Below, one piece after another: positions 1 to 64,000 of a stretch of DNA of 64,000 nucleotides. The notes below the pieces were generated by a model. That model made no database searches. It had not been told where the DNA came from and was given only the letters and a program-made list of their open reading frames with translations. Made by a program: the position numbers and the translations under genes. This DNA is from Hyphococcus sp. (lineage in GTDB: Bacteria > Pseudomonadota > Alphaproteobacteria > Caulobacterales > Parvularculaceae): contig JAJFGF010000010.1 in NCBI GenBank assembly GCA_021776245.1, forward strand, positions 1-64,000. The letters are read 5' to 3'. Positions within the stretch are counted from its first letter, which is position 1. The number at the start of each line of letters is the position of its first letter.

Positions 1-1
1 T

Positions 2-115
2 TACGAGGCTATCGTAAGCCGCTCCGGCGCCAAAAAGGTCGCCATCATTGCTGTCGCCCGAAAGCTTCTGACCCACCTAAATGCTATGATAAGAGACCAA
101 AAACTTTGGGCCTGA
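2..115 (+). pseudogene. IS110-family transposase, C-terminal end (cut by window edge)
   Basis: An open frame enters from the left edge and ends at TGA 113-115, giving 37 residues that finish with RKLLTHLNAMIRDQKLW. This matches the conserved C-terminus of IS110/IS1111 DEDD transposases, which typically ends in a similar LLxxLNAMxRD pattern. The N-terminal part lies outside the window, so intactness cannot be judged. It suggests that the left flank of the accessory region was a site of IS activity. The family call rests only on the C-terminal motif. Confidence 0.6.
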
Positions 116-124
116 AACACAGTT

Positions 125-141
125 GCCGGCTTTCGCCGGGA
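125..141. repeat. Short hairpin repeat (CCGGC-TTTC-GCCGG type)
   Basis: A small hairpin with a TTTC loop lies between the transposase remnant and the flavoprotein gene. The same unit recurs as both arms of the larger palindrome at 11179-11320. It belongs to the short extragenic palindromes common in proteobacteria. Confidence 0.5.
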
Positions 142-337
142 TGAGCGGGGAGAGGAAGGCGCAGAGTCTGGAGATCACCTAAAACAAAATATCTCCTCAT
201 CCTTCGCGACGTCTTGCTCCATCGAATGTTCCAAACGTCTTAGAGCATGTTCAGAAGTTGAAAACGACAGTACTGCCGATTGACCTTTCCCTGTCAGCGC
301 ATCAGAGATACGCAGATCAACTCGGGAAAACGCAAGC

Positions 338-1564
338 GTGGCGAAACAAACCGAAAATTTCGACGTTATTGTCATCGGCGCAGGGGCGGCGGGTCTTTTT
401 TGCGCCGCAGAGGCGGGAAAGCGCGGGCGCCGGGTTCTGGCGATCGATCATGCGGAAAAAATTGGCGAGAAAATCCGCATCTCCGGCGGCGGGCGCTGTA
501 ACTTTACAAACATCCATACAAAGCCCGAAAACTTCCTATCCCAAAACCCGAAATTCTGCATCTCGGCATTGCGCGGGTTTTCCCCGCAGGAGTTTCTCAG
601 CCGGGTCAAGACGGCAAAAATCGCCTGGCACGAAAAAAAACTCGGCCAGCTTTTTTGTGACGACAGCGCCCAACAGATCACCGACTTGCTGGTCGCTGGC
701 TGCCGCGAGGCGGGCGTAAAATTGCGCACCGGCGTTACCGTCGAGCGGGTCGCGAAAGGTGAAAGCCTCTTCCACATCGAAACCGCGGGCGGCGCCTTTA
801 CCGCGCCGCGCCTTGTCATCGCCACGGGGGGCAAATCGATCCCAAAGCTTGGCGCCACGGGGTTTGGCTACCGCATCGCGCAACAGTTCGGCCTTAACAT
901 CATCGAACCGCGCCCGGCGCTCGTGCCGCTCACCTTCGAAGGCGACATCAAAGAGATGGCCAAAACCCTCGCGGGCGTTTCCGTTGACGCGAGTGTTACG
1001 GTGGGCGCCGGCGCGCCATTGGCAAAAACCAAAAAACAAAAACCGCCTTCCTTCCGCGACGGGCTTTTATTCACTCATCGCGGGCTTTCCGGCCCGTCGA
1101 TCCTCCAGATCTCCAGCTATTGGCGCGAGGGCGCAAATATCGCCGTCGATTTTTCGCCCGCCGCCGACATCTCTGCCGCATTAAAGGCCCGGCGCGCCGC
1201 CGGCGGCAAAACCGCGTTTCAGACCGCGCTCACCGAATTGCTGCCTAAGCGCCTCGCGCAACATTTGAGCGAGCGCGAGGGCTGGCGCGGCAATCTCGCC
1301 GACTGGTCCGATGAAAAACTAAAAGCCGCAGCCGCCGCGATCCATCATTGGGAAGTCGCGCCCGCAGGCTCCGAAGGCTACCGCACCGCCGAGGTCACCC
1401 TCGGTGGCGTCGATACCGCCGCGCTCAACTCCAAAACACTGGAAGCAAAATCCGTCGCCGGACTTTATTTCATCGGCGAGGTCGTCGATGTCACCGGCTG
1501 GCTCGGCGGCTATAATTTCCAATGGGCCTGGGCCTCGGCCTATGCCGCAGCGCAGGGGGTTTAA
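338..1564 (+). CDS. HI0933/YhiN-family FAD-dependent oxidoreductase
   Basis: This 408-residue flavoprotein has a Rossmann FAD motif (VIVIGAGAAG, residues 10-19), the family signature ISGGGRCNFTN around 48-58, and a C-terminal GEVVDVTGWLGGYNFQWA block that closes the FAD site. It is full length for the YhiN/HI0933 group, whose members are widespread but whose substrate is not established. Translation starts at a GTG preceded by GGGA. It is cytoplasmic with no signal peptide. Its nucleotide composition resembles the core genes more than the restriction-modification genes that follow on the opposite strand, so it is probably the left chromosomal neighbour of the accessory cargo. Confidence 0.9.
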   Translation: MAKQTENFDVIVIGAGAAGLFCAAEAGKRGRRVLAIDHAEKIGEKIRISGGGRCNFTNIHTKPENFLSQNPKFCISALRGFSPQEFLSRVKTAKIAWHEKKLGQLFCDDSAQQITDLLVAGCREAGVKLRTGVTVERVAKGESLFHIETAGGAFTAPRLVIATGGKSIPKLGATGFGYRIAQQFGLNIIEPRPALVPLTFEGDIKEMAKTLAGVSVDASVTVGAGAPLAKTKKQKPPSFRDGLLFTHRGLSGPSILQISSYWREGANIAVDFSPAADISAALKARRAAGGKTAFQTALTELLPKRLAQHLSEREGWRGNLADWSDEKLKAAAAAIHHWEVAPAGSEGYRTAEVTLGGVDTAALNSKTLEAKSVAGLYFIGEVVDVTGWLGGYNFQWAWASAYAAAQGV

Positions 1565-1650
1565 TGGGGTGTTGACAAAGATGTCCTACGCGTCAGCCTT
1601 GCGCACTACACGTCCCTAGAAAAGGCCCCGCTGCTGTTTGACCCGTACCA

Positions 1651-3027
1651 TTATGACCAATTTGGCATTCTGGATTCTCGCAATTCATTTTCAAAAAATG
1701 ACTTGAAGTCAATGACATTTTCGTGCCGGCTGTATTCCGTAATCTTCGGTTTGCTGGGACCTGCTTTTTTAAATGATTCCGGTACCACAAGCATTATCCC
1801 AAGAGACGCCATATCCTCTATAGCATTTGCTGCAATGTTTTCATCGACTGTTGCAAGGAAAAGATCGCGTTCACCCATCTCTCGCTGAACCTGCTTCCAA
1901 CGTTCACGCAGTGTCGTTTTTGCGCTGAGAATAAGCCCCTTTGCTTTGCCGTCATTGCATTCCGTGAGCCAGGTGAGCGAAGGAAGAACGAAATCTGGTC
2001 GTTTTCGCGCTTCAATTATCACCTGTTTTTCGAACGGTATTTTTCCATCAGCAAGCATGGATTCGATGTGATGTTCAAACGAAAGGCCGGCCCGAGATTT
2101 TCGTTGCTGGCTTGCAGATAACATCATGCGATCAATTTCTGGTAGATTCTCGACCAGCGATGCAATAATCGATTTGCTCTCCATTTTATTTGGCCTGTCG
2201 CTCAAAACAAGACGGACGATTGCAATTGCCTTTTGCCGGGCCTGATATGAACGGAACATACTCCATTCAATCGAACGGCTGATTTCGCGCACGTTGTCGC
2301 CTGGTGCTGTGAGCTCAAACGGGTTGAGATTTGTTCGCCCGTGAGTTTTGCAAAACTCACCTCTCGCCATTTTCGCCAATTCGATTGGCGCAGGCATCGC
2401 CCCCTGCTTTTTGGCAAAATCCGCAATATTTCCTTTCAGCCATGCATCCAGCAGTTGGTCTGCAAAGGTCAGTACCCTGTCATGGTTGCGAGTTTTATGA
2501 TCTACAGGGTTTCGGATATCGCATAAGAAATCCGCTTCGAGATCAAGGGCTTCGACCAAAATATCAGCTTCGTCGGAGGCTGAATCGATCGTAAGGCAAA
2601 CATACCCGCCCTCAGGCCTGTTACTTTTCGGAGACATAACGAGAAACGAAGCCGGTGATAAATGCGCGAATGCCTCTTTCGGTAGCGCGGTCATATGGGT
2701 TTCGGGGCCCTTGCTCGTATAGTGCACAAGGCGCGTTGTTTTCTCTTCGCCGTATTGGGGCCAGTAGGTTGGAAAAAAAATTTCGCGAATCTCTGGAGCA
2801 CCAGTTTTTCGGCCCTGATTGTTTTTTAGTGGAGGAAAGAAACCGCTGTCTCGTTGCGTGGGCGGCATGTAAACGCCTGCTTGGTGTTTGTTCGTAAATT
2901 GTGCCCAGTCACGATCATTGTTTGAAAGCTTTTTTACGAGCGTTGATCGTCCGCAATTTAGCAATTCAACGAGCTGGCGCGCGGCACATTCGTCTTCGGT
3001 GCCTGCTATGTCGAAAGGCTTTCCCAC
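1651..3027 (-). CDS. EcoRII-like type II restriction endonuclease
   Basis: This protein is predicted to cleave DNA at a CCWGG-type site, given its partner Dcm and Vsr proteins. The C-terminal third carries the EcoRII/NgoMIV-type PD-(E/D)XK signature: RPDF near 343-346, then SAKTTLRERW near 368-377 with the catalytic Lys, followed by a conserved Glu. The N-terminal part would be the effector DNA-binding domain of a type IIE enzyme. An upstream ATG at 3087 would add 20 residues inside vsr. I prefer the GTG at 3027 because GGGAG sits nine bases ahead and the vsr TAG overlaps this GTG, indicating coupling. At 458 residues it is somewhat longer than EcoRII (about 404). The segment is poorer in GC than the core genes, consistent with transfer. 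Confidence 0.88.
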   Translation of the reverse strand: MGKPFDIAGTEDECAARQLVELLNCGRSTLVKKLSNNDRDWAQFTNKHQAGVYMPPTQRDSGFFPPLKNNQGRKTGAPEIREIFFPTYWPQYGEEKTTRLVHYTSKGPETHMTALPKEAFAHLSPASFLVMSPKSNRPEGGYVCLTIDSASDEADILVEALDLEADFLCDIRNPVDHKTRNHDRVLTFADQLLDAWLKGNIADFAKKQGAMPAPIELAKMARGEFCKTHGRTNLNPFELTAPGDNVREISRSIEWSMFRSYQARQKAIAIVRLVLSDRPNKMESKSIIASLVENLPEIDRMMLSASQQRKSRAGLSFEHHIESMLADGKIPFEKQVIIEARKRPDFVLPSLTWLTECNDGKAKGLILSAKTTLRERWKQVQREMGERDLFLATVDENIAANAIEDMASLGIMLVVPESFKKAGPSKPKITEYSRHENVIDFKSFFENELRESRMPNWS

Positions 3028-3497
3028 TAGGAGATTCTCCCGGGCTCGCCGGCAATTTCTCCAGACATTTTTTCGCCAGTGAGCCACTCGGACACATTAT
3101 TTGTGAGCGTACAAAGATTCATTTTCTCTTTTCCTTTTAATGCACACTCCCAAACTGTTAGGGTACGCCACCCTAAATCCTGAAGAGTCGACTGGTTCTT
3201 GCAATCACGTTCAACGTTTCCAGTTAGTTTTTGGTGCCAGAATTCCGCTCGCGTTTTTGGCCACTTGAAAAGATGACAATTATGTTGGTGCCAAAAACAT
3301 CCGTGCACAAATATCACCGCGTGGAATTTTGGCAATACCAGATCAGGTTTTCCAGGCAGCCGTTTGTCGTTCAGTCGATACCGAAATCCGCGCGCAAACA
3401 GCCCTTTTCTGAGCGCTAATTCCGGTTGCGTATCTTTTGACCGGATGCCTGACATCATTCTGCTTCGGACATCAGGTGCTACTACGTCTGTCATCAA
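3027..3497 (-). CDS. vsr: Very short patch repair endonuclease Vsr
   Basis: This 156-residue protein nicks DNA next to T:G mismatches created when 5-methylcytosine deaminates in Dcm sites, and so starts very short patch repair. Visible hallmarks are the N-terminal RSRMMSGIRSKDTQPE block, GKPDLVLP with the metal-binding Asp near residue 52, and the FVHGCFWHQHNC segment that contains catalytic and zinc-binding residues. Its ATG overlaps the dcm stop codon (ATGA) and its stop overlaps the restriction gene start, so all three genes are translationally coupled in the order dcm-vsr-R. Confidence 0.95.
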   Translation of the reverse strand: MMTDVVAPDVRSRMMSGIRSKDTQPELALRKGLFARGFRYRLNDKRLPGKPDLVLPKFHAVIFVHGCFWHQHNCHLFKWPKTRAEFWHQKLTGNVERDCKNQSTLQDLGWRTLTVWECALKGKEKMNLCTLTNNVSEWLTGEKMSGEIAGEPGRIS

Positions 3498-4729
3498 CCA
3501 GCTTTTCGAAGGTCGAGTTTTTCGCGATTGGATATCAACGCATTGAAGAGCGTGGGCTTAATGTATTCTGCGATGGCTTCCACCACAGGCACGACTACAG
3601 CATTTCCAAATTGCTTGTAGGCCTGAGTATCGGAAACCGGAATCTTCCAGCTACGTGCGCCGAATTCAAAGCCCATCAGGCGAGCGCATTCTGTTGGCGT
3701 AAGACGGCGGGGGCGCCGATGCTTTTGTGCAATAAGAATTTCAGAGCCATCCTTGAAATACCGCGCCGAAAGCGTGCGTGCTACATCATCAGGGCCGCAA
3801 AGCCCGTAGCCAAATCCGTTTCCTTGCGCCTCGTGTTTTGCTCGATAGGCCTGCAAATACTCCCACAGACGCGGTGTAAGTGTGTATTTAGTATCGATTT
3901 CGTTGTGTCCCTGCAGGATGTCGCCAAGAACCGGCCAATCCTTCTCTGGCGGAATCATCCTGTTAAAATCGTCAAAATCAAAACCGGCATCTTCTCTAAA
4001 CCCGACGATAAAGATTCGTTCTCGCTTTTGCGGCACCCAGGGTTTTGATGAAACGACGCGCCAGTCGATAGTATATCCGAGCTCGTTCTCAAGCGTTTGG
4101 CGAATAACTTCGAAGGTCTTTCCCTTGTCATGACGCGCAAGGTTCTTGACATTTTCGAGAACAAAAGCTGTCGGCCGATGATGCGCGATTATCTGTTTGA
4201 TATCGAAAAACAGAGTTCCCTGTGTCTTGTCCTCGAAACCGTGAGGGCGACCAAGTGCATTCTTTTTTGATACGCCGGCGATTGAAAATGGCTGACAGGG
4301 GAAACCGGCGAGCAATACATCATGGACCGGAATCATCGACGGGTCCTTGCCATACGGACGAATATCACCAGCAAAGACGTGTCCATCTTCAGCGGGGAAA
4401 TTTGCCTCATATGTCTGCCGCGAATACTTGTCCCACTCGCTGGTAAAGACGCATCGACCGCCGATCTTTTCAAAGCCTAGGCGCAATCCGCCGATGCCGG
4501 CAAAGAGATCTATAAATGAAAACTTGGAGTGCCCACGCAATGGAAGCGTCGGTCGCATCTCCGCCTCAATATGAAGAATTCGCAATGTCGAAGCGGGCGG
4601 CTTGCACTCGCCAGACTCGTAACGGCGGACCTGGCGAGTGGTAACGTCCAGATATTCCGCGGTTTCCTGCAGTGTCATGCCGGTCCGTCGGCGCAGGTCC
4701 TGAAAGTCGGACATCTCACATGTTCGCAT
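3494..4729 (-). CDS. dcm: DNA (cytosine-5) methyltransferase with N-terminal HTH (Dcm/M.EcoRII type)
   Basis: This 411-residue C5-cytosine methyltransferase protects the host site against the linked nuclease. Motif I (FIDLFAGIGG) lies near 72-81, the catalytic PCQ of motif IV (GFPCQPFS) near 142-149, ENV of motif VI near 192-194, QKRERIF of motif VIII near 234-240, and FGNAVVVPVV of motif X near the C-terminus. Residues 8-50 form a helix-turn-helix (TLQETAEYLDVTTRQVRRYESG) like those that let M.EcoRII and M.SsoII repress their own genes. The target is inferred to be CCWGG from Vsr and EcoRII linkage. A second possible start (MSDF) lies at 4714. Confidence 0.93.
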   Translation of the reverse strand: MRTCEMSDFQDLRRRTGMTLQETAEYLDVTTRQVRRYESGECKPPASTLRILHIEAEMRPTLPLRGHSKFSFIDLFAGIGGLRLGFEKIGGRCVFTSEWDKYSRQTYEANFPAEDGHVFAGDIRPYGKDPSMIPVHDVLLAGFPCQPFSIAGVSKKNALGRPHGFEDKTQGTLFFDIKQIIAHHRPTAFVLENVKNLARHDKGKTFEVIRQTLENELGYTIDWRVVSSKPWVPQKRERIFIVGFREDAGFDFDDFNRMIPPEKDWPVLGDILQGHNEIDTKYTLTPRLWEYLQAYRAKHEAQGNGFGYGLCGPDDVARTLSARYFKDGSEILIAQKHRRPRRLTPTECARLMGFEFGARSWKIPVSDTQAYKQFGNAVVVPVVEAIAEYIKPTLFNALISNREKLDLRKAG

Positions 4730-4735
4730 TTTGTT

Positions 4736-4770
4736 CTTTTACACCGAGGGTAGCTTTTTGACAACATGTC
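4736..4770 (-). promoter_or_regulatory. Putative dcm promoter with overlapping palindrome
   Basis: Read on the minus strand, TTGTCA (4759-4764) and TAAAAG (4736-4741) are separated by 17 bases. The predicted start point falls at or next to the dcm ATG (4729), so the message would be leaderless or nearly so. The palindrome GACA-ACA-TGTC (4760-4770) covers the -35 box, and its ACATGT core recurs at 4718-4723 just inside dcm. These are plausible autoregulatory sites for the N-terminal HTH of the methyltransferase, but no direct evidence exists here. Confidence 0.4.
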
Positions 4771-4834
4771 CTGATTTGTCCCGCCGTCGAATTCAACTTT
4801 TCCCCAGTCAAAGGCCCGTGTTGGTCAAAGCCAC

Positions 4835-5064
4835 TCACTCCGCCCTTTCATAATGCCGTCGCTCCGGGCGTGCCTTGATCGCCAGCTCCAGGGCTTTTTC
4901 GTTCGCCTTTTCCGCCGCGCAGTAAAGCTGATATTCGCCGGACGCGAGTTGGGCCGGCCAGCCCATCCTTTTGTTACCCACTTTACGCACGCCATAATGG
5001 CCGGCGGCCTGGCGCGTGAAGAACGGGTTGTTCTGTTCGGGCAGGGTGATGTCGCCAACCGCAA
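4835..5064 (-). pseudogene. Truncated 3'-end copy 1 of the 8758-11115 gene
   Basis: Read on the minus strand, this segment encodes the last ~57 codons of the monooxygenase/old-yellow-enzyme fusion gene and ends in the same HYERAE-stop. Relative to the intact gene it lacks exactly 20 codons (the stretch from INTIICDER to ARPHL), so LPEQ joins NNPFFT in frame. Homology stops near 5065, upstream of which there is no more of the gene. Several substitutions are silent or conservative, suggesting a divergent allele rather than a recent duplicate. It has no start codon of its own. Confidence 0.85.
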
Positions 5065-5168
5065 CTATAGAGAAGGGGGCGTTGGGTTGTATTTTTGGTT
5101 TTAGTTTCGTGCTAGTCTCCCGTTGGCAGCTGGATTATTATGTAACTAAAATCAGGGAGCATTCGACA

Positions 5169-5792
5169 ATGGCATTTCAATGTTTAGCCATGGCGCTGCT
5201 TTTCGCGATGTTGGCGGGGTCAGCCGCTGCCGCAGACAGGCTCAGCCGCTCCAGTGATCTCACAGTCAAAGCTTTTCGGGATGTGTGTCTGGAGAGTTTC
5301 GAAACGCCATTGTTTCTATATTCTCATACTCGGGAGTTTGAGGATCGCAAGCTTCGGCGTCAACTCATCAAGCACCCCGATTTTGTCCAATCGGTGAGTA
5401 TGGGCTTCATGTCGTTTTGGACAACAAATGCGCGTGATGTGATACTGGCAGAGCTGGCGGGGCGCAAAGGACAGACGATGAATGGAACTTGCCACATGAA
5501 GGCAAAGGTCAAAGATGCGGATGCATTGCACACCACGATGCTGGCTGAGGCGCTAGGCCATCCGGCAGCGTACAATTCTTTTTATTCCGGGCCCAACATT
5601 TCAGGGGAGGCTAAGCGCGACGTGCTTTGCGTGGAGCACGAAGGCAACGCACAGATGCTGCTGTTGACAGTTGCAAATGAGGGAATCCCGGACCTTAAGT
5701 GGTCCATGCTTTTCGATGCGTTCGAATTGCCCGGAACTTGCGCCGACGCGGTAAAGGATTCTGTTGTAGCCATTCCCAGCCAACCACAATAG
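5169..5792 (+). CDS. Secreted protein of unknown function, four cysteines
   Basis: I do not recognise a family. The 207-residue product begins with a clear Sec signal peptide: a hydrophobic core in residues 5-16 and a likely AAA-AD cleavage near residue 21. The mature part contains four cysteines (40, 108, 154, 191), which could form two disulfides, consistent with a periplasmic location. I chose the ATG at 5169, preceded by GGGAG nine bases upstream; an upstream in-frame start at 5016 would read into the adjacent pseudogene fragment. It is a lone plus-strand gene between 3'-end copies 1 and 2, and so the only cargo of its unit. Confidence 0.65.
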   Translation: MAFQCLAMALLFAMLAGSAAAADRLSRSSDLTVKAFRDVCLESFETPLFLYSHTREFEDRKLRRQLIKHPDFVQSVSMGFMSFWTTNARDVILAELAGRKGQTMNGTCHMKAKVKDADALHTTMLAEALGHPAAYNSFYSGPNISGEAKRDVLCVEHEGNAQMLLLTVANEGIPDLKWSMLFDAFELPGTCADAVKDSVVAIPSQPQ

Positions 5793-5866
5793 TTTAGCAG
5801 GGCAATTCATTTTGCGATCAAGGTAGAAGGAAAGCCCTATAGCGGTTGTGGGCGCTTTGTCCCCCT

Positions 5867-6010
5867 TCACTCAGCCCGCTCATAATGCCGTCGCTCCAGC
5901 CGGGCCTTGATCGCCAGTTCCAGGGCTTTTTCGTTCGCCTTTTCCGCCTCGCGATAAAGCTGATATTCGCCGGAGGTGAGTTGGCCGGGCCAGCCCATCG
6001 CCTTGTTGCC
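5867..6010 (-). pseudogene. Truncated 3'-end copy 2 of the 8758-11115 gene
   Basis: On the minus strand this encodes about 47 codons of the fusion gene's C-terminus through HYERAE-stop, in frame and with only a handful of mismatches to the intact gene by eye. It is the closest of the three copies. Homology ends abruptly at 6010. Four bases further lies the stop codon (6015-6017) of the unrelated HTH gene, so the join sits almost exactly at the cargo gene's 3' end. Confidence 0.88.
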
Positions 6011-6014
6011 GATT

Positions 6015-7040
6015 TCACACAAAGCCCTGCTCTCCCGGAAAGGCGCCGAGTTTTGGTGTTTTCAATCTCGTCATCATCGTGCTCAATATCTGCAACGTGA
6101 ACTCGTTTGTTCGTTCGGAGACGGATTCTGCTTCCAAAATAAGTTCGTTCATCGTTTTTATATCACGTTTATTCGAACTTAAACGCGTCATGAATACAGG
6201 TGTTTCGCGCCAGAACACAAATATGGGGGCTTCAGATTCATTACGTACTGCAATTACACTGTCAGAAAACACCTTTTCGGGATGCCACCGCGGATTTCCC
6301 TGAATCAATCGCCGCTCATTGTCAGGGGTAATTAGCCACATGTTTGCATTATAGTCTTTTGAATTGCGTAAAATATTCGACAATCTTGAAATCGTCGCCT
6401 GACGAGATTCACGCGAACAGTACATGTATTCTACGGCTTCTGGATCAGCAATTTTGCACAGATCCGACTGCATCATTATTCCATTATATGCCAAAGATGC
6501 TCTTTGCGTTCCTTCCTGAAATCGCTTCTGAGCTTTCCCGCCATATTCATTGTACGCTTTTTGCACCTCAACGGATTCATCGTCAGTTAGTGCGAGTACC
6601 CTTGTATTGAACAGCGATTTATGATGCTCCCGCATGAAGACTTCATCTTCCATGGAACACGGCAAGACTCGCGCCCATGATTTGAATTCGCGGGCGCGAT
6701 CTGCAAAACTCTGAAGAAATTGTGGTAAAAGCTCAAGTTGCTTCAGATTAATAAGAGTATTCACATACATTCCTTCGCCTACGCTTTCTGGAGAAGGGAA
6801 ATATCCAATGATGGCATCAACGCTGCACTCTAACTTCTCAGTGAGGTTTTTAATCGCAGTGAACGTCGCCGGCCTATCTCGAACGTTTAGAAACATTTGG
6901 CGAAATGATTGTGGATGTTTTTCCCCAGCCATATTCGCCATTGCAGCCTGTTTCGTGATACCGATTTTCGCCATCTCCGCTCGAAGACGGGGAAGGTCAA
7001 TATACGGCTTTGGCTTCGTGTCTTGCGCAGTTTTATTCAT
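6015..7040 (-). CDS. Protein with N-terminal XRE-like helix-turn-helix, unknown C-terminal domain
   Basis: The first ~80 of 341 residues look like an XRE/Cro-type DNA-binding domain (ITKQAAMANMAGEKHPQSFR, then AIKNLTEKLECSVDAIIGYF). The remaining ~260 residues are soluble, mixed alpha/beta, and I cannot assign them to a family; a ligand- or signal-sensing domain is one possibility. The gene is clearly more AT-rich than its surroundings, suggesting transfer. It runs divergently from a 54-residue gene, and a direct repeat lies in its own leader (7049-7066). Its stop is four bases from copy 2 of the gene fragment. It may be a regulator of the divergent small gene or a solitary defence or prophage-derived regulator; neither is shown. 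Confidence 0.6.
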   Translation of the reverse strand: MNKTAQDTKPKPYIDLPRLRAEMAKIGITKQAAMANMAGEKHPQSFRQMFLNVRDRPATFTAIKNLTEKLECSVDAIIGYFPSPESVGEGMYVNTLINLKQLELLPQFLQSFADRAREFKSWARVLPCSMEDEVFMREHHKSLFNTRVLALTDDESVEVQKAYNEYGGKAQKRFQEGTQRASLAYNGIMMQSDLCKIADPEAVEYMYCSRESRQATISRLSNILRNSKDYNANMWLITPDNERRLIQGNPRWHPEKVFSDSVIAVRNESEAPIFVFWRETPVFMTRLSSNKRDIKTMNELILEAESVSERTNEFTLQILSTMMTRLKTPKLGAFPGEQGFV

Positions 7041-7048
7041 ATATCACC

Positions 7049-7066
7049 AACTTAGAGGAACTTAGA
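7049..7066. promoter_or_regulatory. Direct repeat AACTTAGA x2 in the leader of the HTH gene
   Basis: AACTTAGA occurs at 7049-7056 and again at 7059-7066, ten bases apart (about one helical turn), directly upstream of the HTH gene's ATG (7038-7040). This position suits an autoregulatory operator of the XRE-like protein. Function is inferred from position only. Confidence 0.35.
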
Positions 7067-7216
7067 TCTTAATCACTGTCCGGAAAAGAAGCAAAAACGA
7101 AGCATTAGACAAATTATATGCGCCTCTTTGCTCGTTTCTATTCGAATACTCAATCCGTAAGTTGGAGTTGGGCCAACCTCTGGCTCGAAACTGCAACGAA
7201 GAAAAGGAGACTACAA

Positions 7217-7381
7217 ATGGATAGAAAATTACCGCCCCATGATCAGGGTGAACAGGACCGGGCGAATGGAGAATCATACAATCCGCCGGGACCGGGCTTC
7301 ATTTTTCAGGACGAAGAAGAAGCCAAAGATGTGGAAAGTTACAAGCAGGGATGGCGGAACCACAGAGAACAGACAAAATAG
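7217..7381 (+). CDS. Small acidic hydrophilic protein, unknown function
   Basis: This 54-residue frame begins MDRKLPPHDQGEQ and contains an acidic stretch (QDEEEAKDVE). A strong AGGAG Shine-Dalgarno sits seven bases before the ATG, and a perfect intrinsic terminator follows 23 bases after the stop, which together make a genuine gene likely despite its size. There are no membrane segments or known motifs. It is transcribed away from the HTH gene (start-to-start gap about 180 bp), so the two form a divergent pair resembling regulator-target or toxin-antitoxin layouts. No such function is demonstrated. Confidence 0.55.
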   Translation: MDRKLPPHDQGEQDRANGESYNPPGPGFIFQDEEEAKDVESYKQGWRNHREQTK

Positions 7382-7403
7382 CTGATCTCGATAGAAAAAT
7401 GAG

Positions 7404-7430
7404 GGCCCCGCAATAGCGGGGCCTTTTTTT
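7404..7430 (+). terminator. Rho-independent terminator after the small gene
   Basis: GGCCCCGC-AATA-GCGGGGCC forms a perfect eight-pair stem with a four-base loop, followed by seven T residues. It terminates transcription of the 54-residue gene. Confidence 0.92.
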
Positions 7431-7516
7431 AGCCCTCTTATTGTTCCGAGCTTAAGCGCCCCAGCCTCGCGCAGCTAAGTGCTGCATCGGCCCGTAATTG
7501 GCTTTCCCCCAACCCC

Positions 7517-7640
7517 TCACTCCGCGCGCTCATAATGCCGTCTCTCCGACCGCGCCTCTCTCGCCAGCTCCATAGCTTTTTCGTTCGCCTTTTCCGCCTC
7601 GCGATACAACTGATATTCACCGGAGGCGGGGTTGGGCCGG
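7517..7640 (-). pseudogene. Truncated 3'-end copy 3 of the 8758-11115 gene
   Basis: On the minus strand this covers about 40 codons (ASGEYQLYREAEKANEKAMELA onward, ending HYERAE-stop) of the fusion gene's C-terminus. It is more diverged in nucleotide sequence than copy 2, yet the protein reading remains well conserved. Homology ends at 7640. The very next triplet, 7641-7643, is the TAA of the nucleotidyltransferase-HEPN gene, so the fragment abuts the cargo gene's stop codon directly. Confidence 0.85.
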
Positions 7641-8573
7641 TTATTTCCCCGTCGCGGCTTTCAGCTCTTTCAGCCGTTCTTCGCTGGCGGTTTTGACGAG
7701 GGCGGCGAGGGCTTCGGCGCGGTCGCCGAGCCAGGCGAGTTCTTCTTCGGTGATTTTGTAATGTTTCGAATAGCGCGCTTTCACGTAAGCTTCTTTCAAC
7801 AACTCGAAACTGCGGCGCTGGAAACGGTCTTCGTCCGGCCAGACAGCGCGGAAGCGTTCGTCCTTGGCTTCGACAAACGCGCGAAGTTTTCGGACATTGT
7901 GCGTAGCCGGACTGTAGCCGGTCGTTGTTAGAAGGTAGGCAGTATAGAGGCGTTCAACCGTCTGATGCAGCATAAACGCCGCATCTTTCCAAATACCTTC
8001 CCGCAAGGCGTAGGTGAAGAGTTTTGTGCTGTTCTTCGAAGCTGTGAACCACTCATCAAAATATTCTTTCGCCGTCTCACAGGCTTCTTCGGCGTTTAAC
8101 GGTTTCGGCTGAACGAAGCGGTGGCCCTTCGCCTCATGCAGGGCGATGCCGTCGCGGATGATGTCCGTAAAGAAATACTGCCCCTGCGCCAGCTTGTCGT
8201 TGACCTCGCCCAGCGTATGGGCGATCAGGCCGATGGGCGTTTTGATGCTTTGATCCAGGACGATCTTGTCTTCGGCCTTGTACCAGTATGTCGACATGTC
8301 GGTCAGCTCGTCATAATTGACGACGATCAGTAAATCATAGTCGCTTTGATAGCCTTTCGCGGTCTTGCCCGCTTCATCGACCCAGTCGCCGCGGGCATAG
8401 GAACCGAAAAGCACGATCTTCAAAATCTGCCCCTTAACGATGTGGGGTTTGGTCTTGTTGCCCTTGGCCAGCTCGAACTGCTCGAACAGAATCTCCTTGA
8501 TGCGCGCCAGCTCGCGCTGCTTTTTCTCCGGCAGGTTGCTGATATCTGTTTTCATGAAATTCAATGGCGGCAT
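7641..8573 (-). CDS. Nucleotidyltransferase (MNT)-HEPN fusion protein
   Basis: The N-terminal half of this 310-residue protein carries the minimal nucleotidyltransferase signature GSYARGDW (57-64) followed by DYDLLIVV (78-85) with paired metal-binding aspartates. The C-terminal half (about 150-300) fits a HEPN helical bundle, including MLHQTVERLYTAYLL and a late ARYSKHYKI segment. Stand-alone MNT and HEPN proteins form toxin-antitoxin pairs in which the MNT protein AMPylates the HEPN RNase. This is a one-chain version with unknown partner. The canonical RX4-6H RNase motif is not clearly met (R-YSK-H has three intervening residues). An alternative start is ATG 8555. The location in a hotspot with a restriction system supports a defence or dormancy role. 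Confidence 0.75.
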   Translation of the reverse strand: MPPLNFMKTDISNLPEKKQRELARIKEILFEQFELAKGNKTKPHIVKGQILKIVLFGSYARGDWVDEAGKTAKGYQSDYDLLIVVNYDELTDMSTYWYKAEDKIVLDQSIKTPIGLIAHTLGEVNDKLAQGQYFFTDIIRDGIALHEAKGHRFVQPKPLNAEEACETAKEYFDEWFTASKNSTKLFTYALREGIWKDAAFMLHQTVERLYTAYLLTTTGYSPATHNVRKLRAFVEAKDERFRAVWPDEDRFQRRSFELLKEAYVKARYSKHYKITEEELAWLGDRAEALAALVKTASEERLKELKAATGK

Positions 8574-8675
8574 GGAGGGCTTTCGTCCGGGGCGGTGGGT
8601 GTTGCTTTGAATCTATACTGACCCGGCGGGCGGCGCCAGTTCTATGCGGGAGGCGCAGCTCGAAAATCTCAATGT

Positions 8676-8730
8676 TGTCATTCCGGCGCTGATGTAATCA
8701 GGTTGAACGAATTCGTTCAACGGAATGACA
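8676..8730. repeat. Palindromic element with nested perfect 20-bp palindrome
   Basis: TGTCATTCCG (8676-8685) and CGGAATGACA (8721-8730) are inverted arms. Inside lies the perfect palindrome GTTGAACGAATTCGTTCAAC (8702-8721). There is no T-run, so it is not a standard terminator, although the cruciform could shield the 3' end of the neighbouring message. It lies between the fusion gene's stop and the nucleotidyltransferase-HEPN gene. The outer arms resemble a common extragenic repeat. Confidence 0.7.
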
Positions 8731-8757
8731 AAGGTGTTAAAAGGATAACCTGCCAAC

Positions 8758-11115
8758 TCACTCAGCCCGCTCATAATGCCGTCGCTCCGGCCGGGCCTTG
8801 ATCGCCAGTTCCAGGGCTTTTTCGTTCGCCTTTTCCGCCTCGCGGTAAAGCTGATATTCGCCGGAGGCGAGTTGGGGTGGCCAGCCCATCGCCTTGTTGC
8901 CAACTTTACGCACGCCATAATGGCCGGCGGCCCGGCGCGTGAAAAACGGATTGTTCAAATGCGGGCGGGCGAGCGCACATAAATCCGCGCGTTCATCGCA
9001 GATGATCGTGTTGATCTGTTCGGGCAGGGTGATGTCGCCAACGGCTATCGTTGGAATACCGACATTCTGTTTCACAAATTCCGCGAAAGGCGTTTGCCAC
9101 ATGCGTCCGAAGACCGGCTTTTGCCATTTGACGGTTTCGCCGCTTGAGGTGTGAATGATATCGACGCCGGCGTCCTTGAAACTTTGCGCGATGGTTTTTA
9201 GATCATCCAGCGTCAGCCCTCCATCGGCCCAGTCGCTTGACGACAGACGCACCGACATCGGTTTTTCTTTTGGCCATATCTCGCGCAGCGCATTAAAAAT
9301 TTCCAATGGAAATTTCACGCGATTTTCAACAGCGCCGCCATAATCATCCTTACGCTGATTGGTGAGCGGCGACAGGAAACTCGCGAGCAGATATCCGTGG
9401 GCGCAGTGAAGCTCGAGCATGTCGAAACCGGAGCGGTCGCCACGCTTTGCCGCGGCGACAAAGCTCTCGCGCACCTCGTCCATCTGCGCCCGGGTCATTT
9501 CGGCGGGCGCCGCCGAAACCCCGTCAATATAAGGAATGGGCGAGGCGGAAATGAGCGGCCAGTTGCCGGTGTCCATGGGCATATCCATGCCCAGTTCGGG
9601 CACCTTGGTCGATCCCTTGCGGCCCGCATGGCCCAGTTGAAGGGCAATTTTTGTCTCCGTCGTTTCGTGAATGAAATCGATCACGCGGCGCCATTGATTT
9701 TCCTGGGCGTTGCTCCAAAGCCCGGTGCAGCCTTTGGTAATGCGCGCATCGGGCGTGGGGCAGGTCATTTCCGTGACAATCAGCCCGACGCCGCCAATCG
9801 CCCGGGCCGTATAATGGGTGAAATGCCAGTCGGTAAGATCGCCATCCACCGCGCAATATTGCGCCATGGGCGCCATGACCACGCGGTTTGCCAGGTCCGT
9901 GTCGCGCAAGCTGAACGGCGTAAACATCGGCGTTGGTTTATTCGCCGCGACATCGCGTCCGGTTTGGGTTTTATAGCGGGCGTAAAATTCTTCTTCGGCT
10001 TTCTCCAAGAAATCCGCGTCGCGCAGTTTCAGATTATCCCAGGTGACTGACTTGCCGCGCGACATCACGGAAAAGGCAAAGGCGTATGTTTCTTTTTGCC
10101 AGTGGATCGGCATGTTTTCGAACCAGCGCAAGGAAACTTCCGCATTGTGCTGGGTGATCTCAACCGGCGTTCTGCGGGCTTTTTCGTAAGCAGCGAAAAT
10201 CTTTTCAATGTCTTGCCCGTGTTCAACCGTCGCGTCGGAAAGCGCGATGGCGCATTCCATCGCAAGCTTGGTGCCCGAACCGATCGACCAATGGGCTGTC
10301 GCCTTGTTGTCGCCGAGGAGCACCATGTTCTCATGGCTCCAGCGCGCGCAAGTAATTTTCGGAAAACAGCGCCACAAAGAACGGTTGATGAGAAAGCCGT
10401 GGCCCTCAAGCTCATCTTTGAAAACGCCTTCAAGATATTTGGCGGTTTCTTCTTCGCTCATCTCCTCAAAGCCGCAGGCCGCCCAGCATTCCGGCGTTGT
10501 TTCAACGACCCAGGTCGAGCGCCCTTCTTCATATTGATAGGTGTGGGCGCAAAAATGCCCGTGCTCGGTCTGCTTGAAAAAGAAGGTGAACGCGTCGAGG
10601 GGCCGGGTGGAGCCGAGCCAGGTGAATTTATTGCGCTTTTCCTCTACGTGCACGCCGAATGCAGCGGCGTATTTTGTGCGAATGGCGCTGTTGATGCCGT
10701 CGGCGACAACCACGAGATCGCTCGCCGCGCGCTTTTCTTCAAAAGCCGCATCGTCGATCAAGGTTGAGAAATGCATATTGACGCCGACTGCGTCGCATCG
10801 ATCCTGCAGCATTCTTAACAGCGTCTCGCGGGAACAGCCGGCAAAGCCATTGCCGCCGACAATGGTGCGCTCGCCCTTGTGCTCGATGACAATGTCGGAC
10901 CAATAGGCAAAGTTTTCCTTGATCAGTTCATAGCTCTCGGGGTCGGCGTCGAGAAATTCGTCGAGGGTCTCGTCGGAAAAGACAACGCCGAACCCAAACG
11001 TGTCATCGGCGCGGTTTTGTTCGTAAACATCAATCTCGTAAGCCGGGTTACGCTTCTTGGTGAGCAGCGCATAATAAAGCCCGCCGGGTCCGCCGCCGAT
11101 GACTGAAATTTTCAT
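8758..11115 (-). CDS. Aryl-CoA monooxygenase/reductase fusion (2-aminobenzoyl-CoA or salicylyl-CoA type)
   Basis: This 785-residue fusion joins an FAD aromatic monooxygenase (about 1-380; ISVIGGGPGG dinucleotide motif, LLGDNKATAHWSIGSG FAD block) to an old-yellow-enzyme domain (about 390-750; FTPFSLRD, VMAPMAQYC, QLGHAGRKGS, HCAHGYLLASFLSPLTNQR). This architecture is that of 2-aminobenzoyl-CoA monooxygenase/reductase, which hydroxylates and then dearomatises the CoA-bound ring. Databases often name such fusions salicylyl-CoA 5-hydroxylase, but the single-domain Streptomyces-type hydroxylase lacks the second half. RidA, acyl-CoA dehydrogenase, hydratase and thioesterase genes upstream favour 2-aminobenzoyl-CoA. 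A TTG at 11136 is an alternative start. It is the source of three 3'-end copies further left. Confidence 0.85.
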   Translation of the reverse strand: MKISVIGGGPGGLYYALLTKKRNPAYEIDVYEQNRADDTFGFGVVFSDETLDEFLDADPESYELIKENFAYWSDIVIEHKGERTIVGGNGFAGCSRETLLRMLQDRCDAVGVNMHFSTLIDDAAFEEKRAASDLVVVADGINSAIRTKYAAAFGVHVEEKRNKFTWLGSTRPLDAFTFFFKQTEHGHFCAHTYQYEEGRSTWVVETTPECWAACGFEEMSEEETAKYLEGVFKDELEGHGFLINRSLWRCFPKITCARWSHENMVLLGDNKATAHWSIGSGTKLAMECAIALSDATVEHGQDIEKIFAAYEKARRTPVEITQHNAEVSLRWFENMPIHWQKETYAFAFSVMSRGKSVTWDNLKLRDADFLEKAEEEFYARYKTQTGRDVAANKPTPMFTPFSLRDTDLANRVVMAPMAQYCAVDGDLTDWHFTHYTARAIGGVGLIVTEMTCPTPDARITKGCTGLWSNAQENQWRRVIDFIHETTETKIALQLGHAGRKGSTKVPELGMDMPMDTGNWPLISASPIPYIDGVSAAPAEMTRAQMDEVRESFVAAAKRGDRSGFDMLELHCAHGYLLASFLSPLTNQRKDDYGGAVENRVKFPLEIFNALREIWPKEKPMSVRLSSSDWADGGLTLDDLKTIAQSFKDAGVDIIHTSSGETVKWQKPVFGRMWQTPFAEFVKQNVGIPTIAVGDITLPEQINTIICDERADLCALARPHLNNPFFTRRAAGHYGVRKVGNKAMGWPPQLASGEYQLYREAEKANEKALELAIKARPERRHYERAE

Positions 11116-11178
11116 TGTTTTGTCTTTCACTTCCAATTCCGACCTTCATCCTTGGTGACACCAAACTCTCTCCGCTCT

Positions 11179-11320
11179 TCCCGGCGAAAGCCGGGATCCA
11201 GCGGCTGTTCGCTATCAACGCATTCAGTTTTCAAATGTTTGCGGCGCATGTGCCGCCTGGATCTGAAACGCTGTGGCGGTTTCATGCCCACGGCAGACTG
11301 GATCCCGGCTTTCGCCGGGA
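11179..11320. repeat. Palindromic extragenic element with 23-bp inverted arms
   Basis: Positions 11179-11201 and 11298-11320 are exact reverse complements, and each arm is itself a CCCGGC-GAAA-GCCGGG hairpin. The interior is about 96 bp without a coding signal. The element fills the only wide gap in the aryl-CoA operon, between ridA and the monooxygenase fusion. It resembles a MITE-like or paired REP unit and may affect mRNA stability or distal expression. Confidence 0.8.
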
Positions 11321-11355
11321 TGACCGGGGGAATGGAAGAGCCTGGGGACATCATT

Positions 11356-11751
11356 TCACACCGCCACCACGGCCGTCGTTTCAATTTCCACCATGGCGGC
11401 GTCTTCCATCAGGGCGACGACCTGAACCACCGCCATTGTGGGAAAGACTTTGCCCAACACCTCGCGCCAGACGGCGCCGATCTCATGCGCATGGTCGAGA
11501 TAGGCGCGCTTGTCGGTGACGTAACAGGTCATGCGCACAATATCGGCGGGCTTTGCGTCGCCTTCCTTCAAAATCGCGACAGTGTTTTCCAAAGTCTGGC
11601 GGAACTGCGCGACCATGCCGTCGGCGAATTCTTCCTGTTCGTTCCAGCCGACAACGCCGGCGGTAAAGATTTGGCGCCCCTCCGCCGCAATGCCGTTGGC
11701 GTAGCCTTTTGGCCGCGGCCAGCCCGCCGGTTGTAAAACTTCGCGCGTCAT
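11356..11751 (-). CDS. RidA-family enamine/imine deaminase
   Basis: The protein is 131 residues from the ATG at 11751, which overlaps the thioesterase stop (ATGA). The fold is recognisable from FTAGVVGWNEQ near 30, the QTLENTVAILKEGDAKPADIVRMTCYVTD block near 51-79, and the C-terminal MVEIETTAVV. RidA proteins hydrolyse reactive enamines and imines and release ammonia. Here the likely role is hydrolysing the amino/imino group left after dearomatisation of 2-aminobenzoyl-CoA, and this is a main argument for an amino-substituted substrate. The longer frame upstream of 11751 lies inside the thioesterase gene and is not the start. Confidence 0.88.
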   Translation of the reverse strand: MTREVLQPAGWPRPKGYANGIAAEGRQIFTAGVVGWNEQEEFADGMVAQFRQTLENTVAILKEGDAKPADIVRMTCYVTDKRAYLDHAHEIGAVWREVLGKVFPTMAVVQVVALMEDAAMVEIETTAVVAV

Positions 11752-12182
11752 TTGCTTTCCCCTTTCCCGGCGGTTTTTTGATAGCTGAGCATTTTGTCTC
11801 GGATGTCGTCGGGCCATGGCGCCGATCCGTTCATGTCAACATCGACGCAGACAATGGTCATGCGGGAGCGCATGCGGATGTCGCCGTCCATGAGGGTTTT
11901 CATATCAAGGGCAGCCGAACTTTCCCCAAGACGCGCCACGGAAAGATCGAAAATAATCATGTCACCTAGCCGGCAGGGGCGCACAAATTTTGTTTCAATG
12001 CCCACCAGCGGCGCGCCGAGGCGGCGATCGCCAATCAGTTTTTTGAAAGAAACGCCTAAGGCTTCATCGAACCAGTCTTCAACGGTCGCGTTTACGGCGT
12101 CGAAATAGCGCGGGTAATACATAATCCCCGCATAATCGCATTCCGCAAAGCGGATTTTGTGCTGGCGCTGGAAGCTGGTCAT
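11748..12182 (-). CDS. 4-hydroxybenzoyl-CoA-type (hotdog) acyl-CoA thioesterase
   Basis: At 144 residues this is a standard 4HBT hotdog thioesterase. Near the N-terminus, [21 protein letters not shown] contains the Asp-centred active-site motif of the Pseudomonas-type enzymes. It hydrolyses aryl- or acyl-CoA esters, here perhaps to recycle CoA from dead-end intermediates of the aryl-CoA pathway. It would also fit release of free acid from a hydroxylated aryl-CoA. The ATG overlaps the acyl-CoA dehydrogenase stop (ATGA) and the stop overlaps the ridA start, so expression is coupled. Confidence 0.88.
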
Positions 12183-13360
12183 GGGTTTGTCTTGCCACTT
12201 GAAAAGTTTTGCAGATGCTGGCGGGCGATGACGATTTTTTGCACTTCAGATGCGCCTTCATAAATGCGCAAAGCGCGGATCTCGCGGTAAAGCTCTTCAA
12301 CCTTGACGCCTTTTTTAACGCCAAGTCCGCCGAAAAGCTGCACGGCTTTGTCGATTACCTGTTGCGCCTGATCGGTGGCGAAGAGTTTCGCCATGGCTGC
12401 TTCGCGCGTGACGCGGGTTTTTTGAACGTCCTTGGTCCAGGCCGAGCGATAGACCAGCAGGGCTGCGGCGTCGACATCAAGGGCCATTTCCGCGAGCGCG
12501 CCTTGCGCTAATGGCAGATCGGACAGCGTTGCGCCAAACATTTTGCGCGTCACCGCGCGGGCGGTGGCGTCATCAAGGGCGCGGCGGGCAAAGCCGAGCG
12601 CGGCCGCGCCGACAGTGGTGCGGAATATGTCTAACGTCGCGAGCGCCGCTTTAAAGCCTGCGCCTTCTTCGCCGATGATGTGCGATACAGGAACGCGGCA
12701 TTGGTCAAACCGCAAGCGGCCGAGCGGGTGCGGCGCGATCACGTGGATGCGTTCAACGACGGAAAAGCCAGGCGTGTCGGCGTCCACAACGACCGCCGTG
12801 ACGCCGGCGGGTGAGCGCGCGAACAGCGTATAAAAATCGGCAATGCCACCATTGGAGATCCAGGTTTTTTCGCCATTGATCACATAGCCGCCGCCATCAT
12901 GCTGCATGGATGTTGTCATCGCCGCGGCGTCAGAGCCTGCGTCTTCTTCGGAAAGGGCGAAGGCGGCGATCTTTTCGCCGGTCGCGACCGCTGGCAGATA
13001 TTTTTTCTTTATATCGTCGCCGCCAAATAGGCTTAGGGCGCCGGCGCCGAGCCCCTGCATGGCGAAGGAAAAATCAGCCAGGCCTGAATGGCGCGCCAGG
13101 GTTTCGCGGATGATCGCCAGCGAGCGCACGTCAAGATCTTCATGAACGCCGCCGTGAGACGCGGGCACGCAATAGGTGAGCCAGCCGCCATCGCCGAGTT
13201 CTGCGACCAGGGCGCGGCAGGTTGCGTCCACATCTTCATGAGCGCCGGGAGCATCGACGATTCCCGGCAGCATCGCCGCCGCCCAATCGTCAACGGCGCG
13301 CGCGAGGGTTTTGTGATGGGCCTCAAAAAACGGCCAGTCGAGAAATGATTGATCCGCCAT
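12179..13360 (-). CDS. Acyl-CoA dehydrogenase
   Basis: This 393-residue protein is full length for the medium/short-chain acyl-CoA dehydrogenase family. [14 protein letters not shown] and [12 protein letters not shown] mark the FAD/substrate regions, and the C-terminal [20 protein letters not shown] holds the catalytic-base Glu in YEGASE. It oxidises the alpha-beta bond of a CoA thioester and passes electrons to ETF. In this operon it probably acts on the alicyclic CoA intermediate after dearomatisation. Its start codon directly follows the hydratase stop (TAGATG). Confidence 0.9.
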
Positions 13361-14170
13361 CTAATCGCCCTCAAATACTGGTTTTTCCTTGGCGACAAAG
13401 GCCTTGTAAGCGCGCTCAAAATCCTTTGTCTGCATACAGATCGCCTGGGCCTGGGCTTCGGCCTCAATCGCCGTATCAAGGCTCATATCCCATTCCATAT
13501 TGAGCTGGTTTTTAGTAATGCCATTGGCAAAGCTTGGTCCGGCGCTAAGCTTTCTCGCCATGGCCATGGCGTGGGTGTCGAGTTTTTTCGCGTCAACAAG
13601 CTGATTGAAATAGCCCCAGGCAAGACCTTCCTCGGCGGAAAAGCTGCGCCCAAAGAACAACAATTCGCTGGCGCGGCCCTGACCGATAATGCGCGGCAGC
13701 ATGGCGCAGGCGCCCATATCGCAGCCGGCAAGACCGACGCGATTAAAGAGGAACGCGGTTTTCGCATCGGGCGTTGCGTAACGAATATCCGAGGCCATGG
13801 CGATGATCGCGCCGGCGCCGACGCTCACCCCATCAACAGCGGCGATGATTGGCTGCGGCGCCCCGCGCATCGCTTTGACGAGATCGCCGGTCATGCGGGT
13901 GAAGTCCAAAAGCTCGGGCATACCCATCTTGGTCAGCGGTGCGATGATGTCATGGACATCGCCGCCGGAACAAAAATTGCCGCCATTGGAGCCGAATATA
14001 ACGGCCTTCACCTCTTTGGCGTAGACAAGATCGCGAAAGCAATCGCGCAGCTCCGCGTAGGATTCAAAGGTCAGCGGGTTTTTGCGCTCGGGGCGCAACA
14101 GCGTGATGCGCGCGACGCCCTCATCAAATTGCCAGCTGAAATGTTGCGGCTTGAAATTGTTGGGGTTCAT
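13361..14170 (-). CDS. Enoyl-CoA hydratase/isomerase (crotonase family)
   Basis: This 269-residue crotonase-fold protein has an oxyanion-hole segment [17 protein letters not shown] near 99-115 and a second one at [25 protein letters not shown] near 140-163. It would hydrate or hydrolytically open the CoA-bound ring intermediate in the aryl-CoA pathway. Substrate cannot be deduced from the sequence. The ATG at 14170 overlaps the MarR stop codon, placing it third in the SDR-MarR-hydratase-dehydrogenase-thioesterase-RidA chain. Confidence 0.88.
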
Positions 14171-14631
14171 GCGGCGGTCCTTCCTGACTTCCCGTTCACC
14201 TGAGACAGGTTGAGTTTGCCCAGTAGTTTTTGAATGGTTGCTTTTTCGGTTTTGGTGAGACCGGCAAAAATATCGCCGATCCAGTCTTTGTGGTCGGCCG
14301 CCATTTTGGCGAACACGCGCTCGCCTTTTTTGGTGAGGCTGAAGATCGCAACGCGGGCGTCGTCGCGCATGGTCTTGCGTTTCACCAGACCGTCGCGAAT
14401 AAGCGGCGCGGTGACTTGCGTTGTGTTGCCGTCGGTGACCATCAATTGCTGCGTCAGCGCCCCGGCGCGCAAGCCGGTCGGTCCGGCGCGGTCAAGGGCC
14501 GATAAAACATCAAAGCGCGAGATCGACAGGCCAAAAGACCTGCGAAATTCCGTGTCGGTAAATTTCTTGATGGCGTTGGTGGTGCGCAACAGTTCAAGCC
14601 AGGTGCGCAAGGCGTCGCGATTGTCGCTCAT
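14167..14631 (-). CDS. MarR-family transcriptional regulator
   Basis: The 154-residue product (ATG 14631, overlapping the SDR stop) has a MarR winged helix: [21 protein letters not shown], then [30 protein letters not shown] and a wing with [16 protein letters not shown]. MarR proteins that control aromatic catabolism are usually repressors released by the aryl-CoA itself. Its location inside the operon and the paired palindromes upstream of the first gene (15383-15456) make autorepression of the whole operon likely. An apparent upstream start at 14703 lies within the SDR gene and is rejected. Confidence 0.9.
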
Positions 14632-15377
14632 GATGCGGTCTCGCCGCCGTCGATGACAATCGACTGGCCGGTGACGGACGCGGCATTGTCGCCCGCAAGC
14701 CACAAAGCAGCGCTGGCGACCTCTTCCGGCTTGATCAGCCGCCCCAGGGGATTGTCTTTCAGAAACGTGGCAAGGGCGTCTTCGCGGCTGGTTTTTGTTT
14801 TCGCGACGATGTTATCGAGCGCCTCATCAACCAGCGGCGTATCGGTAAAGCCCGGGCATATCGCATTGACGGTGACGCCGGTTTTGGCAAGCTCCAGCGC
14901 CAGGCTTTTGACCCAGCCGAGAACCCCGTGCTTTGCCGCTGCATAGGCGCCGGTATAAGGATAAGCTTTAAGCGATGCGGTCGAGGCGATCGCGATGAAC
15001 CGGCCCCAGCCGCGGGATCTCATTTGCGGCGCCGCTTCGCGGGCGCAAAGATAGACGCTGGTTAAATTGACCGCGATCATTTCGTCCCAGATTGCGCGCG
15101 ACGTTTTCAGCGCCGGGGCGGTCGCCGCTGCGCCTGCATTGGCGACAAAGATGTCGATTGCGCCCGCTGACTTTATGCCGTCGATGACCGATTGTTCGTC
15201 GGTCACATCCATTTCGATGAAGGCAAGGCCGGTTTTTTCAAGCCGCGCCGCATTGCGTCCGGCAATGGTTACATTGATGCCGTTTGCGGCAAGCTCCTTG
15301 GCGATCGCCAGGCCGATGCCGGAGCCGCCGCCGGTGATCAGGGCCCGGCGCGGCGTTGCTTTTGGGGCGGGGCTCAT
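14628..15377 (-). CDS. Short-chain dehydrogenase/reductase (SDR)
   Basis: From ATG 15377 this is a 249-residue classical SDR: an NAD(P) motif TGGGSGIG near 14-21, VANAG near 83-87 and the catalytic YTGAYAAAKHG (Tyr...Lys) near 150-160. It is the first gene of the aryl-CoA operon and would oxidise or reduce the alicyclic hydroxy/keto-CoA intermediate. The predicted promoter places the transcript start at or next to the ATG, so it may be leaderless; no Shine-Dalgarno is visible. The longer frame to 15470 runs through the promoter and operators and is not used. Confidence 0.9.
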   Translation of the reverse strand: MSPAPKATPRRALITGGGSGIGLAIAKELAANGINVTIAGRNAARLEKTGLAFIEMDVTDEQSVIDGIKSAGAIDIFVANAGAAATAPALKTSRAIWDEMIAVNLTSVYLCAREAAPQMRSRGWGRFIAIASTASLKAYPYTGAYAAAKHGVLGWVKSLALELAKTGVTVNAICPGFTDTPLVDEALDNIVAKTKTSREDALATFLKDNPLGRLIKPEEVASAALWLAGDNAASVTGQSIVIDGGETAS

Positions 15378-15382
15378 GCACG

Positions 15383-15456
15383 ATAGTTTAGCATTAAAAT
15401 AAATCCCGTCAATGGGTTTTCTTCTTGCGATTACAGTTATTTTAGGATTAAAATAA
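15383..15456 (-). promoter_or_regulatory. Promoter and twin palindromic operators of the aryl-CoA operon
   Basis: TTATTTTA-GGAT-TAAAATAA (15437-15456) is a perfect 8-4-8 inverted repeat. ATAGTTTA-GCAT-TAAAATAA (15383-15402) is a second, imperfect copy 54 bp away, close to five helical turns. On the minus strand, TTGACG (15407-15412) and TAAACT (15385-15390) are 16 bases apart, so the proximal palindrome fills the spacer and the -10. Repression by the operon's MarR protein is the natural reading. The ATG at 15377 then lies about where transcription would start. Confidence 0.65.
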
Positions 15457-15482
15457 TGTGGAATATGCACCTTTTTTCAGTT

Positions 15483-15658
15483 GTCATCCCGGGGGCAGCG
15501 CAGCTGCAAACCGGGACCCATGGCGCCTCGATTTATCCGCTGCGGCGGAAACGTTGCTGCGCCATGGGTTCCGGGTTCGATTGCGAAAATGCAATCGCCC
15601 CGGAATGACAATGGAGGGGTGGGCGCCCCACAACAACACACGCCGCCCCCGGGATGAC
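15483..15658. repeat. Nested palindromic extragenic element (14-bp arms)
   Basis: GTCATCCCGGGGGC (15483-15496) and GCCCCCGGGATGAC (15645-15658) are perfect inverted arms. A second pair of arms around ACCCATGGCGC and GCGCCATGGGT lies inside. The element occupies most of the divergent gap between the SDR operon and the hydratase/dehydrogenase gene. Apart from this element and the operators I see no gene in 15378-15708. Confidence 0.7.
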
Positions 15659-15708
15659 GTCAGTGAAAAAGAGTGCGATAGACTAACCGCCACAACCAAG
15701 AGAACCCC

Positions 15709-17787
15709 ATGACTGTCACCACTGAAACGAAAGACGGCGTGCTGGTCGTCACCATCAATAATCCGCCGGTGAATGCCCTCGGCGGCGCCGTCCGCAGCGG
15801 CATTGACGCCGCACTGGACATGATCGACCAGGACCAATCAATCAACGCCGCTATATTGATCGGCGCAGGCAGGTTTTTCAGCGGCGGCGCCGACATCAAG
15901 GAATTCGGCAAGGCGATGACCGAACCCTTCCTGCCGGATTTATTATCACGGCTCGAAGGCGCGCGTGTTCCTTTTATCGCCGCGATCGGCGGCGCGGCGC
16001 TGGGCGGCGGTCTCGAAACGGCGCTTTCCTGCCGTTACCGAATTGCCACGCCCGCCGCGTCCATGGGCCTGCCGGAGGTAAAGCTCGGCCTCATTCCCGG
16101 CGCCGGCGGCACACAAAGACTGCCGCGCCTTGTGGGCGTCAAACCGGCAGCGGAGATGATCACCAGCGGCAAGCCGGTGAACGCTGAAAAAGCGAAGGCG
16201 ATTGGCTTGGTCGATGCCATTGTCGAGGGCGACCTTCTTGAGGCCGCCATCGCGCTCGCAATGCAAAAAGCTGCGGGCGATGATCGCCAGCCGGTGTCCG
16301 CCATCGAAAAACCTGCCGATTGGGATGAGGCATGGCTTGAAAGTTTTGAAAAAACCATCCGGACGCGCGCGCGCGGACAATTATCGCCGGTCAAAGCCTT
16401 TGAAGCGGTCGCTGGTTCAGGGCGGCTTTCTTTTGCCGACGGCGTCAAACGCGAGCGGGAAATTTTCCTTGAATGTATGGCGAGCGATCAGCGCAAAGGG
16501 CTCATTCATTCCTTCTTCGCCGAGCGCGCCGCCAGGAAAAACCCAGGCCTTGAAGGCGCGACCCCGCGCGATGTAAAAATCATTGGCGTGCTCGGCGCCG
16601 GGACGATGGGGTCAGGCATCGCTATTGCCTGCGCCGCCAGCGGCTATCACGTAAAGCTCTTTGATGTGAATGAAGACGCGCTTGCCAGTGGCGGCGCGCG
16701 CATTGAAAAATCCTTTAAGCGCGACGTGGAAAAGGGCCGGCTCAGCGATGACGCCGCCCGGGCCGCGACCGACCGCGTGGTGCTGATCAATTCAATGGAT
16801 GCGCTAAGCGATGCTGATCTCGTGATCGAAGCGGTGATCGAACGCATGGATATTAAAAAATCTGTCTTTGCGGATCTGGATAGAATTACAAAACCCGGTG
16901 CGGTGCTCGCCTCGAACACATCTTATCTCGATATCGACGACATCGCTTCGGCGACCACGCGTCCCGAGGACGTCATCGGCATGCATTTTTTCAGCCCCGC
17001 CAATCTCATGCGCCTGCTGGAAATTGTCAAAACCGATAAAGCGTCAACGGATGCGCTGGCGACGGCTGCTGCGGTGGGGGCGCGGCTCGGCAAGGTGAGC
17101 GTGCTGTCGGGGCTTTGTCCCGGCTTTATCGGCAATCGCATTTTGAAAAAATACCGGCAACAGGCGGACTATCTTGCCGAAGACGGCGCCACGCCCTGGG
17201 ATATTGACCGGGTCATGCGCGACTTTGGTTTTGCCATGGGGCCGTTTCAGATTTCCGATCTCGCAGGGATTGATATTGCCTGGCACAATCGGCGGCGTGA
17301 AGATGCAACCCGCGATCCGAAAGAGCGCTATCCGGCCATCGCCGATCAGCTTTATGATCTGGGCCGGCTGGGGCAGAAAACCGGCGCGGGCTGGTATCTT
17401 TACAAGCAAGGCGATCGCACGGCCTACCCGGACCCCGAGGTTGAAAAAATCATCATTGCGGAATCCGCAAGACTGGGCATTGCGCGCCGCGCCGTCAGCG
17501 ACGATGAAATTCGCGACCGCATTTTATTTTCAATGATCAATGAAGGCGCAAAAGTGCTCGAAGAAGGGATCGCCGCACGGGCTCTCGATATCGATCTGGT
17601 CTTTTTGCACGGCTATGGATTTCCAGCCTGGCGCGGCGGGCCGATGTTTTACGCCGACGCCATCGGGGTCGATAAAGTCCTTGAAGGCGTCAGGCGCTTT
17701 GAAAAAACCGACAGCTTTGCCTGGCGCCCCGCCGACTTGCTGGTGAAGCTGGTTGAAGAGGGTGGAACGTTCGCGGACTATAATTAG
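15709..17787 (+). CDS. Enoyl-CoA hydratase/3-hydroxyacyl-CoA dehydrogenase fusion (FadJ-like)
   Basis: This 692-residue bifunctional beta-oxidation enzyme has a crotonase domain first (about 1-190; FSGGADIKEFG and AIGGAALGGGLETALSCRYR), then a 3-hydroxyacyl-CoA dehydrogenase NAD domain (about 290-470; IIGVLGAGTMGSGIA, SNTSYLDIDDIA, GMHFFSPA) and two C-terminal dimerisation repeats (FGFAMGPFQISDLAGIDIAW; HGYGFPAWRGGPMF). It would take ring-cleavage acyl-CoA products, such as hydroxyadipyl-type CoAs, to acetyl-CoA. It is transcribed divergently from the aryl-CoA operon across the repeat and operators, which suggests co-use. The length matches typical alphaproteobacterial FadJ-like proteins. Confidence 0.92.
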   Translation: MTVTTETKDGVLVVTINNPPVNALGGAVRSGIDAALDMIDQDQSINAAILIGAGRFFSGGADIKEFGKAMTEPFLPDLLSRLEGARVPFIAAIGGAALGGGLETALSCRYRIATPAASMGLPEVKLGLIPGAGGTQRLPRLVGVKPAAEMITSGKPVNAEKAKAIGLVDAIVEGDLLEAAIALAMQKAAGDDRQPVSAIEKPADWDEAWLESFEKTIRTRARGQLSPVKAFEAVAGSGRLSFADGVKREREIFLECMASDQRKGLIHSFFAERAARKNPGLEGATPRDVKIIGVLGAGTMGSGIAIACAASGYHVKLFDVNEDALASGGARIEKSFKRDVEKGRLSDDAARAATDRVVLINSMDALSDADLVIEAVIERMDIKKSVFADLDRITKPGAVLASNTSYLDIDDIASATTRPEDVIGMHFFSPANLMRLLEIVKTDKASTDALATAAAVGARLGKVSVLSGLCPGFIGNRILKKYRQQADYLAEDGATPWDIDRVMRDFGFAMGPFQISDLAGIDIAWHNRRREDATRDPKERYPAIADQLYDLGRLGQKTGAGWYLYKQGDRTAYPDPEVEKIIIAESARLGIARRAVSDDEIRDRILFSMINEGAKVLEEGIAARALDIDLVFLHGYGFPAWRGGPMFYADAIGVDKVLEGVRRFEKTDSFAWRPADLLVKLVEEGGTFADYN

Positions 17788-17799
17788 GCTGGCGTCAGC

Positions 17800-18729
17800 C
17801 TAATGCGGTTTGTCGCGCCCGAAATTCGGCGCGTCCGTTTCCTGTCCAGCATCGACGATGGCGCGTCTGATCGAACTGCCGCGTGCAAATATTTTCTCCA
17901 GCGCTTCGCCGTCGCTCCAGCGAATAGCCCGCTGCAGCAGGCTTAGCTCTTCGGTAAACCGGCCGAGCACTTCAAGCACGGCGTCCTTGTTGTTCAAGAA
18001 AACGTCGCGCCACATCACCGGATCAGACGCGGCGATGCGCGTGAAATCTCGAAAGCCGCCCGCTGAATATTTAATGATCTCGGCTTCCGATACGGTTTCA
18101 AGATCATCGGCGGCGCCGACCAGCGTAAAAGCGATCAAATGCGGCAGATGGCTGGTGACCGCAAGCGCCAGATCGTGATGGGTCGCGTCCATCATTTCCA
18201 CATGGCAACCGGCGCCGCGCCATAGGGCAGAAACTTTTTCCACCGCCGCCTGGTATTCCGTGTCCTGACGGTCAAGGGGCGTCAAGATGCACCAGCGATC
18301 ATGAAAGAGCGCGGCAAAGCCTGCATCCGGCCCCGACTGCTCGGTCCCGGCGACAGGATGGCAGGGCACAACATAAATATCTTTGCGGCTATTTGCAGCT
18401 GCTTCAACGACGGACCCTTTTGCGGACCCCACATCGATAATGATCGCGCCGGGCGGCGCATGGGTCTGGATTTCTTCAAATACACGGCTGACCGCGCCGA
18501 GCGGCGTCGCCACGACAATCAAATCTGCTTTTGCAATCGCTGCGGGAAAATTTTCCGCGGCCCGGTCGATGACGCCAATCTCCTGCGCCCGGGCCAGCGC
18601 TTCGGGGCTGAGATCATAGCCGCCGATTTTGGCGGCAAGGCCATGTTCCCGCATTGCCCGGGCGAGGGACGAGCCGATCAGGCCGACGCCGATGATGACG
18701 GCGTGATTAAACAGTTTTTCCGTAGCCAT
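17800..18729 (-). CDS. Prephenate/arogenate dehydrogenase family protein
   Basis: This 309-residue enzyme of tyrosine synthesis oxidatively decarboxylates prephenate or arogenate with NAD(P). It shows the Rossmann motif VIIGVGLIGSSLARAM at the N-terminus, VVPCHPVAGTEQSGP near 118-132 (substrate-binding His) and SHLPHLIAF near 193-201. No chorismate mutase or ACT domain is attached, as in the stand-alone TyrC/TyrA forms of alphaproteobacteria. It is convergent with the FadJ-like gene (12-bp gap). An aminotransferase partner (hisC) often lies upstream in related genomes, but here a hydrolase gene follows instead. Confidence 0.92.
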   Translation of the reverse strand: MATEKLFNHAVIIGVGLIGSSLARAMREHGLAAKIGGYDLSPEALARAQEIGVIDRAAENFPAAIAKADLIVVATPLGAVSRVFEEIQTHAPPGAIIIDVGSAKGSVVEAAANSRKDIYVVPCHPVAGTEQSGPDAGFAALFHDRWCILTPLDRQDTEYQAAVEKVSALWRGAGCHVEMMDATHHDLALAVTSHLPHLIAFTLVGAADDLETVSEAEIIKYSAGGFRDFTRIAASDPVMWRDVFLNNKDAVLEVLGRFTEELSLLQRAIRWSDGEALEKIFARGSSIRRAIVDAGQETDAPNFGRDKPH

Positions 18730-18901
18730 GGCCGCTGATCGTCCTTTATCACTTTTATTCGTGAGGCCTTTGCGCAGGCGTATGCGCGCCGCCGCGAAAG
18801 GTCATGTTGTTATGGATTGCTGTCGCTGCGTCAACGCTTGCGGGGTCACAGACCCGTGCCGGTCCCGCCAGGCAGATATGCCGATGCGCCGATTGTTGTT
18901 T

Positions 18902-19876
18902 TCAGGCGACCGCTTGCGGTTCAAGCATCGCCTTGCGCAGCGCAGACCCGGCCAGTTTTAGCGTTCGCCGCGACGCATCTACGGCGCCGGTCATACCGAT
19001 AAAGCCATGAATAACGCCGTCAACACAGACATATTGGACCGCGACCCCGGCGTCGCCGAGTTTGTTGGCATAGGCCTTTCCTTCGTCGCGCAATGGATCG
19101 AACGCTGCGGTGATGATCAACGCCGGGGGAAGGCCGCTATGGTCTCTGGCGAGCAGCGGTGATGCGCGCGGATCGATGATGTCATTGCCGTTGCGCAGAT
19201 AATTCGCCACCGACCAGACCATCAGCGGCCGCGTCAGACGGAGGCCGTCGCCAAACGCCGTGTGCGATGGAAACGACATCGACATATCCGTTGCGGGATA
19301 AATGAGCAGTTGAAAGGCGATTGCCGGGCCGCCGCGATCGCGGGCGTGAAGCGTTGTCACTGCTGCAAGATTACCGCCGGCGCTGTCGCCGCCAATGCAT
19401 AATTTCGCAGGATCGGCGCCCAGTTTTTCGGCGTTGTTCGCCGCCCATCGGGTTGCAGCAATTGCGTCATTGACGGCGGCGGGAAACTTATATTCCGGCC
19501 CCAGACGATAGTCGACCGATAATACGAGCATCCGCGCTTCGGCGCAAAGCCAGCGGCAGATATGATCATGGGTTTCGATGGAGCCAAAGCTCCATCCGCC
19601 GCCGTGAAAATAGATAAGGACAGGCAGCGGCGCGTGGGGCGCATTGTCCGGCCGGTATAAACGCGCTGGCAATGTCGCGTCAGACGTTTTGATCACATGA
19701 TCTTCGACAGCGCCGATCTCGGGCGGTGTTCCTGTTATTAATTTGACGCCCGCTGCATATTGGTCGCGCGCCTGTTGCGGTAAAAGCGTTTGAAGTTCAG
19801 ATGCACCGCTATTTGCCGCGCGTTCAAGAATGGCGACGATCTGTGGATCAAGCAGTTGGGCAGCATCTTCGGGCAT
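18902..19876 (-). CDS. Alpha/beta hydrolase, hormone-sensitive-lipase (family IV) type
   Basis: This 324-residue carboxylesterase has the family IV oxyanion motif YFHGGGWSFGS near 90-100, the nucleophile elbow GGDSAGGN near 165, an acid at DPLRDEG and a late catalytic His in VIHGF. There is no signal peptide, so it is cytoplasmic. It acts on esters of short or bulky acids; the exact substrate is unknown. It is the last gene of the receptor-hydrolase-alcohol dehydrogenase-hydrolase run, four bases after the dehydrogenase stop, and is related to the hydrolase at 21020. Together they suggest stepwise de-esterification of an imported compound. Confidence 0.87.
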   Translation of the reverse strand: MPEDAAQLLDPQIVAILERAANSGASELQTLLPQQARDQYAAGVKLITGTPPEIGAVEDHVIKTSDATLPARLYRPDNAPHAPLPVLIYFHGGGWSFGSIETHDHICRWLCAEARMLVLSVDYRLGPEYKFPAAVNDAIAATRWAANNAEKLGADPAKLCIGGDSAGGNLAAVTTLHARDRGGPAIAFQLLIYPATDMSMSFPSHTAFGDGLRLTRPLMVWSVANYLRNGNDIIDPRASPLLARDHSGLPPALIITAAFDPLRDEGKAYANKLGDAGVAVQYVCVDGVIHGFIGMTGAVDASRRTLKLAGSALRKAMLEPQAVA

Positions 19877-19879
19877 GGC

Positions 19880-21004
19880 TCAGAAAGTTATAATCTGGCG
19901 AATGGTTTCACCGGCGGCGAGTCGGTCGAATGCTCCATTGATTTCATCAAGCGGCGCAAGACCACTCATCAATTTATTCACCGGCAACCGCCCGGCCCTA
20001 TAAAGTTCAATGTAGACCGGAATATCGCGTAAGGGCACGCAGCTGCCGAGATAACTTCCTTTTAAAGTTCGCTCCTCGCCGACAAGTTGCACCGGCGGGA
20101 TCGACAGCCGCTTGTCAGGATGGGGCAGGCCGGCAGTGACTGTTTCGCCGCCGCGCCGCGTGATCGTCCAGGCAAGTTCGAGCGCTGGAAGCGAACCGGC
20201 CATTTCAAATGCATAATCGACGCCGCCGCGCGTAGCGTTGCGTATTTCATCGGCGCAATCGGGATTACGCGCATTAAAGATTTGCGTCGCGCCGAGCTCC
20301 CTGGCGAAGGCAAGTTTGTCATCGCGCAAATCAACGGCGATGATAGCGCGTGCGCCGGCCGCATGGGCTGCAATCAGCGCATTCAAACCAACACCGCCAA
20401 GGCCGATGACAGCAACGCTGGAGCCAGCTTTTACCCGCGCTGTATTAAAGACAGCGCCGGCGCCGGTAATGACGGCGCAGCCGAACAGCGCAGCCTCGAC
20501 GAAGGGCAAGGTTTTATCGATTTTTATCGCCGAGCGGCGGCTGACAACAGCATGATCGGCAAATGCGGAGACGCCAAGATGGTGATGCACTTCACTTCCG
20601 TTGAGGTGAAGACGCCGGCCGCCATTCAATAATTCTCCGGCAAGATTTGACTGTGCGCCGGGCTCGCATAAAGCCGGCCGCCCTTCCGCGCAGGGGACGC
20701 ATCCGCCGCAGCTCGGGACGAAAACCAGCACCACGTGATCGCCCACTTCAAGGTCGTGAACGCCGGCGCCGGTTTCGACGACAATGCCCGCCGCTTCATG
20801 ACCCAGCGCCATCGGCGCCGGCCGCGGCCGGTCGCCGCTGATCACCGAAAGATCGGAGTGACATAATCCCGCCGCTTTGATTTGCACCAGGATTTCACTT
20901 TCGCCCGGTGCATCAAGATCAAGCGTTTCGATTTTTAAGGGTTGTGTCGACGCATAGGGCGGCGCGGCGCCAATTTCATGGAGGATTGCTGCTCTGATTT
21001 TCAT
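19880..21004 (-). CDS. Zinc-dependent alcohol dehydrogenase (class III-like MDR)
   Basis: This 374-residue medium-chain dehydrogenase has a catalytic-zinc Cys in GLCHSDLS near 48 and the His-Glu pair GHEAAG near 69. The structural-zinc cysteine cluster lies at SCGGCVPCAEGRPALC near 94-109, and the NAD site GLGGVGLNALIAA lies near 200. It oxidises a primary or secondary alcohol, here probably one released by the flanking esterases. Both neighbouring hydrolase genes are within 20 bp on the same strand, so an operon is very likely. Confidence 0.9.
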   Translation of the reverse strand: MKIRAAILHEIGAAPPYASTQPLKIETLDLDAPGESEILVQIKAAGLCHSDLSVISGDRPRPAPMALGHEAAGIVVETGAGVHDLEVGDHVVLVFVPSCGGCVPCAEGRPALCEPGAQSNLAGELLNGGRRLHLNGSEVHHHLGVSAFADHAVVSRRSAIKIDKTLPFVEAALFGCAVITGAGAVFNTARVKAGSSVAVIGLGGVGLNALIAAHAAGARAIIAVDLRDDKLAFARELGATQIFNARNPDCADEIRNATRGGVDYAFEMAGSLPALELAWTITRRGGETVTAGLPHPDKRLSIPPVQLVGEERTLKGSYLGSCVPLRDIPVYIELYRAGRLPVNKLMSGLAPLDEINGAFDRLAAGETIRQIITF

Positions 21005-21019
21005 TGTTCGCTCGGCAAT

Positions 21020-21988
21020 CTATAGGTTTTTACGCATCCACATGGCTGTGTCGCTAAGGCCCTTCCGTCCAATCGGCATTGCGCCGGAATAGGAAAGAAA
21101 GCCGTGAAACGTTGTATGATAGCACCGAAATTCTGCAGGCACACCGGCGGCGTTCAGGCGATCCGCATATGATTTGCACTCATCGCGTAAAGGGTCAAAA
21201 CCGCCAACGATAATGAGGGCGGGCGCCAGCTTTTCAAAATTTTGCTGATTGAGCGGCGTTGCATGGGGCGACAATGCGTCGTCCGGTGTTTCCAGATAAA
21301 GATCGACGGTCCAGGCGATACTCGATTGAGAAATGAAATAGTCGCCATTGCCCAATTCAGACCGGGAGGGAAATTGCGCGCCGCCATCAAGTGCAAGGAC
21401 CGGGTACAACAAAATCTGATGCGACAAGGCGATACCATGATCGCGCGCGTGTATGGCCGCCAGTGCAGCAAAATTGCCGCCGGCGCTGTCACCCATGACG
21501 GAGATTCTCTTGGGATCACCGCCAAGTTTCTTGGTGTTTGCCGCCACCCATTCAAGGCCAGCAAGACAATCTTGCAAGCCGGCGGGAAATTTATTTTCCG
21601 GTGAAAGGCGATATTCGACGCTGATGAAAATCGCACCGGTTTTTGCGGCCAGGAAACGGCAGAAATTGTCATATGATTCGACATCGCCCAGCGCCCATCC
21701 GCCGCCATGAAAAAATAATATGACCGGCGCAACACGGAATAACCGCCGCTGATTGTCATAAATTCGCGCCTGAATATCGCCGTCCGGTCCGGGGATTTTT
21801 ATGTCGGCGACCCTGGCGATTTTTCGATCAGGCTCGCCGGCGCCAAGATAAAGCTCTTTTAGGGCGTTTCGCGCATCTGCAACCGACATCTCTTCGAGGG
21901 GCGGTCCGTCTGTCGCGGCGGCTTGATCGAGAAACGCTTTTGATTCTCGATCAAGTTTTGTCGCAACGGCCTTGTCGTTAAAATACAC
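21020..21988 (-). CDS. Alpha/beta hydrolase, family IV esterase
   Basis: This is a second hormone-sensitive-lipase-type esterase with FFHGGGWALGD, MGDSAGGN, GGFDPLRDE and TTFHGF as oxyanion, nucleophile, acid and His regions. The open frame continues to 22054, but the extra N-terminus (SRRASPKASWRRRAHG) is antisense-like arginine-rich sequence inside the receptor gene. I prefer GTG 21988, which overlaps the receptor stop by 11 bases and gives 322 residues. GGGGAC lies upstream at a slightly long distance. It directly follows the TonB receptor gene, linking it to the imported substrate. Confidence 0.82.
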   Translation of the reverse strand: MYFNDKAVATKLDRESKAFLDQAAATDGPPLEEMSVADARNALKELYLGAGEPDRKIARVADIKIPGPDGDIQARIYDNQRRLFRVAPVILFFHGGGWALGDVESYDNFCRFLAAKTGAIFISVEYRLSPENKFPAGLQDCLAGLEWVAANTKKLGGDPKRISVMGDSAGGNFAALAAIHARDHGIALSHQILLYPVLALDGGAQFPSRSELGNGDYFISQSSIAWTVDLYLETPDDALSPHATPLNQQNFEKLAPALIIVGGFDPLRDECKSYADRLNAAGVPAEFRCYHTTFHGFLSYSGAMPIGRKGLSDTAMWMRKNL

Positions 21989-24458
21989 GGGAAAATTGAA
22001 GTCCCCATGTGCGCGGCGGCGCCAGGAAGCCTTCGGGCTTGCCCGCCTCGACACCGGATTCGAGAATGTTCAGGAAGTAGGTTTCATCAAACGCATTTTT
22101 GACGAAAACAGCGAACTGCCATTTTTCTTCATTATCCCGCAAAGACAATCTTGCATTGACAAGACTAAAGGCCTGTTGCGCCGACAGATCGCGGTTGAAG
22201 GGCGTAAAAAAACTTTTGCCCTGATATTGATAATCGACTCGCAGCGCGGCCAGGCCCCAATGACCCACTGGATATTCAAACTGGGCGCCCAAATTTGCGG
22301 AAAATTCCGGCGAGCGGGTCAAGCGATTACCCGCAAGATCAATCGTGCCCAGCAGCGGATTGCTGGGGTCCTCCGTCAGAAACTGATCGAATTCGGCGTT
22401 TAGATAGGAAAGGCCTGCGTTAAATTCGAAATATTGATTAGGGCGCGTAACGAGTTCAAATTCGCCGCCCCAGATCGTTGCGTCGGCCGCGTTCGTAATG
22501 ACGCCGGCATTATTTTCCAGTTTTGATACCTGAAGATCCGAATAGTCGTAGTAGAATGCCGAGAGATTTGCCTGCACGCGATTATCTGCGAATTGGGTTT
22601 TGACGCCGCCTTCATAGGCCCAGACAAATTCCGGGTCGAAATTGCTCTGAAAGCCATTAAAGGTGAAGCCGCCGGATTTAAACCCTCGTGTGGCGCTGGC
22701 GTATATCATCGCATTATCATGGGGAAAATATTCAATCGCAAAGCGCGGCGTGAAGGCGTCGGATTCTTCGTTGAGAATTTGCTGCAGCGGCGGCATAAAA
22801 CCGAAATCCGAAAACTGATCCGCCGTCTTGTCTTCAGTGCTATAGCGAAGCCCTGCAGTGAAATTCAGTGTGTCGGTGAGTTTCAGCGTTCCCTGTCCAA
22901 AAACCGCGAAGGCGTCGGTTTTGATATCAGCGATGTGCAGGATGTCGAATCCAAATCCCGGGATCGGAATTGAGATCGTTTGTTCGCCATCGTCGTGAAA
23001 ATAATAGCCGCCGAGAATCCATTCCAAATTGCTGTCGCCATTCGACGCCAGCCGGATTTCCTGTGTGATCTGTTCCGAAGCAGAATCATCTGAAAAATTC
23101 TGAAAAGTGATGTCCACCGCATCGCCATCGAACGCAGCGAAAAAGTCGACATTTCGATAAGAGGAAATGGAGGTGAGGGTAACGCCGGAAAAATCCCAAT
23201 TAAGAATGCCGGTAACGCCATATTGGTCCTGATGCTCTTCAACCGGCGATTCCTGCGACACCGGACGCAGCCCCGGCGGGTCGAAAGCGCCGTTCATGCC
23301 TTCAAAAAGCGGCGAAAATTCGAGCTGTTTGAACGGGGCGGGTTTTGAATCATCAATGGAAAATTCGCCAATCAAATCAAAGGTCACGTCATCTGTTGGT
23401 AGAAATCGCAGGCGCAGCCGGCCCATGGCGAGGTCTTCGGTGTCGAGAGGAACGCCCGTGAAAAGATTTTCAGTAAAGCCGTCGCGATCGCTCTTAACAA
23501 AACTCACGCGAGCCTGGACTTTTTCTGTAAGCGGTCCGCTGACAATGCCGGCAAAGCGTGTGCGGTCGTAGCTCCCATATTGAAATTCAGCTTTGGCGTA
23601 GAATTCATCTGTCGGCGCTTTGGAAATTATGTTGATGGAGCCGCCGGTGGCGTTTCGGCCATAGAGGGTTCCTTGCGGCCCGCGCAGCACTTCGACACGT
23701 TCAACGTCATGTAAATCGAAATTGGCGGCGGACGTTCGCGCGATATAGGCGCCGTCCGTATGAACTGCGACGCCGGGATCTCCGCCCATTGTCAAATTCT
23801 CGGTGCCGATGCCGCGAATGTAGATCTTGCCGATAATTTCCTTGTTGACGATTACGCCGGGGGTCCGCAGTCCGATATCATAAATGTCCTCAAGAACGGA
23901 CCGTTCGAGACTCTCAGAATTATATGCGGCGATCGAAATTGCCGTTCGTTGGACGTTGACAGCGCGTTTTTCGGCGGTGACGATAATCTGGTCAACGCCG
24001 GCCCTGACACCGCCTTGCTGTGAGTCTGGAAAGGTGGCGCCTCCCGCACTACCGCCAGCGTCCGTCTCCTGGACATTGGAAGCGAGAAAAATTGTTACCG
24101 TGTCCGGTCCGGAAAATTCGTAGGACAACCCAGTGGCGTTTAAGAGTTTGCTGAGGGCGACAGCGATATCCATTTCACCGGTAACGGCATTGCTTTGAAT
24201 GCCTGCAGCAACATCAGTCGCCATGATCAGTTGGACGCCAGCCTGTTCTGAATAGTCCAACAGCGCCATTTCAACAGGTTGAACGGGAATTGCAAAATTT
24301 GCGACCTTGCTCGCTTCAGCGGCGAATGCTGACGGCGGCGCCAGAAACGGCGTGAATGACGTTGCACAATAAAGTGCGGAAATGATTGCCGCGCGTTTGC
24401 CGTGGTTTGTTTTTGTCGCAGTCCCCTCGCGCTGATTCGATGTGTAATGCCGACCCAT
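21978..24458 (-). CDS. TonB-dependent receptor with N-terminal STN signalling domain
   Basis: This 826-residue outer-membrane transducer starts with a basic stretch and signal sequence ending near AFAAEA (about 47). Next comes an STN domain (about 55-110; VEMALLDYSEQAGVQLI, LNATGLSYEF), a TonB-box-like IIVTAEKR near 155, a plug (GIGTENLTMGGDPGVAVHTDG, RVEVLRGPQGTLYGRNATGG) and a 22-strand-type barrel ending in aromatic Phe. STN receptors signal to FecR/FecI-type partners, and both are encoded directly upstream. The barrel sequence resembles sphingomonad-type receptors for organic substrates more than a clear siderophore receptor, and the downstream esterases fit an ester-containing ligand; this is inference. 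Confidence 0.93.
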   Translation of the reverse strand: MGRHYTSNQREGTATKTNHGKRAAIISALYCATSFTPFLAPPSAFAAEASKVANFAIPVQPVEMALLDYSEQAGVQLIMATDVAAGIQSNAVTGEMDIAVALSKLLNATGLSYEFSGPDTVTIFLASNVQETDAGGSAGGATFPDSQQGGVRAGVDQIIVTAEKRAVNVQRTAISIAAYNSESLERSVLEDIYDIGLRTPGVIVNKEIIGKIYIRGIGTENLTMGGDPGVAVHTDGAYIARTSAANFDLHDVERVEVLRGPQGTLYGRNATGGSINIISKAPTDEFYAKAEFQYGSYDRTRFAGIVSGPLTEKVQARVSFVKSDRDGFTENLFTGVPLDTEDLAMGRLRLRFLPTDDVTFDLIGEFSIDDSKPAPFKQLEFSPLFEGMNGAFDPPGLRPVSQESPVEEHQDQYGVTGILNWDFSGVTLTSISSYRNVDFFAAFDGDAVDITFQNFSDDSASEQITQEIRLASNGDSNLEWILGGYYFHDDGEQTISIPIPGFGFDILHIADIKTDAFAVFGQGTLKLTDTLNFTAGLRYSTEDKTADQFSDFGFMPPLQQILNEESDAFTPRFAIEYFPHDNAMIYASATRGFKSGGFTFNGFQSNFDPEFVWAYEGGVKTQFADNRVQANLSAFYYDYSDLQVSKLENNAGVITNAADATIWGGEFELVTRPNQYFEFNAGLSYLNAEFDQFLTEDPSNPLLGTIDLAGNRLTRSPEFSANLGAQFEYPVGHWGLAALRVDYQYQGKSFFTPFNRDLSAQQAFSLVNARLSLRDNEEKWQFAVFVKNAFDETYFLNILESGVEAGKPEGFLAPPRTWGLQFSRVF

Positions 24459-24507
24459 ATCGCCCTCCCATAGGGAGCCAGGGTTCTGTTTACTATGCTC
24501 CCGAATA

Positions 24508-24537
24508 TAAGACGAATCCGATCTTGTTTTTGGGAAT
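24508..24537 (-). promoter_or_regulatory. Putative FecI-type ECF promoter of the TonB receptor
   Basis: Read on the minus strand: ATTCCCAAA, ten bases, GATTCGTCTTA, then the receptor ATG about 50 bp further. The identical two blocks with identical spacing occur upstream of the sigma factor gene (26377-26406). CGT in the -10 block is typical of ECF promoters recognised by FecI-type sigma factors. Confidence 0.75.
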
Positions 24538-24605
24538 GATTGCGGCGACGCGGTGAAATGTTGGCGGAATTAGCGCAATTAGTGATGCGTCAGGCGCGAC
24601 TGCAA

Positions 24606-25685
24606 CTATGTGGATGTGATCAAAATGAGGTCACGATCCTCGACAAATATGATGCGCACGGGAAACGCCTTGTCCAATCCATCCAGCCAATTGTCGATGT
24701 CATTATTGAAGACCGTACCAGTAAATCGCATTATGTTGATTGCATCTTCGGCAACCACAATTTTTCGGCTGGAATATCGGTTGAGATCCGCAATAACATT
24801 TTCGAGCGGCTCTCCGATATAGGTCAATTTACCGGTGCGCCAGGACGTCACAATTTCGGTGCTGAAGGCTCTAATTTCTTCGCCGTCATCTGCTCTGCTG
24901 ACGATCAGTTCCTGTCCGTCATCCAGGAGGAGTGCGTCGGGTCCTGGCTCGCGTGACGCGTTAACAGGTTTTCCCTTCTGTTGCGCTGCGATGCTCACTG
25001 TGCCCTCAACAACGGAGACTGCAAGCGATTGCTCGCTGAAATTAATATTGAACGCGGTGCCGACAGCGCGCACTGAGCGCGGTCCCGCAGCGACAACAAA
25101 AGGCCGCATGGGATCTTTGGCAACCTCAAAAAACGCTTCGCCTGACAGAAGAGAGATATTGCGCCGGCCTGGCGTATAATCGACGGCGACTTTGGACATC
25201 GCGCCAAGAACAATTTTCGATCCGTCTTTCAGTTGGATCGTCTCATGTTCAGCGATAGAGGTTTCATAAATATCGGGCGTTATCGCTTGCTGCATTCGGA
25301 GGCGCGGCGCGGCGATCATGGTCGCCGCAGCAACGACAAGGAGCATGGCGGCAATTTGTGCGAAGGCCCGCAACCGGCCCCGCGTGCTATGGACCGTTTG
25401 TGGCTGGGGCAGAGGCAAATCTTCGCGCCCGTCATATTCATCAATTTCAAGGTCGTTGTCGGTGGGCCAGGGCAGATTCGTTAACGTATCGCTCTTTTTC
25501 CAGAACTCGGACACGCGATCGAACGCATCGGTATGGGCCGGACTGGCGTTTACCCATTCGCGCCAACGCGCGAAGTCTCCGGCGGAGACTTCATCATTGC
25601 GCAAACGCAAAAACCACGCTGCCGCCTCATTTGAAAGCGCGCTGTCGTCATCTGTTGGATTTGTCGTTTTCGTCATTTCATTCAT
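24606..25685 (-). CDS. FecR-family sigma regulator (anti-sigma factor)
   Basis: This 359-residue inner-membrane signal transducer has a cytoplasmic N-terminal anti-sigma domain (AAAWFLRLRNDEVSAGDFARW, about 25-65) and one membrane helix near 108-128 (IAAMLLVVAAATMIAA). A periplasmic FecR domain follows (about 140-250; LKDGSKIVLGAMSKVAVDY, LSGEAFFEVA). The C-terminal STN-like region (GEPLENVIADLNRYSSRKIVV) is expected to touch the receptor's STN domain. It lies between the sigma factor and the receptor genes, completing the cell-surface signalling triad. Confidence 0.92.
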   Translation of the reverse strand: MNEMTKTTNPTDDDSALSNEAAAWFLRLRNDEVSAGDFARWREWVNASPAHTDAFDRVSEFWKKSDTLTNLPWPTDNDLEIDEYDGREDLPLPQPQTVHSTRGRLRAFAQIAAMLLVVAAATMIAAPRLRMQQAITPDIYETSIAEHETIQLKDGSKIVLGAMSKVAVDYTPGRRNISLLSGEAFFEVAKDPMRPFVVAAGPRSVRAVGTAFNINFSEQSLAVSVVEGTVSIAAQQKGKPVNASREPGPDALLLDDGQELIVSRADDGEEIRAFSTEIVTSWRTGKLTYIGEPLENVIADLNRYSSRKIVVAEDAINIMRFTGTVFNNDIDNWLDGLDKAFPVRIIFVEDRDLILITST

Positions 25686-25727
25686 TGATAATTGTCCGTA
25701 ACAGGAACGCTCCCCCGCGCCTTCGGC

Positions 25728-26363
25728 CTATCTGTCCAGTCTTTGTTTGCAGTAAGCGACAGCGCGCAGGACATATTTCCGCACCATGCTTTCACTGAGG
25801 TTCATCTGGGCCGCGATTTCTCGATATTCCTGGCCCTCAAATTTATAAAGCAAAAATGCTTTGCGGCATTTCGCCGGTAATTCTGCAATAATGCACCGGA
25901 TGGATTGAAGCTCCTGACGGCTTGAGAAGATAACATCCGGCGCGGGCGCGCCACTGGCGTGATCAGTGTATCCGTCCTGATCGCAGGGCGTCTCGGGACA
26001 TCGCGCCCTTTGGCGCAAACGATCAATTGCGATGTTTTTTGCGATCTTGAAAAGGAACGCCTGAAGGTGACTGATCGCCTCGGGCTCGTCGAGACGCAGC
26101 ATACGAACAAAAGCTTCCTGCGCGACATCCTGTGCGTCTTGCGGCGAGGAAAGCTTGACATCCAAATAACGCAAAAGTGCTTCATTGTGTTCACGGTACA
26201 CTCTGGCGACCACTGCTTTTCGGTCGCCGCTATCTAAAGGCAGATTTCCAGCTGTCGCCGTCGTTGCGCATTCACTCGCCACAAAGACGAGATGAGGGGA
26301 CGGCTGCGCATTATTCGCAGCCGGCGCACTTTTCGGTGTTGGTTTCACGCCCTTTTTTGCCAT
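25728..26363 (-). CDS. FecI-type ECF RNA polymerase sigma factor
   Basis: This 211-residue ECF sigma factor has region 2 at about 55-120 (YREHNEALLRYLDVKL, DAQDVAQEAFVRMLRL, FLFKIAKNIAIDRLR) and region 4 at about 145-205 (IIAELPAKCRKAFLLYKFEGQEYREIAAQMNLSES). A ~45-residue low-complexity N-terminal extension precedes region 2. It is first in the operon and carries the same promoter motif as the receptor gene upstream of its own start, so it probably activates itself when the receptor binds ligand. Confidence 0.93.
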   Translation of the reverse strand: MAKKGVKPTPKSAPAANNAQPSPHLVFVASECATTATAGNLPLDSGDRKAVVARVYREHNEALLRYLDVKLSSPQDAQDVAQEAFVRMLRLDEPEAISHLQAFLFKIAKNIAIDRLRQRARCPETPCDQDGYTDHASGAPAPDVIFSSRQELQSIRCIIAELPAKCRKAFLLYKFEGQEYREIAAQMNLSESMVRKYVLRAVAYCKQRLDR

Positions 26364-26376
26364 AGGTATTCCCCAT

Positions 26377-26406
26377 TAAGACGAATCTGCCGTGCAATTT
26401 GGGAAT
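26377..26406 (-). promoter_or_regulatory. Putative autoregulated ECF promoter of the sigma factor gene
   Basis: The minus strand has ATTCCCAAA-N10-GATTCGTCTTA ending 14 bp before the sigma factor ATG, the same blocks and spacing as the receptor promoter at 24508-24537. The spacers differ in sequence, so conservation is confined to the two boxes, as expected for a functional promoter. Confidence 0.75.
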
Positions 26407-26568
26407 CGAAAAACGGTCTATTTGGCGGATAAAAGAATGACGTATCTATGAAGGCAGGGCAAGTTGCGCCGCTGGCCCAATATGGGCTTGATAGGCGGCA
26501 ATTCGTTACAAAAACTGATCGGACAGGCGTTGCCGCGCAACGCACCCGGAATAACCATTGGGGTAGAA

Positions 26569-28032
26569 ATGACTATTTTGCTGAACGATTCATCTCTTCT
26601 GAAATCCCAGGCTTTTATCAACGGAGCGTGGGTTGACGCTGACAACAAAGATGTATTTGACGTCAAAAATCCGGCGGATGGCGCTGTGTTGGCGTCCGTT
26701 GCTTCATGTGGACGCGCTGAAACAGCGCGCGCAATTGAAGCGGCTGGCAGCGCGCTGGATGGCTGGCGTCGCCGTACCGCCAGGGATCGCAGCAGCCTCT
26801 TAAAAGCGTGGCATGCTTTGATGCTGGAACACAGCGAGGACCTTGCGCAAATCCTTACCGCCGAACAGGGGAAACCGCTTGCTGAAGCGCGTGGTGAGAT
26901 TGCTTATGGCGCAAGCTATATTGAATGGTTCGCCGAAGAGGCGAAGCGCATCTATGGCGATACGATTCCGGCGCCCTCGAATGACAAACGGCTCGTCTGC
27001 ATCAAACAGCCTGTGGGCGTCGTTGCCTGCATAACGCCGTGGAATTTTCCAAACGCAATGCTGACGCGAAAAATTGCACCGGCGCTTGCGGCGGGATGCA
27101 CCGTCGTCTGCAAGCCCGCGAATGAAACGCCGCTATCAGCTTACGCTTTTGCGGTGCTGGCTGCGCGCGCCGGCATACCTGACGGCGTTATCAACATTCT
27201 CAACGGGCGCACGCAGGAAATCGGAGAAACGCTGACGTCAAGTCGTATCGTCCGTAAGCTGACCTTTACAGGATCAACACCGGTCGGCAAAAAACTGATG
27301 GCTGCATGCGCCGGCACCGTAAAACGCACATCGATGGAACTTGGCGGCAATGCGCCGTTTATTGTGTTTGATGACGCGGATATCGACGCTGCAGTGGCTG
27401 GGGCCATTGTCTGCAAATTCCGCAATTCAGGTCAGACATGCGTTTGCGCCAACCGTATCCTGGTTCAGGCGGGTGTTTTTGAGGAATTCACCGCAAAGCT
27501 CACACAAGCCGTGGGCGCTTTAAAAGTTGGCAAGGGCGCCGACGATGGCGTTACTATAGGTCCGTTGATCCATGAGACCGCGGCAAATGATGTTGTGGCG
27601 CTGATTGACGACGCCGTTGCGGGCGGCGCTCGAGTCATTATTGGCGGCGGGCGTTCAGGGCTTGGCGCCAATTTTGTTGCGCCGACGGTTTTGACAAATG
27701 TCTCGCATGAAATGCGATTATTCAGCGAAGAAATTTTCGGCCCGGTCGCACCGGTATTTCAATTTGAAACTGAAGAAGAAGCAATCGATATCGCCAATAA
27801 CACTGAATTTGGGTTGGCCAGCTATTTCTACACGCGCGATATTGGCCGCATCTGGCGGGTCAGCGAGGCGCTTGAATATGGCATCGTCGGGATCAACGAG
27901 GGCATTATATCAAGTGAAATGGCGCCGTTCGGCGGCGTCAAGGAATCCGGCCAGGGCCGTGAAGGTTCTAAATACGGTCTCGATGATTATCTCGAGATTA
28001 AATATCTTTGCATGGGCGGGATCGACAAGTAA
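26569..28032 (+). CDS. NAD(P)-dependent aldehyde dehydrogenase, succinate-semialdehyde type
   Basis: This 487-residue full-length aldehyde dehydrogenase is closest in motif content to GabD: TPWNFPNAMLTRKIAPALAAGC, TFTGSTPVGKKLM, the general-base Glu in MELGGNAPF and the nucleophile Cys in NSGQTCVCANR, ending in KYGLDDYLEIKYLC. I start it at ATG 26569 after GGGGTAG rather than at 26464, whose extra residues look non-coding. It is divergent from the FecI gene. It may oxidise the aldehyde produced by the nearby alcohol dehydrogenase, or serve 4-aminobutyrate catabolism; the specific substrate is not settled. Confidence 0.88.
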   Translation: MTILLNDSSLLKSQAFINGAWVDADNKDVFDVKNPADGAVLASVASCGRAETARAIEAAGSALDGWRRRTARDRSSLLKAWHALMLEHSEDLAQILTAEQGKPLAEARGEIAYGASYIEWFAEEAKRIYGDTIPAPSNDKRLVCIKQPVGVVACITPWNFPNAMLTRKIAPALAAGCTVVCKPANETPLSAYAFAVLAARAGIPDGVINILNGRTQEIGETLTSSRIVRKLTFTGSTPVGKKLMAACAGTVKRTSMELGGNAPFIVFDDADIDAAVAGAIVCKFRNSGQTCVCANRILVQAGVFEEFTAKLTQAVGALKVGKGADDGVTIGPLIHETAANDVVALIDDAVAGGARVIIGGGRSGLGANFVAPTVLTNVSHEMRLFSEEIFGPVAPVFQFETEEEAIDIANNTEFGLASYFYTRDIGRIWRVSEALEYGIVGINEGIISSEMAPFGGVKESGQGREGSKYGLDDYLEIKYLCMGGIDK

Positions 28033-28149
28033 AACCAGCGAAACATTGATCATTGGAATGTGCTTCGGCTTTCGCATGTTCTGCGCGAGCGACCGACTTC
28101 CTGGCGGTGGGTTGCCCACTCATTCAGCACCCGTCCAAAAAGTCAGCCG

Positions 28150-28192
28150 ATGACATAGATCAAGGCCTGCGGGGATGGCCGCATGACATAAT
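28150..28192 (+). promoter_or_regulatory. FNR/FixK-type box and -10 of the beta-CASP RNase gene
   Basis: ATGAC-ATAG-ATCAA (28150-28163) matches the FNR/FixK consensus TTGAY-N4-RTCAA except for the first base. CATAAT (28187-28192) lies at the spacing expected of a class II site centred at -41.5. The predicted start point then falls at 28198-28199, on the ATG itself, implying a leaderless message and low-oxygen induction. No Shine-Dalgarno is present, in agreement. Confidence 0.6.
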
Positions 28193-28198
28193 GCGTGT

Positions 28199-29803
28199 AT
28201 GAAAACGGTGATAAAATTTTGCGGCGCAGCCGGTATGGTCACGGGCTCATGCTATTTGGTTCGTCATAATGGCCTGTGTTTTCTGGTTGACTGCGGGATG
28301 TTCCAGGGCTCGAAAACGCTCAAAGAGCTCAACTATGGCGAATTTCCCTTCGAGCCGGAGAGCATCGACTTTGTTCTGTTGACCCATGCGCATATCGATC
28401 ACAGCGGCCTAATCCCGAAGCTCATAAAAAAGGGATTTGCCGGGCGCGTCTTTGCTACCGAGGGCACGCGAGATCTCTTAAGTTTCATGCTGCCCGACAG
28501 CGGTTATATCCAGGAAACAGAAGTTACATATCTTAATCGCCGAAATGAGCAGCGCGGCCTGCCTCCGGTGACGCCGATTTATACGCAAGAAGACGGTGAA
28601 AAAGCGATTGAGCATTTCGACCTTATTGACTATCAGGCGTGGCGCGATCTCGGTCATGGCGTTCGCGTGCATTTCTGGAATGCGGGCCACATTCTCGGCG
28701 CCGCATCGATTGAAATCGAATTGGCTCCAAAAGAAACAGAAGGAGACAACATTCGCTTGTTGTTTTCCGGTGATATTGGGCCTGAATATAAGTTGTTTCA
28801 TCCCGATCCCGTGGGACCGAGTGATATTGATTACGTTATTTGCGAGGCGACTTATGGAGACCGGGAACGCAAAACCATTCCTCCGGCGGAGCGGCGCAAA
28901 AAACTCGCGCGTGTTGTCTCGAAGGCGCTTTCAAATGGCGGAACGCTTGTAATTCCGGCGTTCAGCGTCGAGCGGACGCAGGAGCTGCTCGCTGATATCA
29001 GTTTGTTGATGAGCAGTGGTGCGATCGAAGAGCATATTGTTTTTCTTGATTCGCCCCTGGCGATCCGCGCAACAAAAACATTTTCTCGCCACGCCGGAAA
29101 CCTTGAGGACATAGCCCCTGACGGCGATCTCTTTAAGAATGGGAATTTTGTTTTCACGCGCACGGTCGAAGAAAGTAAAAAGATCAACCAATATAAGGGC
29201 GGCGCCATCATTATAGCGGCCAGCGGTATGTGCGAAGCGGGTCGAATTCGCCACCATCTCAAAAGGCGGCTCTGGGACAAAAATGCGACAGTTCTGATGG
29301 TTGGTTATCAGGCGCCGGGAACACTGGGCTCGCTGTTGCTCGCGGGGAAAAAGGCGGTTCGCATTCAAGGCGAAGACATCAAGGTGCGGGCGCATATAAG
29401 GGAACTGGATGTGTATTCAGGGCATGCAGACGCAGCCGAATTGCAGGAATGGATATTAAAACGGATGCCGATTCGACGCGGCGTCTTTCTCACTCATGGC
29501 GATCCGGGCGCGCGCGAGGCGCTGAGCGCGCGCCTCGCGCAATCGGGCCTGTCTGAAGATCGCGTTTTTCTGCCTGCGCTCGACGATGAATTCGAGTTGT
29601 TGACGGTTCCCGTTAAAGAGAAATTACAAACAAAACCGCGGCTTGATCCTGCGGTCGTCGCTCGACTTGATTGGCACAACGACCTTGCGCAGCTTTCGCT
29701 TGATATTCGCGATGAGCTTGACGCCGCTGCTGACGAACGCTCAAGGCAGAAAATTATCAGGCGATTGCGCCGCGCGCTTGAGGCTAAGCCGGCGAAAGAC
29801 TGA
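28199..29803 (+). CDS. MBL-fold beta-CASP RNA metallo-hydrolase
   Basis: At 534 residues it shows the complete metallo-beta-lactamase set: THAHIDHSG near 62-70, a His at GHILGAAS near 163 and an Asp at FSGDIGPE. It also has the beta-CASP blocks (VERTQELLADI; ASGMCEAGRIRHHL near 340; VYSGHADAAEL near 406) that mark RNases of the CPSF-73/RNase J superfamily. The group occurs with PEP synthase and cation ATPase genes in several proteobacteria, apparently in oxygen-limitation regulons. It is cytoplasmic, with an RNA-processing or decay role inferred from the family. Confidence 0.9.
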   Translation: MKTVIKFCGAAGMVTGSCYLVRHNGLCFLVDCGMFQGSKTLKELNYGEFPFEPESIDFVLLTHAHIDHSGLIPKLIKKGFAGRVFATEGTRDLLSFMLPDSGYIQETEVTYLNRRNEQRGLPPVTPIYTQEDGEKAIEHFDLIDYQAWRDLGHGVRVHFWNAGHILGAASIEIELAPKETEGDNIRLLFSGDIGPEYKLFHPDPVGPSDIDYVICEATYGDRERKTIPPAERRKKLARVVSKALSNGGTLVIPAFSVERTQELLADISLLMSSGAIEEHIVFLDSPLAIRATKTFSRHAGNLEDIAPDGDLFKNGNFVFTRTVEESKKINQYKGGAIIIAASGMCEAGRIRHHLKRRLWDKNATVLMVGYQAPGTLGSLLLAGKKAVRIQGEDIKVRAHIRELDVYSGHADAAELQEWILKRMPIRRGVFLTHGDPGAREALSARLAQSGLSEDRVFLPALDDEFELLTVPVKEKLQTKPRLDPAVVARLDWHNDLAQLSLDIRDELDAAADERSRQKIIRRLRRALEAKPAKD

Positions 29804-29850
29804 CAATATGGCTCATGTCTTGAAATTCAGCAGGTTGAACGCGGCCCGGC

Positions 29851-31578
29851 CTATTTTGCTGCTTCCGTGGCCGCGACAATCTTTTTTACGGCGAAAAAAC
29901 TGTCCGGGTTCACTGAAATTGAGCTGATGCCGTTCTCGACAAGAAATTTAGAAAATTCCGGATAGTCGCTGGGGGCCTGGCCGCAAATCCCGACAGGCGT
30001 TCCTGTTTGCGCTGCTTTGTTCAATAATTCGACGATCAGAGTTTTGACGGCCTCATTGCGTTCATTGAACAACGCCTGAAGAAGATCGCTGTCGCGATCG
30101 ACGCCAAGGGTCAGTTGTGTCAAATCATTTGAGCCGATCGAAAAGCCGTCAAATCGTTCGGCAAATGCCTGCGCCAAAATAATATTGGATGGAATTTCCG
30201 CCATCATATAGATTTCAAGATCCTTCTCACCGCGCTCCAAGCCGTGAAGGCCCAATTCTTCCAGCACTTTGTCCGCTTCTTCGATCGTGCGGCAGAACGG
30301 GATCATAAGGTTGACATTGCTCATGCCGATGGTGTCGCGAGCCTGCCGCATCGCCCTGCATTCAAGAGCAAATCCTTCGCGGTAATCGTCATGATAATAG
30401 CGGCTGGCGCCGCGCCAGCCGAGCATGGGGTTTTCTTCGACGGGTTCAAATTCGCGCCCGCCGATCAAGCTTGCATATTCATTCGTTTTAAAATCGCTGA
30501 GTCTCACAATCACTGGATTTGGATAATGGGCCGCGGCGATGCGCGCGACGCCCTCTGCCAAACGGTCCACAAAATATTGCTTTTTATCCTCATACGCCGC
30601 TGTCAATGTCTTGATCTGACGGCGTACATCTTCATCTTGAACATTGTCGAAATGCGCTAATGCCATGGGATGAATCTTGATAATGTCGCCGATAATAAAT
30701 TCAATGCGCGCAAGCCCGACGCCATCCGTTGGCAGACGCCACCATCGGAAAGCGGCGGACGGATTGGCGAGGTTGATCATGATTTGCGTTCGGGTTTCCG
30801 GCGTCTGAGTGAGATCGATGTCGCGGGTCTCGAACTCAAGAAGTCCGTCGTAAACAATTCCAATCTCGCCTTCCGCGCAGGAAACAGTGATCTCTTGTCC
30901 ATCGACAAGTATTTCCGTTGCGTTCCCTGTGCCGACAATGGCCGGCAAGCCGAGCTCCCGGCTAACGATCGCCGCGTGGCTGGTGCGTCCGCCGTGGTCG
31001 GTGACGATCGCCGCAGCCTTTTTCATGATCGGCGCCCAATCCGGATCTGTCGTTTCAGTGACCAGAATGGAGCCTTCCTTGAAATCTCCTATATTTTCCG
31101 CGCTGGTGAGACGGCAGACCCTGCCCTGTGCAATCGCATCGGCAATCGCAGCGCCCTGCACAAGGCGTTTTCCGCTTTGCGTCAGCCGGTATTCACGCAA
31201 GCTACCGGCGTCGCGGCGTGATTGAACGGTCTCCGGCCGCGCCTGAACAATAAAAAGGTCTCCTGTCTCGCCGTCCTTCGCCCATTCCATATCCATTGCT
31301 TGTCCGTAGTGGCGTTCGATGTGCACAGCCCAGCGCGCGAGCGTCAGGATTTCTTCATCATTCAATACGAATGAAGTACGTTCGGTTGCGGTGCTTTCGA
31401 TCAGTACGACCGGAGCGCCGCCAGTGTCGGCGTAAATCAGTTTTTTTTTCTTTGCCGCCGCAGCGCTTTTGAATAATCGGACGGAGAGCGGGATCATTGA
31501 GCAATGGTTTAAAAATCTCAAACTCATCGGGATCAACCATGCCTTGAACGACTGTCTCACCCAGCCCCCAGCTGCCAT
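29851..31578 (-). CDS. ppsA: Phosphoenolpyruvate synthase, C-terminal portion (frameshifted)
   Basis: This frame carries the central and C-terminal part of PEP synthase. It holds the phosphohistidine swivelling domain (GGRTSHAAIVSRELGLPAIVG) and the PEP/pyruvate barrel, ending with the PpsA-specific active-site Cys block GICGQAPSDYPEFSKF. The first ~43 codons of the open frame (MAAGGWVRQS... to about 31450) are out-of-frame reading of the N-terminal half. Genuine homology starts at KLIYADTGGAPVV just after the A9 run at 31441-31449. With one A fewer the two halves would form a single ~795-residue enzyme that converts pyruvate plus ATP to PEP, the usual family length. It may be inactive, a sequencing error, or rescued by slippage. 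Confidence 0.85.
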   Translation of the reverse strand: MAAGGWVRQSFKAWLIPMSLRFLNHCSMIPLSVRLFKSAAAAKKKKLIYADTGGAPVVLIESTATERTSFVLNDEEILTLARWAVHIERHYGQAMDMEWAKDGETGDLFIVQARPETVQSRRDAGSLREYRLTQSGKRLVQGAAIADAIAQGRVCRLTSAENIGDFKEGSILVTETTDPDWAPIMKKAAAIVTDHGGRTSHAAIVSRELGLPAIVGTGNATEILVDGQEITVSCAEGEIGIVYDGLLEFETRDIDLTQTPETRTQIMINLANPSAAFRWWRLPTDGVGLARIEFIIGDIIKIHPMALAHFDNVQDEDVRRQIKTLTAAYEDKKQYFVDRLAEGVARIAAAHYPNPVIVRLSDFKTNEYASLIGGREFEPVEENPMLGWRGASRYYHDDYREGFALECRAMRQARDTIGMSNVNLMIPFCRTIEEADKVLEELGLHGLERGEKDLEIYMMAEIPSNIILAQAFAERFDGFSIGSNDLTQLTLGVDRDSDLLQALFNERNEAVKTLIVELLNKAAQTGTPVGICGQAPSDYPEFSKFLVENGISSISVNPDSFFAVKKIVAATEAAK

Positions 31579-32239
31579 TGATGAGGACTATATTCGGAAA
31601 ACCGCTATCCGCATCGATTGAAAACATCACGCCGGAACATGCTTTGTCGGAACGAACCATGCGCTGGACGCCGACGGAAATAGCGATGTCCATCTGGTCG
31701 AAACCCTGGCTTTGCCGATAGCTGATCGCGCGATCCGTATATAAAGACGCGAAGCATTTTCTGCATGCCTCCAACAGCGCAGTCTCGCTGCGCACATTCA
31801 AGAATGTCTCCAATTGCCCGGCGAAACTTGCTTCCGGCAGATCTTCGGCGGTGGCGCTCGATCGTACGGCGACGCTCAGCGTTCCGCTGGTTTTTTCAGC
31901 CATCTTTCGATAGGCTTCGATGATCGCCTCACTCAATGCCGGTGGAAGTTCCGCCCCAAGAACCATTCCTCGAATGTTGCGGCCAATTTCGCCCAGCCTG
32001 TCCGAAGCTGGATTAAGCCGCTCCATTTCGGAGCGAATCCTGTCCGCCAGGGCGTTGGCGGCGATAAATGCGCGGTAAGCATCTGCTGTAATCGCGAAAC
32101 CATCGGGCACGCGAATGCCTTCCGGAGTGAGATTGCCAAACATTTCGCCGAGCGAGGCGTTCTTGCCGCCAACCATGGCGCCGTCTTCGCGCGTGATTTG
32201 CGAAAACCATAGGATATAATTGTCTGCGATGTTCGACAT
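31358..32239 (-). CDS. ppsA: Phosphoenolpyruvate synthase, N-terminal portion (frameshifted)
   Basis: This is the N-terminal ATP-grasp part of PEP synthase. FSQITREDGAMVGGKNASLGEMF starts the protein, SVAVRSSATAEDLPEASFAGQ forms the nucleotide-binding loop near 128-148, and NGSWGLGETVVQGMVDPDEF lies near 222-241. Homology ends at the A9 run; the last ~28 residues (TDLRRHWRRSG onward) are the wrong frame before a stop at 31358. Its promoter region faces the P-type ATPase gene across an FNR/FixK-like box. It is convergent with the beta-CASP RNase gene. Confidence 0.85.
   Translation of the reverse strand: MSNIADNYILWFSQITREDGAMVGGKNASLGEMFGNLTPEGIRVPDGFAITADAYRAFIAANALADRIRSEMERLNPASDRLGEIGRNIRGMVLGAELPPALSEAIIEAYRKMAEKTSGTLSVAVRSSATAEDLPEASFAGQLETFLNVRSETALLEACRKCFASLYTDRAISYRQSQGFDQMDIAISVGVQRMVRSDKACSGVMFSIDADSGFPNIVLINGSWGLGETVVQGMVDPDEFEIFKPLLNDPALRPIIQKRCGGKEKKTDLRRHWRRSGRTDRKHRNRTYFIRIE
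31441..31449 (-). other. A9 homopolymer at the ppsA frameshift
   Basis: On the coding (minus) strand nine A residues follow GGCAAAG and precede CTGATTTAC. Eight would keep GGKEKK-LIYAD in one frame. Runs of nine A permit RNA polymerase slippage, so mixed messages with some full-length product are possible. The sequence does not say whether this is mutation, regulated slippage or an assembly error. Confidence 0.75.
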
Positions 32240-32310
32240 TTGGAGCCTGCTTGTTTAGGTGAACGGCGGTCTTACGCCTGCGCACCGTCTCACCCTGACC
32301 GGTCATTACA

Positions 32311-32324
32311 TTGACCGGCGTCAA
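32311..32324. promoter_or_regulatory. FNR/FixK-type box between ppsA and the P-type ATPase gene
   Basis: TTGAC-CGGC-GTCAA is a full match to the FNR/FixK consensus TTGAY-N4-RTCAA. Toward the ATPase, TAGATT (32348-32353) lies about 33 bases from its centre, near a class II arrangement; TATAAT at 32338-32343 is a stronger -10 but too close. Toward ppsA no good -10 stands at the expected distance. It may serve either or both divergent genes. Confidence 0.55.
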
Positions 32325-32412
32325 ATCGCCGTATCGTTATAATCCGCTAGATTGCAGCGAAAGGACGGGCGGTCGCCTGTCTCCAGCCCTTTAATCAGTC
32401 CCTCACCGCCAG

Positions 32413-35178
32413 TTGCGTATTAAAAATGAGCGGCGATATGTTGATAGCAAATCGGAAAGGCGCATTAGCCTGGAACTTCCAGACGTCATAAAGCTTCAGT
32501 CTGATGCGCATAGCCGCGATTGCGGCGATATTGCATCCGAATTGGAAGTATCGCCTGAGCGCGGCCTGTCGTCTGAAGAGGTTGAGCGTCGACAAAATTC
32601 CTATGGGCCGAATATATTGCGAACAAAAAGGTCGGTTTCATCATTCAGGCTTCTGTGCGCTCAATTCGCAAGCCCCGTTGTGGCGCTTCTTGCCGTCGCC
32701 GCAATAGTCGCCCTCGCTTTTGGCGAGTGGAAAGAAGGAACGGCGATCGCCGCGGTTCTGGCGATCAATTCGATCATCGGATTCACGACAGAGTTGCGTG
32801 CGGTGCGTTCCATGGAGGCGCTTCGCGCCCTGGGTGAATCTTTCGCCCGGGTTCGGCGCAATGGACGCATTGTGGAAATATCGGCAGTCGATCTCGTGCC
32901 GGGCGATATTCTGGTGCTGGAGGGGGGCGACATTTTACCGGCCGACTTGCGGCTGGCGTCGACATCAAATCTTCTGATCGACGAGTCGGCATTGACCGGC
33001 GAGTCCGTTGCCGTCGAAAAGTCCGCGGCCCCGGTCAAATCAGATGCGCCCATTGCCGAGCGCGCGTCCATAGCATTCAAGGGCACAGCCGCGGCCCGGG
33101 GCTCGGCCACAGGAATCGTCATCGGCACGGGTATGGATACGGAACTTGGAAGGATTTCCAGGCTTGTTTTCGAGGCCGAGCCCGAGAGATCGCCGTTGGA
33201 ACGCCAACTTGATCGCCTGGGCGGCCAGCTGATCTGGGTCACTTTGTTGATCACTGCTGTCATTGCCGGCGTCGGTATCGCCTCCGGCAGGGACGTATTC
33301 CTGATGGTTGAAGCGGCCATTGCGCTGGCCGTCGCAGCGATTCCGGAGGGACTGCCAATTGTTGCGACGATGGCGCTTGCGCGCGGCATGTGGCGAATGG
33401 CGAAGCGCAATGCGCTGGTGGAACGTCTGTCTGCTGTTGAAACGCTCGGAGCGACGACGATTATCTGCGCCGACAAGACGGGAACGCTGACCGAAAACAG
33501 AATGCGCCTGAAGCGGTTGGTTGTTGATGCGATCAATGTCGAATTCTCTCAGGATTTAGAAGAGCTCAGGGCTGATGGTGCGGAAATTTCAATTAATGAC
33601 AACAGGATGATTCGAGAGGCGCTGACCGCCGGCGCGCTTTGTAATAACGCTGCGCTGGAAGCAGGAGAGGACGCCTCGTCGGGCGATCCGCTTGAGGTTG
33701 CGCTTTTGCACGCTGCGGATGCAGCCGGTTTGAACAGGGATGATCTTCTCACTGACAAGCCCAAGCTTCGCGAATTCGCATTCGATTCCGACGTCAAGAT
33801 GATGGCGACCGCACACAAGTCCGACGCCGCCGTAACCTACTATGTAAAAGGCGCTCCGGAAGCCGTGCTCGCGCATTCCTCATTTGTATATCGATCAAGC
33901 GGCCCGGAGCATTTAAGCGCAGAGGGTCGGGAACAATGGATTGAAAAAACCAACGAACTTGCGTCACAGGGCCTGCGCGTATTGGCGTTCGCACGAAAAT
34001 CTGCTGCAAGCGCAGATGTACCGCCCTATGAAAATCTCGAATTTCTCGGCCTCGGCGGCCTGCATGACCCGCCGCGTCGAGACGTAAAACCCGCCATTGC
34101 CGCGTGCAAGCGCGCCGGTATCCGCGTTGTCATGATCACCGGAGACCATGCAGTCACGGCAAAAAACATTGCAATATCAATCGGACTTGCAGAGCAGGAT
34201 ATCCATGTTGTCGAAGGAAAAACGCTAAAGCCTGTGGTGCAACTTACGGAGCACGATCGCGCGGTGATTTTGCATGCCGAAGTGTTTGCGCGCGTCACGC
34301 CTGCGCAAAAACTTGACCTTGTGACTGTATATCAAAACGCCGGCGACATCGTTGCGATGACCGGGGACGGGGTTAATGACGCGCCGGCGCTGAAAAAAGC
34401 CGATATCGGCGTCGCCATGGGCAAACGCGGCACACAGGTTGCACGCGAGGCGGCGGCCATGGTTTTAAGAGACGACGCGTTTTCAACGATTGTGGAAGCG
34501 ATACGCGAAGGACGCATCATTTTCAGAAACATCCAGCGCTTCGTTGCCTATCTTCTGTCCTGCAATCTGAGCGAGGTGTTGGTTGTCGGGCTGGCGATTT
34601 TGGCAGGATTGTCGCTGCCGCTTCTTCCGTTGCAGATTCTTTTCCTCAATCTCGTTACGGACGTTTTTCCCGCGTTCGCTCTCGCCGCCGGGGCCGGCGA
34701 CGCCGCTGTCCTTGATCGCAATCCGCGCAATCCAAAAAAACCGATTCTGACAAGAGCGCTCTGGGTTGTGATTGTGGGTAACGGCCTGTCAATAACCGTC
34801 GCGACATTGGGGTCGCTCTATGTTGCAAGAGAATATTTAGGCCTCGGCGCCGACGCCGCCGTCACCGTGTCGTTTCTCACAATTGCATTCGCTCAGCTGT
34901 TGAATGTCTTCAACATGCGTGACCCCAGAACGCATATATTCCACAATGATATAGTGACGAATTCCTATGTCTGGGCTGCAATTATATTTTGCACATCGCT
35001 GTTGTTGTTTGTCGTTTATTTTCCGTCGGTCGCCAGCGTTCTGCATCTCGAACCGCCAAACGGGAAAGCGTGGGCCGTTATCTTGGCGATGAGCGCATTG
35101 CCATTGTTGTTCGGTCAGATCGGCAAGGAGATGAGCAAAATCCGCGCCCTGCGTCGTCGCGCTATTGTCGCTTTATAA
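32413..35178 (+). CDS. Cation-translocating P-type ATPase (Ca2+/P2-like)
   Basis: This 921-residue transporter has a cation-ATPase N domain (GLSSEEVERRQNSYGPNIL), paired N-terminal helices and an actuator TGES loop (ESALTGESVAVEKS). The transmembrane ion-site motif is AAIPEGLP, the phosphorylation site is DKTGTLTENRM near 355, and the hinge is MTGDGVNDAPALKKADIGVAMG. Six C-terminal membrane helices follow. The PEGLP motif and extra C-terminal helices place it with Ca2+/Mn2+- or Na+/K+-like pumps, not with heavy-metal pumps, as no N-terminal CXXC domain is seen. The start is uncertain: TTG 32413 has no clear Shine-Dalgarno. Confidence 0.9.
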   Translation: MRIKNERRYVDSKSERRISLELPDVIKLQSDAHSRDCGDIASELEVSPERGLSSEEVERRQNSYGPNILRTKRSVSSFRLLCAQFASPVVALLAVAAIVALAFGEWKEGTAIAAVLAINSIIGFTTELRAVRSMEALRALGESFARVRRNGRIVEISAVDLVPGDILVLEGGDILPADLRLASTSNLLIDESALTGESVAVEKSAAPVKSDAPIAERASIAFKGTAAARGSATGIVIGTGMDTELGRISRLVFEAEPERSPLERQLDRLGGQLIWVTLLITAVIAGVGIASGRDVFLMVEAAIALAVAAIPEGLPIVATMALARGMWRMAKRNALVERLSAVETLGATTIICADKTGTLTENRMRLKRLVVDAINVEFSQDLEELRADGAEISINDNRMIREALTAGALCNNAALEAGEDASSGDPLEVALLHAADAAGLNRDDLLTDKPKLREFAFDSDVKMMATAHKSDAAVTYYVKGAPEAVLAHSSFVYRSSGPEHLSAEGREQWIEKTNELASQGLRVLAFARKSAASADVPPYENLEFLGLGGLHDPPRRDVKPAIAACKRAGIRVVMITGDHAVTAKNIAISIGLAEQDIHVVEGKTLKPVVQLTEHDRAVILHAEVFARVTPAQKLDLVTVYQNAGDIVAMTGDGVNDAPALKKADIGVAMGKRGTQVAREAAAMVLRDDAFSTIVEAIREGRIIFRNIQRFVAYLLSCNLSEVLVVGLAILAGLSLPLLPLQILFLNLVTDVFPAFALAAGAGDAAVLDRNPRNPKKPILTRALWVVIVGNGLSITVATLGSLYVAREYLGLGADAAVTVSFLTIAFAQLLNVFNMRDPRTHIFHNDIVTNSYVWAAIIFCTSLLLFVVYFPSVASVLHLEPPNGKAWAVILAMSALPLLFGQIGKEMSKIRALRRRAIVAL

Positions 35179-35306
35179 AACGATCTGTTCGACATTGGAT
35201 TTTTGCGATAAATCCCAGACCGATCCGGGTGCGGCAAGACACACGGCCCTGTAGTGGGCTCTCTCAGAAAAAGCCGCCAACATTGCGCCAGGATTTACTC
35301 GACCGC

Positions 35307-36119
35307 CTAATGCACGATAACTTTTCGATAAACATGCCAACTGGCATGCCCGAGTACGGGTAACACGACGGCGAGACCGACGAGCAGCAATGCTGCGCCG
35401 ATCATCATCGAGGAGACGATAATAAGGCCCCAAAGCAACATCGCTTTCGGATTGGCAAACGTCGCACGCATCGATGTCTTGATCGCCACAAGCGGTCCAA
35501 CTTCAAGATCAAGAGCCATCGGAAATGAAATCACATTTGTCGCGAGAACCAGAACTGCCAGAAGAAAGCCGACGCCATTCCCAACGAGGATCAGCGTCCA
35601 GCCTTCGGGGGTTGTGAATACGAGGCGCAAAAATTCATCTGCGGTAGTAAAACCGATACTGCCAATGGTTGCGTTATAAATTGCGTTCGCAATTAACAGC
35701 CAGACGATGAATATCGCCACCAAAAACGATCCAAGCACGGCGATCGTTCTTCCATTCGGCCCGGTCCACTTGGTAAATGCGTCCGTCCACGGAAAATCGC
35801 GTCCCTGTTCCCGCCGCCGGCTGACGCGATAAAGAATGACTGCAACAAACGGCCCCAACAGCGCATAGCCGCCAATGATCGGCAATATTAGCGGAACCAT
35901 ATCGGCGCCAAATGCCCAGGCAGCGCCCAGGGCGCCGGCGATCGGATATATCAGTCCCAATAAAAGCAAATGGCTGGGCTTGGCGTTAAAATCCTCGACG
36001 CCCAATCTAATCGCATCAATAATATCTTTGGCGCGAACATCGCGCACTTCGAAAGATTGGATTGCGCCCGAGTGATGGACGCCGACATCTTGTGCAGCCA
36101 CGATCCATTCCTCTTCCAT
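35307..36119 (-). CDS. DUF2189 integral membrane protein
   Basis: The 270-residue protein (ATG 36119; a TTG at 36134 is possible) begins with a short soluble part containing EVRDVRAKDIIDAIRLGVEDF. About six membrane helices follow, including a glycine-rich MVPLILPIIGGYALLGPFVAVILYRVSRRREQG segment, and it ends HASWHVYRKVI. This matches DUF2189, a family frequently encoded near cytochrome c oxidase genes in alphaproteobacteria; its function is unknown. Here it lies about 0.9 kb upstream of such a cluster on the opposite strand, which supports a link with respiration without proving it. Confidence 0.85.
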   Translation of the reverse strand: MEEEWIVAAQDVGVHHSGAIQSFEVRDVRAKDIIDAIRLGVEDFNAKPSHLLLLGLIYPIAGALGAAWAFGADMVPLILPIIGGYALLGPFVAVILYRVSRRREQGRDFPWTDAFTKWTGPNGRTIAVLGSFLVAIFIVWLLIANAIYNATIGSIGFTTADEFLRLVFTTPEGWTLILVGNGVGFLLAVLVLATNVISFPMALDLEVGPLVAIKTSMRATFANPKAMLLWGLIIVSSMMIGAALLLVGLAVVLPVLGHASWHVYRKVIVH

Positions 36120-36134
36120 TGCATCAATTAGCAA

Positions 36135-37060
36135 AATTTACTTTAGTTGCGACACTTTGTCCAGCGGCTCAACGCTGGCAAACAGACAACCAACAAGAGT
36201 TTCAAGGGCGAGTTTGCGAAAACCATAAATCCGTATTCAGAGCGATTGACGGGTATGCGTAACCAACTGTGAACCGAAACGATCAGGCTCGCGCTGAACG
36301 CACAAATGCAGACATGCCGCGAAAAAAATGACCCGTAATTTTGGCCCGATAATAACCGTGCAGCAATTGAGATGATACGTATCGGCCGGCCGCAAGCGCA
36401 AAAGCCCTTGCCGCTTTTTGCGGGACAATCGCTTATCGGTATTGCGGCGCAACAATGCATATGCGGCTTAAAACACTAGGTTGCTGGTCATAAATATCGC
36501 TGCGCCAAGAGTTTCTTCGCGCTTGCAAAATATTCTGCTCGCAAACGCAGCAACAAAAATGTATCTCGCTGAAGGCATTTTTTTGTATTGCAATGACCCC
36601 AGCGCCATCCGTCCGTCGCCGGCCCCTGCGTTTTGCGGCCCTGTGCAAAAAACCAAAGCGATTTCACCGCCTGGTCCGCGCTTAGCCGATCCATACGGTG
36701 ACTGGTCGGGCCGCGCATGTGTGGGGTTCCTCTTTAAATGGAAATCGCTTAATCTTCAGTAGATTCGCGTATTTGCCGTGCGGCAAAATGAATTGTATTT
36801 CGCCTCTCTATGCGGCGATGGTGTCATTGAGTTTTTGATTGACGTGCGATTCTGCGGGACGGTTATGAAGTCAGACAATTACGATGTTCGCTCAATTTGC
36901 CGGTCAAGGCCGCGGCGTAAGCACGTTCAAATCGCACGCGTAGCGACGCTATGAAATTGACAGCGTTTGAACGCGGACGGACAGCCCCGTACGAGATGAA
37001 AACAGCAACTCCGATATTTCTTAATCTTGGCCGGCAACGGCGCTTGGATGGAGCGCACTT
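36135..37060. other. Long intergenic region upstream of the oxidase cluster
   Basis: No convincing gene lies in this ~0.9 kb stretch. The open frames present are short and overlap on both strands without ribosome binding sites. The only structured element I see is the palindrome TTTGCC-GTGC-GGCAAA at 36772-36787, about 275 bp before coxB, which could be a regulator site. Poly-T and poly-A tracts are present, but there is no clear terminator. Confidence 0.5.
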
Positions 37061-37876
37061 ATGAGAGTCGCCGTCGTTATCGTCCTTCTCGTCATCGGAT
37101 CGGTTGCCTTTCATTTTCTCAGCCCGTGGTGGATGACGCCAATCGCCTCTAATTGGGGCGAGCTCGACAACGCCCTGATTATTACTTTTTGGGTGTGCGG
37201 CGCGGTGTTCATCGCGCTCAACCTGTTTCTTGCTTATTCCGTATACAAGTTCCGCCATCGCAAAGGCAGCAAGGCGACCTACGAGCCGGAAAATGACGCC
37301 CTCGAAGGCCGGCTGACTTTCTGGACAGCGATCGGCATTGTCATCATGCTGGCGCCGGGTCTTATTGCCTGGAATAAATACATCACCGTTCCGGACGACG
37401 CGATTGTCGTCGAGGCTGTAGGCCAGCAATGGCAATGGAGTTTCCGCTTTCCCGGCGAAGACGGCGTACTTGGCGCTGTCGCGACAGAACACATCGGTCC
37501 CGACAACCCGTTTGGCCTCAATCCCGGCGACCCTTGGGGAACGGACGATATTCTGGTCGCAGAAGGCGAGTTGCACTTGCCGCTTGATCAGCCGGTCAAG
37601 ATTGTTTTGCGGTCCAATGATGTGTTGCACAATTTCTACGTGCCGCAGTTCCGCGCCAAGATGGACCTTGTTCCCGGCACCTATACGTATATTTGGTTGA
37701 CGCCGACCCGGACCGGCGAATTTGAGATCCTGTGCGCCGAATATTGCGGCAGGAGCCACTACAATATGCGCGGTTTGGTTGTTGTTGATGAAATGCCCGC
37801 ATTTGAAGAATGGTTGAGTGAGTTTCCGAGATTCGGCCAATCGAACGTCGCTGCCGCCGCAACCGGAGCGCCTTGA
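37061..37876 (+). CDS. coxB: Cytochrome c oxidase subunit II
   Basis: This 271-residue subunit holds the CuA centre that accepts electrons from cytochrome c. Two N-terminal membrane helices (about 3-20 and 40-60, plus a third hydrophobic stretch near 87-105) precede a periplasmic cupredoxin domain. That domain has the aromatic electron-entry motif QQWQWSF near 122-128 and the complete CuA ligand set CAEYCGRSHYNM near 226-237. No cytochrome c domain is fused. The order II-I-III-III resembles coxMNOP of Bradyrhizobium, an alternative aa3-type oxidase. Confidence 0.93.
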   Translation: MRVAVVIVLLVIGSVAFHFLSPWWMTPIASNWGELDNALIITFWVCGAVFIALNLFLAYSVYKFRHRKGSKATYEPENDALEGRLTFWTAIGIVIMLAPGLIAWNKYITVPDDAIVVEAVGQQWQWSFRFPGEDGVLGAVATEHIGPDNPFGLNPGDPWGTDDILVAEGELHLPLDQPVKIVLRSNDVLHNFYVPQFRAKMDLVPGTYTYIWLTPTRTGEFEILCAEYCGRSHYNMRGLVVVDEMPAFEEWLSEFPRFGQSNVAAAATGAP

Positions 37877-37935
37877 TGTGGGCGATGTAGGGCGATGATT
37901 TATATGCCAAAGAATGATTTAAGGGCGAGGGCGCA

Positions 37936-39684
37936 ATGACGACTTATACGACGATTGCAGAAGACACGCGGCCGCTGCACCACCCGAAAACCTGGGTCGG
38001 TAAATATGTATGGAGCCAGGATCACAAGGTCATTGCTATACAATATTCGCTGACAGCGGTCGGCGTGGGGCTGGTTGCGCTGGTGCTCTCCGGATTGATG
38101 CGCATGCAACTTGCCTTCCCGGGGATGCTCGAATTCATAACTCCCGATGCTTACTACCAGTTCGTGACGATGCACGGGATGATCATGGTGATTTATCTCC
38201 TGACGGCGCTGCTGCTCGGCGGGTTCGGAAATTACATGATCCCGCTCATGATCGGCGCTAGGGACATGGTGTTCCCGTTCGTCAATATGCTCAGCTATTG
38301 GGTCTATCTGCTTTCCGTCATTGTCTTGATGGCGAGCTTTTTCGTACCGGGCGGGCCGACCGGCGCGGGCTGGACGCTCTATCCGCCCCAGGCGATTACC
38401 GAAGGAACACCGGGCGCCGGCTGGGGCATTATCATGATGCTTGCGTCGCTAGCGATTTTCATCGTCGCCTTTACCATGGGCGGCCTTAATTATGTCACCA
38501 CCGTCCTGCAGGCGCGCACCAAGGGCATGACCCTGATGCGCATGCCCTGCACGATTTGGGGAATTTTCGTCGCAACCATTCTTGGCCTCCTGGCGTTCCC
38601 TGCGCTTTTTGTAGCTGCAATCATGATGACGCTGGATAACACCATCGGCACCAGCTTTTTTATGCCGGCGATCATTTCCGGAGGCGCGGCGCTGGACCAT
38701 TCCGGCGGTAGTCCGATCCTGTTCCAGCATCTGTTCTGGTTCTTCGGCCATCCCGAAGTTTATATCGTTGCGCTGCCTGCCTTCGGCATCGTGTCAGACC
38801 TCATCAGCACACATGCGCGAAAGAATATCTTTGGATATCGCATGATGGTGTGGGCGATTATCATTATTGGCGGCCTCAGTTTCATCGTCTGGGCGCATCA
38901 TATGTATGTGAGCGGGATGAACCCGTATTTCGGATTCTTTTTCGCAACCTCCACACTGATCATAGCCGTGCCGACCGCGATCAAGGTTTATAATTGGGTG
39001 CTGACCTTGTGGCGCGGCGACATTCATTTGCGCGTGCCGATGCTGTTTGCGATCGGGTTTATTTTCACTTTCATTCACGGCGGACTGACGGGCCTTTTCC
39101 TCGGTAACGTCAGTGTCGATGTGCCCTTGTCAGACACCTATTTTGTTATTGGTCATTTTCATATGGTGATGGGCGTGTCGCCGATCATGGTTGTTTTCGG
39201 CGCCATTTATCACTGGTATCCAAAAATTACCGGCCGAATGTGGAACACCATGCTCGGTCAGGCGCATTTCTGGATCACGTTCCTCGGCGTTTATGCGATT
39301 TACCTGCCGATGCATTATCTCGGCTTTTTGGGCGTGCCGCGCCGCTATTATGAAATGGGCGATACCGCCTTCTTGCCGGAATCTGTGCATGACGCGAATG
39401 TGGGTATCACGATTGCCGCGCTGACAGTTGGCGCTGCGCAACTCATCTTTTTTTACAATTTGATCTACAGCTATTTCAAAGGTCCAAAGGCGGACCCCAA
39501 TCCTTGGGGCGCCACAACGCTGGAATGGCAGACGCCCGACACGCCGCCGGCGCATGGCAATTGGGGGCCGGAGCTCCCCAAGGTTTATCGCTGGGCCTAT
39601 GATTACAGCGTGCCCGGCGCGGCGCGGGACTTTATTCCGCAGACAACGCCGCCTGGGCCCGACGAAAAACCACATGAGCATTAG
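37936..39684 (+). CDS. ctaD: Cytochrome c oxidase subunit I
   Basis: This 582-residue catalytic subunit of an A-type heme-copper oxidase has low-spin heme ligand His in TMHGMIMV, the His-Glu-Tyr motif GHPEVYIVALP and the CuB pair WAHHMYVSG. The K-channel Lys is in AVPTAIKVYNW, and heme a/a3 ligands are in GHFHMVMG. The D-channel segment reads GNYMIPLMIGARDMVFPFVN: the Asn and Asp are kept, but the usual GAPDMAFPR is altered to GARDMVFPF. Twelve or more membrane helices are expected. It lies 60 bp after subunit II. Confidence 0.95.
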   Translation: MTTYTTIAEDTRPLHHPKTWVGKYVWSQDHKVIAIQYSLTAVGVGLVALVLSGLMRMQLAFPGMLEFITPDAYYQFVTMHGMIMVIYLLTALLLGGFGNYMIPLMIGARDMVFPFVNMLSYWVYLLSVIVLMASFFVPGGPTGAGWTLYPPQAITEGTPGAGWGIIMMLASLAIFIVAFTMGGLNYVTTVLQARTKGMTLMRMPCTIWGIFVATILGLLAFPALFVAAIMMTLDNTIGTSFFMPAIISGGAALDHSGGSPILFQHLFWFFGHPEVYIVALPAFGIVSDLISTHARKNIFGYRMMVWAIIIIGGLSFIVWAHHMYVSGMNPYFGFFFATSTLIIAVPTAIKVYNWVLTLWRGDIHLRVPMLFAIGFIFTFIHGGLTGLFLGNVSVDVPLSDTYFVIGHFHMVMGVSPIMVVFGAIYHWYPKITGRMWNTMLGQAHFWITFLGVYAIYLPMHYLGFLGVPRRYYEMGDTAFLPESVHDANVGITIAALTVGAAQLIFFYNLIYSYFKGPKADPNPWGATTLEWQTPDTPPAHGNWGPELPKVYRWAYDYSVPGAARDFIPQTTPPGPDEKPHEH

Positions 39685-39715
39685 TGCGTAGTTCCAGCTC
39701 CGATGGAGAATTAAA

Positions 39716-40423
39716 TTGAAATTACTGCGTGAACTGACAAAAAGGCCATGGCTGACAAAGGGGCTTGATTCCGATCCCGGCCCCGGCGCCGATGGTATTC
39801 GCGGCGCGACGGCTGCAGCTACTGGCATGTGGTTTTATGTCGGTGTCGCTTCGGTGATGTTCTCGCTGATTGTTGCGGCTTATGTTTTGCGGCTTGGAAA
39901 TTACGGCGCTGATCCGGCCGCCGCCGCTGCCGCGAAAGCCTCTCTTGCCTGGTGGACTCTTGCAGCAATCTGCGGAATTCCGCCAGCTGACGATTGGGCG
40001 CCGATGGCGGAGCCATTTTTGTTATGGATCAATACAGGCGTTTTGATCGTCAGCAGTATCGCCTGGCAAAAGGCGCGGGGCGATCTGCGCAAGAGGCGCA
40101 TGGATAGTCTGCGCATTACGCTGACTGCCGCCGGCCTTTTCGCGCTGGTCTTTCTCGCCGGTCAGTTGACGGTTTGGCGCCAACTCATCGGCAGCGGACA
40201 ATTTGCAGCCGTGGGTCCGGCGATTGCGTTCTTTTATCTGATGACGGCGATGCATGGTCTTCATCTGCTGGGCGGGTTGTTTTTTTGGTGGCGGACGACG
40301 TCGAAGGTCTTGAATGGCGCCAAAGCCGAAGAAATTGCAGCCGGCGTTAACCTGTGTGCGGTCTATTGGCATTATTTGTTGTTGGTCTGGATCGTTATGT
40401 TCGGATTGCTGCTCATCACATGA
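39716..40423 (+). CDS. Cytochrome c oxidase subunit III-like protein (first copy)
   Basis: This 235-residue membrane protein belongs to the heme-copper oxidase subunit III family: about five helices, with FFYLMTAMHGLHLLGGLFFWW near 178-198 and CAVYWHYLLLVWIVMFGLLL at the C-terminus carrying the conserved YWH motif. I accept the TTG start at 39716 because GGAG stands eight bases before it. It corresponds in position to CoxO of coxMNOP. Two different subunit III genes in a row are characteristic of this cluster type. Confidence 0.87.
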   Translation: MKLLRELTKRPWLTKGLDSDPGPGADGIRGATAAATGMWFYVGVASVMFSLIVAAYVLRLGNYGADPAAAAAAKASLAWWTLAAICGIPPADDWAPMAEPFLLWINTGVLIVSSIAWQKARGDLRKRRMDSLRITLTAAGLFALVFLAGQLTVWRQLIGSGQFAAVGPAIAFFYLMTAMHGLHLLGGLFFWWRTTSKVLNGAKAEEIAAGVNLCAVYWHYLLLVWIVMFGLLLIT

Positions 40424-40468
40424 TCATGCGCTCGCTTTTTTCCCTTATCATTGGAACGGCTAATTGAT

Positions 40469-41164
40469 ATGTCGCAAACAACGCTGACCCAGAACGCCCA
40501 TGCGGCGACAGAGCCGCACAGTCTCGACAGTCTTGTTTCGGATTGGACGACTGATCAGGAGGTATTCAAAAAGGTCCAATGGGGAAAGGCCATGATGTGG
40601 ATCTTTCTCTTGAGTGACACATTTATTTTCTCCTGCTTTTTGACTTCCTACATGACTGTGCGCGCATCAACGATGGTGGCCTGGCCCAATCCCAGCGAGG
40701 TTTTCGCCCTAACGCTGTTTGGCCAGAATATTCCGCTGATCCTGATCGCCATCATGACCTTTGTATTGATCAGTTCGAGCGGCACGATGGCGCTGGCGGT
40801 CAACTTTGGCTATCGCCGCAATCGAAGGGCAACCGCCGCCCTGATGCTGGCGACGGCATTGCTCGGCGCGACATTTGTCGGCATGCAGGCTTTCGAGTGG
40901 TCGAAGCTCATTTCAGAAGGCGTTCGGCCTTGGGGCAACCCTTGGGGCGCACCACAATTCGGCGCTTCGTTCTTTATGATCACGGGGTTCCACGGCCTTC
41001 ATGTTTCTATCGGCGTCATCTACCTCACAACTATCGCGATTAGGGTTTTGAACGGCGTTTACGATCGCAACGGCAAATATGAGGTTGTTGAGATCGCCGG
41101 CCTTTATTGGCACTTCGTCGACCTTGTCTGGGTCTTTATCTTTGCATTCTTTTATCTTTGGTGA
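40469..41164 (+). CDS. Cytochrome c oxidase subunit III (second copy)
   Basis: From ATG 40469 (GGAACGG upstream) this is a 231-residue subunit III with TFIFSCFLTSYMTVRAS near 45-61, FGASFFMITGFHGLHVSIGVIYL near 165-187 and the C-terminal ALYWHFVDLVWVFIFAFFYLW-like ending. It supports the stability and proton uptake of subunit I. It corresponds to CoxP and is distinct in sequence from the preceding subunit III-like protein. An upstream TTG at 40451 would add six residues. Confidence 0.9.
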   Translation: MSQTTLTQNAHAATEPHSLDSLVSDWTTDQEVFKKVQWGKAMMWIFLLSDTFIFSCFLTSYMTVRASTMVAWPNPSEVFALTLFGQNIPLILIAIMTFVLISSSGTMALAVNFGYRRNRRATAALMLATALLGATFVGMQAFEWSKLISEGVRPWGNPWGAPQFGASFFMITGFHGLHVSIGVIYLTTIAIRVLNGVYDRNGKYEVVEIAGLYWHFVDLVWVFIFAFFYLW

Positions 41165-41174
41165 GGACCTCGTA

Positions 41175-41579
41175 ATGGATCACGCGACACATGCTGGCCA
41201 CACTCCTGCGGCGCAAGGCGCAGATGCAGTCGGCCATGATGACGCCGGGCAGCAGCATCCGCTCGGTATTTACTTCAAGATCTGGGCCCTTCTGTTTATT
41301 CTTAGCGCTATGTCCTATGCTGTCGACTATTTTGGATTCCAGGGGCTTGCTAGGTGGTCTCTCATTTTAATCTTTATGTTTCTCAAGGCCGGTCTGATTG
41401 TATCGGTGTTTATGCATATGGTGTGGGAACGTCTGGCGTTGATCTACGCGATTTTATTGCCGCCGCTCGCCCTTATTGTGCTTGTCGGTCTGATGTCTCT
41501 TGAAGCTGATTATACGCATTGGACGCGGATTTTGTTCTACGAAACACCCGCGGCAATTGAACCCGTGGAGCATCATTGA
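41175..41579 (+). CDS. Cytochrome c oxidase subunit IV-type small membrane protein
   Basis: This 134-residue protein begins after GAGGA and an ATG at 41175 with a His-rich hydrophilic N-terminus (MDHATHAGHTPAAQGADAVGHDD). Three membrane helices follow (GIYFKIWALLFILSAMSY; ARWSLILIFMFLKAGLIVSVFMHM; LIYAILLPPLALIVLVG). The FLKAGLIVSVFMH stretch is the hallmark of prokaryotic oxidase subunit IV. It assists assembly of the complex. The open frame starting at 41079 overlaps the preceding gene and is not the start. Confidence 0.85.
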   Translation: MDHATHAGHTPAAQGADAVGHDDAGQQHPLGIYFKIWALLFILSAMSYAVDYFGFQGLARWSLILIFMFLKAGLIVSVFMHMVWERLALIYAILLPPLALIVLVGLMSLEADYTHWTRILFYETPAAIEPVEHH

Positions 41580-41646
41580 CGGTTGGGGCCGAGGATCGAA
41601 AGGGTCGAGGAGTGATGCATTTGGATAAAACGATAAGGCGGCGGTT

Positions 41647-42330
41647 ATGACCAAAATTATTCTCGCGGCAATATTCGCCGTATCTCTGATGATCGCGGCC
41701 AATTGGTTTGCGGGATTTGTTTTTCGCGACGCCTATTCACACCAGCTTGTCATTGACATACCCGATTTTGACGAAGCGCCGCTTGTCAATCGCGCACATC
41801 TCCAACGTAGCTGGCCGCAAGGTTTAGGGGCGCTCAGCACGCGCGCGCAGGTGCGCGCCCAGATGCAGAACGTTGAAAATCTTGAGCCCCCTAAGCGCCT
41901 CACTGCTCTGACATCTGAGGTTGGGTCGCCGCCAGCGCCGGAACCTGATCTGGGAACATTGCTTGCGAGCGCTGACATTGCCAATGGTGAAAAGAAGGCG
42001 CGTGTATGCGGCAGTTGCCACACATTTGATGACGGCGGGAGAAACGGGACGGGTCCCAATCTTTGGGGCGTCGTCGGGCGCGATATCGCGGCGACGGCCT
42101 CCTATAATTACTCCGCTGCGCTTTCCTCAGAGCCAGGAAACTGGACCTTTGAAAAACTCGACGCTTATCTATTAAAGCCTGGCGCAGCGATCCCTGGCAA
42201 CAAAATGTCCTATCAGGGCCTTAGAAAGGCGAGAGATCGCGCTGATGTAATCGCGTATCTGAGAGCGCAAGGCGCTTCCCAAATTCCATTGCCTGCGCGC
42301 GCGCCGATCGAGGGCGGCGACGCTCCATAG
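41647..42330 (+). CDS. Membrane-anchored monoheme cytochrome c
   Basis: This 227-residue protein has an N-terminal uncleaved-looking hydrophobic anchor (IILAAIFAVSLMIAANWFAG), then a ~90-residue linker. A class I cytochrome c domain follows, with heme site CGSCHTF near 121-127 and the distal Met in GNKMSYQG near 189. It resembles the CycM/cytochrome c552 electron donors that feed aa3 oxidases. It is the last gene in the oxidase run, AAGGCGG preceding the ATG, and likely shuttles electrons from the bc1 complex to CuA of subunit II. Confidence 0.9.
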   Translation: MTKIILAAIFAVSLMIAANWFAGFVFRDAYSHQLVIDIPDFDEAPLVNRAHLQRSWPQGLGALSTRAQVRAQMQNVENLEPPKRLTALTSEVGSPPAPEPDLGTLLASADIANGEKKARVCGSCHTFDDGGRNGTGPNLWGVVGRDIAATASYNYSAALSSEPGNWTFEKLDAYLLKPGAAIPGNKMSYQGLRKARDRADVIAYLRAQGASQIPLPARAPIEGGDAP

Positions 42331-42500
42331 GCCCGGGCCATGCGTCATCATGCTGCGGACACGCTTAATAATTTGGCCGCTTTTTGTTGACGGCGCTGTT
42401 TCACAAAAAATCACTGCTGTCCGCGCGCCTCAAATAGCGGGCTTGCGAAATTTGCAGACAGAGATCGATTGTAATCACAAAAGTCGCCGAAATTATGTAG

Positions 42501-42640
42501 CTAAAGCATTTCCAAGCGGTTGGAAGCAGTGCTTTCAACGGGAACCGGTTCGCGTGAAGGGTGAGATTGGATAAATCGAACGCGACCGAACAATAACTTA
42601 GAGCCGGTTCGCGATTCAGTTAAGATCGGAACGGCTCTAA
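42501..42640. repeat. Dispersed palindromic repeat (two hairpins) in the 42331-42811 gap
   Basis: Two imperfect palindromes flank a conserved-looking centre. AAAGCAT-TTCCAA...TTGGAA-GCAGTGCTTT lies at 42503-42535, and TTAGAGCCG...CGGCTCTAA at 42598-42640. The centre contains GGTTCGCGTGAAG. This layout closely resembles an intergenic repeat I associate with Rhizobiales and relatives. The remainder of the 480-bp gap shows AT-rich leader sequence before the XRE gene and no other gene. Confidence 0.65.
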
Positions 42641-42811
42641 TATGGCCAGCTCCAAGGTCGACATAAGTGACTGTTAACAACTCATTAACAAATTTAGCGA
42701 ACACATATTGTGTCGGTTAGATTAGGATTTGCCGATCCGCACTAGCTATTTAGTCTCTCAATGTGTATCTGTGCATTCACTGTACTTTTCTTATAAGTCG
42801 AGTTTTTCGCT

Positions 42812-43198
42812 TTGGAACAGCAACCAAAATCTCCGGAAAGAGCCTCGCAACAAAGTGTCGTTGATCAATATGTTGGTCGCCGATTGAAATTATTGCGGCG
42901 TCAAAATCACATATCGCAAAAAGCGCTCGCTGAAAGATTGGGCATCACATTTCAGCAAATCCAGAAATACGAAAAAGGGCTAAATCGGCTTCCTGCCGGG
43001 CGAATGCTGGCGATATGTCTGGCCTTGGACATAACGCCAAACGACTTGTTTCATGATCTGTTGATGAAGGAATATCCGGTTAAAAAACCTGACGAATACA
43101 CCGATCAGGAAATGGAACTGATTGAAGCGTTGCGCCGACTGGCGCCGCCGCTGAAAAGCCAGGTCCGGCAAATTGTCGGGACGTTGGCGAGCCAGTAA
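42812..43198 (+). CDS. XRE-family transcriptional regulator
   Basis: This 128-residue protein has a Cro/CI-type helix-turn-helix at about 22-76 (RLKLLRRQNHISQKALAERLGITFQQIQKYEKG, then AGRMLAICLALDITPNDLF). A short C-terminal helical tail (MELIEALRRLAPPLKSQVRQIVGTLA) probably dimerises. Such small regulators with the QKALAERLGI-TFQQIQKYEKG pattern are abundant in alphaproteobacteria. Translation starts at TTG 42812; the next candidate start is well inside the domain. Targets are unknown; the following glycan genes are candidates by position only. Confidence 0.85.
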   Translation: MEQQPKSPERASQQSVVDQYVGRRLKLLRRQNHISQKALAERLGITFQQIQKYEKGLNRLPAGRMLAICLALDITPNDLFHDLLMKEYPVKKPDEYTDQEMELIEALRRLAPPLKSQVRQIVGTLASQ

Positions 43199-43309
43199 GG
43201 CAAACTCGCATCGTCAAAGCTACCCAAGTGAGATGAGAGGCGCGCCAAAAATTGCTTGGCCGCATGCAAATTGCGGTATAAGCCCAGACGACAGATATCG
43301 TATCATTGA

Positions 43310-44080
43310 TTGCTGGACTTCCTGATGGGCGAACAATCGCAACATGTCGATGTGCTAATGTATCATTCGATTTCGGATGCCGGCGGGCCAACCAGCATTC
43401 CGGCGCAGGTTTTTTCTGATCAGATGAATGCACTTGCCGAAACTGGTTATCAGGTTGCAAACTTTGTGGATCTTGTCGCCTGGCGCGATGGGCAAAATAA
43501 ACTACCCGAAAAAACAGCAGTCATTACTTTCGATGACGGTTTTCTAGATTTTCGCGAGGCGGCGTGGCCGGTTCTGAACAAGCTGGGGTTTCCTGCGATC
43601 GTCTTTCTTCCGACTGACTGCATGGGTGGATACGAAAACTGGAATGGCGCAAACCATCCGCCGCGCCAATTGATGAGCTGGGGCGATATTAGCGCGCTCC
43701 ACAAAGATGGCGCGCGGTTTGGCAGCCACAGTCAAAATCATGCAAATCTGACGCAGCTCAGGAAAGAAGAATTGGGCGTTCAATTGCGCCAGTCACGCAG
43801 CAATCTCGAAAATGCGCTTGGTGAATCGGTCCGCGCGTTTGCCGCTCCTTATGGCGCAGTAAACGAGGGCGTACTCTCGGCGATCGCAAAGTACTATGAC
43901 ATTGCAGCAGGAACGCGGCTCGGACGCACAGATACCGCCGTTGATGTCTTTGATATTCCGCGTTTGGAGATGCATTATTTCCGGGATATTGCTTTGTGGA
44001 GAAGATATCTTGAAGGAAAAGCAGAGCGATATCTAGCCATCAGGAAATTTGCACGAAACATTCGGCAAGCGTTTCATTAA
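43310..44080 (+). CDS. Polysaccharide deacetylase (NodB-like) family protein
   Basis: This 256-residue carbohydrate esterase 4 fold has VLMYHSISD near the N-terminus, the catalytic TFDDGFLDF near 73-81 with the metal-binding Asp pair, and the SHSQNHANL metal-His motif near 138-146, then FAAPYGAVN. It would remove N-acetyl groups from a surface glycan. There is no signal peptide, so it acts in the cytoplasm or on lipid-linked intermediates. ATG 43325 is an alternative start. It is followed by a glycosyltransferase on the same strand. Confidence 0.88.
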   Translation: MLDFLMGEQSQHVDVLMYHSISDAGGPTSIPAQVFSDQMNALAETGYQVANFVDLVAWRDGQNKLPEKTAVITFDDGFLDFREAAWPVLNKLGFPAIVFLPTDCMGGYENWNGANHPPRQLMSWGDISALHKDGARFGSHSQNHANLTQLRKEELGVQLRQSRSNLENALGESVRAFAAPYGAVNEGVLSAIAKYYDIAAGTRLGRTDTAVDVFDIPRLEMHYFRDIALWRRYLEGKAERYLAIRKFARNIRQAFH

Positions 44081-44171
44081 GGGCGCCATTGTTTCCCTGC
44101 TGTTGCTTGTTCTGCAGTAGTGACCTATGCGGGCGAGCGGCGCGCAAGCGCCCGCCCATGGGAGGCAAACA

Positions 44172-45374
44172 TTGCGGGTAGCAATTGTTACGACATTTTA
44201 CCCGCCCTATAATTTTGGCGGCGACGGGCAATATGTCCGGCGCCTTGCCCATGCGCTTGCAGTGCGCGGGCATCATGTCGAGATCATCCACGAAAGCGAC
44301 GCCTTTCGGTTACTGAGCAACAAGACGGAACCAGAACCGGCGGATGAGCCCGAAGGAGTTACGGTTCACCGTTTGAAAAGCGCGATGCCGGCATTGTCCT
44401 GTTTGGCGACGCAGCAATTGGGGGCGCCGCTTGTGCAGGGCCGCCGCATCAAAGAAATCCTGTCGCATAATTTCGACGTCATACACTATCATAATATTTC
44501 GCTGGTCGGCGGTCCTGGCGTGCTGCGCATCGGCGATGCAGTCAAAATTTATACCGCCCATGAGCATTGGCTGGTTTGCCCGATGCATATTCTTTGGAAG
44601 GACAATCGCGAACCTTGCAACAAAAAGGCTTGTTTTACCTGTAGCCTCAAACATCACCGGCCGCCGCAACTATGGCGCTATTCGCCGCTGCTGAAGCGCG
44701 CGGGACGTCATGTCGACGCCTTTCTGGCGTTAAGTGAATTTAGCGCTCAGAAACACAAAGAATATGGCTTTCCGTTTCCGATGCGCGTCATGGCGTCATT
44801 TCTTCCCGATGCGCCCTTGGCGACGCCGCAAGAAACTCAGACCCGGTCCTATTTTCTGCTGGTCGGGCGGCTTGAGGCGATCAAGGGCTTTCAGGATGTT
44901 ATTCCTGTTTTCGATGAAACAATGCCTGCGGATCTCTTGATTGCGGGTGAAGGAAATTTCGGCGCTGAACTTCGCGATCAGGCTGAAGGACGGCCAAATG
45001 TAAAGTTTCTGGGTACGCAAACACCCGAGCAATTGCGTGTGCTTTATCGCGGCGCCCGCGCCTTGATTGCGCCCTCGCGGTGTTATGAAGTTTTTCCCCT
45101 GGTGCTACTTGAGGCATTTCAGCAGGAAACACCGGCCATAGCCCGCGATCTTGGTCCCTATCCGGAAATTATTGGCGCCAGCGGGGGCGGCGCGGTTTTT
45201 AATGATGAAGCCTCGTTACGTGCGGCGATACTGGAATTTGCCAGGCAAGATGGACCACGCGACGCTATGGGCTTACAGGCGCGCGGCGCTTTCGATGCGC
45301 TTTGGTCAGAAGACGTGGCGTTGAAAAACTATGTGGAGCTGGTTGAGGAACTGAAAACACGCAAAAGCGCGTAG
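44172..45374 (+). CDS. Glycosyltransferase family 4 (GT-B)
   Basis: This ~400-residue GT-B transferase starts at TTG 44172, directly after the strong GGGAGG Shine-Dalgarno (seven-base gap). The ATG at 44127 lacks one and adds a non-conserved ASGAQAPAHG stretch. VAIVTTFYPPYNFGGDGQYVRRLA is the acceptor-side glycine loop. The C-terminal nucleotide-sugar side has FLLVGRLEAIKGF, FLGTQTPEQL, and the EX7E-like APSRCYEVFPLVLLEAF. A Cys-rich insertion (CPMH...CNKKACFTC) lies near 138-166. It adds a sugar during surface polysaccharide or glycolipid assembly. Confidence 0.9.
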   Translation: MRVAIVTTFYPPYNFGGDGQYVRRLAHALAVRGHHVEIIHESDAFRLLSNKTEPEPADEPEGVTVHRLKSAMPALSCLATQQLGAPLVQGRRIKEILSHNFDVIHYHNISLVGGPGVLRIGDAVKIYTAHEHWLVCPMHILWKDNREPCNKKACFTCSLKHHRPPQLWRYSPLLKRAGRHVDAFLALSEFSAQKHKEYGFPFPMRVMASFLPDAPLATPQETQTRSYFLLVGRLEAIKGFQDVIPVFDETMPADLLIAGEGNFGAELRDQAEGRPNVKFLGTQTPEQLRVLYRGARALIAPSRCYEVFPLVLLEAFQQETPAIARDLGPYPEIIGASGGGAVFNDEASLRAAILEFARQDGPRDAMGLQARGAFDALWSEDVALKNYVELVEELKTRKSA

Positions 45375-45491
45375 CGGGTTATGGCGGGCCGTTATAATAA
45401 GATCATTTTTGTTCAATCAGATCCTGCTCCAGATTTTTGTTTGTCGCGCGATCAAACCGGAAAACCGGCCCCCATTTTTCCCGGTCACGCT

Positions 45492-46973
45492 CTAATCTTC
45501 GACGACATGGCTTTCAAATTCCAGGCGTTTTTCGGCCCACAAGGCCTCGTCAAAATTTCCGCCTGTTTCGAGGCAGTCAACGGCGCCGATCGCCATGGCG
45601 AGCGCATGGTGCGTATTGTCATGAGCGAAAAGCCCCTGTCGGCCAAAAGAAAGAAGGCCGTTCAGACTGCTTATCCATTCGTCGAGGACATTGAAATGCT
45701 CTTCATAACCACGTGAATATACCGGATAGGCAAATTTCAGCCGTCGCGTCTCGGTCTTTACAACCGGCGCTGTCACAGGCAGCCCCATATCTGCCAGCCA
45801 TTGGCAATAAAGGTTGCCAAGCTCGTCATCGGTCATTGACCAATAATCGTCGGAGGGATCTGCCGGTAATTCGGCGCAAAGAACCGTACGGTTTCTTGGC
45901 TCCTTGCCGGCATAATAGTTTTTTGTTTCCGACATGCGCGATATTGGAACGCTTAGCTCTGGAAAATAATGCGCGTCATATTCCGAAAACTGGTCAGTTT
46001 CGAGGACCAGGTAAATCAGGATCATTCCGCGAAACTTGATTGCATTTGCCGCATCGAGAACGGCCTGCGGCGGCGGCGGCTCAATCATGCGCGCCATTAG
46101 ACTCAAGGGAAGGGTCGTCCAGACGCTGTCATAAGTGACGTGATGCTCGCCATTACTGTCTTTGTAGCGCAATCCGGTTACCCGATCGCCGTCTCGCTCA
46201 ATCGCAGTGATTTCAGCGCCGAGCTTTAATGTGGCGCCGTTATCGACGGCAGCTTGGGCGAAAGCTTCCGTGATCTGGCCGAAACCTTTTCGTGGATAAT
46301 GAAAAACACCCGATGTTGGCGATTTGAGGCCGGGAATTTGCCGGGCGATTTTCAACAAAATCTTGAAAACAGAGCTGCCGGAAACGCGCCGGTGCGCGAG
46401 TTTGACGGCGAGTTCCGATGGCTTCAGGCCCCAAAGCTTTTCCACATAAGGAAAGTAAAAAGCCTCACTCATTGCCGGGCCCAGGCCGCCCTCCAATATC
46501 GTGGCAAATGTTTCCTGCTGCGGTTTTTTCTTCGGCAGGATCTTTTTTATCGTGTCGAAAGCAAGCGCGAAAGCAAAGGTTTTTTTGATGCGCAACAACA
46601 AATCAATTGGCTTCAAAGGAAAATGAATCCAACGGCCCTGTAACAGGATGCGGCCGTGACGGGGACGCGTCAAAAAATCATCGCCCAAAAGGCGTCTGAC
46701 TTCGTTCTTGATGCGCGGTTCGGCAATTGGGTGAAATCGGTGGCTGCCATGGTCGCACCACACGCCATCGATCTGGAAGCTTGCAGCATTGCCGCCGACA
46801 CGGGGGCCTCGTTCATAAAGCGCGACATCCACATCTTCACGCTGGGACAGGTAAAAAGCAGCGCCGGCGCCGGCCGGTCCAGCGCCCAATACTGCAATCT
46901 TGTGTTTTGCGGCTTGCGCTGCGCCGGGTTTCACGGCGGCCGTTTCGTCAGCTGGCGTGTCGCTTTTGGTCAT
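45492..46973 (-). CDS. FAD-dependent amine oxidase-like protein
   Basis: This 493-residue flavoprotein has the FAD motif AVLGAGPAGAGAAFYL near 28-43, ERGPRVGGNAASF near 53-65 and DHGSHRFHP, as in protoporphyrinogen-oxidase/UDP-galactopyranose-mutase-like proteins encoded in glycan clusters. A leading ~23-residue hydrophilic stretch precedes the fold. The C-terminal FAD-binding FGRQGLFAHDNTHHALAMAIGA block is complete. Its role may be oxidation or isomerisation of a lipid carrier or sugar; the exact reaction is not deducible. It starts ten bases after the end of the flippase-like gene in the same minus-strand run. Confidence 0.82.
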   Translation of the reverse strand: MTKSDTPADETAAVKPGAAQAAKHKIAVLGAGPAGAGAAFYLSQREDVDVALYERGPRVGGNAASFQIDGVWCDHGSHRFHPIAEPRIKNEVRRLLGDDFLTRPRHGRILLQGRWIHFPLKPIDLLLRIKKTFAFALAFDTIKKILPKKKPQQETFATILEGGLGPAMSEAFYFPYVEKLWGLKPSELAVKLAHRRVSGSSVFKILLKIARQIPGLKSPTSGVFHYPRKGFGQITEAFAQAAVDNGATLKLGAEITAIERDGDRVTGLRYKDSNGEHHVTYDSVWTTLPLSLMARMIEPPPPQAVLDAANAIKFRGMILIYLVLETDQFSEYDAHYFPELSVPISRMSETKNYYAGKEPRNRTVLCAELPADPSDDYWSMTDDELGNLYCQWLADMGLPVTAPVVKTETRRLKFAYPVYSRGYEEHFNVLDEWISSLNGLLSFGRQGLFAHDNTHHALAMAIGAVDCLETGGNFDEALWAEKRLEFESHVVED

Positions 46974-46983
46974 GTGTTAACTT

Positions 46984-47958
46984 TCAATCGCCGCCGGCAT
47001 GGTCTGGCAGGTCCCCCGCTGGCGCTTTTTGAGACGTCAGCAGCAAAATAAGCCCGCCAATCATCCCGCCGGCAAACAGGATCGACTGCCATAAGAGGCT
47101 TGCTGCGACAATGCCTGCAGGATCAGCGCCAAATCCGCTTAAGATTGCAGCAAGACCGGCTTCTCGCACGCCAAGCCCCGCAAGGCTGAAAGGGAGAATG
47201 GCGACCAGTTTCGCTAGCGGCCAGGCGAAAAACCATTGCGCGATACTGGCATCCGCAACGGTTGCGCGGGCAAGGATGATCGTTGTCGCAATGAATGCGC
47301 TTTGAATGCTCATTGATAAGACAAGGCAGGCCATGAGCCGAAGCGGGCGCCGTGAAAAATCGGCGATCAGCGCATCAATTTTCCCCGTAAGTTTTTGCAC
47401 CGCGTCGATGCGCATTTTGCGCAAAATCAAATAACCGCCGATTGCCGCCGCCGCACCTAGCACGACCAGCCCAATAATGATCGCGAGTCGCATGTCGAAA
47501 ACGGCAAATCCTATGGCCCAGACACCACCGATCAGCGACAGGATTAACAGACCAAATGTGTCGAGCAGTCGGTCAAGAAGTGAACCCGCCGCGATACGCG
47601 CCGGATCGCTGGCGCTGCGTATTATAATGCCAGCGCGAACAACATCGCCGCCAGCAACTCCTGGCAGGCATAAATTTGCCGCTAATCCCGCAAAATGTGC
47701 ACGGATCGCCGTATATATCGGTATTTCGGCGCCGGCGCTAATCAACAAACGCCATTTCAGCGACGCCAATACATGTCCGCCGAGAAATATAGCCAATGCG
47801 CTCAACCAAATGTTTGGCTGCAGTTTTCTGGCCGCCGCGACCACATCGCCGAGGGGCAGGAAGTAGAATACCGCAGCCAAAAATACTGCTGACCCAAGAA
47901 GTCGCAAAGCCCATATTATAAATCCGGGTTTTGATGGAGTAGGGTCGGTTTTCATCAT
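46984..47958 (-). CDS. Lysylphosphatidylglycerol synthase TM-region/UPF0104 flippase-like protein
   Basis: This 324-residue polytopic protein has about eight membrane helices. The family pattern is visible in GGHVLASLKWRLLI near 60-73, LCLPGVAGGDVVRAGIII near 96-113, SLLDRLLDTFGLLILS and LPFSLAGLGVREAGLAAIL near 252-270. Such proteins are integral membrane partners in lipid or glycolipid transfer. Here it sits between the glycosyltransferase family 2 and amine oxidase genes, which suggests handling of a lipid-linked glycan across the membrane. Substrate is unknown. Confidence 0.85.
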   Translation of the reverse strand: MMKTDPTPSKPGFIIWALRLLGSAVFLAAVFYFLPLGDVVAAARKLQPNIWLSALAIFLGGHVLASLKWRLLISAGAEIPIYTAIRAHFAGLAANLCLPGVAGGDVVRAGIIIRSASDPARIAAGSLLDRLLDTFGLLILSLIGGVWAIGFAVFDMRLAIIIGLVVLGAAAAIGGYLILRKMRIDAVQKLTGKIDALIADFSRRPLRLMACLVLSMSIQSAFIATTIILARATVADASIAQWFFAWPLAKLVAILPFSLAGLGVREAGLAAILSGFGADPAGIVAASLLWQSILFAGGMIGGLILLLTSQKAPAGDLPDHAGGD

Positions 47959-47968
47959 GTAACCCTTT

Positions 47969-48847
47969 TCAGGGACGTAGGTTTAGGCGTGATATCATGT
48001 CTGCGATCAGGCCGAGCGACCAGACCATAATGGCTGCGAGAAACGCGAAAATTGCGCTCTCTGACAAATTCCACAGAACCAGATCATAAATTAGTTTGAG
48101 CAAACCAAGACCGAACAATATGGCGCCGAGCGGCAGAAAAATGCGCAACGGATTAAACAGTGCAATGACGCGCAAAACGAGAAGAATAAAGGAAAAGAAG
48201 TCAGTCGGTTTGATTTTGGAAACGCCGACCCGCTGCCCATATTCGATTGGCGTGTAGACGACGCGAAGCTCCGAGCACAGCATGCAAAGCGTAATCGTCG
48301 TCGTGAACGAAAAACCGGAGGGCAAAAGCGGAATAAAAGACTTTAGCGAATTGCGATTAAAAACACGCAACCCGGAATTGAGGTCAGGTATCTTTCGTTG
48401 CGACAGGTAATTTGCAAGGCCGTTTAAAATGAATTTTGCTGGTCGCCGCACAATTGGAACATTTTTCATTGCGGTTCCGCGATCGCCAACAACCATATCG
48501 GCGTCTCCCGCCAATTTGAGCATGTCCGGCAGTCGGTCCGCCGGATAGGTGCCGTCAGCGTCGATGATCGCCACATATTCAGAGTTGCCCGATGCAATAC
48601 CTCTTTTCAGTGCGGCGCCGTAGCCGGCGTTTTCAGGAAGATCGACGATGCGCGCGGTGGTTTCTTTCGCGCGCGCCAGCGTGTCATCCGCCGATCCGTC
48701 ATTGACGACAATTACATCATGGCTAATGCCTGCATCAGTAAGGACGGTTTGAACGCGCCGAACTGTATCAACGATGGCGCCTTCTTCATTATAAGCCGGA
48801 ATTACGACACTGAGGTCGACATAATCAGGTTTGGGATGCGGCGTCAT
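47969..48847 (-). CDS. Glycosyltransferase family 2 (DPM1-like) with C-terminal membrane helices
   Basis: This 292-residue GT-A transferase has VVIPAYNEEGAI near 14-25, VVNDGSADDT near 46-55 and the metal-binding IIDADGTYPADRL near 94-106. GLRVFNRNSL near 166 is typical of polyprenyl-phosphate glycosyltransferases. Two membrane helices end the protein (LRIFLPLGAILFGLGLLKLIYDL; AIFAFLAAIMVWSLGLIADM). It probably makes a polyprenyl-linked sugar for the neighbouring flippase-like protein, 10 bp downstream in the same direction. Confidence 0.9.
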   Translation of the reverse strand: MTPHPKPDYVDLSVVIPAYNEEGAIVDTVRRVQTVLTDAGISHDVIVVNDGSADDTLARAKETTARIVDLPENAGYGAALKRGIASGNSEYVAIIDADGTYPADRLPDMLKLAGDADMVVGDRGTAMKNVPIVRRPAKFILNGLANYLSQRKIPDLNSGLRVFNRNSLKSFIPLLPSGFSFTTTITLCMLCSELRVVYTPIEYGQRVGVSKIKPTDFFSFILLVLRVIALFNPLRIFLPLGAILFGLGLLKLIYDLVLWNLSESAIFAFLAAIMVWSLGLIADMISRLNLRP

Positions 48848-48977
48848 GAATCATTTTCCTTGTTATTTGAATTCTTATGCGCCGATTTTCGTTGGCGGCG
48901 AAAGGTTTAACGAAAGGTTAACGCGGCCATCGGAACAGCCTGCCAGACATTAAATCGAGGCGGTTTGGGCGGCGCGG

Positions 48978-50543
48978 TCACGCGTTTATTTTGCTTGTGT
49001 TCCAGGGTTTGTGGGTAGCGGCCAAAACAGCCGTGACCAATGGTAAAAGCCATATCAGCCGGCCTTGATAACGGTCCGCCGGCCCTGAAAGGACACCGCA
49101 GATGACAGCGTTAGCGAATAATGCCGCTGCAATCAGCGCGATCACGCGCCGCTGATTTATATTGGTGGATTTTCGCCAAAACACCAAATAGGCCAGCATA
49201 ATAAGCGACAGATAAATGACGCTGATCTGAAGCATTTCGGCGTATTTAATCAGGCCATTGAATTTCGGCGCAGATTCGGAGATATGCCAGGCGCCGTCAT
49301 CCCCTCGCTGCAATTTTTGACCTAAACCGATTGCCGGAACGCCAACGCGGATAATTTGTTCATAGGTATTACGCATCGCCTTGCGTATTTGCGCCATCGG
49401 GTATTCGCGCGCCGCGCGCGCAACAATTGTCATTTCTTCGGCTCTGATGCGGTCCAGCTGCTCGGGCGTCGCCCGATAACGCAATCCCGTTTCTTCCCAG
49501 AGAAACTCGCCGACCCCTATCGGGATCTCGTCAAATACTTCACACACAGCATAATGATAGGTGTCGCAGTGTTTTTCCAGGTGCCAGCGCCCGGGACCGT
49601 CGGTGACGGAACGGGCCAATGCAAATGGATAACGTTTTGGAGCGACGCTCGCTTCGCCGAATCCCACCAATGAGATCATTAAAATTGTGCCGACTCCAAG
49701 CGCCAAAGGCGCCGCCGCCCAGCCGTAAGTCGTAAAAGCGAAAGGGCGATTGGCGCGAAGGTCTCTGGTTATTCGCTCAAGCCCGCCGAGCCCGGCGAGT
49801 GCTGCGACCAAAAGCACGTTCCCGGGGTGGGCGGTAATCGCAAACGCTGTGATTGCTGCGAGAGTCAGCTTTTCGATCAGGTTCAACCTATCGAGATAAA
49901 CGAAATACAACACCATCGACAACACCGACGCCGCGCCGAGTATATCCGGCATTGCAAAAGATCCGTACCATGGCGCCGCCGACAGTAAGGCCAATATGAG
50001 AACGGTCGCTCCATACTCACGGGCCGATAGCGCAGGCGCAAAAGCGCGCAGAAATAACGTGACAGTAAAGGCGACCATCGCGGCCTGCCCGGCGACAATA
50101 AAAAAACCATTCTTTGCAAGCAGGCTCGTCAAATACGCGTAGACGCTGTAAGTCGGCGAGCGCATTGCTGCGATTGTATTATTTGCGTCTGCTTCCGCAG
50201 CAATCAACGGGCCGTTGCCTGCACCGTCCTCGCCAGCAGCCGTACTCGACGGCAATAGGTCACCAAGCAGGGCGCCGAGTTTTTCGAGTGCGAACGCGCC
50301 GCCTTTGATATAGCTGACGCTGTCGGGAAATGGTAATGCGCTTCCGTTAGCTAATGCCGGCAAAAGCAATGCAAACGTTAACAGCGCTATGCGCCACAAT
50401 GACAGGCGTTTTTGAGCGCCAACCAATTTGCCGCCTGATGTCCCGCCTGGCTCGAGGGATGTCTCGGGCGTAGCGCCGTCCGTTCGGGCGCCCGGCGCCA
50501 AAATGAGACGCGACAACCAACGATACCCGCCTTTTCCAATCAT
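48978..50543 (-). CDS. Large polytopic membrane protein, possible glycosyltransferase (unrecognised family)
   Basis: This 521-residue protein has about ten membrane helices. After the first helix, an extracytoplasmic loop contains PFPDSVSYIKGG, the kind of Asp-containing first loop found in GT-C enzymes (compare ArnT/PMT). A second large soluble loop at ~310-420 includes paired cysteines (HCDTYHYAVCEVF). There is no firm family match from memory. Its position beside a DPM1-like enzyme that could supply polyprenyl-sugar makes a GT-C role plausible, but this is inference. Confidence 0.7.
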   Translation of the reverse strand: MIGKGGYRWLSRLILAPGARTDGATPETSLEPGGTSGGKLVGAQKRLSLWRIALLTFALLLPALANGSALPFPDSVSYIKGGAFALEKLGALLGDLLPSSTAAGEDGAGNGPLIAAEADANNTIAAMRSPTYSVYAYLTSLLAKNGFFIVAGQAAMVAFTVTLFLRAFAPALSAREYGATVLILALLSAAPWYGSFAMPDILGAASVLSMVLYFVYLDRLNLIEKLTLAAITAFAITAHPGNVLLVAALAGLGGLERITRDLRANRPFAFTTYGWAAAPLALGVGTILMISLVGFGEASVAPKRYPFALARSVTDGPGRWHLEKHCDTYHYAVCEVFDEIPIGVGEFLWEETGLRYRATPEQLDRIRAEEMTIVARAAREYPMAQIRKAMRNTYEQIIRVGVPAIGLGQKLQRGDDGAWHISESAPKFNGLIKYAEMLQISVIYLSLIMLAYLVFWRKSTNINQRRVIALIAAALFANAVICGVLSGPADRYQGRLIWLLPLVTAVLAATHKPWNTSKINA

Positions 50544-51088
50544 GCTCTGTATTTGCCAGTCTAACTAAATTTTACCGAAGAGCCGGCGTCTTTGCATCAG
50601 CCTGCAAGGCGAATGCAGGTCGAAGCGCTCCAGGCCATGTTTGATATAAAAAACGGGCCAGCATGAGGCTGTGAAGCCGTCGCCAATGATAAATGTGCGC
50701 GAGCCATGCTGCATTTTCGAATGTCCCCCCCGACCCAAAATCTGATTTCGCGCTCAATAATTCTTTATTATCAAGAATTTGAACGCAACTAGCATGCCAG
50801 AAAAACGGCCGGATGCAACGGGGCGCCAGTGGGGATTCCGGGGAAAGTGCCGCGCTAAACAAGCTGTCGCCGTCGATCTTCGTCTATAGCGATGAGCGGC
50901 AGGCGCCGGATTGGTCTGTGGAGCGGCAGAAAAGAGAATTGGCCATGCCCGGCCAAATGCCTTCGATTACCCGACGTCTACGCCATTAATACTATTTGGA
51001 TTGAGGTCTTTGGCCGTTCCTCAAGCTGAGATTGCATAGTCACGTCGATCCGGTTTAGTTTCGTTGCCCGTTACAGGAAATTTGTAGC
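50544..51088. other. Intergenic region without a confident gene
   Basis: About 545 bp separates the glycan cluster from the nucleoside cluster. A 96-codon minus-strand frame at 50572-50862 has no ribosome binding site, an irregular composition and no recognisable features, so I do not call it. The AGGAAATTTGTAGC leader ahead of the gene at 51089 supplies its Shine-Dalgarno. No strong hairpin or promoter stands out. Confidence 0.5.
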
Positions 51089-51754
51089 ATGAGCGATGCA
51101 CTAAGCATTTATTTCGCAGGCGATCTTTTCGATCACAAGGACCTTATTGGCAACGCGCTGCTGGCAGCGCATATCGAGCAGGAATCTTCCGGCCGGTACA
51201 AATGTCTGTTGCCGCAAGATTTTGAACAGGGCAGCAATCGCAAAGAACATATTCGTGACCAGGATCTCAAAATGGTTATGGAAGCCGATCTTGGCCTTTT
51301 CAATTTTGACGGCGCTGATCTCGATTCCGGGACTGTCGTTGAATTTGTTGTCGCCAAACAATTAGACATTCCCTCCGTGATACTCCGTTCTGATTTTCGC
51401 AATGCCGGCGACCAGGATGCAAAGGGCGATAAATGGAATTTGATGTGCTCTTTTTATCCGCGCACTGAGGTCGTGTCGATCAATGGCATGGAATGGTATC
51501 AGCAAGCGCGCGAAGGCCATTTGCCAGTCGACGAAACAATCAAGTCGCTTTATCGCCGCTTGGCGTCGGAATTGATTATTGCGTTTGACAAAGCGCGCAG
51601 TGGCGCGCCGCTCGCGCGTGAACCTGAATTTATGGAAAGACTCTATCAATGGGCGATGACTTTTCCGGGCGCCGGTTTTGAGGAGTTTATCGGCAACAAA
51701 AATTGGGTCGCCGATATTATCGAAAACAAAAAACGCAAAGGCCTGATAGGATAA
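51089..51754 (+). CDS. Nucleoside 2-deoxyribosyltransferase family protein
   Basis: This 221-residue protein has the family's N-terminal IYFAGDLFD, a LLPQDF segment near 41-46, the Asp region MEADLGLFNFDG near 64-75 and the catalytic Glu in DSGTVVEFVVAK (Glu85). Enzymes of this family cleave the N-glycosidic bond of 2'-deoxynucleosides and move the sugar to another base or to water. With the PfkB kinase 66 bp downstream and DeoC nearby, a hydrolytic role that releases deoxyribose and a free purine is attractive. The balance of transfer versus hydrolysis cannot be decided here. Confidence 0.82.
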   Translation: MSDALSIYFAGDLFDHKDLIGNALLAAHIEQESSGRYKCLLPQDFEQGSNRKEHIRDQDLKMVMEADLGLFNFDGADLDSGTVVEFVVAKQLDIPSVILRSDFRNAGDQDAKGDKWNLMCSFYPRTEVVSINGMEWYQQAREGHLPVDETIKSLYRRLASELIIAFDKARSGAPLAREPEFMERLYQWAMTFPGAGFEEFIGNKNWVADIIENKKRKGLIG

Positions 51755-51820
51755 TCGGGCTCGCCGTTCGCGCAATCTAAGAGCGCCGCGATTTGGCGGC
51801 GTCAATACGGGAGAAATCAC

Positions 51821-52774
51821 ATGTTCGACGTTGTTGTGGTTGGCAGCTATGTCCAGGACCTGGCCTTTAACACAGAAAAATTTCCCGCGCCCGGAGAAAC
51901 CCGCATCGGCGCATTTCGCACCGGGCCGGGCGGCAAGGGCTTCAATCAGGCGGTCGCCTGTAACCGGCTGGGCGTTGAAACCATGTTTATCGGCGCGGTC
52001 GGCGATGACATATTCGCCAAAGGCGTGCGGGAGTTCATCGCGTCAGAGGGACTGGCTGCACAGCTGCAGGTCTGTCCCGATCACGCCACTGGCGCTGCTT
52101 CAATTGTCGTCAATGGCGAGGGACAAAATCTGATTGTCGTTGCACTGGGCGCCAATGACCATTTATCTGAAGGCCATGTCGCCGATTTTGCATCTGAGAT
52201 TTCTTCGGCAAAATACCTTGTCTGCCAGGTCGAGAACCAGTTGTCTGCGACCGAGGCCGCGATGCGCATTGCGCGGGAAAATGACACAACAACCATTCTT
52301 AATCCGGCGCCGATTAATGAGGGCCTGACCCTGGGATTAGTGCAAAACGCCGACATCTTGACGCCCAACGAAACGGAATTTGTATTTTTGATGAACAAAG
52401 TTCTGGGCCAGAAAATTCCTGATGATTTCTGGCTTCAAGATGACGAGAGCATCCACGGATTTTGTCGTCAGTCCGGCGTTGATACGGTCGTGCTTACCCT
52501 TGGAGACAAGGGCTGCTTTGTTTCCTTCGATGAAAAATCCAAAAATGCCGCAGCATCCACCGACGGGGCTTATTACCGGGTGCCGGCCACAAATGTCGAT
52601 GTGGTTGATACGACCGGCGCGGGTGATGCGTGTAATGGCGGACTGGCGGCAGGGCTCGTCAAATTTCCAGACGATTTTCGCGCCGCGATTGCTTACGCCA
52701 ATAAGGTGGCGGGATTATCGACAACAAAACCGGGCACAGCGCCGGCGATGCCGACGCTTGCCGAAGTCAATTAA
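51821..52774 (+). CDS. PfkB-family carbohydrate kinase (ribokinase/deoxyribokinase-like)
   Basis: This 317-residue sugar kinase has the signature-1 region RTGPGGKGFNQAVACNRLG near 32-50 with GGKGxNQA, a central NPAPIN and TPNETEF, and signature 2 DTTGAGDACNGGLAAGL near 260-276 with the catalytic Asp. These are the hallmarks of ribokinase. Beside a deoxyribosyltransferase-family gene and deoC, phosphorylation of 2-deoxyribose to its 5-phosphate is the likely role. It has a clear GGGAG Shine-Dalgarno and no signal peptide. Confidence 0.88.
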   Translation: MFDVVVVGSYVQDLAFNTEKFPAPGETRIGAFRTGPGGKGFNQAVACNRLGVETMFIGAVGDDIFAKGVREFIASEGLAAQLQVCPDHATGAASIVVNGEGQNLIVVALGANDHLSEGHVADFASEISSAKYLVCQVENQLSATEAAMRIARENDTTTILNPAPINEGLTLGLVQNADILTPNETEFVFLMNKVLGQKIPDDFWLQDDESIHGFCRQSGVDTVVLTLGDKGCFVSFDEKSKNAAASTDGAYYRVPATNVDVVDTTGAGDACNGGLAAGLVKFPDDFRAAIAYANKVAGLSTTKPGTAPAMPTLAEVN

Positions 52775-52776
52775 AA

Positions 52777-53730
52777 CTAGCCGCCGATCGGGTGCCAGGT
52801 TGTCTTGGTCTCCTGCACATCCATGATTTGATAGGGATCGGGCGCCGCGGGCTTTTTGCGGATGATGACACGCTTAATGTTATTTGCGGCCTGTTCCTGA
52901 ACCAGCTTGATAGCGTTCATATCTTCGCCATTATAAATCACGGCGTTCACGTCCATATGCGAGGCAAACTGTTCAGTCAGCTCATCTCTGAAACCGGACA
53001 GGATGTTAACTACGCCCGGCGGAACATCTGATGAATGAAGCACCTCAGCAAAACTGACCGCGCATAAAGGATTTTCCTCTGACGCCAGGGCGACGGCGGT
53101 ATTGCCGCCGGCGATAATTGGCGCAATTTCCGAGACAAACCCGAGAAGACATTTTTCTTGTGGCGCAATCGTCGAAACAACCCCCGTGGGTTCGAGAATT
53201 GAAAAATTGAAATGTGACGATGCAACCGGATTCACAGAGCTGAAGATTTGCTGATACTTATCCGTCCATCCAGCATAATAAACGATGCAATCAATGGCTG
53301 CCGTCACTTCCTGTGCGGCGGCGCGCTTGCTCAATCCCATTGTCGTCAACTCGCCCACAAATTGTTCGCTGCGGCCTTCGAGCATTTCCGCCACGCGGTA
53401 CAAAATCTGACCGCGCAAATACGCGCTGGCGCTCGACCAACCGGAAAAGGCTGCGCGTGCTGCAACAACAGCTTCGCGGAAATCCTTGCGGCTGGCGCGG
53501 CACATATTGGCAACGATACGTCCTTTTGCGTCCGTTACCGCAAAATATCGTCCGGATTCGGTGCGCGGAAATTTTCCGTTAATATAAAGCTTATAGGTTT
53601 TTTCAACGCCAAGACGCGGTGCGCTCGCTGGCGATGTACGCAATTTCGATTTGGCCGTTTTTGGCGCTGATGCTGTCTCAACGTTCGCAGGTTGTGCAAA
53701 GCGCTCTTCGGTTTTTATATTTTTATCCAT
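52777..53730 (-). CDS. Truncated aldehyde dehydrogenase-like protein without catalytic cysteine
   Basis: This 317-residue paralogue of the next gene begins with a ~45-residue Ala/Ser/Lys-rich extension. It then keeps the ALDH N-terminal NAD-binding part (YINGKFPRTESGRYF, a degenerate SILEPTGVVSTIAPQEKCLLGFVSEIAPIIAGGNTAV region). It ends after a short segment and lacks both the LGGK-type Glu motif and the GQxC nucleophile loop. Such short ALDH-like proteins next to a full-length ALDH and deoC are a recurring arrangement in proteobacteria as I recall it. A structural or regulatory subunit role is likely, since catalysis is not possible with this chain alone. Confidence 0.82.
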   Translation of the reverse strand: MDKNIKTEERFAQPANVETASAPKTAKSKLRTSPASAPRLGVEKTYKLYINGKFPRTESGRYFAVTDAKGRIVANMCRASRKDFREAVVAARAAFSGWSSASAYLRGQILYRVAEMLEGRSEQFVGELTTMGLSKRAAAQEVTAAIDCIVYYAGWTDKYQQIFSSVNPVASSHFNFSILEPTGVVSTIAPQEKCLLGFVSEIAPIIAGGNTAVALASEENPLCAVSFAEVLHSSDVPPGVVNILSGFRDELTEQFASHMDVNAVIYNGEDMNAIKLVQEQAANNIKRVIIRKKPAAPDPYQIMDVQETKTTWHPIGG

Positions 53731-53747
53731 GATTGATCGCCTCGGAT

Positions 53748-55223
53748 TCAGTGCAGGTTCAAATAGGCGGATAGGCCATGCAACCCGCCTTCGCGGCCAA
53801 CACCGCTTTCTTTATAGCCGCCAAACGGCGAGGTCGGGTCAAATTTGTTAAATGTATTAGCCCAGATAACGCCTGCGCGAATTTTTTGGCCGACTTTAAA
53901 TATCTTCGCGCCCTTGTCGGTCCATACGCCCCCGGATAAGCCATATTGGGTGTTGTTCGCTTTGGTGACGGCTTCATCGAGCGTGCGGAAAGTCTGGATA
54001 GCCAAAACAGGGCCAAAGATCTCTTCGCGAACGACACGGTGCGACTGAGAGACATCAGTAAACAAAGTGGGCCGGCACCAATAGCCTTTCTTTGGCGTCT
54101 TGCCGCCAGCCTGATACATCGCGGCGCCTTCTTTCTGACCAAGCTCCAGATAGGCGTTAATGCGCTCTAATTGCGCTGCAGAATTAATCGCGCCGATATC
54201 AGTGTTTTTGTCCATCGGATCGCCGACAATTAATGTCTGCATGCGCTCTTTAAGTTTTGTCACCACTTCTTCGGCGACGGATTCCTGAACAAGCAGGCGC
54301 GAACCTGCACAGCAGACATGGCCCTGATTGAAAAAGATCGCGTTGACAACGCCTTCAACAGCCTGATCAATCGGCGCATCGTCAAAAATTATGTTGGCGG
54401 CCTTGCCGCCCAATTCAAGCGTGTATTTCTTGTCGCCGCCGGCGACCGCGCGCTGAATAATTTTTCCAACATCGGTTGAACCCGTAAACGCGATTTTGTC
54501 GATGCCGTCATGATCAACAATTGAGGCGCCCGTTGAGCCGTCGCCTGTGATGATATTAACAACGCCGGGCGGCAAATCGGCGGCCTGAATAACTTCCGCG
54601 AGTTTCATTGCCGTCAGCGGCGTTGTCTCTGCGGGCTTTAAGACAACTGTGTTGCCGCAAGCGAGCGCTGGCGCAATTTTCCATGCGGCCATTAACAGTG
54701 GAAAATTCCAGGGGATAATCTGGCCGGCGACGCCAAGCGGCTTTGGCGTCTTGTGTGGGAAGGCATAATCCAGCTTGTCGGCCCATCCCGCATAATAGAA
54801 AAAATGCGCGGCGGCGAGGGGAACATCGACATCGCGCGACTCGCGAATCGGCTTGCCCCCGTCCATCGATTCAATGACGGCGAATTCGCGCGCCCGCTCC
54901 TGGATGATGCGCGCAATACGATAGATAAATTTGCCGCGCTCCGCCGGCTTCATTTTTGACCAGACATTTTCGTAGGCCCCGCGCGCAGCCTTTACGGCGC
55001 GGTCGACATCGGCTGCGCCTGCCTGGGCGACACTGGCCAATATTTTTTCATTTGCAGGGTTTATGGTGTCAAAATAAACACCTGATTTCGGCGCGACGAA
55101 TTCTCCGCCAATAAACAGATCATAACGGTCTTTGAGGCTGATATGATCAGTGCTTTCCGGCGCTGGCGCATATTCCCACTCCGTGTCGTAATTCAGTTTG
55201 ATTGCGTGTTTAACGTTGCTCAT
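53748..55223 (-). CDS. Aldehyde dehydrogenase (probably acetaldehyde-oxidising)
   Basis: This 491-residue, full-length NAD-dependent aldehyde dehydrogenase has [22 protein letters not shown] near 168-189, the cofactor loop [11 protein letters not shown], the base Glu in [10 protein letters not shown] and the nucleophile Cys in [11 protein letters not shown] near 300. Its gene lies five bases after the deoC stop on the same strand, so it probably converts the acetaldehyde made by DeoC into acetate. The ALDH-like short protein follows 17 bp downstream and may be its partner. Confidence 0.9.
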
Positions 55224-55228
55224 CAGGC

Positions 55229-56155
55229 CTAATCCTTCGAGAAATAATCGCCGGACTGATAAACGCCGGTTTGTTGTTTTTGCAGCTGCATCAGCACGTC
55301 ATTGGCGAGGCTGCTGGCGCCGAATCGAAACCATTCCGGCGTCATCCAGGCCTCACCGAGCGTCTCGCGAAGCGTCACCAGATATTGAATAGCGAGTTTC
55401 GCCTTCGAAATGCCGCCGGCCGGTTTCATACCGACCATGCGGCCGGTCTCGTAATAGTAATCGCGTATCGCCTGCAGCATCACCAGCGTCACCGGCAGTG
55501 TCGCTGCAGGTTGAATTTTTCCTGTGGAAGTTTTGATAAAATCGGCACCGGCATGCATCGCAAGATCGCTTGCATGGCGCACGCGGTCGAGCGTTCCCAA
55601 TTCACCAGTTTCGAGAATGACTTTAAGATGCGCGTCGCCGCAGGCTTCTTTACAGAGGACGATCTCGTCAAACACTGCCTGATATTCGCCCTGCAAAAAC
55701 TTGCCTCGGGAAATTACCATGTCGATTTCATCGGCGCCCTCTGCAACAGCGAGCTTTATTTCGTCTAGCTTGGCTTGCGTCGTCGCCATGCCGCTGGGAA
55801 AGGCGGTCGCGACCGACGCGATGTGGATGCCGCTGTCGCCAAGCGCTTTTTTCGCTTCGGCGACCATCATGGGGTAAACGCACACTGCCGCCACATGAGG
55901 AATATCCGGCAGCGTATCATGCAGGCTCATCGCCTTGTGACACAGCTGACGGACTTTTCCCGGTGTGTCTTGTCCTTCAAGCGTCGTTAAATCAATCTGG
56001 CTGAGAATAAGCTTGAGGGCTTGAACCTTGGATGATTTTTTGATGCTGCGTGAGCCAAGCCGCGCCACGCGTTCTTCTATGCCGACCTGGTCGACGCTGA
56101 CGACATGATCGGGCGCTGGCGCGATTGTCTCAGTCCTGGGCGCTGTTTGCGTCAT
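55229..56155 (-). CDS. deoC: Deoxyribose-phosphate aldolase
   Basis: This 308-residue class I aldolase cleaves 2-deoxyribose 5-phosphate to acetaldehyde and glyceraldehyde 3-phosphate. The Schiff-base Lys lies in DFIKTSTGKIQPAA (Lys208), a second conserved Lys in HLKVILETGEL near 178 and a third in MVGMKPAGGI. It is longer than E. coli DeoC (259) because of a ~50-residue N-terminal extension seen in DERA proteins of this type. It is first in the minus-strand deoC-aldehyde dehydrogenase-ALDH-like operon. Confidence 0.95.
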   Translation of the reverse strand: MTQTAPRTETIAPAPDHVVSVDQVGIEERVARLGSRSIKKSSKVQALKLILSQIDLTTLEGQDTPGKVRQLCHKAMSLHDTLPDIPHVAAVCVYPMMVAEAKKALGDSGIHIASVATAFPSGMATTQAKLDEIKLAVAEGADEIDMVISRGKFLQGEYQAVFDEIVLCKEACGDAHLKVILETGELGTLDRVRHASDLAMHAGADFIKTSTGKIQPAATLPVTLVMLQAIRDYYYETGRMVGMKPAGGISKAKLAIQYLVTLRETLGEAWMTPEWFRFGASSLANDVLMQLQKQQTGVYQSGDYFSKD

Positions 56156-56516
56156 AGTTTTGTAGTGTCGCTTTCTGTCAAATATCCGAAAAACGCGGTC
56201 CCGTGCAGGCGGCGCGCGCGTTCGGATCGAAAGGGCGGGCGTTATACGACAATCTCAATGTTTTACCATCAAAATTTGCTTTTGAAAGTGTCCCAAGCCG
56301 GGGATTTGCCTCAATATAATGATCGTTGAATGGTCGCCCGGACAGGGTAAATTCCATTAAATCGCGTCTCGGAGGAAATCATCGCCGGTCAACGTCCGCC
56401 AGGCGCAAAACGCGGATCATGATGTGAGGGCGCAAACGCGCCAATCGTCGGTAAATTGATCCTTGTGATCGCATCCAAGCGGCGATATTTTCGTAAATCA
56501 CAAGAATTCAAGAAAA
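56156..56516. promoter_or_regulatory. Divergent promoter region between deoC and the purine operon
   Basis: This 360-bp gap separates two divergent catabolic operons. TCAAAA-TTTGC-TTTTGA (56269-56285) is a perfect 6-5-6 inverted repeat and the best operator candidate. No regulator gene for it is visible in the window. No gene or terminator is seen. Confidence 0.35.
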
Positions 56517-56906
56517 TTGAAGGTGAACGCGCTTTTGGGAAACTTGACCACACATATTCTGGATGTCAGCGCCGGCAAACCGGCGGCAAATGTTCGCATT
56601 GAGCTTTTTAGATGCGCATCGAAATCCTCCGGAGATGGAGCGAAAACAGAAAAGATTATCTCATTGGTCACCAACAATGATGGACGTTGCGACGGCCCGA
56701 TATTAAGCGGCAATGAATTCCGGGCAGGCCAATATGAACTAGCTTTCCATATTGGCGATTATTTTGACCAAATGGGACTGGCGCTGCCTGACCCAAAATT
56801 TATCGATGTCGCGGTAGTGCGGTTCGGCATTGCCGATGAAGATGCACACTACCACGTGCCGCTTCTGGTTTCTCCATATGGCTATTCAACCTATCGCGGC
56901 AGTTGA
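56517..56906 (+). CDS. uraH: 5-Hydroxyisourate hydrolase
   Basis: This 129-residue transthyretin-like enzyme hydrolyses 5-hydroxyisourate, the product of urate oxidation. The N-terminal LTTHILDVSAGKPA motif holds the catalytic His, an Arg lies in the central FRAGQYELAF segment, and the C-terminal signature YRGS is intact. The start is TTG 56517 or GTG 56523. It heads the plus-strand purine operon, and the xdhA ATG follows five bases after its stop. Confidence 0.93.
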   Translation: MKVNALLGNLTTHILDVSAGKPAANVRIELFRCASKSSGDGAKTEKIISLVTNNDGRCDGPILSGNEFRAGQYELAFHIGDYFDQMGLALPDPKFIDVAVVRFGIADEDAHYHVPLLVSPYGYSTYRGS

Positions 56907-56911
56907 GCGTC

Positions 56912-58378
56912 ATGCGCGATCAATTGTCATTCTATCTTAATGGCGAACTGAAAACCCTTCGCAATGTGTCGCCGACCCAAACGTTGCTTAGATATTTGCG
57001 CGAAGATGAAAAACTCTGCGGCACAAAGGAAGGCTGCGCGGAAGGTGATTGCGGCGCGTGCACTGTAATGGTGAGCAGGCTGGCGGATGACGGGTCCGTT
57101 AAGCGCGAGGCCATCAATGCCTGCATCCGGTTCCTGCCGAGCCTTGAGGGAACCTCGGTCACCACGGTGGAGGCGTTAAGTAAATCGAGCGAAGCGCCGC
57201 ATCTCGTGCAACAGAAAATGATTGATCACAATGGATCGCAATGCGGGTTTTGTACGCCGGGCTTTGTGATGTCGCTTTATACAGCCTACCGAAACAATGT
57301 TGCGTTACCGACTGGGGCTGCCAATGACCTGCTGGCGGGAAATCTATGCCGCTGCACCGGCTATGGTCCGATCCTTGTCGCAGCAAAAGAAATTGGAGAA
57401 ATCGCAGAGAGCGTTGATCAATCCGAAGACGACCATTCCGAACGCGCCCAGCTTGATGAAATTCTCCATCAAGACATGATCGCGTTTAAGCATGACGGCG
57501 TCGAGGCGTTCCTGCCGGCGAACAGCGATCAACTTGCTGAAATCTATGCCGCGCATCCAGAAGCGACGATCATTGCCGGGGCGACGGATGTCGGCTTGTG
57601 GGTGACAAAACAGCACCGCCATTTGCAATGTGTTATTTTCCTTGATCGCGTGAAGGATCTCGCATCAATCAAATGTAAGGAAAATGAGCTTATCATCGGC
57701 GCCGGCGCCACATATTCCGATGCGACGGGCGTTTTGGCGGAAGCCTACCCGGACCTTGGCGAACTGGTGCGGCGCATCGGCGCCCTCCAGGTGCGCAATG
57801 CGGGCACCATTGGCGGCAATATCGCCAACGGATCGCCGATCGGAGATATGCCGCCCGCGCTGATCGCACTGGGCGCGACGCTGGTCCTGCGCCATGGCGA
57901 CAAGAGACGGGAACTGCCGCTTGAAAAATTCTTCATCGATTACGGCAAGCAGGATCGAAAGACGGGAGAATTTGTCGAGGCAGTGCGCATTCCACTCACC
58001 GTGCCGGCGGATGATTTCAGATGCTACAAAATCTCCAAACGCTTTGACCAGGATATTTCCGCGCTTTGTGGTTGCTTCAATATTAAAATCGTCGACGGCG
58101 TTGTTTGCTCGGCGCGCATCGCCTTTGGCGGCATGGCGGGAACGCCGAAACGCGCCGCGTCGGTCGAAGCGGCGCTGACTGGCAAGCCATGGGTTCAGGA
58201 TATAATCGATGTGGCAATGCGTGCGTTCGCCGACGATTTCACGCCGCTATCCGATATGCGGGCAAGCGCCGATTACCGGCTGCGCACCGCGCAAAATCTT
58301 TTGATGAAATACTTTTTGGAAAGTAAAACGCCGCTTTCCCAAACACGGCTTGTCGGCGAGGGGAGCGTGTTCGCATGA
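56912..58378 (+). CDS. xdhA: Xanthine dehydrogenase small subunit (2Fe-2S and FAD)
   Basis: This 488-residue subunit carries two [2Fe-2S] clusters: the plant-type CGTKEGCAEGDCGAC near 40-54 and the CGFCTPGF...CRCTGY helical cluster near 110-150. The FAD domain has ATIIAGATDVGLWVTKQ, then RNAGTIGGNIANGSPIGDMPPALIAL. It passes electrons from the molybdenum centre to NAD+. ATG 56912 is preferred over the TTG at 56903 that overlaps uraH. It overlaps xdhB by four bases. Confidence 0.95.
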   Translation: MRDQLSFYLNGELKTLRNVSPTQTLLRYLREDEKLCGTKEGCAEGDCGACTVMVSRLADDGSVKREAINACIRFLPSLEGTSVTTVEALSKSSEAPHLVQQKMIDHNGSQCGFCTPGFVMSLYTAYRNNVALPTGAANDLLAGNLCRCTGYGPILVAAKEIGEIAESVDQSEDDHSERAQLDEILHQDMIAFKHDGVEAFLPANSDQLAEIYAAHPEATIIAGATDVGLWVTKQHRHLQCVIFLDRVKDLASIKCKENELIIGAGATYSDATGVLAEAYPDLGELVRRIGALQVRNAGTIGGNIANGSPIGDMPPALIALGATLVLRHGDKRRELPLEKFFIDYGKQDRKTGEFVEAVRIPLTVPADDFRCYKISKRFDQDISALCGCFNIKIVDGVVCSARIAFGGMAGTPKRAASVEAALTGKPWVQDIIDVAMRAFADDFTPLSDMRASADYRLRTAQNLLMKYFLESKTPLSQTRLVGEGSVFA

Positions 58379-60738
58379 CCGGCGCGCCGTCATTAAAAAA
58401 AGGCGCGGATCAGCCTGTGAGACAGATAAGAGGATCTGTTTCCTCGCCAATCGCCCATGACAGCGCTTATAAGCACACATCGGGAAGCGCCCTCTATGTA
58501 GACGATATCCCGGCGCCGGAAAATTGTCTCCACGTCTATATCGCCATCAGTGACCGCGCTCATGCGAAGATCATCTCTTCGGATTTAAGCAAGGTGCGCG
58601 CCGCCACTGGCGTCGTCGTAATTTTATCGCGGGATGATATTCCCGGTGAAAACGATATCGGTCCGGTTGTGCATGACGATCCGTTGTTTGCGCTTGGCGC
58701 AGGTGGCGGCGTGGTTGAGGGCGAAGGACAAGCGCTTTTCGCGGTCGTTGCGACGACAATTGATGCCGCCAGAACCGCCGCCGCCAGAGCGAAGATCGAC
58801 TATGAAGATTTGCCGGCGATCCTGACCATTGATGACGCTATGGCAGCGCAGTCGCTTCTGGAACCACCCTATAAGATGGGGCGTGGTGATGCCAAAAGCG
58901 CGATACTCGCGAGCCCGCATCAGTTAAAGGGCCGCATTGAAATCGGCGGTCAGGAGCATTTTTACCTTGAGGGACAGGCGGCGCTGGCGATCCCCGGCGA
59001 GGATGACGATGTGACGGTCTATTGTTCGTCGCAGCACCCGACTGAAATTCAGCACAAGGCGGCGAGCGTCCTCGGCGTTCCCAATAATGCGGTCACGGTC
59101 GAAGTGCGCCGCATGGGCGGCGGCTTCGGCGGCAAGGAAACCAACGGCAATTTGCCGACGGCTGTTGTCGCGCTTGCCGCCAAATTGACCGGCCGGCCCG
59201 TGAAGGTCCGCTATGACCGCGACGATGATATGATCGCTACTGGCAAGCGTCATGATTTCCGTATCGACTATCAAGCGGGCTTTGATGATGACGGGCGTAT
59301 CCAGGCGATCATATTCGATCAGGCGGCGCGTTGTGGGCGTTCCCATGATTTGTCGCTGTCGATCTGTGATCGCGCGATGTTCCACGCGGATAATTGTTAT
59401 TATCTGCCCAATGTTTCGATCACCTCCTATCGTTGTAAAACCAACACGGTTTCAAATACGGCCTTTCGCGGCTTTGGCGGCCCGCAAGGCATGGTCGGCA
59501 TCGAGCGGGTGATTGATGAAATTGCGTTCAAGCTGGGCAAGGATCCGTTGGATGTGCGCCGTGTCAATTTCTACGCCGCCAAAGACACAAAGTCGGATCG
59601 AAATGTGACGCCCTATCACATGACCGTTGAAGACTGCGTCATCGGTGAGATTGTCGAGGCGTTGGTCGTTTCCTCTGACTATGCGGCGCGGCGCAAAGAG
59701 ATCGGAACATGGAACAAGAAGCAGCCGCTCTTAAGACGCGGGCTCGCCTTAACGCCTGTGAAGTTTGGGATTTCCTTTACGGCTACCCATCTTAATCAGG
59801 CGGGCGCCCTTGTTCATATTTATTCCGACGGATCAATCCATCTCAATCATGGCGGCACGGAAATGGGGCAAGGCCTTTTTACCAAAGTCGCACAAATTGT
59901 CGCCGAAGAATTTCAGGTTAATATTGACCGGGTAAAAATTACGCCTACCAATACCGGCAAGGTGCCGAATACCTCGGCGACAGCCGCATCTGCCGGCACG
60001 GACCTCAATGGCATGGCGGCGCTTGACGCCTGCCGGAAAATCAAGAAGCGCCTGATTGATTTTGCCGCTGCAGCATGGAAAGCAAAGCCGGAAGATATTT
60101 TGTTCCAGCCGGGCTGCGTTCAGGTCGGCGGCCAGGAAATCAGTTTCGACGAACTCATATCCAAAGCCTACATGGCGCGTGTTTCACTTTCTGCAAACGG
60201 TTTTTACGCCACGCCGAAAATTAAATGGGATCGTAATGCGGGGCGAGGCCGTCCGTTTTTCTATTTCTCCTATGGGGCCGCCGTGTCAGAGGTCGTGATT
60301 GATCCCCTCACGGGAGAAAACCGCCTCCTGCGCGTCGATATTCTGCATGACGTTGGCAAATCCCTGAATCCGGCGATTGACCTCGGCCAGATTGAGGGCG
60401 GCTTTGCGCAAGGGGTTGGCTGGCTCACCACCGAAGAATTATGGTGGGACGACAAAGGTCGGCTAAAAACCCATGCGCCGTCTACGTACAAAATTCCAAC
60501 AGCGTCTGATCGGGCGCCGGAAATGAACATCGCCATATGGGACGGCGGACGAAATGAAGAAGAAACCGTCTACCGCTCAAAAGCCGTTGGCGAGCCGCCC
60601 CTGATGCTCGGAATTTCGGTTTTAATGGCGCTTTCTGATGCGATTGGGAACGCGCGCGGGCGAGAGAGATATCCGTCTCTCGATGCGCCCGCGACGCCTG
60701 AGCGCATCTTACGCGCTGTTTCCGGTGATTGGGTATAA
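58375..60738 (+). CDS. xdhB: Xanthine dehydrogenase molybdenum-binding large subunit
   Basis: This 787-residue subunit oxidises hypoxanthine and xanthine to urate at the molybdopterin centre. Visible motifs are RRMGGGFGGKETNG near 243-256, TAFRGFGGPQGM near 362-373 (substrate Arg), GGTEMGQGLFTKVAQI near 491-506 and the catalytic Glu loop KAVGEPPLMLG near 738-748. It is full length for bacterial XdhB. ATGA overlap with xdhA indicates coupled synthesis of the subunits. Confidence 0.95.
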   Translation: MTGAPSLKKGADQPVRQIRGSVSSPIAHDSAYKHTSGSALYVDDIPAPENCLHVYIAISDRAHAKIISSDLSKVRAATGVVVILSRDDIPGENDIGPVVHDDPLFALGAGGGVVEGEGQALFAVVATTIDAARTAAARAKIDYEDLPAILTIDDAMAAQSLLEPPYKMGRGDAKSAILASPHQLKGRIEIGGQEHFYLEGQAALAIPGEDDDVTVYCSSQHPTEIQHKAASVLGVPNNAVTVEVRRMGGGFGGKETNGNLPTAVVALAAKLTGRPVKVRYDRDDDMIATGKRHDFRIDYQAGFDDDGRIQAIIFDQAARCGRSHDLSLSICDRAMFHADNCYYLPNVSITSYRCKTNTVSNTAFRGFGGPQGMVGIERVIDEIAFKLGKDPLDVRRVNFYAAKDTKSDRNVTPYHMTVEDCVIGEIVEALVVSSDYAARRKEIGTWNKKQPLLRRGLALTPVKFGISFTATHLNQAGALVHIYSDGSIHLNHGGTEMGQGLFTKVAQIVAEEFQVNIDRVKITPTNTGKVPNTSATAASAGTDLNGMAALDACRKIKKRLIDFAAAAWKAKPEDILFQPGCVQVGGQEISFDELISKAYMARVSLSANGFYATPKIKWDRNAGRGRPFFYFSYGAAVSEVVIDPLTGENRLLRVDILHDVGKSLNPAIDLGQIEGGFAQGVGWLTTEELWWDDKGRLKTHAPSTYKIPTASDRAPEMNIAIWDGGRNEEETVYRSKAVGEPPLMLGISVLMALSDAIGNARGRERYPSLDAPATPERILRAVSGDWV

Positions 60739-61769
60739 ATTTGGCTTCGCTGTTGCAGGATATCGCCAATCATTTTCACCGCGATGGCCCGGTTGTGCGT
60801 GTCACCATTATTGATGCGCGAGGCTCAACGCCGCGTGAAATGGGCGCCGCGATGATGGTCTCTGTGGAGACTGTGGCGGGCACGATTGGCGGCGGCGCCC
60901 TGGAATATGACGCGATTGCACATGCCAGGATGCAGCTCGAAAAAGATGCAGATCAAGCCTGGCAGCGTGATGTCAAAGACTATCCGCTTGGGCCGCGGCT
61001 GGGGCAATGTTGCGGCGGCCATGTGCGGCTTTTGTTTGAACGCTATGGCGTTGAAGAGATGGCGGCGCTTACTGGCGCCGGCTGCGATGAGGCGTTTCTT
61101 ATCGCGCGACCGTTATCCGCCGGGTCCGCGCCAATTGTGATTACGCCCACACAGGATATGAGCCTGGCGCCCGGTTTTGTCCGCGCGCTAATCCAGACTC
61201 AAATTGACGAGAGCAATTCTGAATTCCAATCTGAGTTGGTAAAAGGCGCCGGAGGCGAATGGTTCACAGAACCCCTCTACAAAAAACGCTTGCCGATATT
61301 TCTTTACGGGGCGGGTCATGTGGGCCGTGAAGTCGTGCGCGTGTTCGAAGGCCTTGCGGCTGAAATTACCTGGATCGATACTGACGAAAACCGGTTTCCC
61401 GAACCTGTGCCGAACCATGTTCAACGCCTCGCCGTCGCGGCGCCGCATGAGGCTGTGGCCTATGCGCCGGACGATGCCTTTCACATTGTAATGAGCTATT
61501 CCCACCCGCTTGATCTTGAGATTTGTCACGCGGTTTTGAAGCGCGGAAGCTTTCAGTATCTCGGGCTTATCGGCTCAATGACCAAGCGGGGGCGATTTTT
61601 GAATCGATTGAAGAAGCTGGGCGTCAAAGAGGCAGATCTGTCGCGGCTGACTTGCCCCATTGGCGCCGGCGGTCCTGCAAGCAAGGATCCCGCGGTCATT
61701 GCTATTTCGCTGGCGGCGGAGATATTACGTCTCGCCGAAACGCCCCAAAACTATCAAGAGACTGATTGA
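60729..61769 (+). CDS. xdhC: Xanthine dehydrogenase accessory protein XdhC
   Basis: This 346-residue maturation factor binds and sulfurates the molybdenum cofactor and inserts it into XdhB. The N-terminal XdhC/CoxI domain shows DARGSTPREMGAAMMV and GTIGGGALEYDAI with QCCGGHVRLLFE, and the C-terminal Rossmann domain shows LYGAGHVGREVVRVFEGL and YLGLIGSMTKRGRFLNRL. The start is TTG 60729, overlapping xdhB, or TTG 60741; neither has a strong Shine-Dalgarno. The guanine deaminase gene follows 14 bp later. Confidence 0.93.
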   Translation: MGINLASLLQDIANHFHRDGPVVRVTIIDARGSTPREMGAAMMVSVETVAGTIGGGALEYDAIAHARMQLEKDADQAWQRDVKDYPLGPRLGQCCGGHVRLLFERYGVEEMAALTGAGCDEAFLIARPLSAGSAPIVITPTQDMSLAPGFVRALIQTQIDESNSEFQSELVKGAGGEWFTEPLYKKRLPIFLYGAGHVGREVVRVFEGLAAEITWIDTDENRFPEPVPNHVQRLAVAAPHEAVAYAPDDAFHIVMSYSHPLDLEICHAVLKRGSFQYLGLIGSMTKRGRFLNRLKKLGVKEADLSRLTCPIGAGGPASKDPAVIAISLAAEILRLAETPQNYQETD

Positions 61770-61783
61770 AACAGAGCTGAATA

Positions 61784-63109
61784 ATGAATCAAAATAACAG
61801 CCGGTCTATCCTGCGCGGCCAGACGCTGTCATTTTCGGCAAATCCGTTTGACGGAGACCCGGCCGGTTCCATCGACCATATCGAGGATGGCGCTGTCCTG
61901 ATCGAGGATGGCTGCATTATCGCCGCCGGTGCGGCGGCGGACATTCTAACGCAGGGCATCGGCGCGCCGATCACCAATCATGGCAATGGCTTGATCATGG
62001 CCGGGTTTGTCGACGCTCACATTCATTATCCGCAGGTCGATATTATCGGGTCCCACGCCGAGGGCCTTGTCGAGTGGCTGCAAGAGCATACGTTTCCATG
62101 CGAAACGCAATTTGACGATGAAAAGCTTGCGAAAAACACGGCAGAATTTTTTCTCGACCAGTGTTTTCAAAACGGCGTTACGTCGGCAAGCGTTTATTGC
62201 ACCGTTCATCCGCAATCAGTAACGAGTTTTTTCGAAGCGGCGTCGCGTCGCAATGCCTGCATGGCGGCGGGCAAGGTTTGTATGGACCGGAACGCACCTG
62301 CGAATCTAAGCGACAGCGCGCAATCCGCTTATGACGACACCAAAGCACTGATCGAGATGTGGCACGGTCGAGGCCGCAACACTTACGCGATTACGCCGCG
62401 CTTCGCGCTGTCATCGTCGCAGGAGCAACTCGAAGCCCTTGGCGCCCTATGGAAGGAACACCCCGAGGTTTTGATGCAGACGCACCTCTCCGAGACGCAA
62501 GATGAAATCGCCCAGGTGCGGGCGGCGCATCCAGATCACAAAAGCTATTACGGGATTTATGAAGCTTTCGGCCTTACTGGTCCGGGCGCGATCTTCGGAC
62601 ACTGCATCCATCTCAGCGACAATGAACGAAAAGCCATCAGCGACAGCGGCGCGGCGATTGCTCATTGCCCAACATCAAATGCTTTCATGGGCTCCGGGCA
62701 TTTCGATCTCGCCGCAACGCGGCGAGCGGGTCCGAATACAACGATTGCGCTCGCTTCCGACATTGGCGCCGGAACGTCATTTTCGCCTTTTGTCACCATG
62801 CGCGCCGCCTATGAAGCTGCGCGCGTTTATGGCCGCATCTTGCATCCCGCCGAAGCCTTCTGGATGGCGACCTGCGGCGGCGCCAAAGCAATGCGGCTTG
62901 ACGACAGGGTCGGCAATCTTGCGCCGGGCATGGACGCGGACTTGATTGTCCTCGATTTGAAATCAACGCCGCTGATCGCCCGCCGTGTTGAGCGTGCCCG
63001 CGACATACACGAAGCCCTGTTTTCGCAAATGATCATGGCCGATGAGCGCGCCGTAAAGGCGACTTATGTGGCGGGTGAAAAAGCTTTTGAGGGCGTCCGC
63101 GCCAATTGA
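61784..63109 (+). CDS. guaD: Guanine deaminase
   Basis: This 441-residue amidohydrolase converts guanine to xanthine. Metal ligands are visible in GFVDAHIHYPQ near 78-88, QTHLSET near 234-240, FGHCIHLSD near 271-279 and SDIGAGTSFS near 325-334. HAEGLVEWLQEHTFPCE near 93-109 is the guanine deaminase-specific stretch. It supplies xanthine to XdhAB encoded upstream and completes the plus-strand purine operon. Its product would enter the urate pathway with PuuD and hydroxyisourate hydrolase. Confidence 0.95.
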   Translation: MNQNNSRSILRGQTLSFSANPFDGDPAGSIDHIEDGAVLIEDGCIIAAGAAADILTQGIGAPITNHGNGLIMAGFVDAHIHYPQVDIIGSHAEGLVEWLQEHTFPCETQFDDEKLAKNTAEFFLDQCFQNGVTSASVYCTVHPQSVTSFFEAASRRNACMAAGKVCMDRNAPANLSDSAQSAYDDTKALIEMWHGRGRNTYAITPRFALSSSQEQLEALGALWKEHPEVLMQTHLSETQDEIAQVRAAHPDHKSYYGIYEAFGLTGPGAIFGHCIHLSDNERKAISDSGAAIAHCPTSNAFMGSGHFDLAATRRAGPNTTIALASDIGAGTSFSPFVTMRAAYEAARVYGRILHPAEAFWMATCGGAKAMRLDDRVGNLAPGMDADLIVLDLKSTPLIARRVERARDIHEALFSQMIMADERAVKATYVAGEKAFEGVRAN

Positions 63110-63113
63110 TCGG

Positions 63114-64000
63114 CTAACTTCCATCTCCCAGTTCCGCATCAATCCACGCGCCCAGCAAGGCGCGTTCTTCTTGCGTCATCTCCGTCAAATTGCCCGGCGG
63201 CATAACCTGATTATCAACAGCTTGCACGCGCATTTGCGGCGCATGCTGTTTAATAAGATCGATGGTGTCATATGCAACACCGCCAGGCGCTGCATCCACA
63301 TAGTCGGTTGGATTGGCCGAGTGACAAACACCGCATCGTATTTGGACAATCCCAAAGACCTGATCAGTTAAATCCATCGCAGCAATGTCCGCAGGCGCTG
63401 CCGCATTCGCGCTTTTGTCTGAGGGCCGCCAGGCGACGAACGCCATCAAGATCAGCAAGAGCATTGAAGCGGTTGGCCATTGCCAGCGCAAGCCGGCGCC
63501 ATGGACGCCGCTGTCATGAGCGTTGAAAAAATGCCGGACCACCGCGCCAATCGGCAGGATCAACGCCACGACGACCCAGTTCATCGGATGCCCGAAGGTC
63601 ATCGGATAATGGTTCGAGATCATCATGAAGAGAACCGGCAGGGTGAGGTAATTATTATGGGTCGATCGCAGCTTAGCGATCTTGCCAAATTCCGGATTGG
63701 GGATCTTTCCCGCTTTCAAGTCTGCGACAACGATTTTCTGATTGGGAATGATCACAAAGAAAACATTGCCGGTCATGATCGTGCCGATCATGGCGCCAAT
63801 GTGCAAAAAGACGGCGCGGGCGGAAAAAAGCTCACCCAATCCGAATGCGGCGCCGACTATCAGCACAAACAGAACGCCGAACATCGCCGTCTGGTTTTCT
63901 TTTAAGGGAGATTTGCAGAGCGCATCATAGACCAGCCAGCTGGCGACCAGCACGCCGATCGAAATGCCAACCGCCTGGAGCTTTGACAGGACAAGGACCG
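63114..64000 (-). CDS. puuD: Urate hydroxylase PuuD (membrane cytochrome-type urate oxidase), 5' end outside window
   Basis: The visible 295 codons are the C-terminal part. There are several membrane helices with conserved FLHIGAMIGTIMTGNVFFVIIPNQK, LRSTHNNYLTLPVLFMMISNHYP and GVVRHFFN-like blocks, then a periplasmic cytochrome c domain with heme motif CGVCHSANPTDY. PuuD oxidises urate to 5-hydroxyisourate and hands electrons to the respiratory chain, replacing soluble uricase. The frame is open to base 64000, so the start lies beyond the window. It is convergent with guaD, five bases apart. Confidence 0.93.
   Translation of the reverse strand, partial: VLVLSKLQAVGISIGVLVASWLVYDALCKSPLKENQTAMFGVLFVLIVGAAFGLGELFSARAVFLHIGAMIGTIMTGNVFFVIIPNQKIVVADLKAGKIPNPEFGKIAKLRSTHNNYLTLPVLFMMISNHYPMTFGHPMNWVVVALILPIGAVVRHFFNAHDSGVHGAGLRWQWPTASMLLLILMAFVAWRPSDKSANAAAPADIAAMDLTDQVFGIVQIRCGVCHSANPTDYVDAAPGGVAYDTIDLIKQHAPQMRVQAVDNQVMPPGNLTEMTQEERALLGAWIDAELGDGS

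Follow-up and report, generated by a model that had tools for sequence, protein, structure and literature searches.

Downstream of a single intact gene in a 64,000-nt stretch of a Hyphococcus sp. genome (contig JAJFGF010000010.1; hereafter the window), four groups of unrelated genes, some of defence type, follow one another, with broken ends of that gene in between. The array was probably built by serial displacement of the resident gene tail through homology-guided recombination and not by an enzyme dedicated to integration, with the 3′ end of the gene as a repeated anchor, by a route and from donors that we infer. A preliminary description of the sequence had proposed a serial-insertion hotspot at this 3′ end. 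The three tail copies with unrelated cargo between them support that proposal, and the homology-assisted capture it suggested is the best mechanism we find, helped by an empty site at a second locus.

The host gene (8758–11115, minus strand) is intact and encodes 785 aa. It is a FAD monooxygenase/OYE fusion resembling salicylyl-CoA 5-hydroxylase, with a match to PRK08255 (salicylyl-CoA 5-hydroxylase/oxidoreductase; 1001 bits, under the model cut-off of 1078) and to Oxidored_FMN in a domain search, and its 3′ end is the landing site. When the genome's own DNA was searched with the last 321 nt of this gene, five matches were returned, none of them outside positions 4833–9060 of this contig. They reveal an array of truncated 3′ ends on the same strand as the intact gene. 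Copy 1 (4835–5064) holds 66 contiguous codons at 90.5% (4835–5033, 199 nt) plus a 45-nt block (5018–5062) that shares 16 nt with the main match and lies upstream across a 60-nt deletion, deduced from alignment offsets. Copy 2 (5867–6021) holds the last 51 codons (155 nt, 93.5% nucleotide identity), and copy 3 (7517–7636) the last 40 (120 nt, 85.8%), with a single-base gap close to its 5′ edge. E-values against the host-gene tail of 6e-76, 2e-64 and 1e-34, respectively, exclude chance. The preliminary description had recognized these minus-strand repeats, but its length of 40–57 codons is too short for copy 1; its reading of HYERAE-stop at the end of all three was correct. The four tail copies, counting the intact one, diverge from each other by 6–17%.

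The two limits of the copies behave differently. Their 5′ edges are unequal, at about −290, −155 and −120, in agreement with the earlier remark that crossover points differ between copies, and the edge lies at −590 nt in the closest relative, the Marinicaulis MAG G021. Sequence shared among the tail copies stops 0–4 nt past the stop codon, and no two of the six copies share the sequence that follows, a pattern expected where homology is confined to the coding part and unrelated DNA starts at its end.

The first cargo unit (7637–8757, minus strand) consists of a 184-nt spacer and an MNT-HEPN gene (7641–8573) in the orientation of the host gene, its stop only 4 nt from copy 3. A domain search confirmed the earlier assignment (HEPN, 2.7e-11, plus NTP_transf_2), and the gene has seven matches in this genome; three other MNT-HEPN copies end <200 nt from a contig end. 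The second unit (6022–7516; GC 0.46) contains a 341-aa orphan gene (6015–7040, minus strand), the last 7 bases of which, stop included, are overlapped by copy 2, and a 54-aa open reading frame (7218–7381, plus strand). The HTH attributed to this unit was not recovered; the 341-aa gene has no HTH or other match in Pfam, PADLOC, NCBIfam or PHROGs. A donor search for it in samples of 299 genomes of the order and 385 of the class returned nothing except this genome itself, and plasmids, IMG/VR, phages and PDB sequences yielded no relatives. The third unit (5065–5866, plus strand) carries a 207-aa gene (5169–5792) that looks secreted by eye, as previously described, and is without a family match in the same four libraries. 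The fourth (1651–4834, minus strand) is a type II restriction-modification set, noted earlier to the left of copy 1 and matched here to an EcoRII-C REase (1651–3087), Vsr (3027–3497) and Dcm (3494–4729).

Relatives provide two further views of the process. At the same gene, G021 has one tail fragment with different cargo, whereas such a fragment is absent from the 14 remaining genomes of the genus that carry the tail. Differences between the two tails at the G021 focal gene come in runs, which agree with the allele of the Hyphococcus genome (G000) in some cases and not in others; the split of 14/12/5 over 31 differences leaves neither tail clearly native. The G021 relic (f21) is decayed in its 5′ part and 90–95% identical in its 3′ part. 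Both patterns fit later exchange at the tail.

A comparable tail-relic layout occurs at further genes in both genomes. At one of them, locus D, the orthologous gene in G000 is followed by 10 nt and then a citrate-synthase-like gene, an empty site; in G021 the gap is occupied by two ABC-transporter genes, a tail relic of 75 nt, MNT-HEPN and further sequence. The two G021 tails differ at 7 of 70 sites, where G000 matches the relic at five, the intact tail at one and neither at one (overall identity to the empty-site genome, 62/70 for the relic and 58/70 for the intact tail). The empty site is thus nearer the relic, so that at this locus the relic looks native and the intact tail looks replaced.

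We envisage displacement as follows. DNA from a related cell, carrying the host-gene end together with the donor's downstream genes, would recombine within the last few hundred bases of the resident gene. One side would join through homology and the other at an ill-matched point in the resident tail, or a circular molecule might enter by a single crossover. The gene would be kept whole with the incoming tail and the new cargo 3′ of its stop, while the former resident tail would remain as a truncated relic ahead of the older cargo. Repeated rounds would yield the order gene, cargo, relic, cargo, relic, with the relics decaying afterwards and undergoing occasional gene conversion. Such insertions may be tolerated because the site is a gap between convergent genes, where an insertion would cost neither a promoter nor a reading frame; among 15 other relatives, the gene downstream faces the host gene in 13 and away from it in one, with none called in the last.

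The common strand, a shared 3′ limit no more than 4 nt past the stop, the varied 5′ limits and the unrelated cargo favour displacement, as do the G021 relic with its other cargo, the locus D empty site and the presence of a ComEC-type gene. Against it stands the search for a donor or strain-level empty site for the window locus, which found none. Moreover, the displacement order would make the relic nearest the gene the youngest, yet it is in this relic, copy 3, that fragment-side changes are proportionally most frequent (10/96, compared with 7/183 for copy 1; p 0.036 by Fisher test, or p 0.17 with ambiguous sites added). Three further observations weigh against displacement: the undecided 14/12/5 split at the G021 focal gene, repeats on contig C2 of G000 that continue past the stop, and the rarity of the repeat signature in unselected stretches, the last two detailed below.

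The preliminary description had also held that the copies are foreign alleles that kept the protein reading, a claim that the counts bear out only weakly. Taken together, the three copies differ from the intact gene at 39 sites, distributed 13/6/20 over the codon positions, a third-position excess (p 0.023) that comes mostly from copy 1 (3/3/10). Copy 1 also retains two residues (Q and A) seen in other species and lost from the strain's own gene. Polarisation against 11 comparison tails placed 24 of 32 polarisable differences on the fragment side (11/5/8; p 0.32), whereas the intact side accounts for 8 (2/1/5); the remaining seven are ambiguous, every one at a third position. From these counts, copy 1 looks allele-like and the other two copies seem largely products of decay, and much of the fragment divergence is decay. 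In pairwise identity, each tail copy is nearest to this strain's own gene, and the ending ERRHYERAE is common to all window copies and absent from the 17 listed tails of other species. By this measure the fragments are nearest the strain's own allele, an outcome that the preliminary description had itself listed as speaking against foreign origin. On the polarity counts we set aside the foreign-allele reading of the window copies, although the pooled codon positions and copy 1 favour it. The nearest sampled species, however, is only 83.5% identical, so close strains outside the sample could be donors.

Insertion with long target duplication, for which Nobusato et al. 2000 is reportedly the source cited, is unlikely to account for the array. 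Each insertion would have copied 100–200 bp of target, so that the relics would be the strain's own tail in duplicate, decayed since; that the relics are nearest to the own allele and that their fragment-side changes look neutral both agree with this. Two reports describe restriction-modification and similar genes beside long direct repeats whose length varies (PMC1643837, PMC3031569), and restriction-modification cargo is the type case. The window resembles these reported insertions in having restriction-modification genes beside long, variable direct repeats; it differs in that insertion is serial at one gene, the repeats are diverged and end at the stop, and the locus D relic is nearer the native sequence. 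Within G000 itself, the repeats of two cases on contig C2 (A and B) extend 56 nt beyond the stop, which target duplication also fits. On contig C27, a gene that is Fic-like by eye lies between 133-nt repeats (94%). A genus-wide search for an empty site at locus B located its gene only in G000, G019 and G012, with no match in G021. Duplications of random extent, however, would not be expected to stop at the termination codon in every locus copy of two species, nor would they predict the allele-like third-position excess of copy 1 or a locus D relic that is nearer the empty site than the intact tail is.

A more speculative extension of displacement, which we consider improbable, is a cassette system that works without an integrase. 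In it, the tail of the gene would act as a portable recombination arm, and circles of tail plus cargo would excise by crossover between tails and re-enter the same gene in any cell of the clade by ordinary homologous recombination. If so, defence genes would be shuffled in an integron-like manner with the 3′ end of a housekeeping gene as the attachment site. The separators between cargo units are gene tails, and no Phage_integrase match on the contig points to an integron-type integrase beside the array. In a search for a vehicle, the host-gene tail had no match in IMG/VR, and its matches in plasmids and phages were all <60% identical, none covering >80% of the query.

The units could alternatively derive from site-specific elements, with a tyrosine or serine recombinase, that restored the gene 3′ end and have since lost their integrase, like stacked cis-mobilizable elements. 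A gene 3′ end as target and stacked insertions are typical of site-specific elements, as in CIME accretion and SCC, which stack behind gene 3′ ends around a short, fixed att core; the serial stacking seen here is similar, and a fixed core is not seen. An att core would fix the 5′ edge, and neither the window copies nor G021 have a common one; because the edges vary and the contig lacks an integrase match, we rate this explanation low and regard it as quite improbable, even though subsequent deletions might have shortened the relics to different degrees and copy 1 does show DNA loss. Consistent with the earlier statement that no integrase is visible, none of the six Phage_integrase (tyrosine recombinase) matches in the genome is on this contig, which ends to the left <5 kb from the island. 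Integration linked to a tRNA was rejected, as a tRNA search of the window found none. Decay of tandem host-gene duplicates, with cargo inserted between them later, would explain copies in a row on one strand but is very improbable given that each copy is a 3′ piece with a varying 5′ edge and that intact duplicates, the other observation that the preliminary description had named as speaking against its own proposal, were not seen in 51 loci (one MAG, G024, has a second, 5′-partial copy at a contig edge). An assembly or binning artefact of a possibly metagenome-derived genome, to which the 76 contigs of the assembly and the MNT-HEPN copies at contig ends might point, is just as hard to credit given four mutually diverged tails on one continuous contig and the same layout in the separately assembled G021.

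The preliminary description knew of no element with this layout, which is too strong, as orphan 3′ ends of T6SS and Rhs loci and long target duplications are in print. Sequential displacement is described for effector-immunity arrays of the Vibrio cholerae T6SS, with homology-facilitated illegitimate recombination proposed and the mechanism inferred; that report also cites this idea with regard to orphan 3′ regions at Rhs loci (PMC5361080). As in our array, a module is anchored by a shared upstream gene part and the old 3′ end is displaced downstream, repeatedly and with no integrase known. In V. cholerae, however, the displaced ends are parts of effectors that differ from one another, and the kept cargo is an immunity gene, whereas here the end of a conserved metabolic gene accompanies unrelated, partly defence-type cargo. 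Accessory or defence cargo between core genes with no evident mobile element is likewise reported for hotspots where recombination at flanking core genes is proposed (PMC5635113) and for core defence hotspots of P. aeruginosa, a report that leaves open how hotspots of this kind are assembled (PMC10250203). The route proposed in those studies, a crossover in each flank, would leave no scar, in contrast to the truncated tail left per step here.

Each truncated tail is a readable scar that marks an insertion border and, where an empty site is available, can identify the native tail. Scanning for scars of this type is straightforward and could be extended to many genomes. Our repeat scan listed low-copy pairs 45–900 nt long and 0.3–15 kb apart. 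In G000, 14 of 23 listed pairs are on contig C2, which entered the scan for carrying an MNT-HEPN copy, and the signature is rare in stretches chosen for neither MNT-HEPN nor the host gene: C65 and C43 of G000 gave 0 pairs in 320 kb, G021 gave 2 in 800 kb that we read as non-paralogous, and G004 gave 1 in 400 kb. For these reasons we claim no genome-wide enrichment. After exclusion by eye of paralogous gene clusters, intragenic repeats and pairs in which neither copy coincides with an ORF end, repeats lay at gene 3′ ends more often than at 5′ ends (10 versus 2, p 0.019; 8 versus 2, p 0.055 minus the two loci that prompted the scan), an excess that, based on mechanical ORF calls and our reading of the scan table, is only suggestive.

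The gene at 8758-11115 (minus strand) encodes, by family and profile matches, an FAD monooxygenase fused to an old-yellow-enzyme, and lies on a 116-kb contig (C76), of which the window is the first 64 kb, in a genome (G000) comprising 4.14 Mb in 76 contigs. Its 3' end, or tail, recurs downstream on the same strand as copies 1, 2 and 3 (4835-5064, 5867-6021 and 7517-7636), the last being nearest the gene. These matches are far beyond chance (E values 6e-76, 2e-64 and 1e-34) and are the only further DNA matches to the tail in the whole genome. Beyond the stop codon of the gene, an MNT-HEPN gene (7641-8573) is followed by copy 3, a 54-aa open reading frame (ORF) with a 341-aa gene (6015-7040), copy 2, a 207-aa gene, copy 1, and an EcoRII-type restriction-modification set with Vsr. 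GC content is 0.54, 0.46, 0.52 and 0.49 in the cargo units, compared with 0.56 in the host gene and 0.58 in the upstream stretch. Several unrelated gene sets stand behind one gene's 3' end, parted by truncated tails. The observation in the preliminary description holds, and the serial insertion it proposed is borne out in outline. The layout is useful because each insertion step left a readable scar. No relative of the 341-aa gene was found in any collection searched; its final 7 bases are part of copy 2, and the original C-terminus may therefore be missing.

Such relics could arise by displacement, in which an incoming tail with its cargo replaces the resident tail and leaves the old one behind, or by duplication, in which an insertion copies its target. 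The most telling case is locus D, a further clear instance of the tail-relic layout in G021, a Marinicaulis metagenome-assembled genome (MAG; OFTM294) that is the closest relative. The orthologous gene in G000 ends 10 nt from a convergent gene that resembles citrate synthase, beyond which lies one resembling glutamyl-tRNA synthetase (names assigned by eye). The same neighbors are 8.8 kb apart in G021, where the insert holds a pair of ABC-transporter-like genes (by eye), a tail relic of 75 nt, two genes without assigned family, MNT-HEPN and further genes. Of 70 comparable positions, 7 distinguish the two G021 tails; at these the G000 empty site agrees with the relic five times, with the intact tail once and with neither once, and its overall identities are 62/70 to the relic and 58/70 to the intact tail. 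A decaying duplicate should be farther from the empty site, yet the relic is nearer, so that the relic is likely to represent the former resident tail and the intact gene to carry a new one; seven sites and one outgroup constitute evidence, not proof. On the other side of the locus D host gene, a 370-aa gene (L125, the G021 locus, 394-1506) is present 5' of it in G021 and missing at the G000 site, marking a second insertion at the other end.

At the focal gene itself, the tail (query, last 213 residues) was found at 73% identity or more in 16 of 28 genomes of the genus, as counted from the match table. Extra truncated tails occur in two of these 16, G000 and G021; of the 51 loci in a second collection only that of G021 carried one. 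There, a relic comprising the last 207 residues (f21) lies 1.7 kb behind the intact gene. The two are separated, within a defense-type locus (L036), by a two-gene unit (8147-9776; 149 and 402 aa) for which family searches returned no match. Beyond f21 are a CBASS set (DncV-like cyclase, E2-like protein and patatin phospholipase) and a pair encoding an HTH protein and an IrrE-like peptidase. Among ORFs of at least 90 aa, we found no cargo family common to G000 and G021 at this locus. In 15 other relatives (from 19), the next gene points towards the focal gene in 13 and away from it in one, with no gene called in the remaining one. In another relative (G024:C181:2-1102), a MAG 88% complete with 6% contamination, the focal gene occurs a second time at a contig edge as a 5'-partial copy (residues 1-367, 77%), which possibly reflects strain mixture.

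The G021 tails at the focal gene form a mosaic. Within the final 414 columns of the alignment, f21 and the intact G021 tail differ at 31 sites; the G000 gene matches f21 at 14 of them, the intact tail at 12 and neither at five, and these agreements come in runs. The 5' part of f21 has diverged strongly, with 63 changes on the relic side (codon positions 23/16/24, p = 0.40); the 3' part retains 90-95% identity to the intact gene, and the relic-side changes there fall 5/1/10 (p = 0.022). This difference points to a later exchange of the 3' part with other tail copies or incoming DNA. The relic (L036, 7543-8175) is open for 205 codons, an unusually long frame for a relic, even though identity to the four intact alleles compared is no more than 48-65% over its 5' third.

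The window copies had been read as foreign alleles that keep the protein reading, a view that survives in part for copy 1. We compared trimmed stretches of 183, 138 and 96 nt (copies 1, 2 and 3), leaving out the final five codons. The 39 pooled differences from the intact gene fall 13/6/20 across codon positions (p = 0.023 versus equal), and those of copy 1 fall 3/3/10; this third-position excess speaks for a coding history. Copy 1 also keeps a Q and an A found in other species and lost from its own intact gene. However, when each difference was polarized by the state common to 11 comparison tails, 7, 7 and 10 changes fell on the fragment side in copies 1, 2 and 3 (summed codon positions 11/5/8, p = 0.32) and 4, 2 and 2 on the intact side, with 5, 1 and 1 ambiguous, every one at a third position. 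By these counts copies 2 and 3 appear largely decayed, and copy 1 could represent another allele. By pairwise identity the intact G000 gene is the nearest match of every window relic, and all share the ending ERRHYERAE, present in none of 17 other species' tails compared (the G021 relic ends in ERRHYQKAE). Any donors would thus be unsampled close kin, or the relics would be the strain's own former tails; this second possibility fits displacement and duplication alike. Foreign origin is a weak argument within an interpretation otherwise right in outline, and our rating of displacement is unaffected, since it allows either origin.

The edges of the copies agree with capture by homology. Homology stops at the stop codon or at most 4 nt beyond, and the sequence 3' of it is unlike in all six tails compared (those of the intact gene, its three relics, and the gene and relic of G021). 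The 5' limits vary, from about -290 nt for copy 1, which carries a 60-nt deletion, to -155 nt for copy 2 and -120 nt for copy 3, with the G021 relic reaching about -590 nt. Site-specific integration would be expected to give the opposite pattern, every copy sharing one 5' edge at an att core, and none of six Phage_integrase matches in the genome (five above the family cut-off) is on C76 as assembled, in keeping with the earlier failure to see an integrase. Under displacement, incoming DNA would have carried a matching gene end that served as its anchor; an ill-matched second border would represent homology-facilitated illegitimate recombination or, alternatively, a circle may have integrated by single crossover. 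Arrival could have been by natural transformation or transduction; the genome has a ComEC-type gene, which is no proof of competence. The fragment-side share is highest in copy 3, the relic nearest the gene (10/96 versus 7/183 in copy 1, p = 0.036; p = 0.17 with ambiguous sites added), which speaks against a simple order of events. Insertion at an older relic or uneven relic decay may account for this.

Sequential displacement is described at T6SS loci, where it yields strings of 3' ends and immunity genes and homology-facilitated illegitimate recombination is proposed, with Rhs loci cited for the same process (PMC5361080). In H. pylori, restriction-modification genes have been described as inserting with long target duplication (Nobusato et al. 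2000, as cited in PMC1643837 and PMC3031569). Hotspots without recognizable mobile elements have been linked to recombination at flanking core genes (PMC5635113), how core defense hotspots are built is left open (PMC10250203), and repeats flank 10-18% of variable segments in the species studied (PMC2884548). The present layout is a variant of this already described kind of process. Among the open-licence papers listed by our literature searches, we found no report in which serial truncated tails of a metabolic gene border defense cargo.

The layout recurs at other loci, with an empty site at one. We scanned 846 kb from G000, 884 kb from G021 and 400 kb from another relative, G004, once for tails that recur downstream on the strand of their gene and once for low-copy direct repeats in general; 23, 12 and 1 pairs were listed. 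Some pairs are paralogous genes, six of the 23 are the window copies counted pairwise, and the counts are not rates, several stretches having been chosen for carrying MNT-HEPN or the focal gene. Three clear cases lie on G000 contig C2, with gene and cargo types assigned by eye. At a TonB-receptor-like gene, a 109-nt repeat (95%) encloses a small GIY-YIG-like gene. The tail of a 232-aa gene, together with 56 nt more, is found again 8.6 kb downstream (95%), around cargo of mercury type. At an ArsR-like gene, the repeat measures 152 nt (78%) and encloses 8 kb. On C27, a 370-aa Fic-like gene (by eye) stands alone between 133-nt direct repeats (94%; 166964-167089 and 168477-168609).

The window MNT-HEPN gene is one of seven matches in G000, the others, on C2, C5, C8, C27, C31 and C39, being 54-82% identical; three of these end no more than 200 nt from the edge of a contig. 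In G021 there are four full-length copies and two pieces. Direct repeats of about 100 nt surround the MNT-HEPN genes on C31 (L124, 6603-6703 and 8291-8391) and C2 (L122, 4814-4920 and 8419-8526); they are 80-81% identical and not clearly coding tails.
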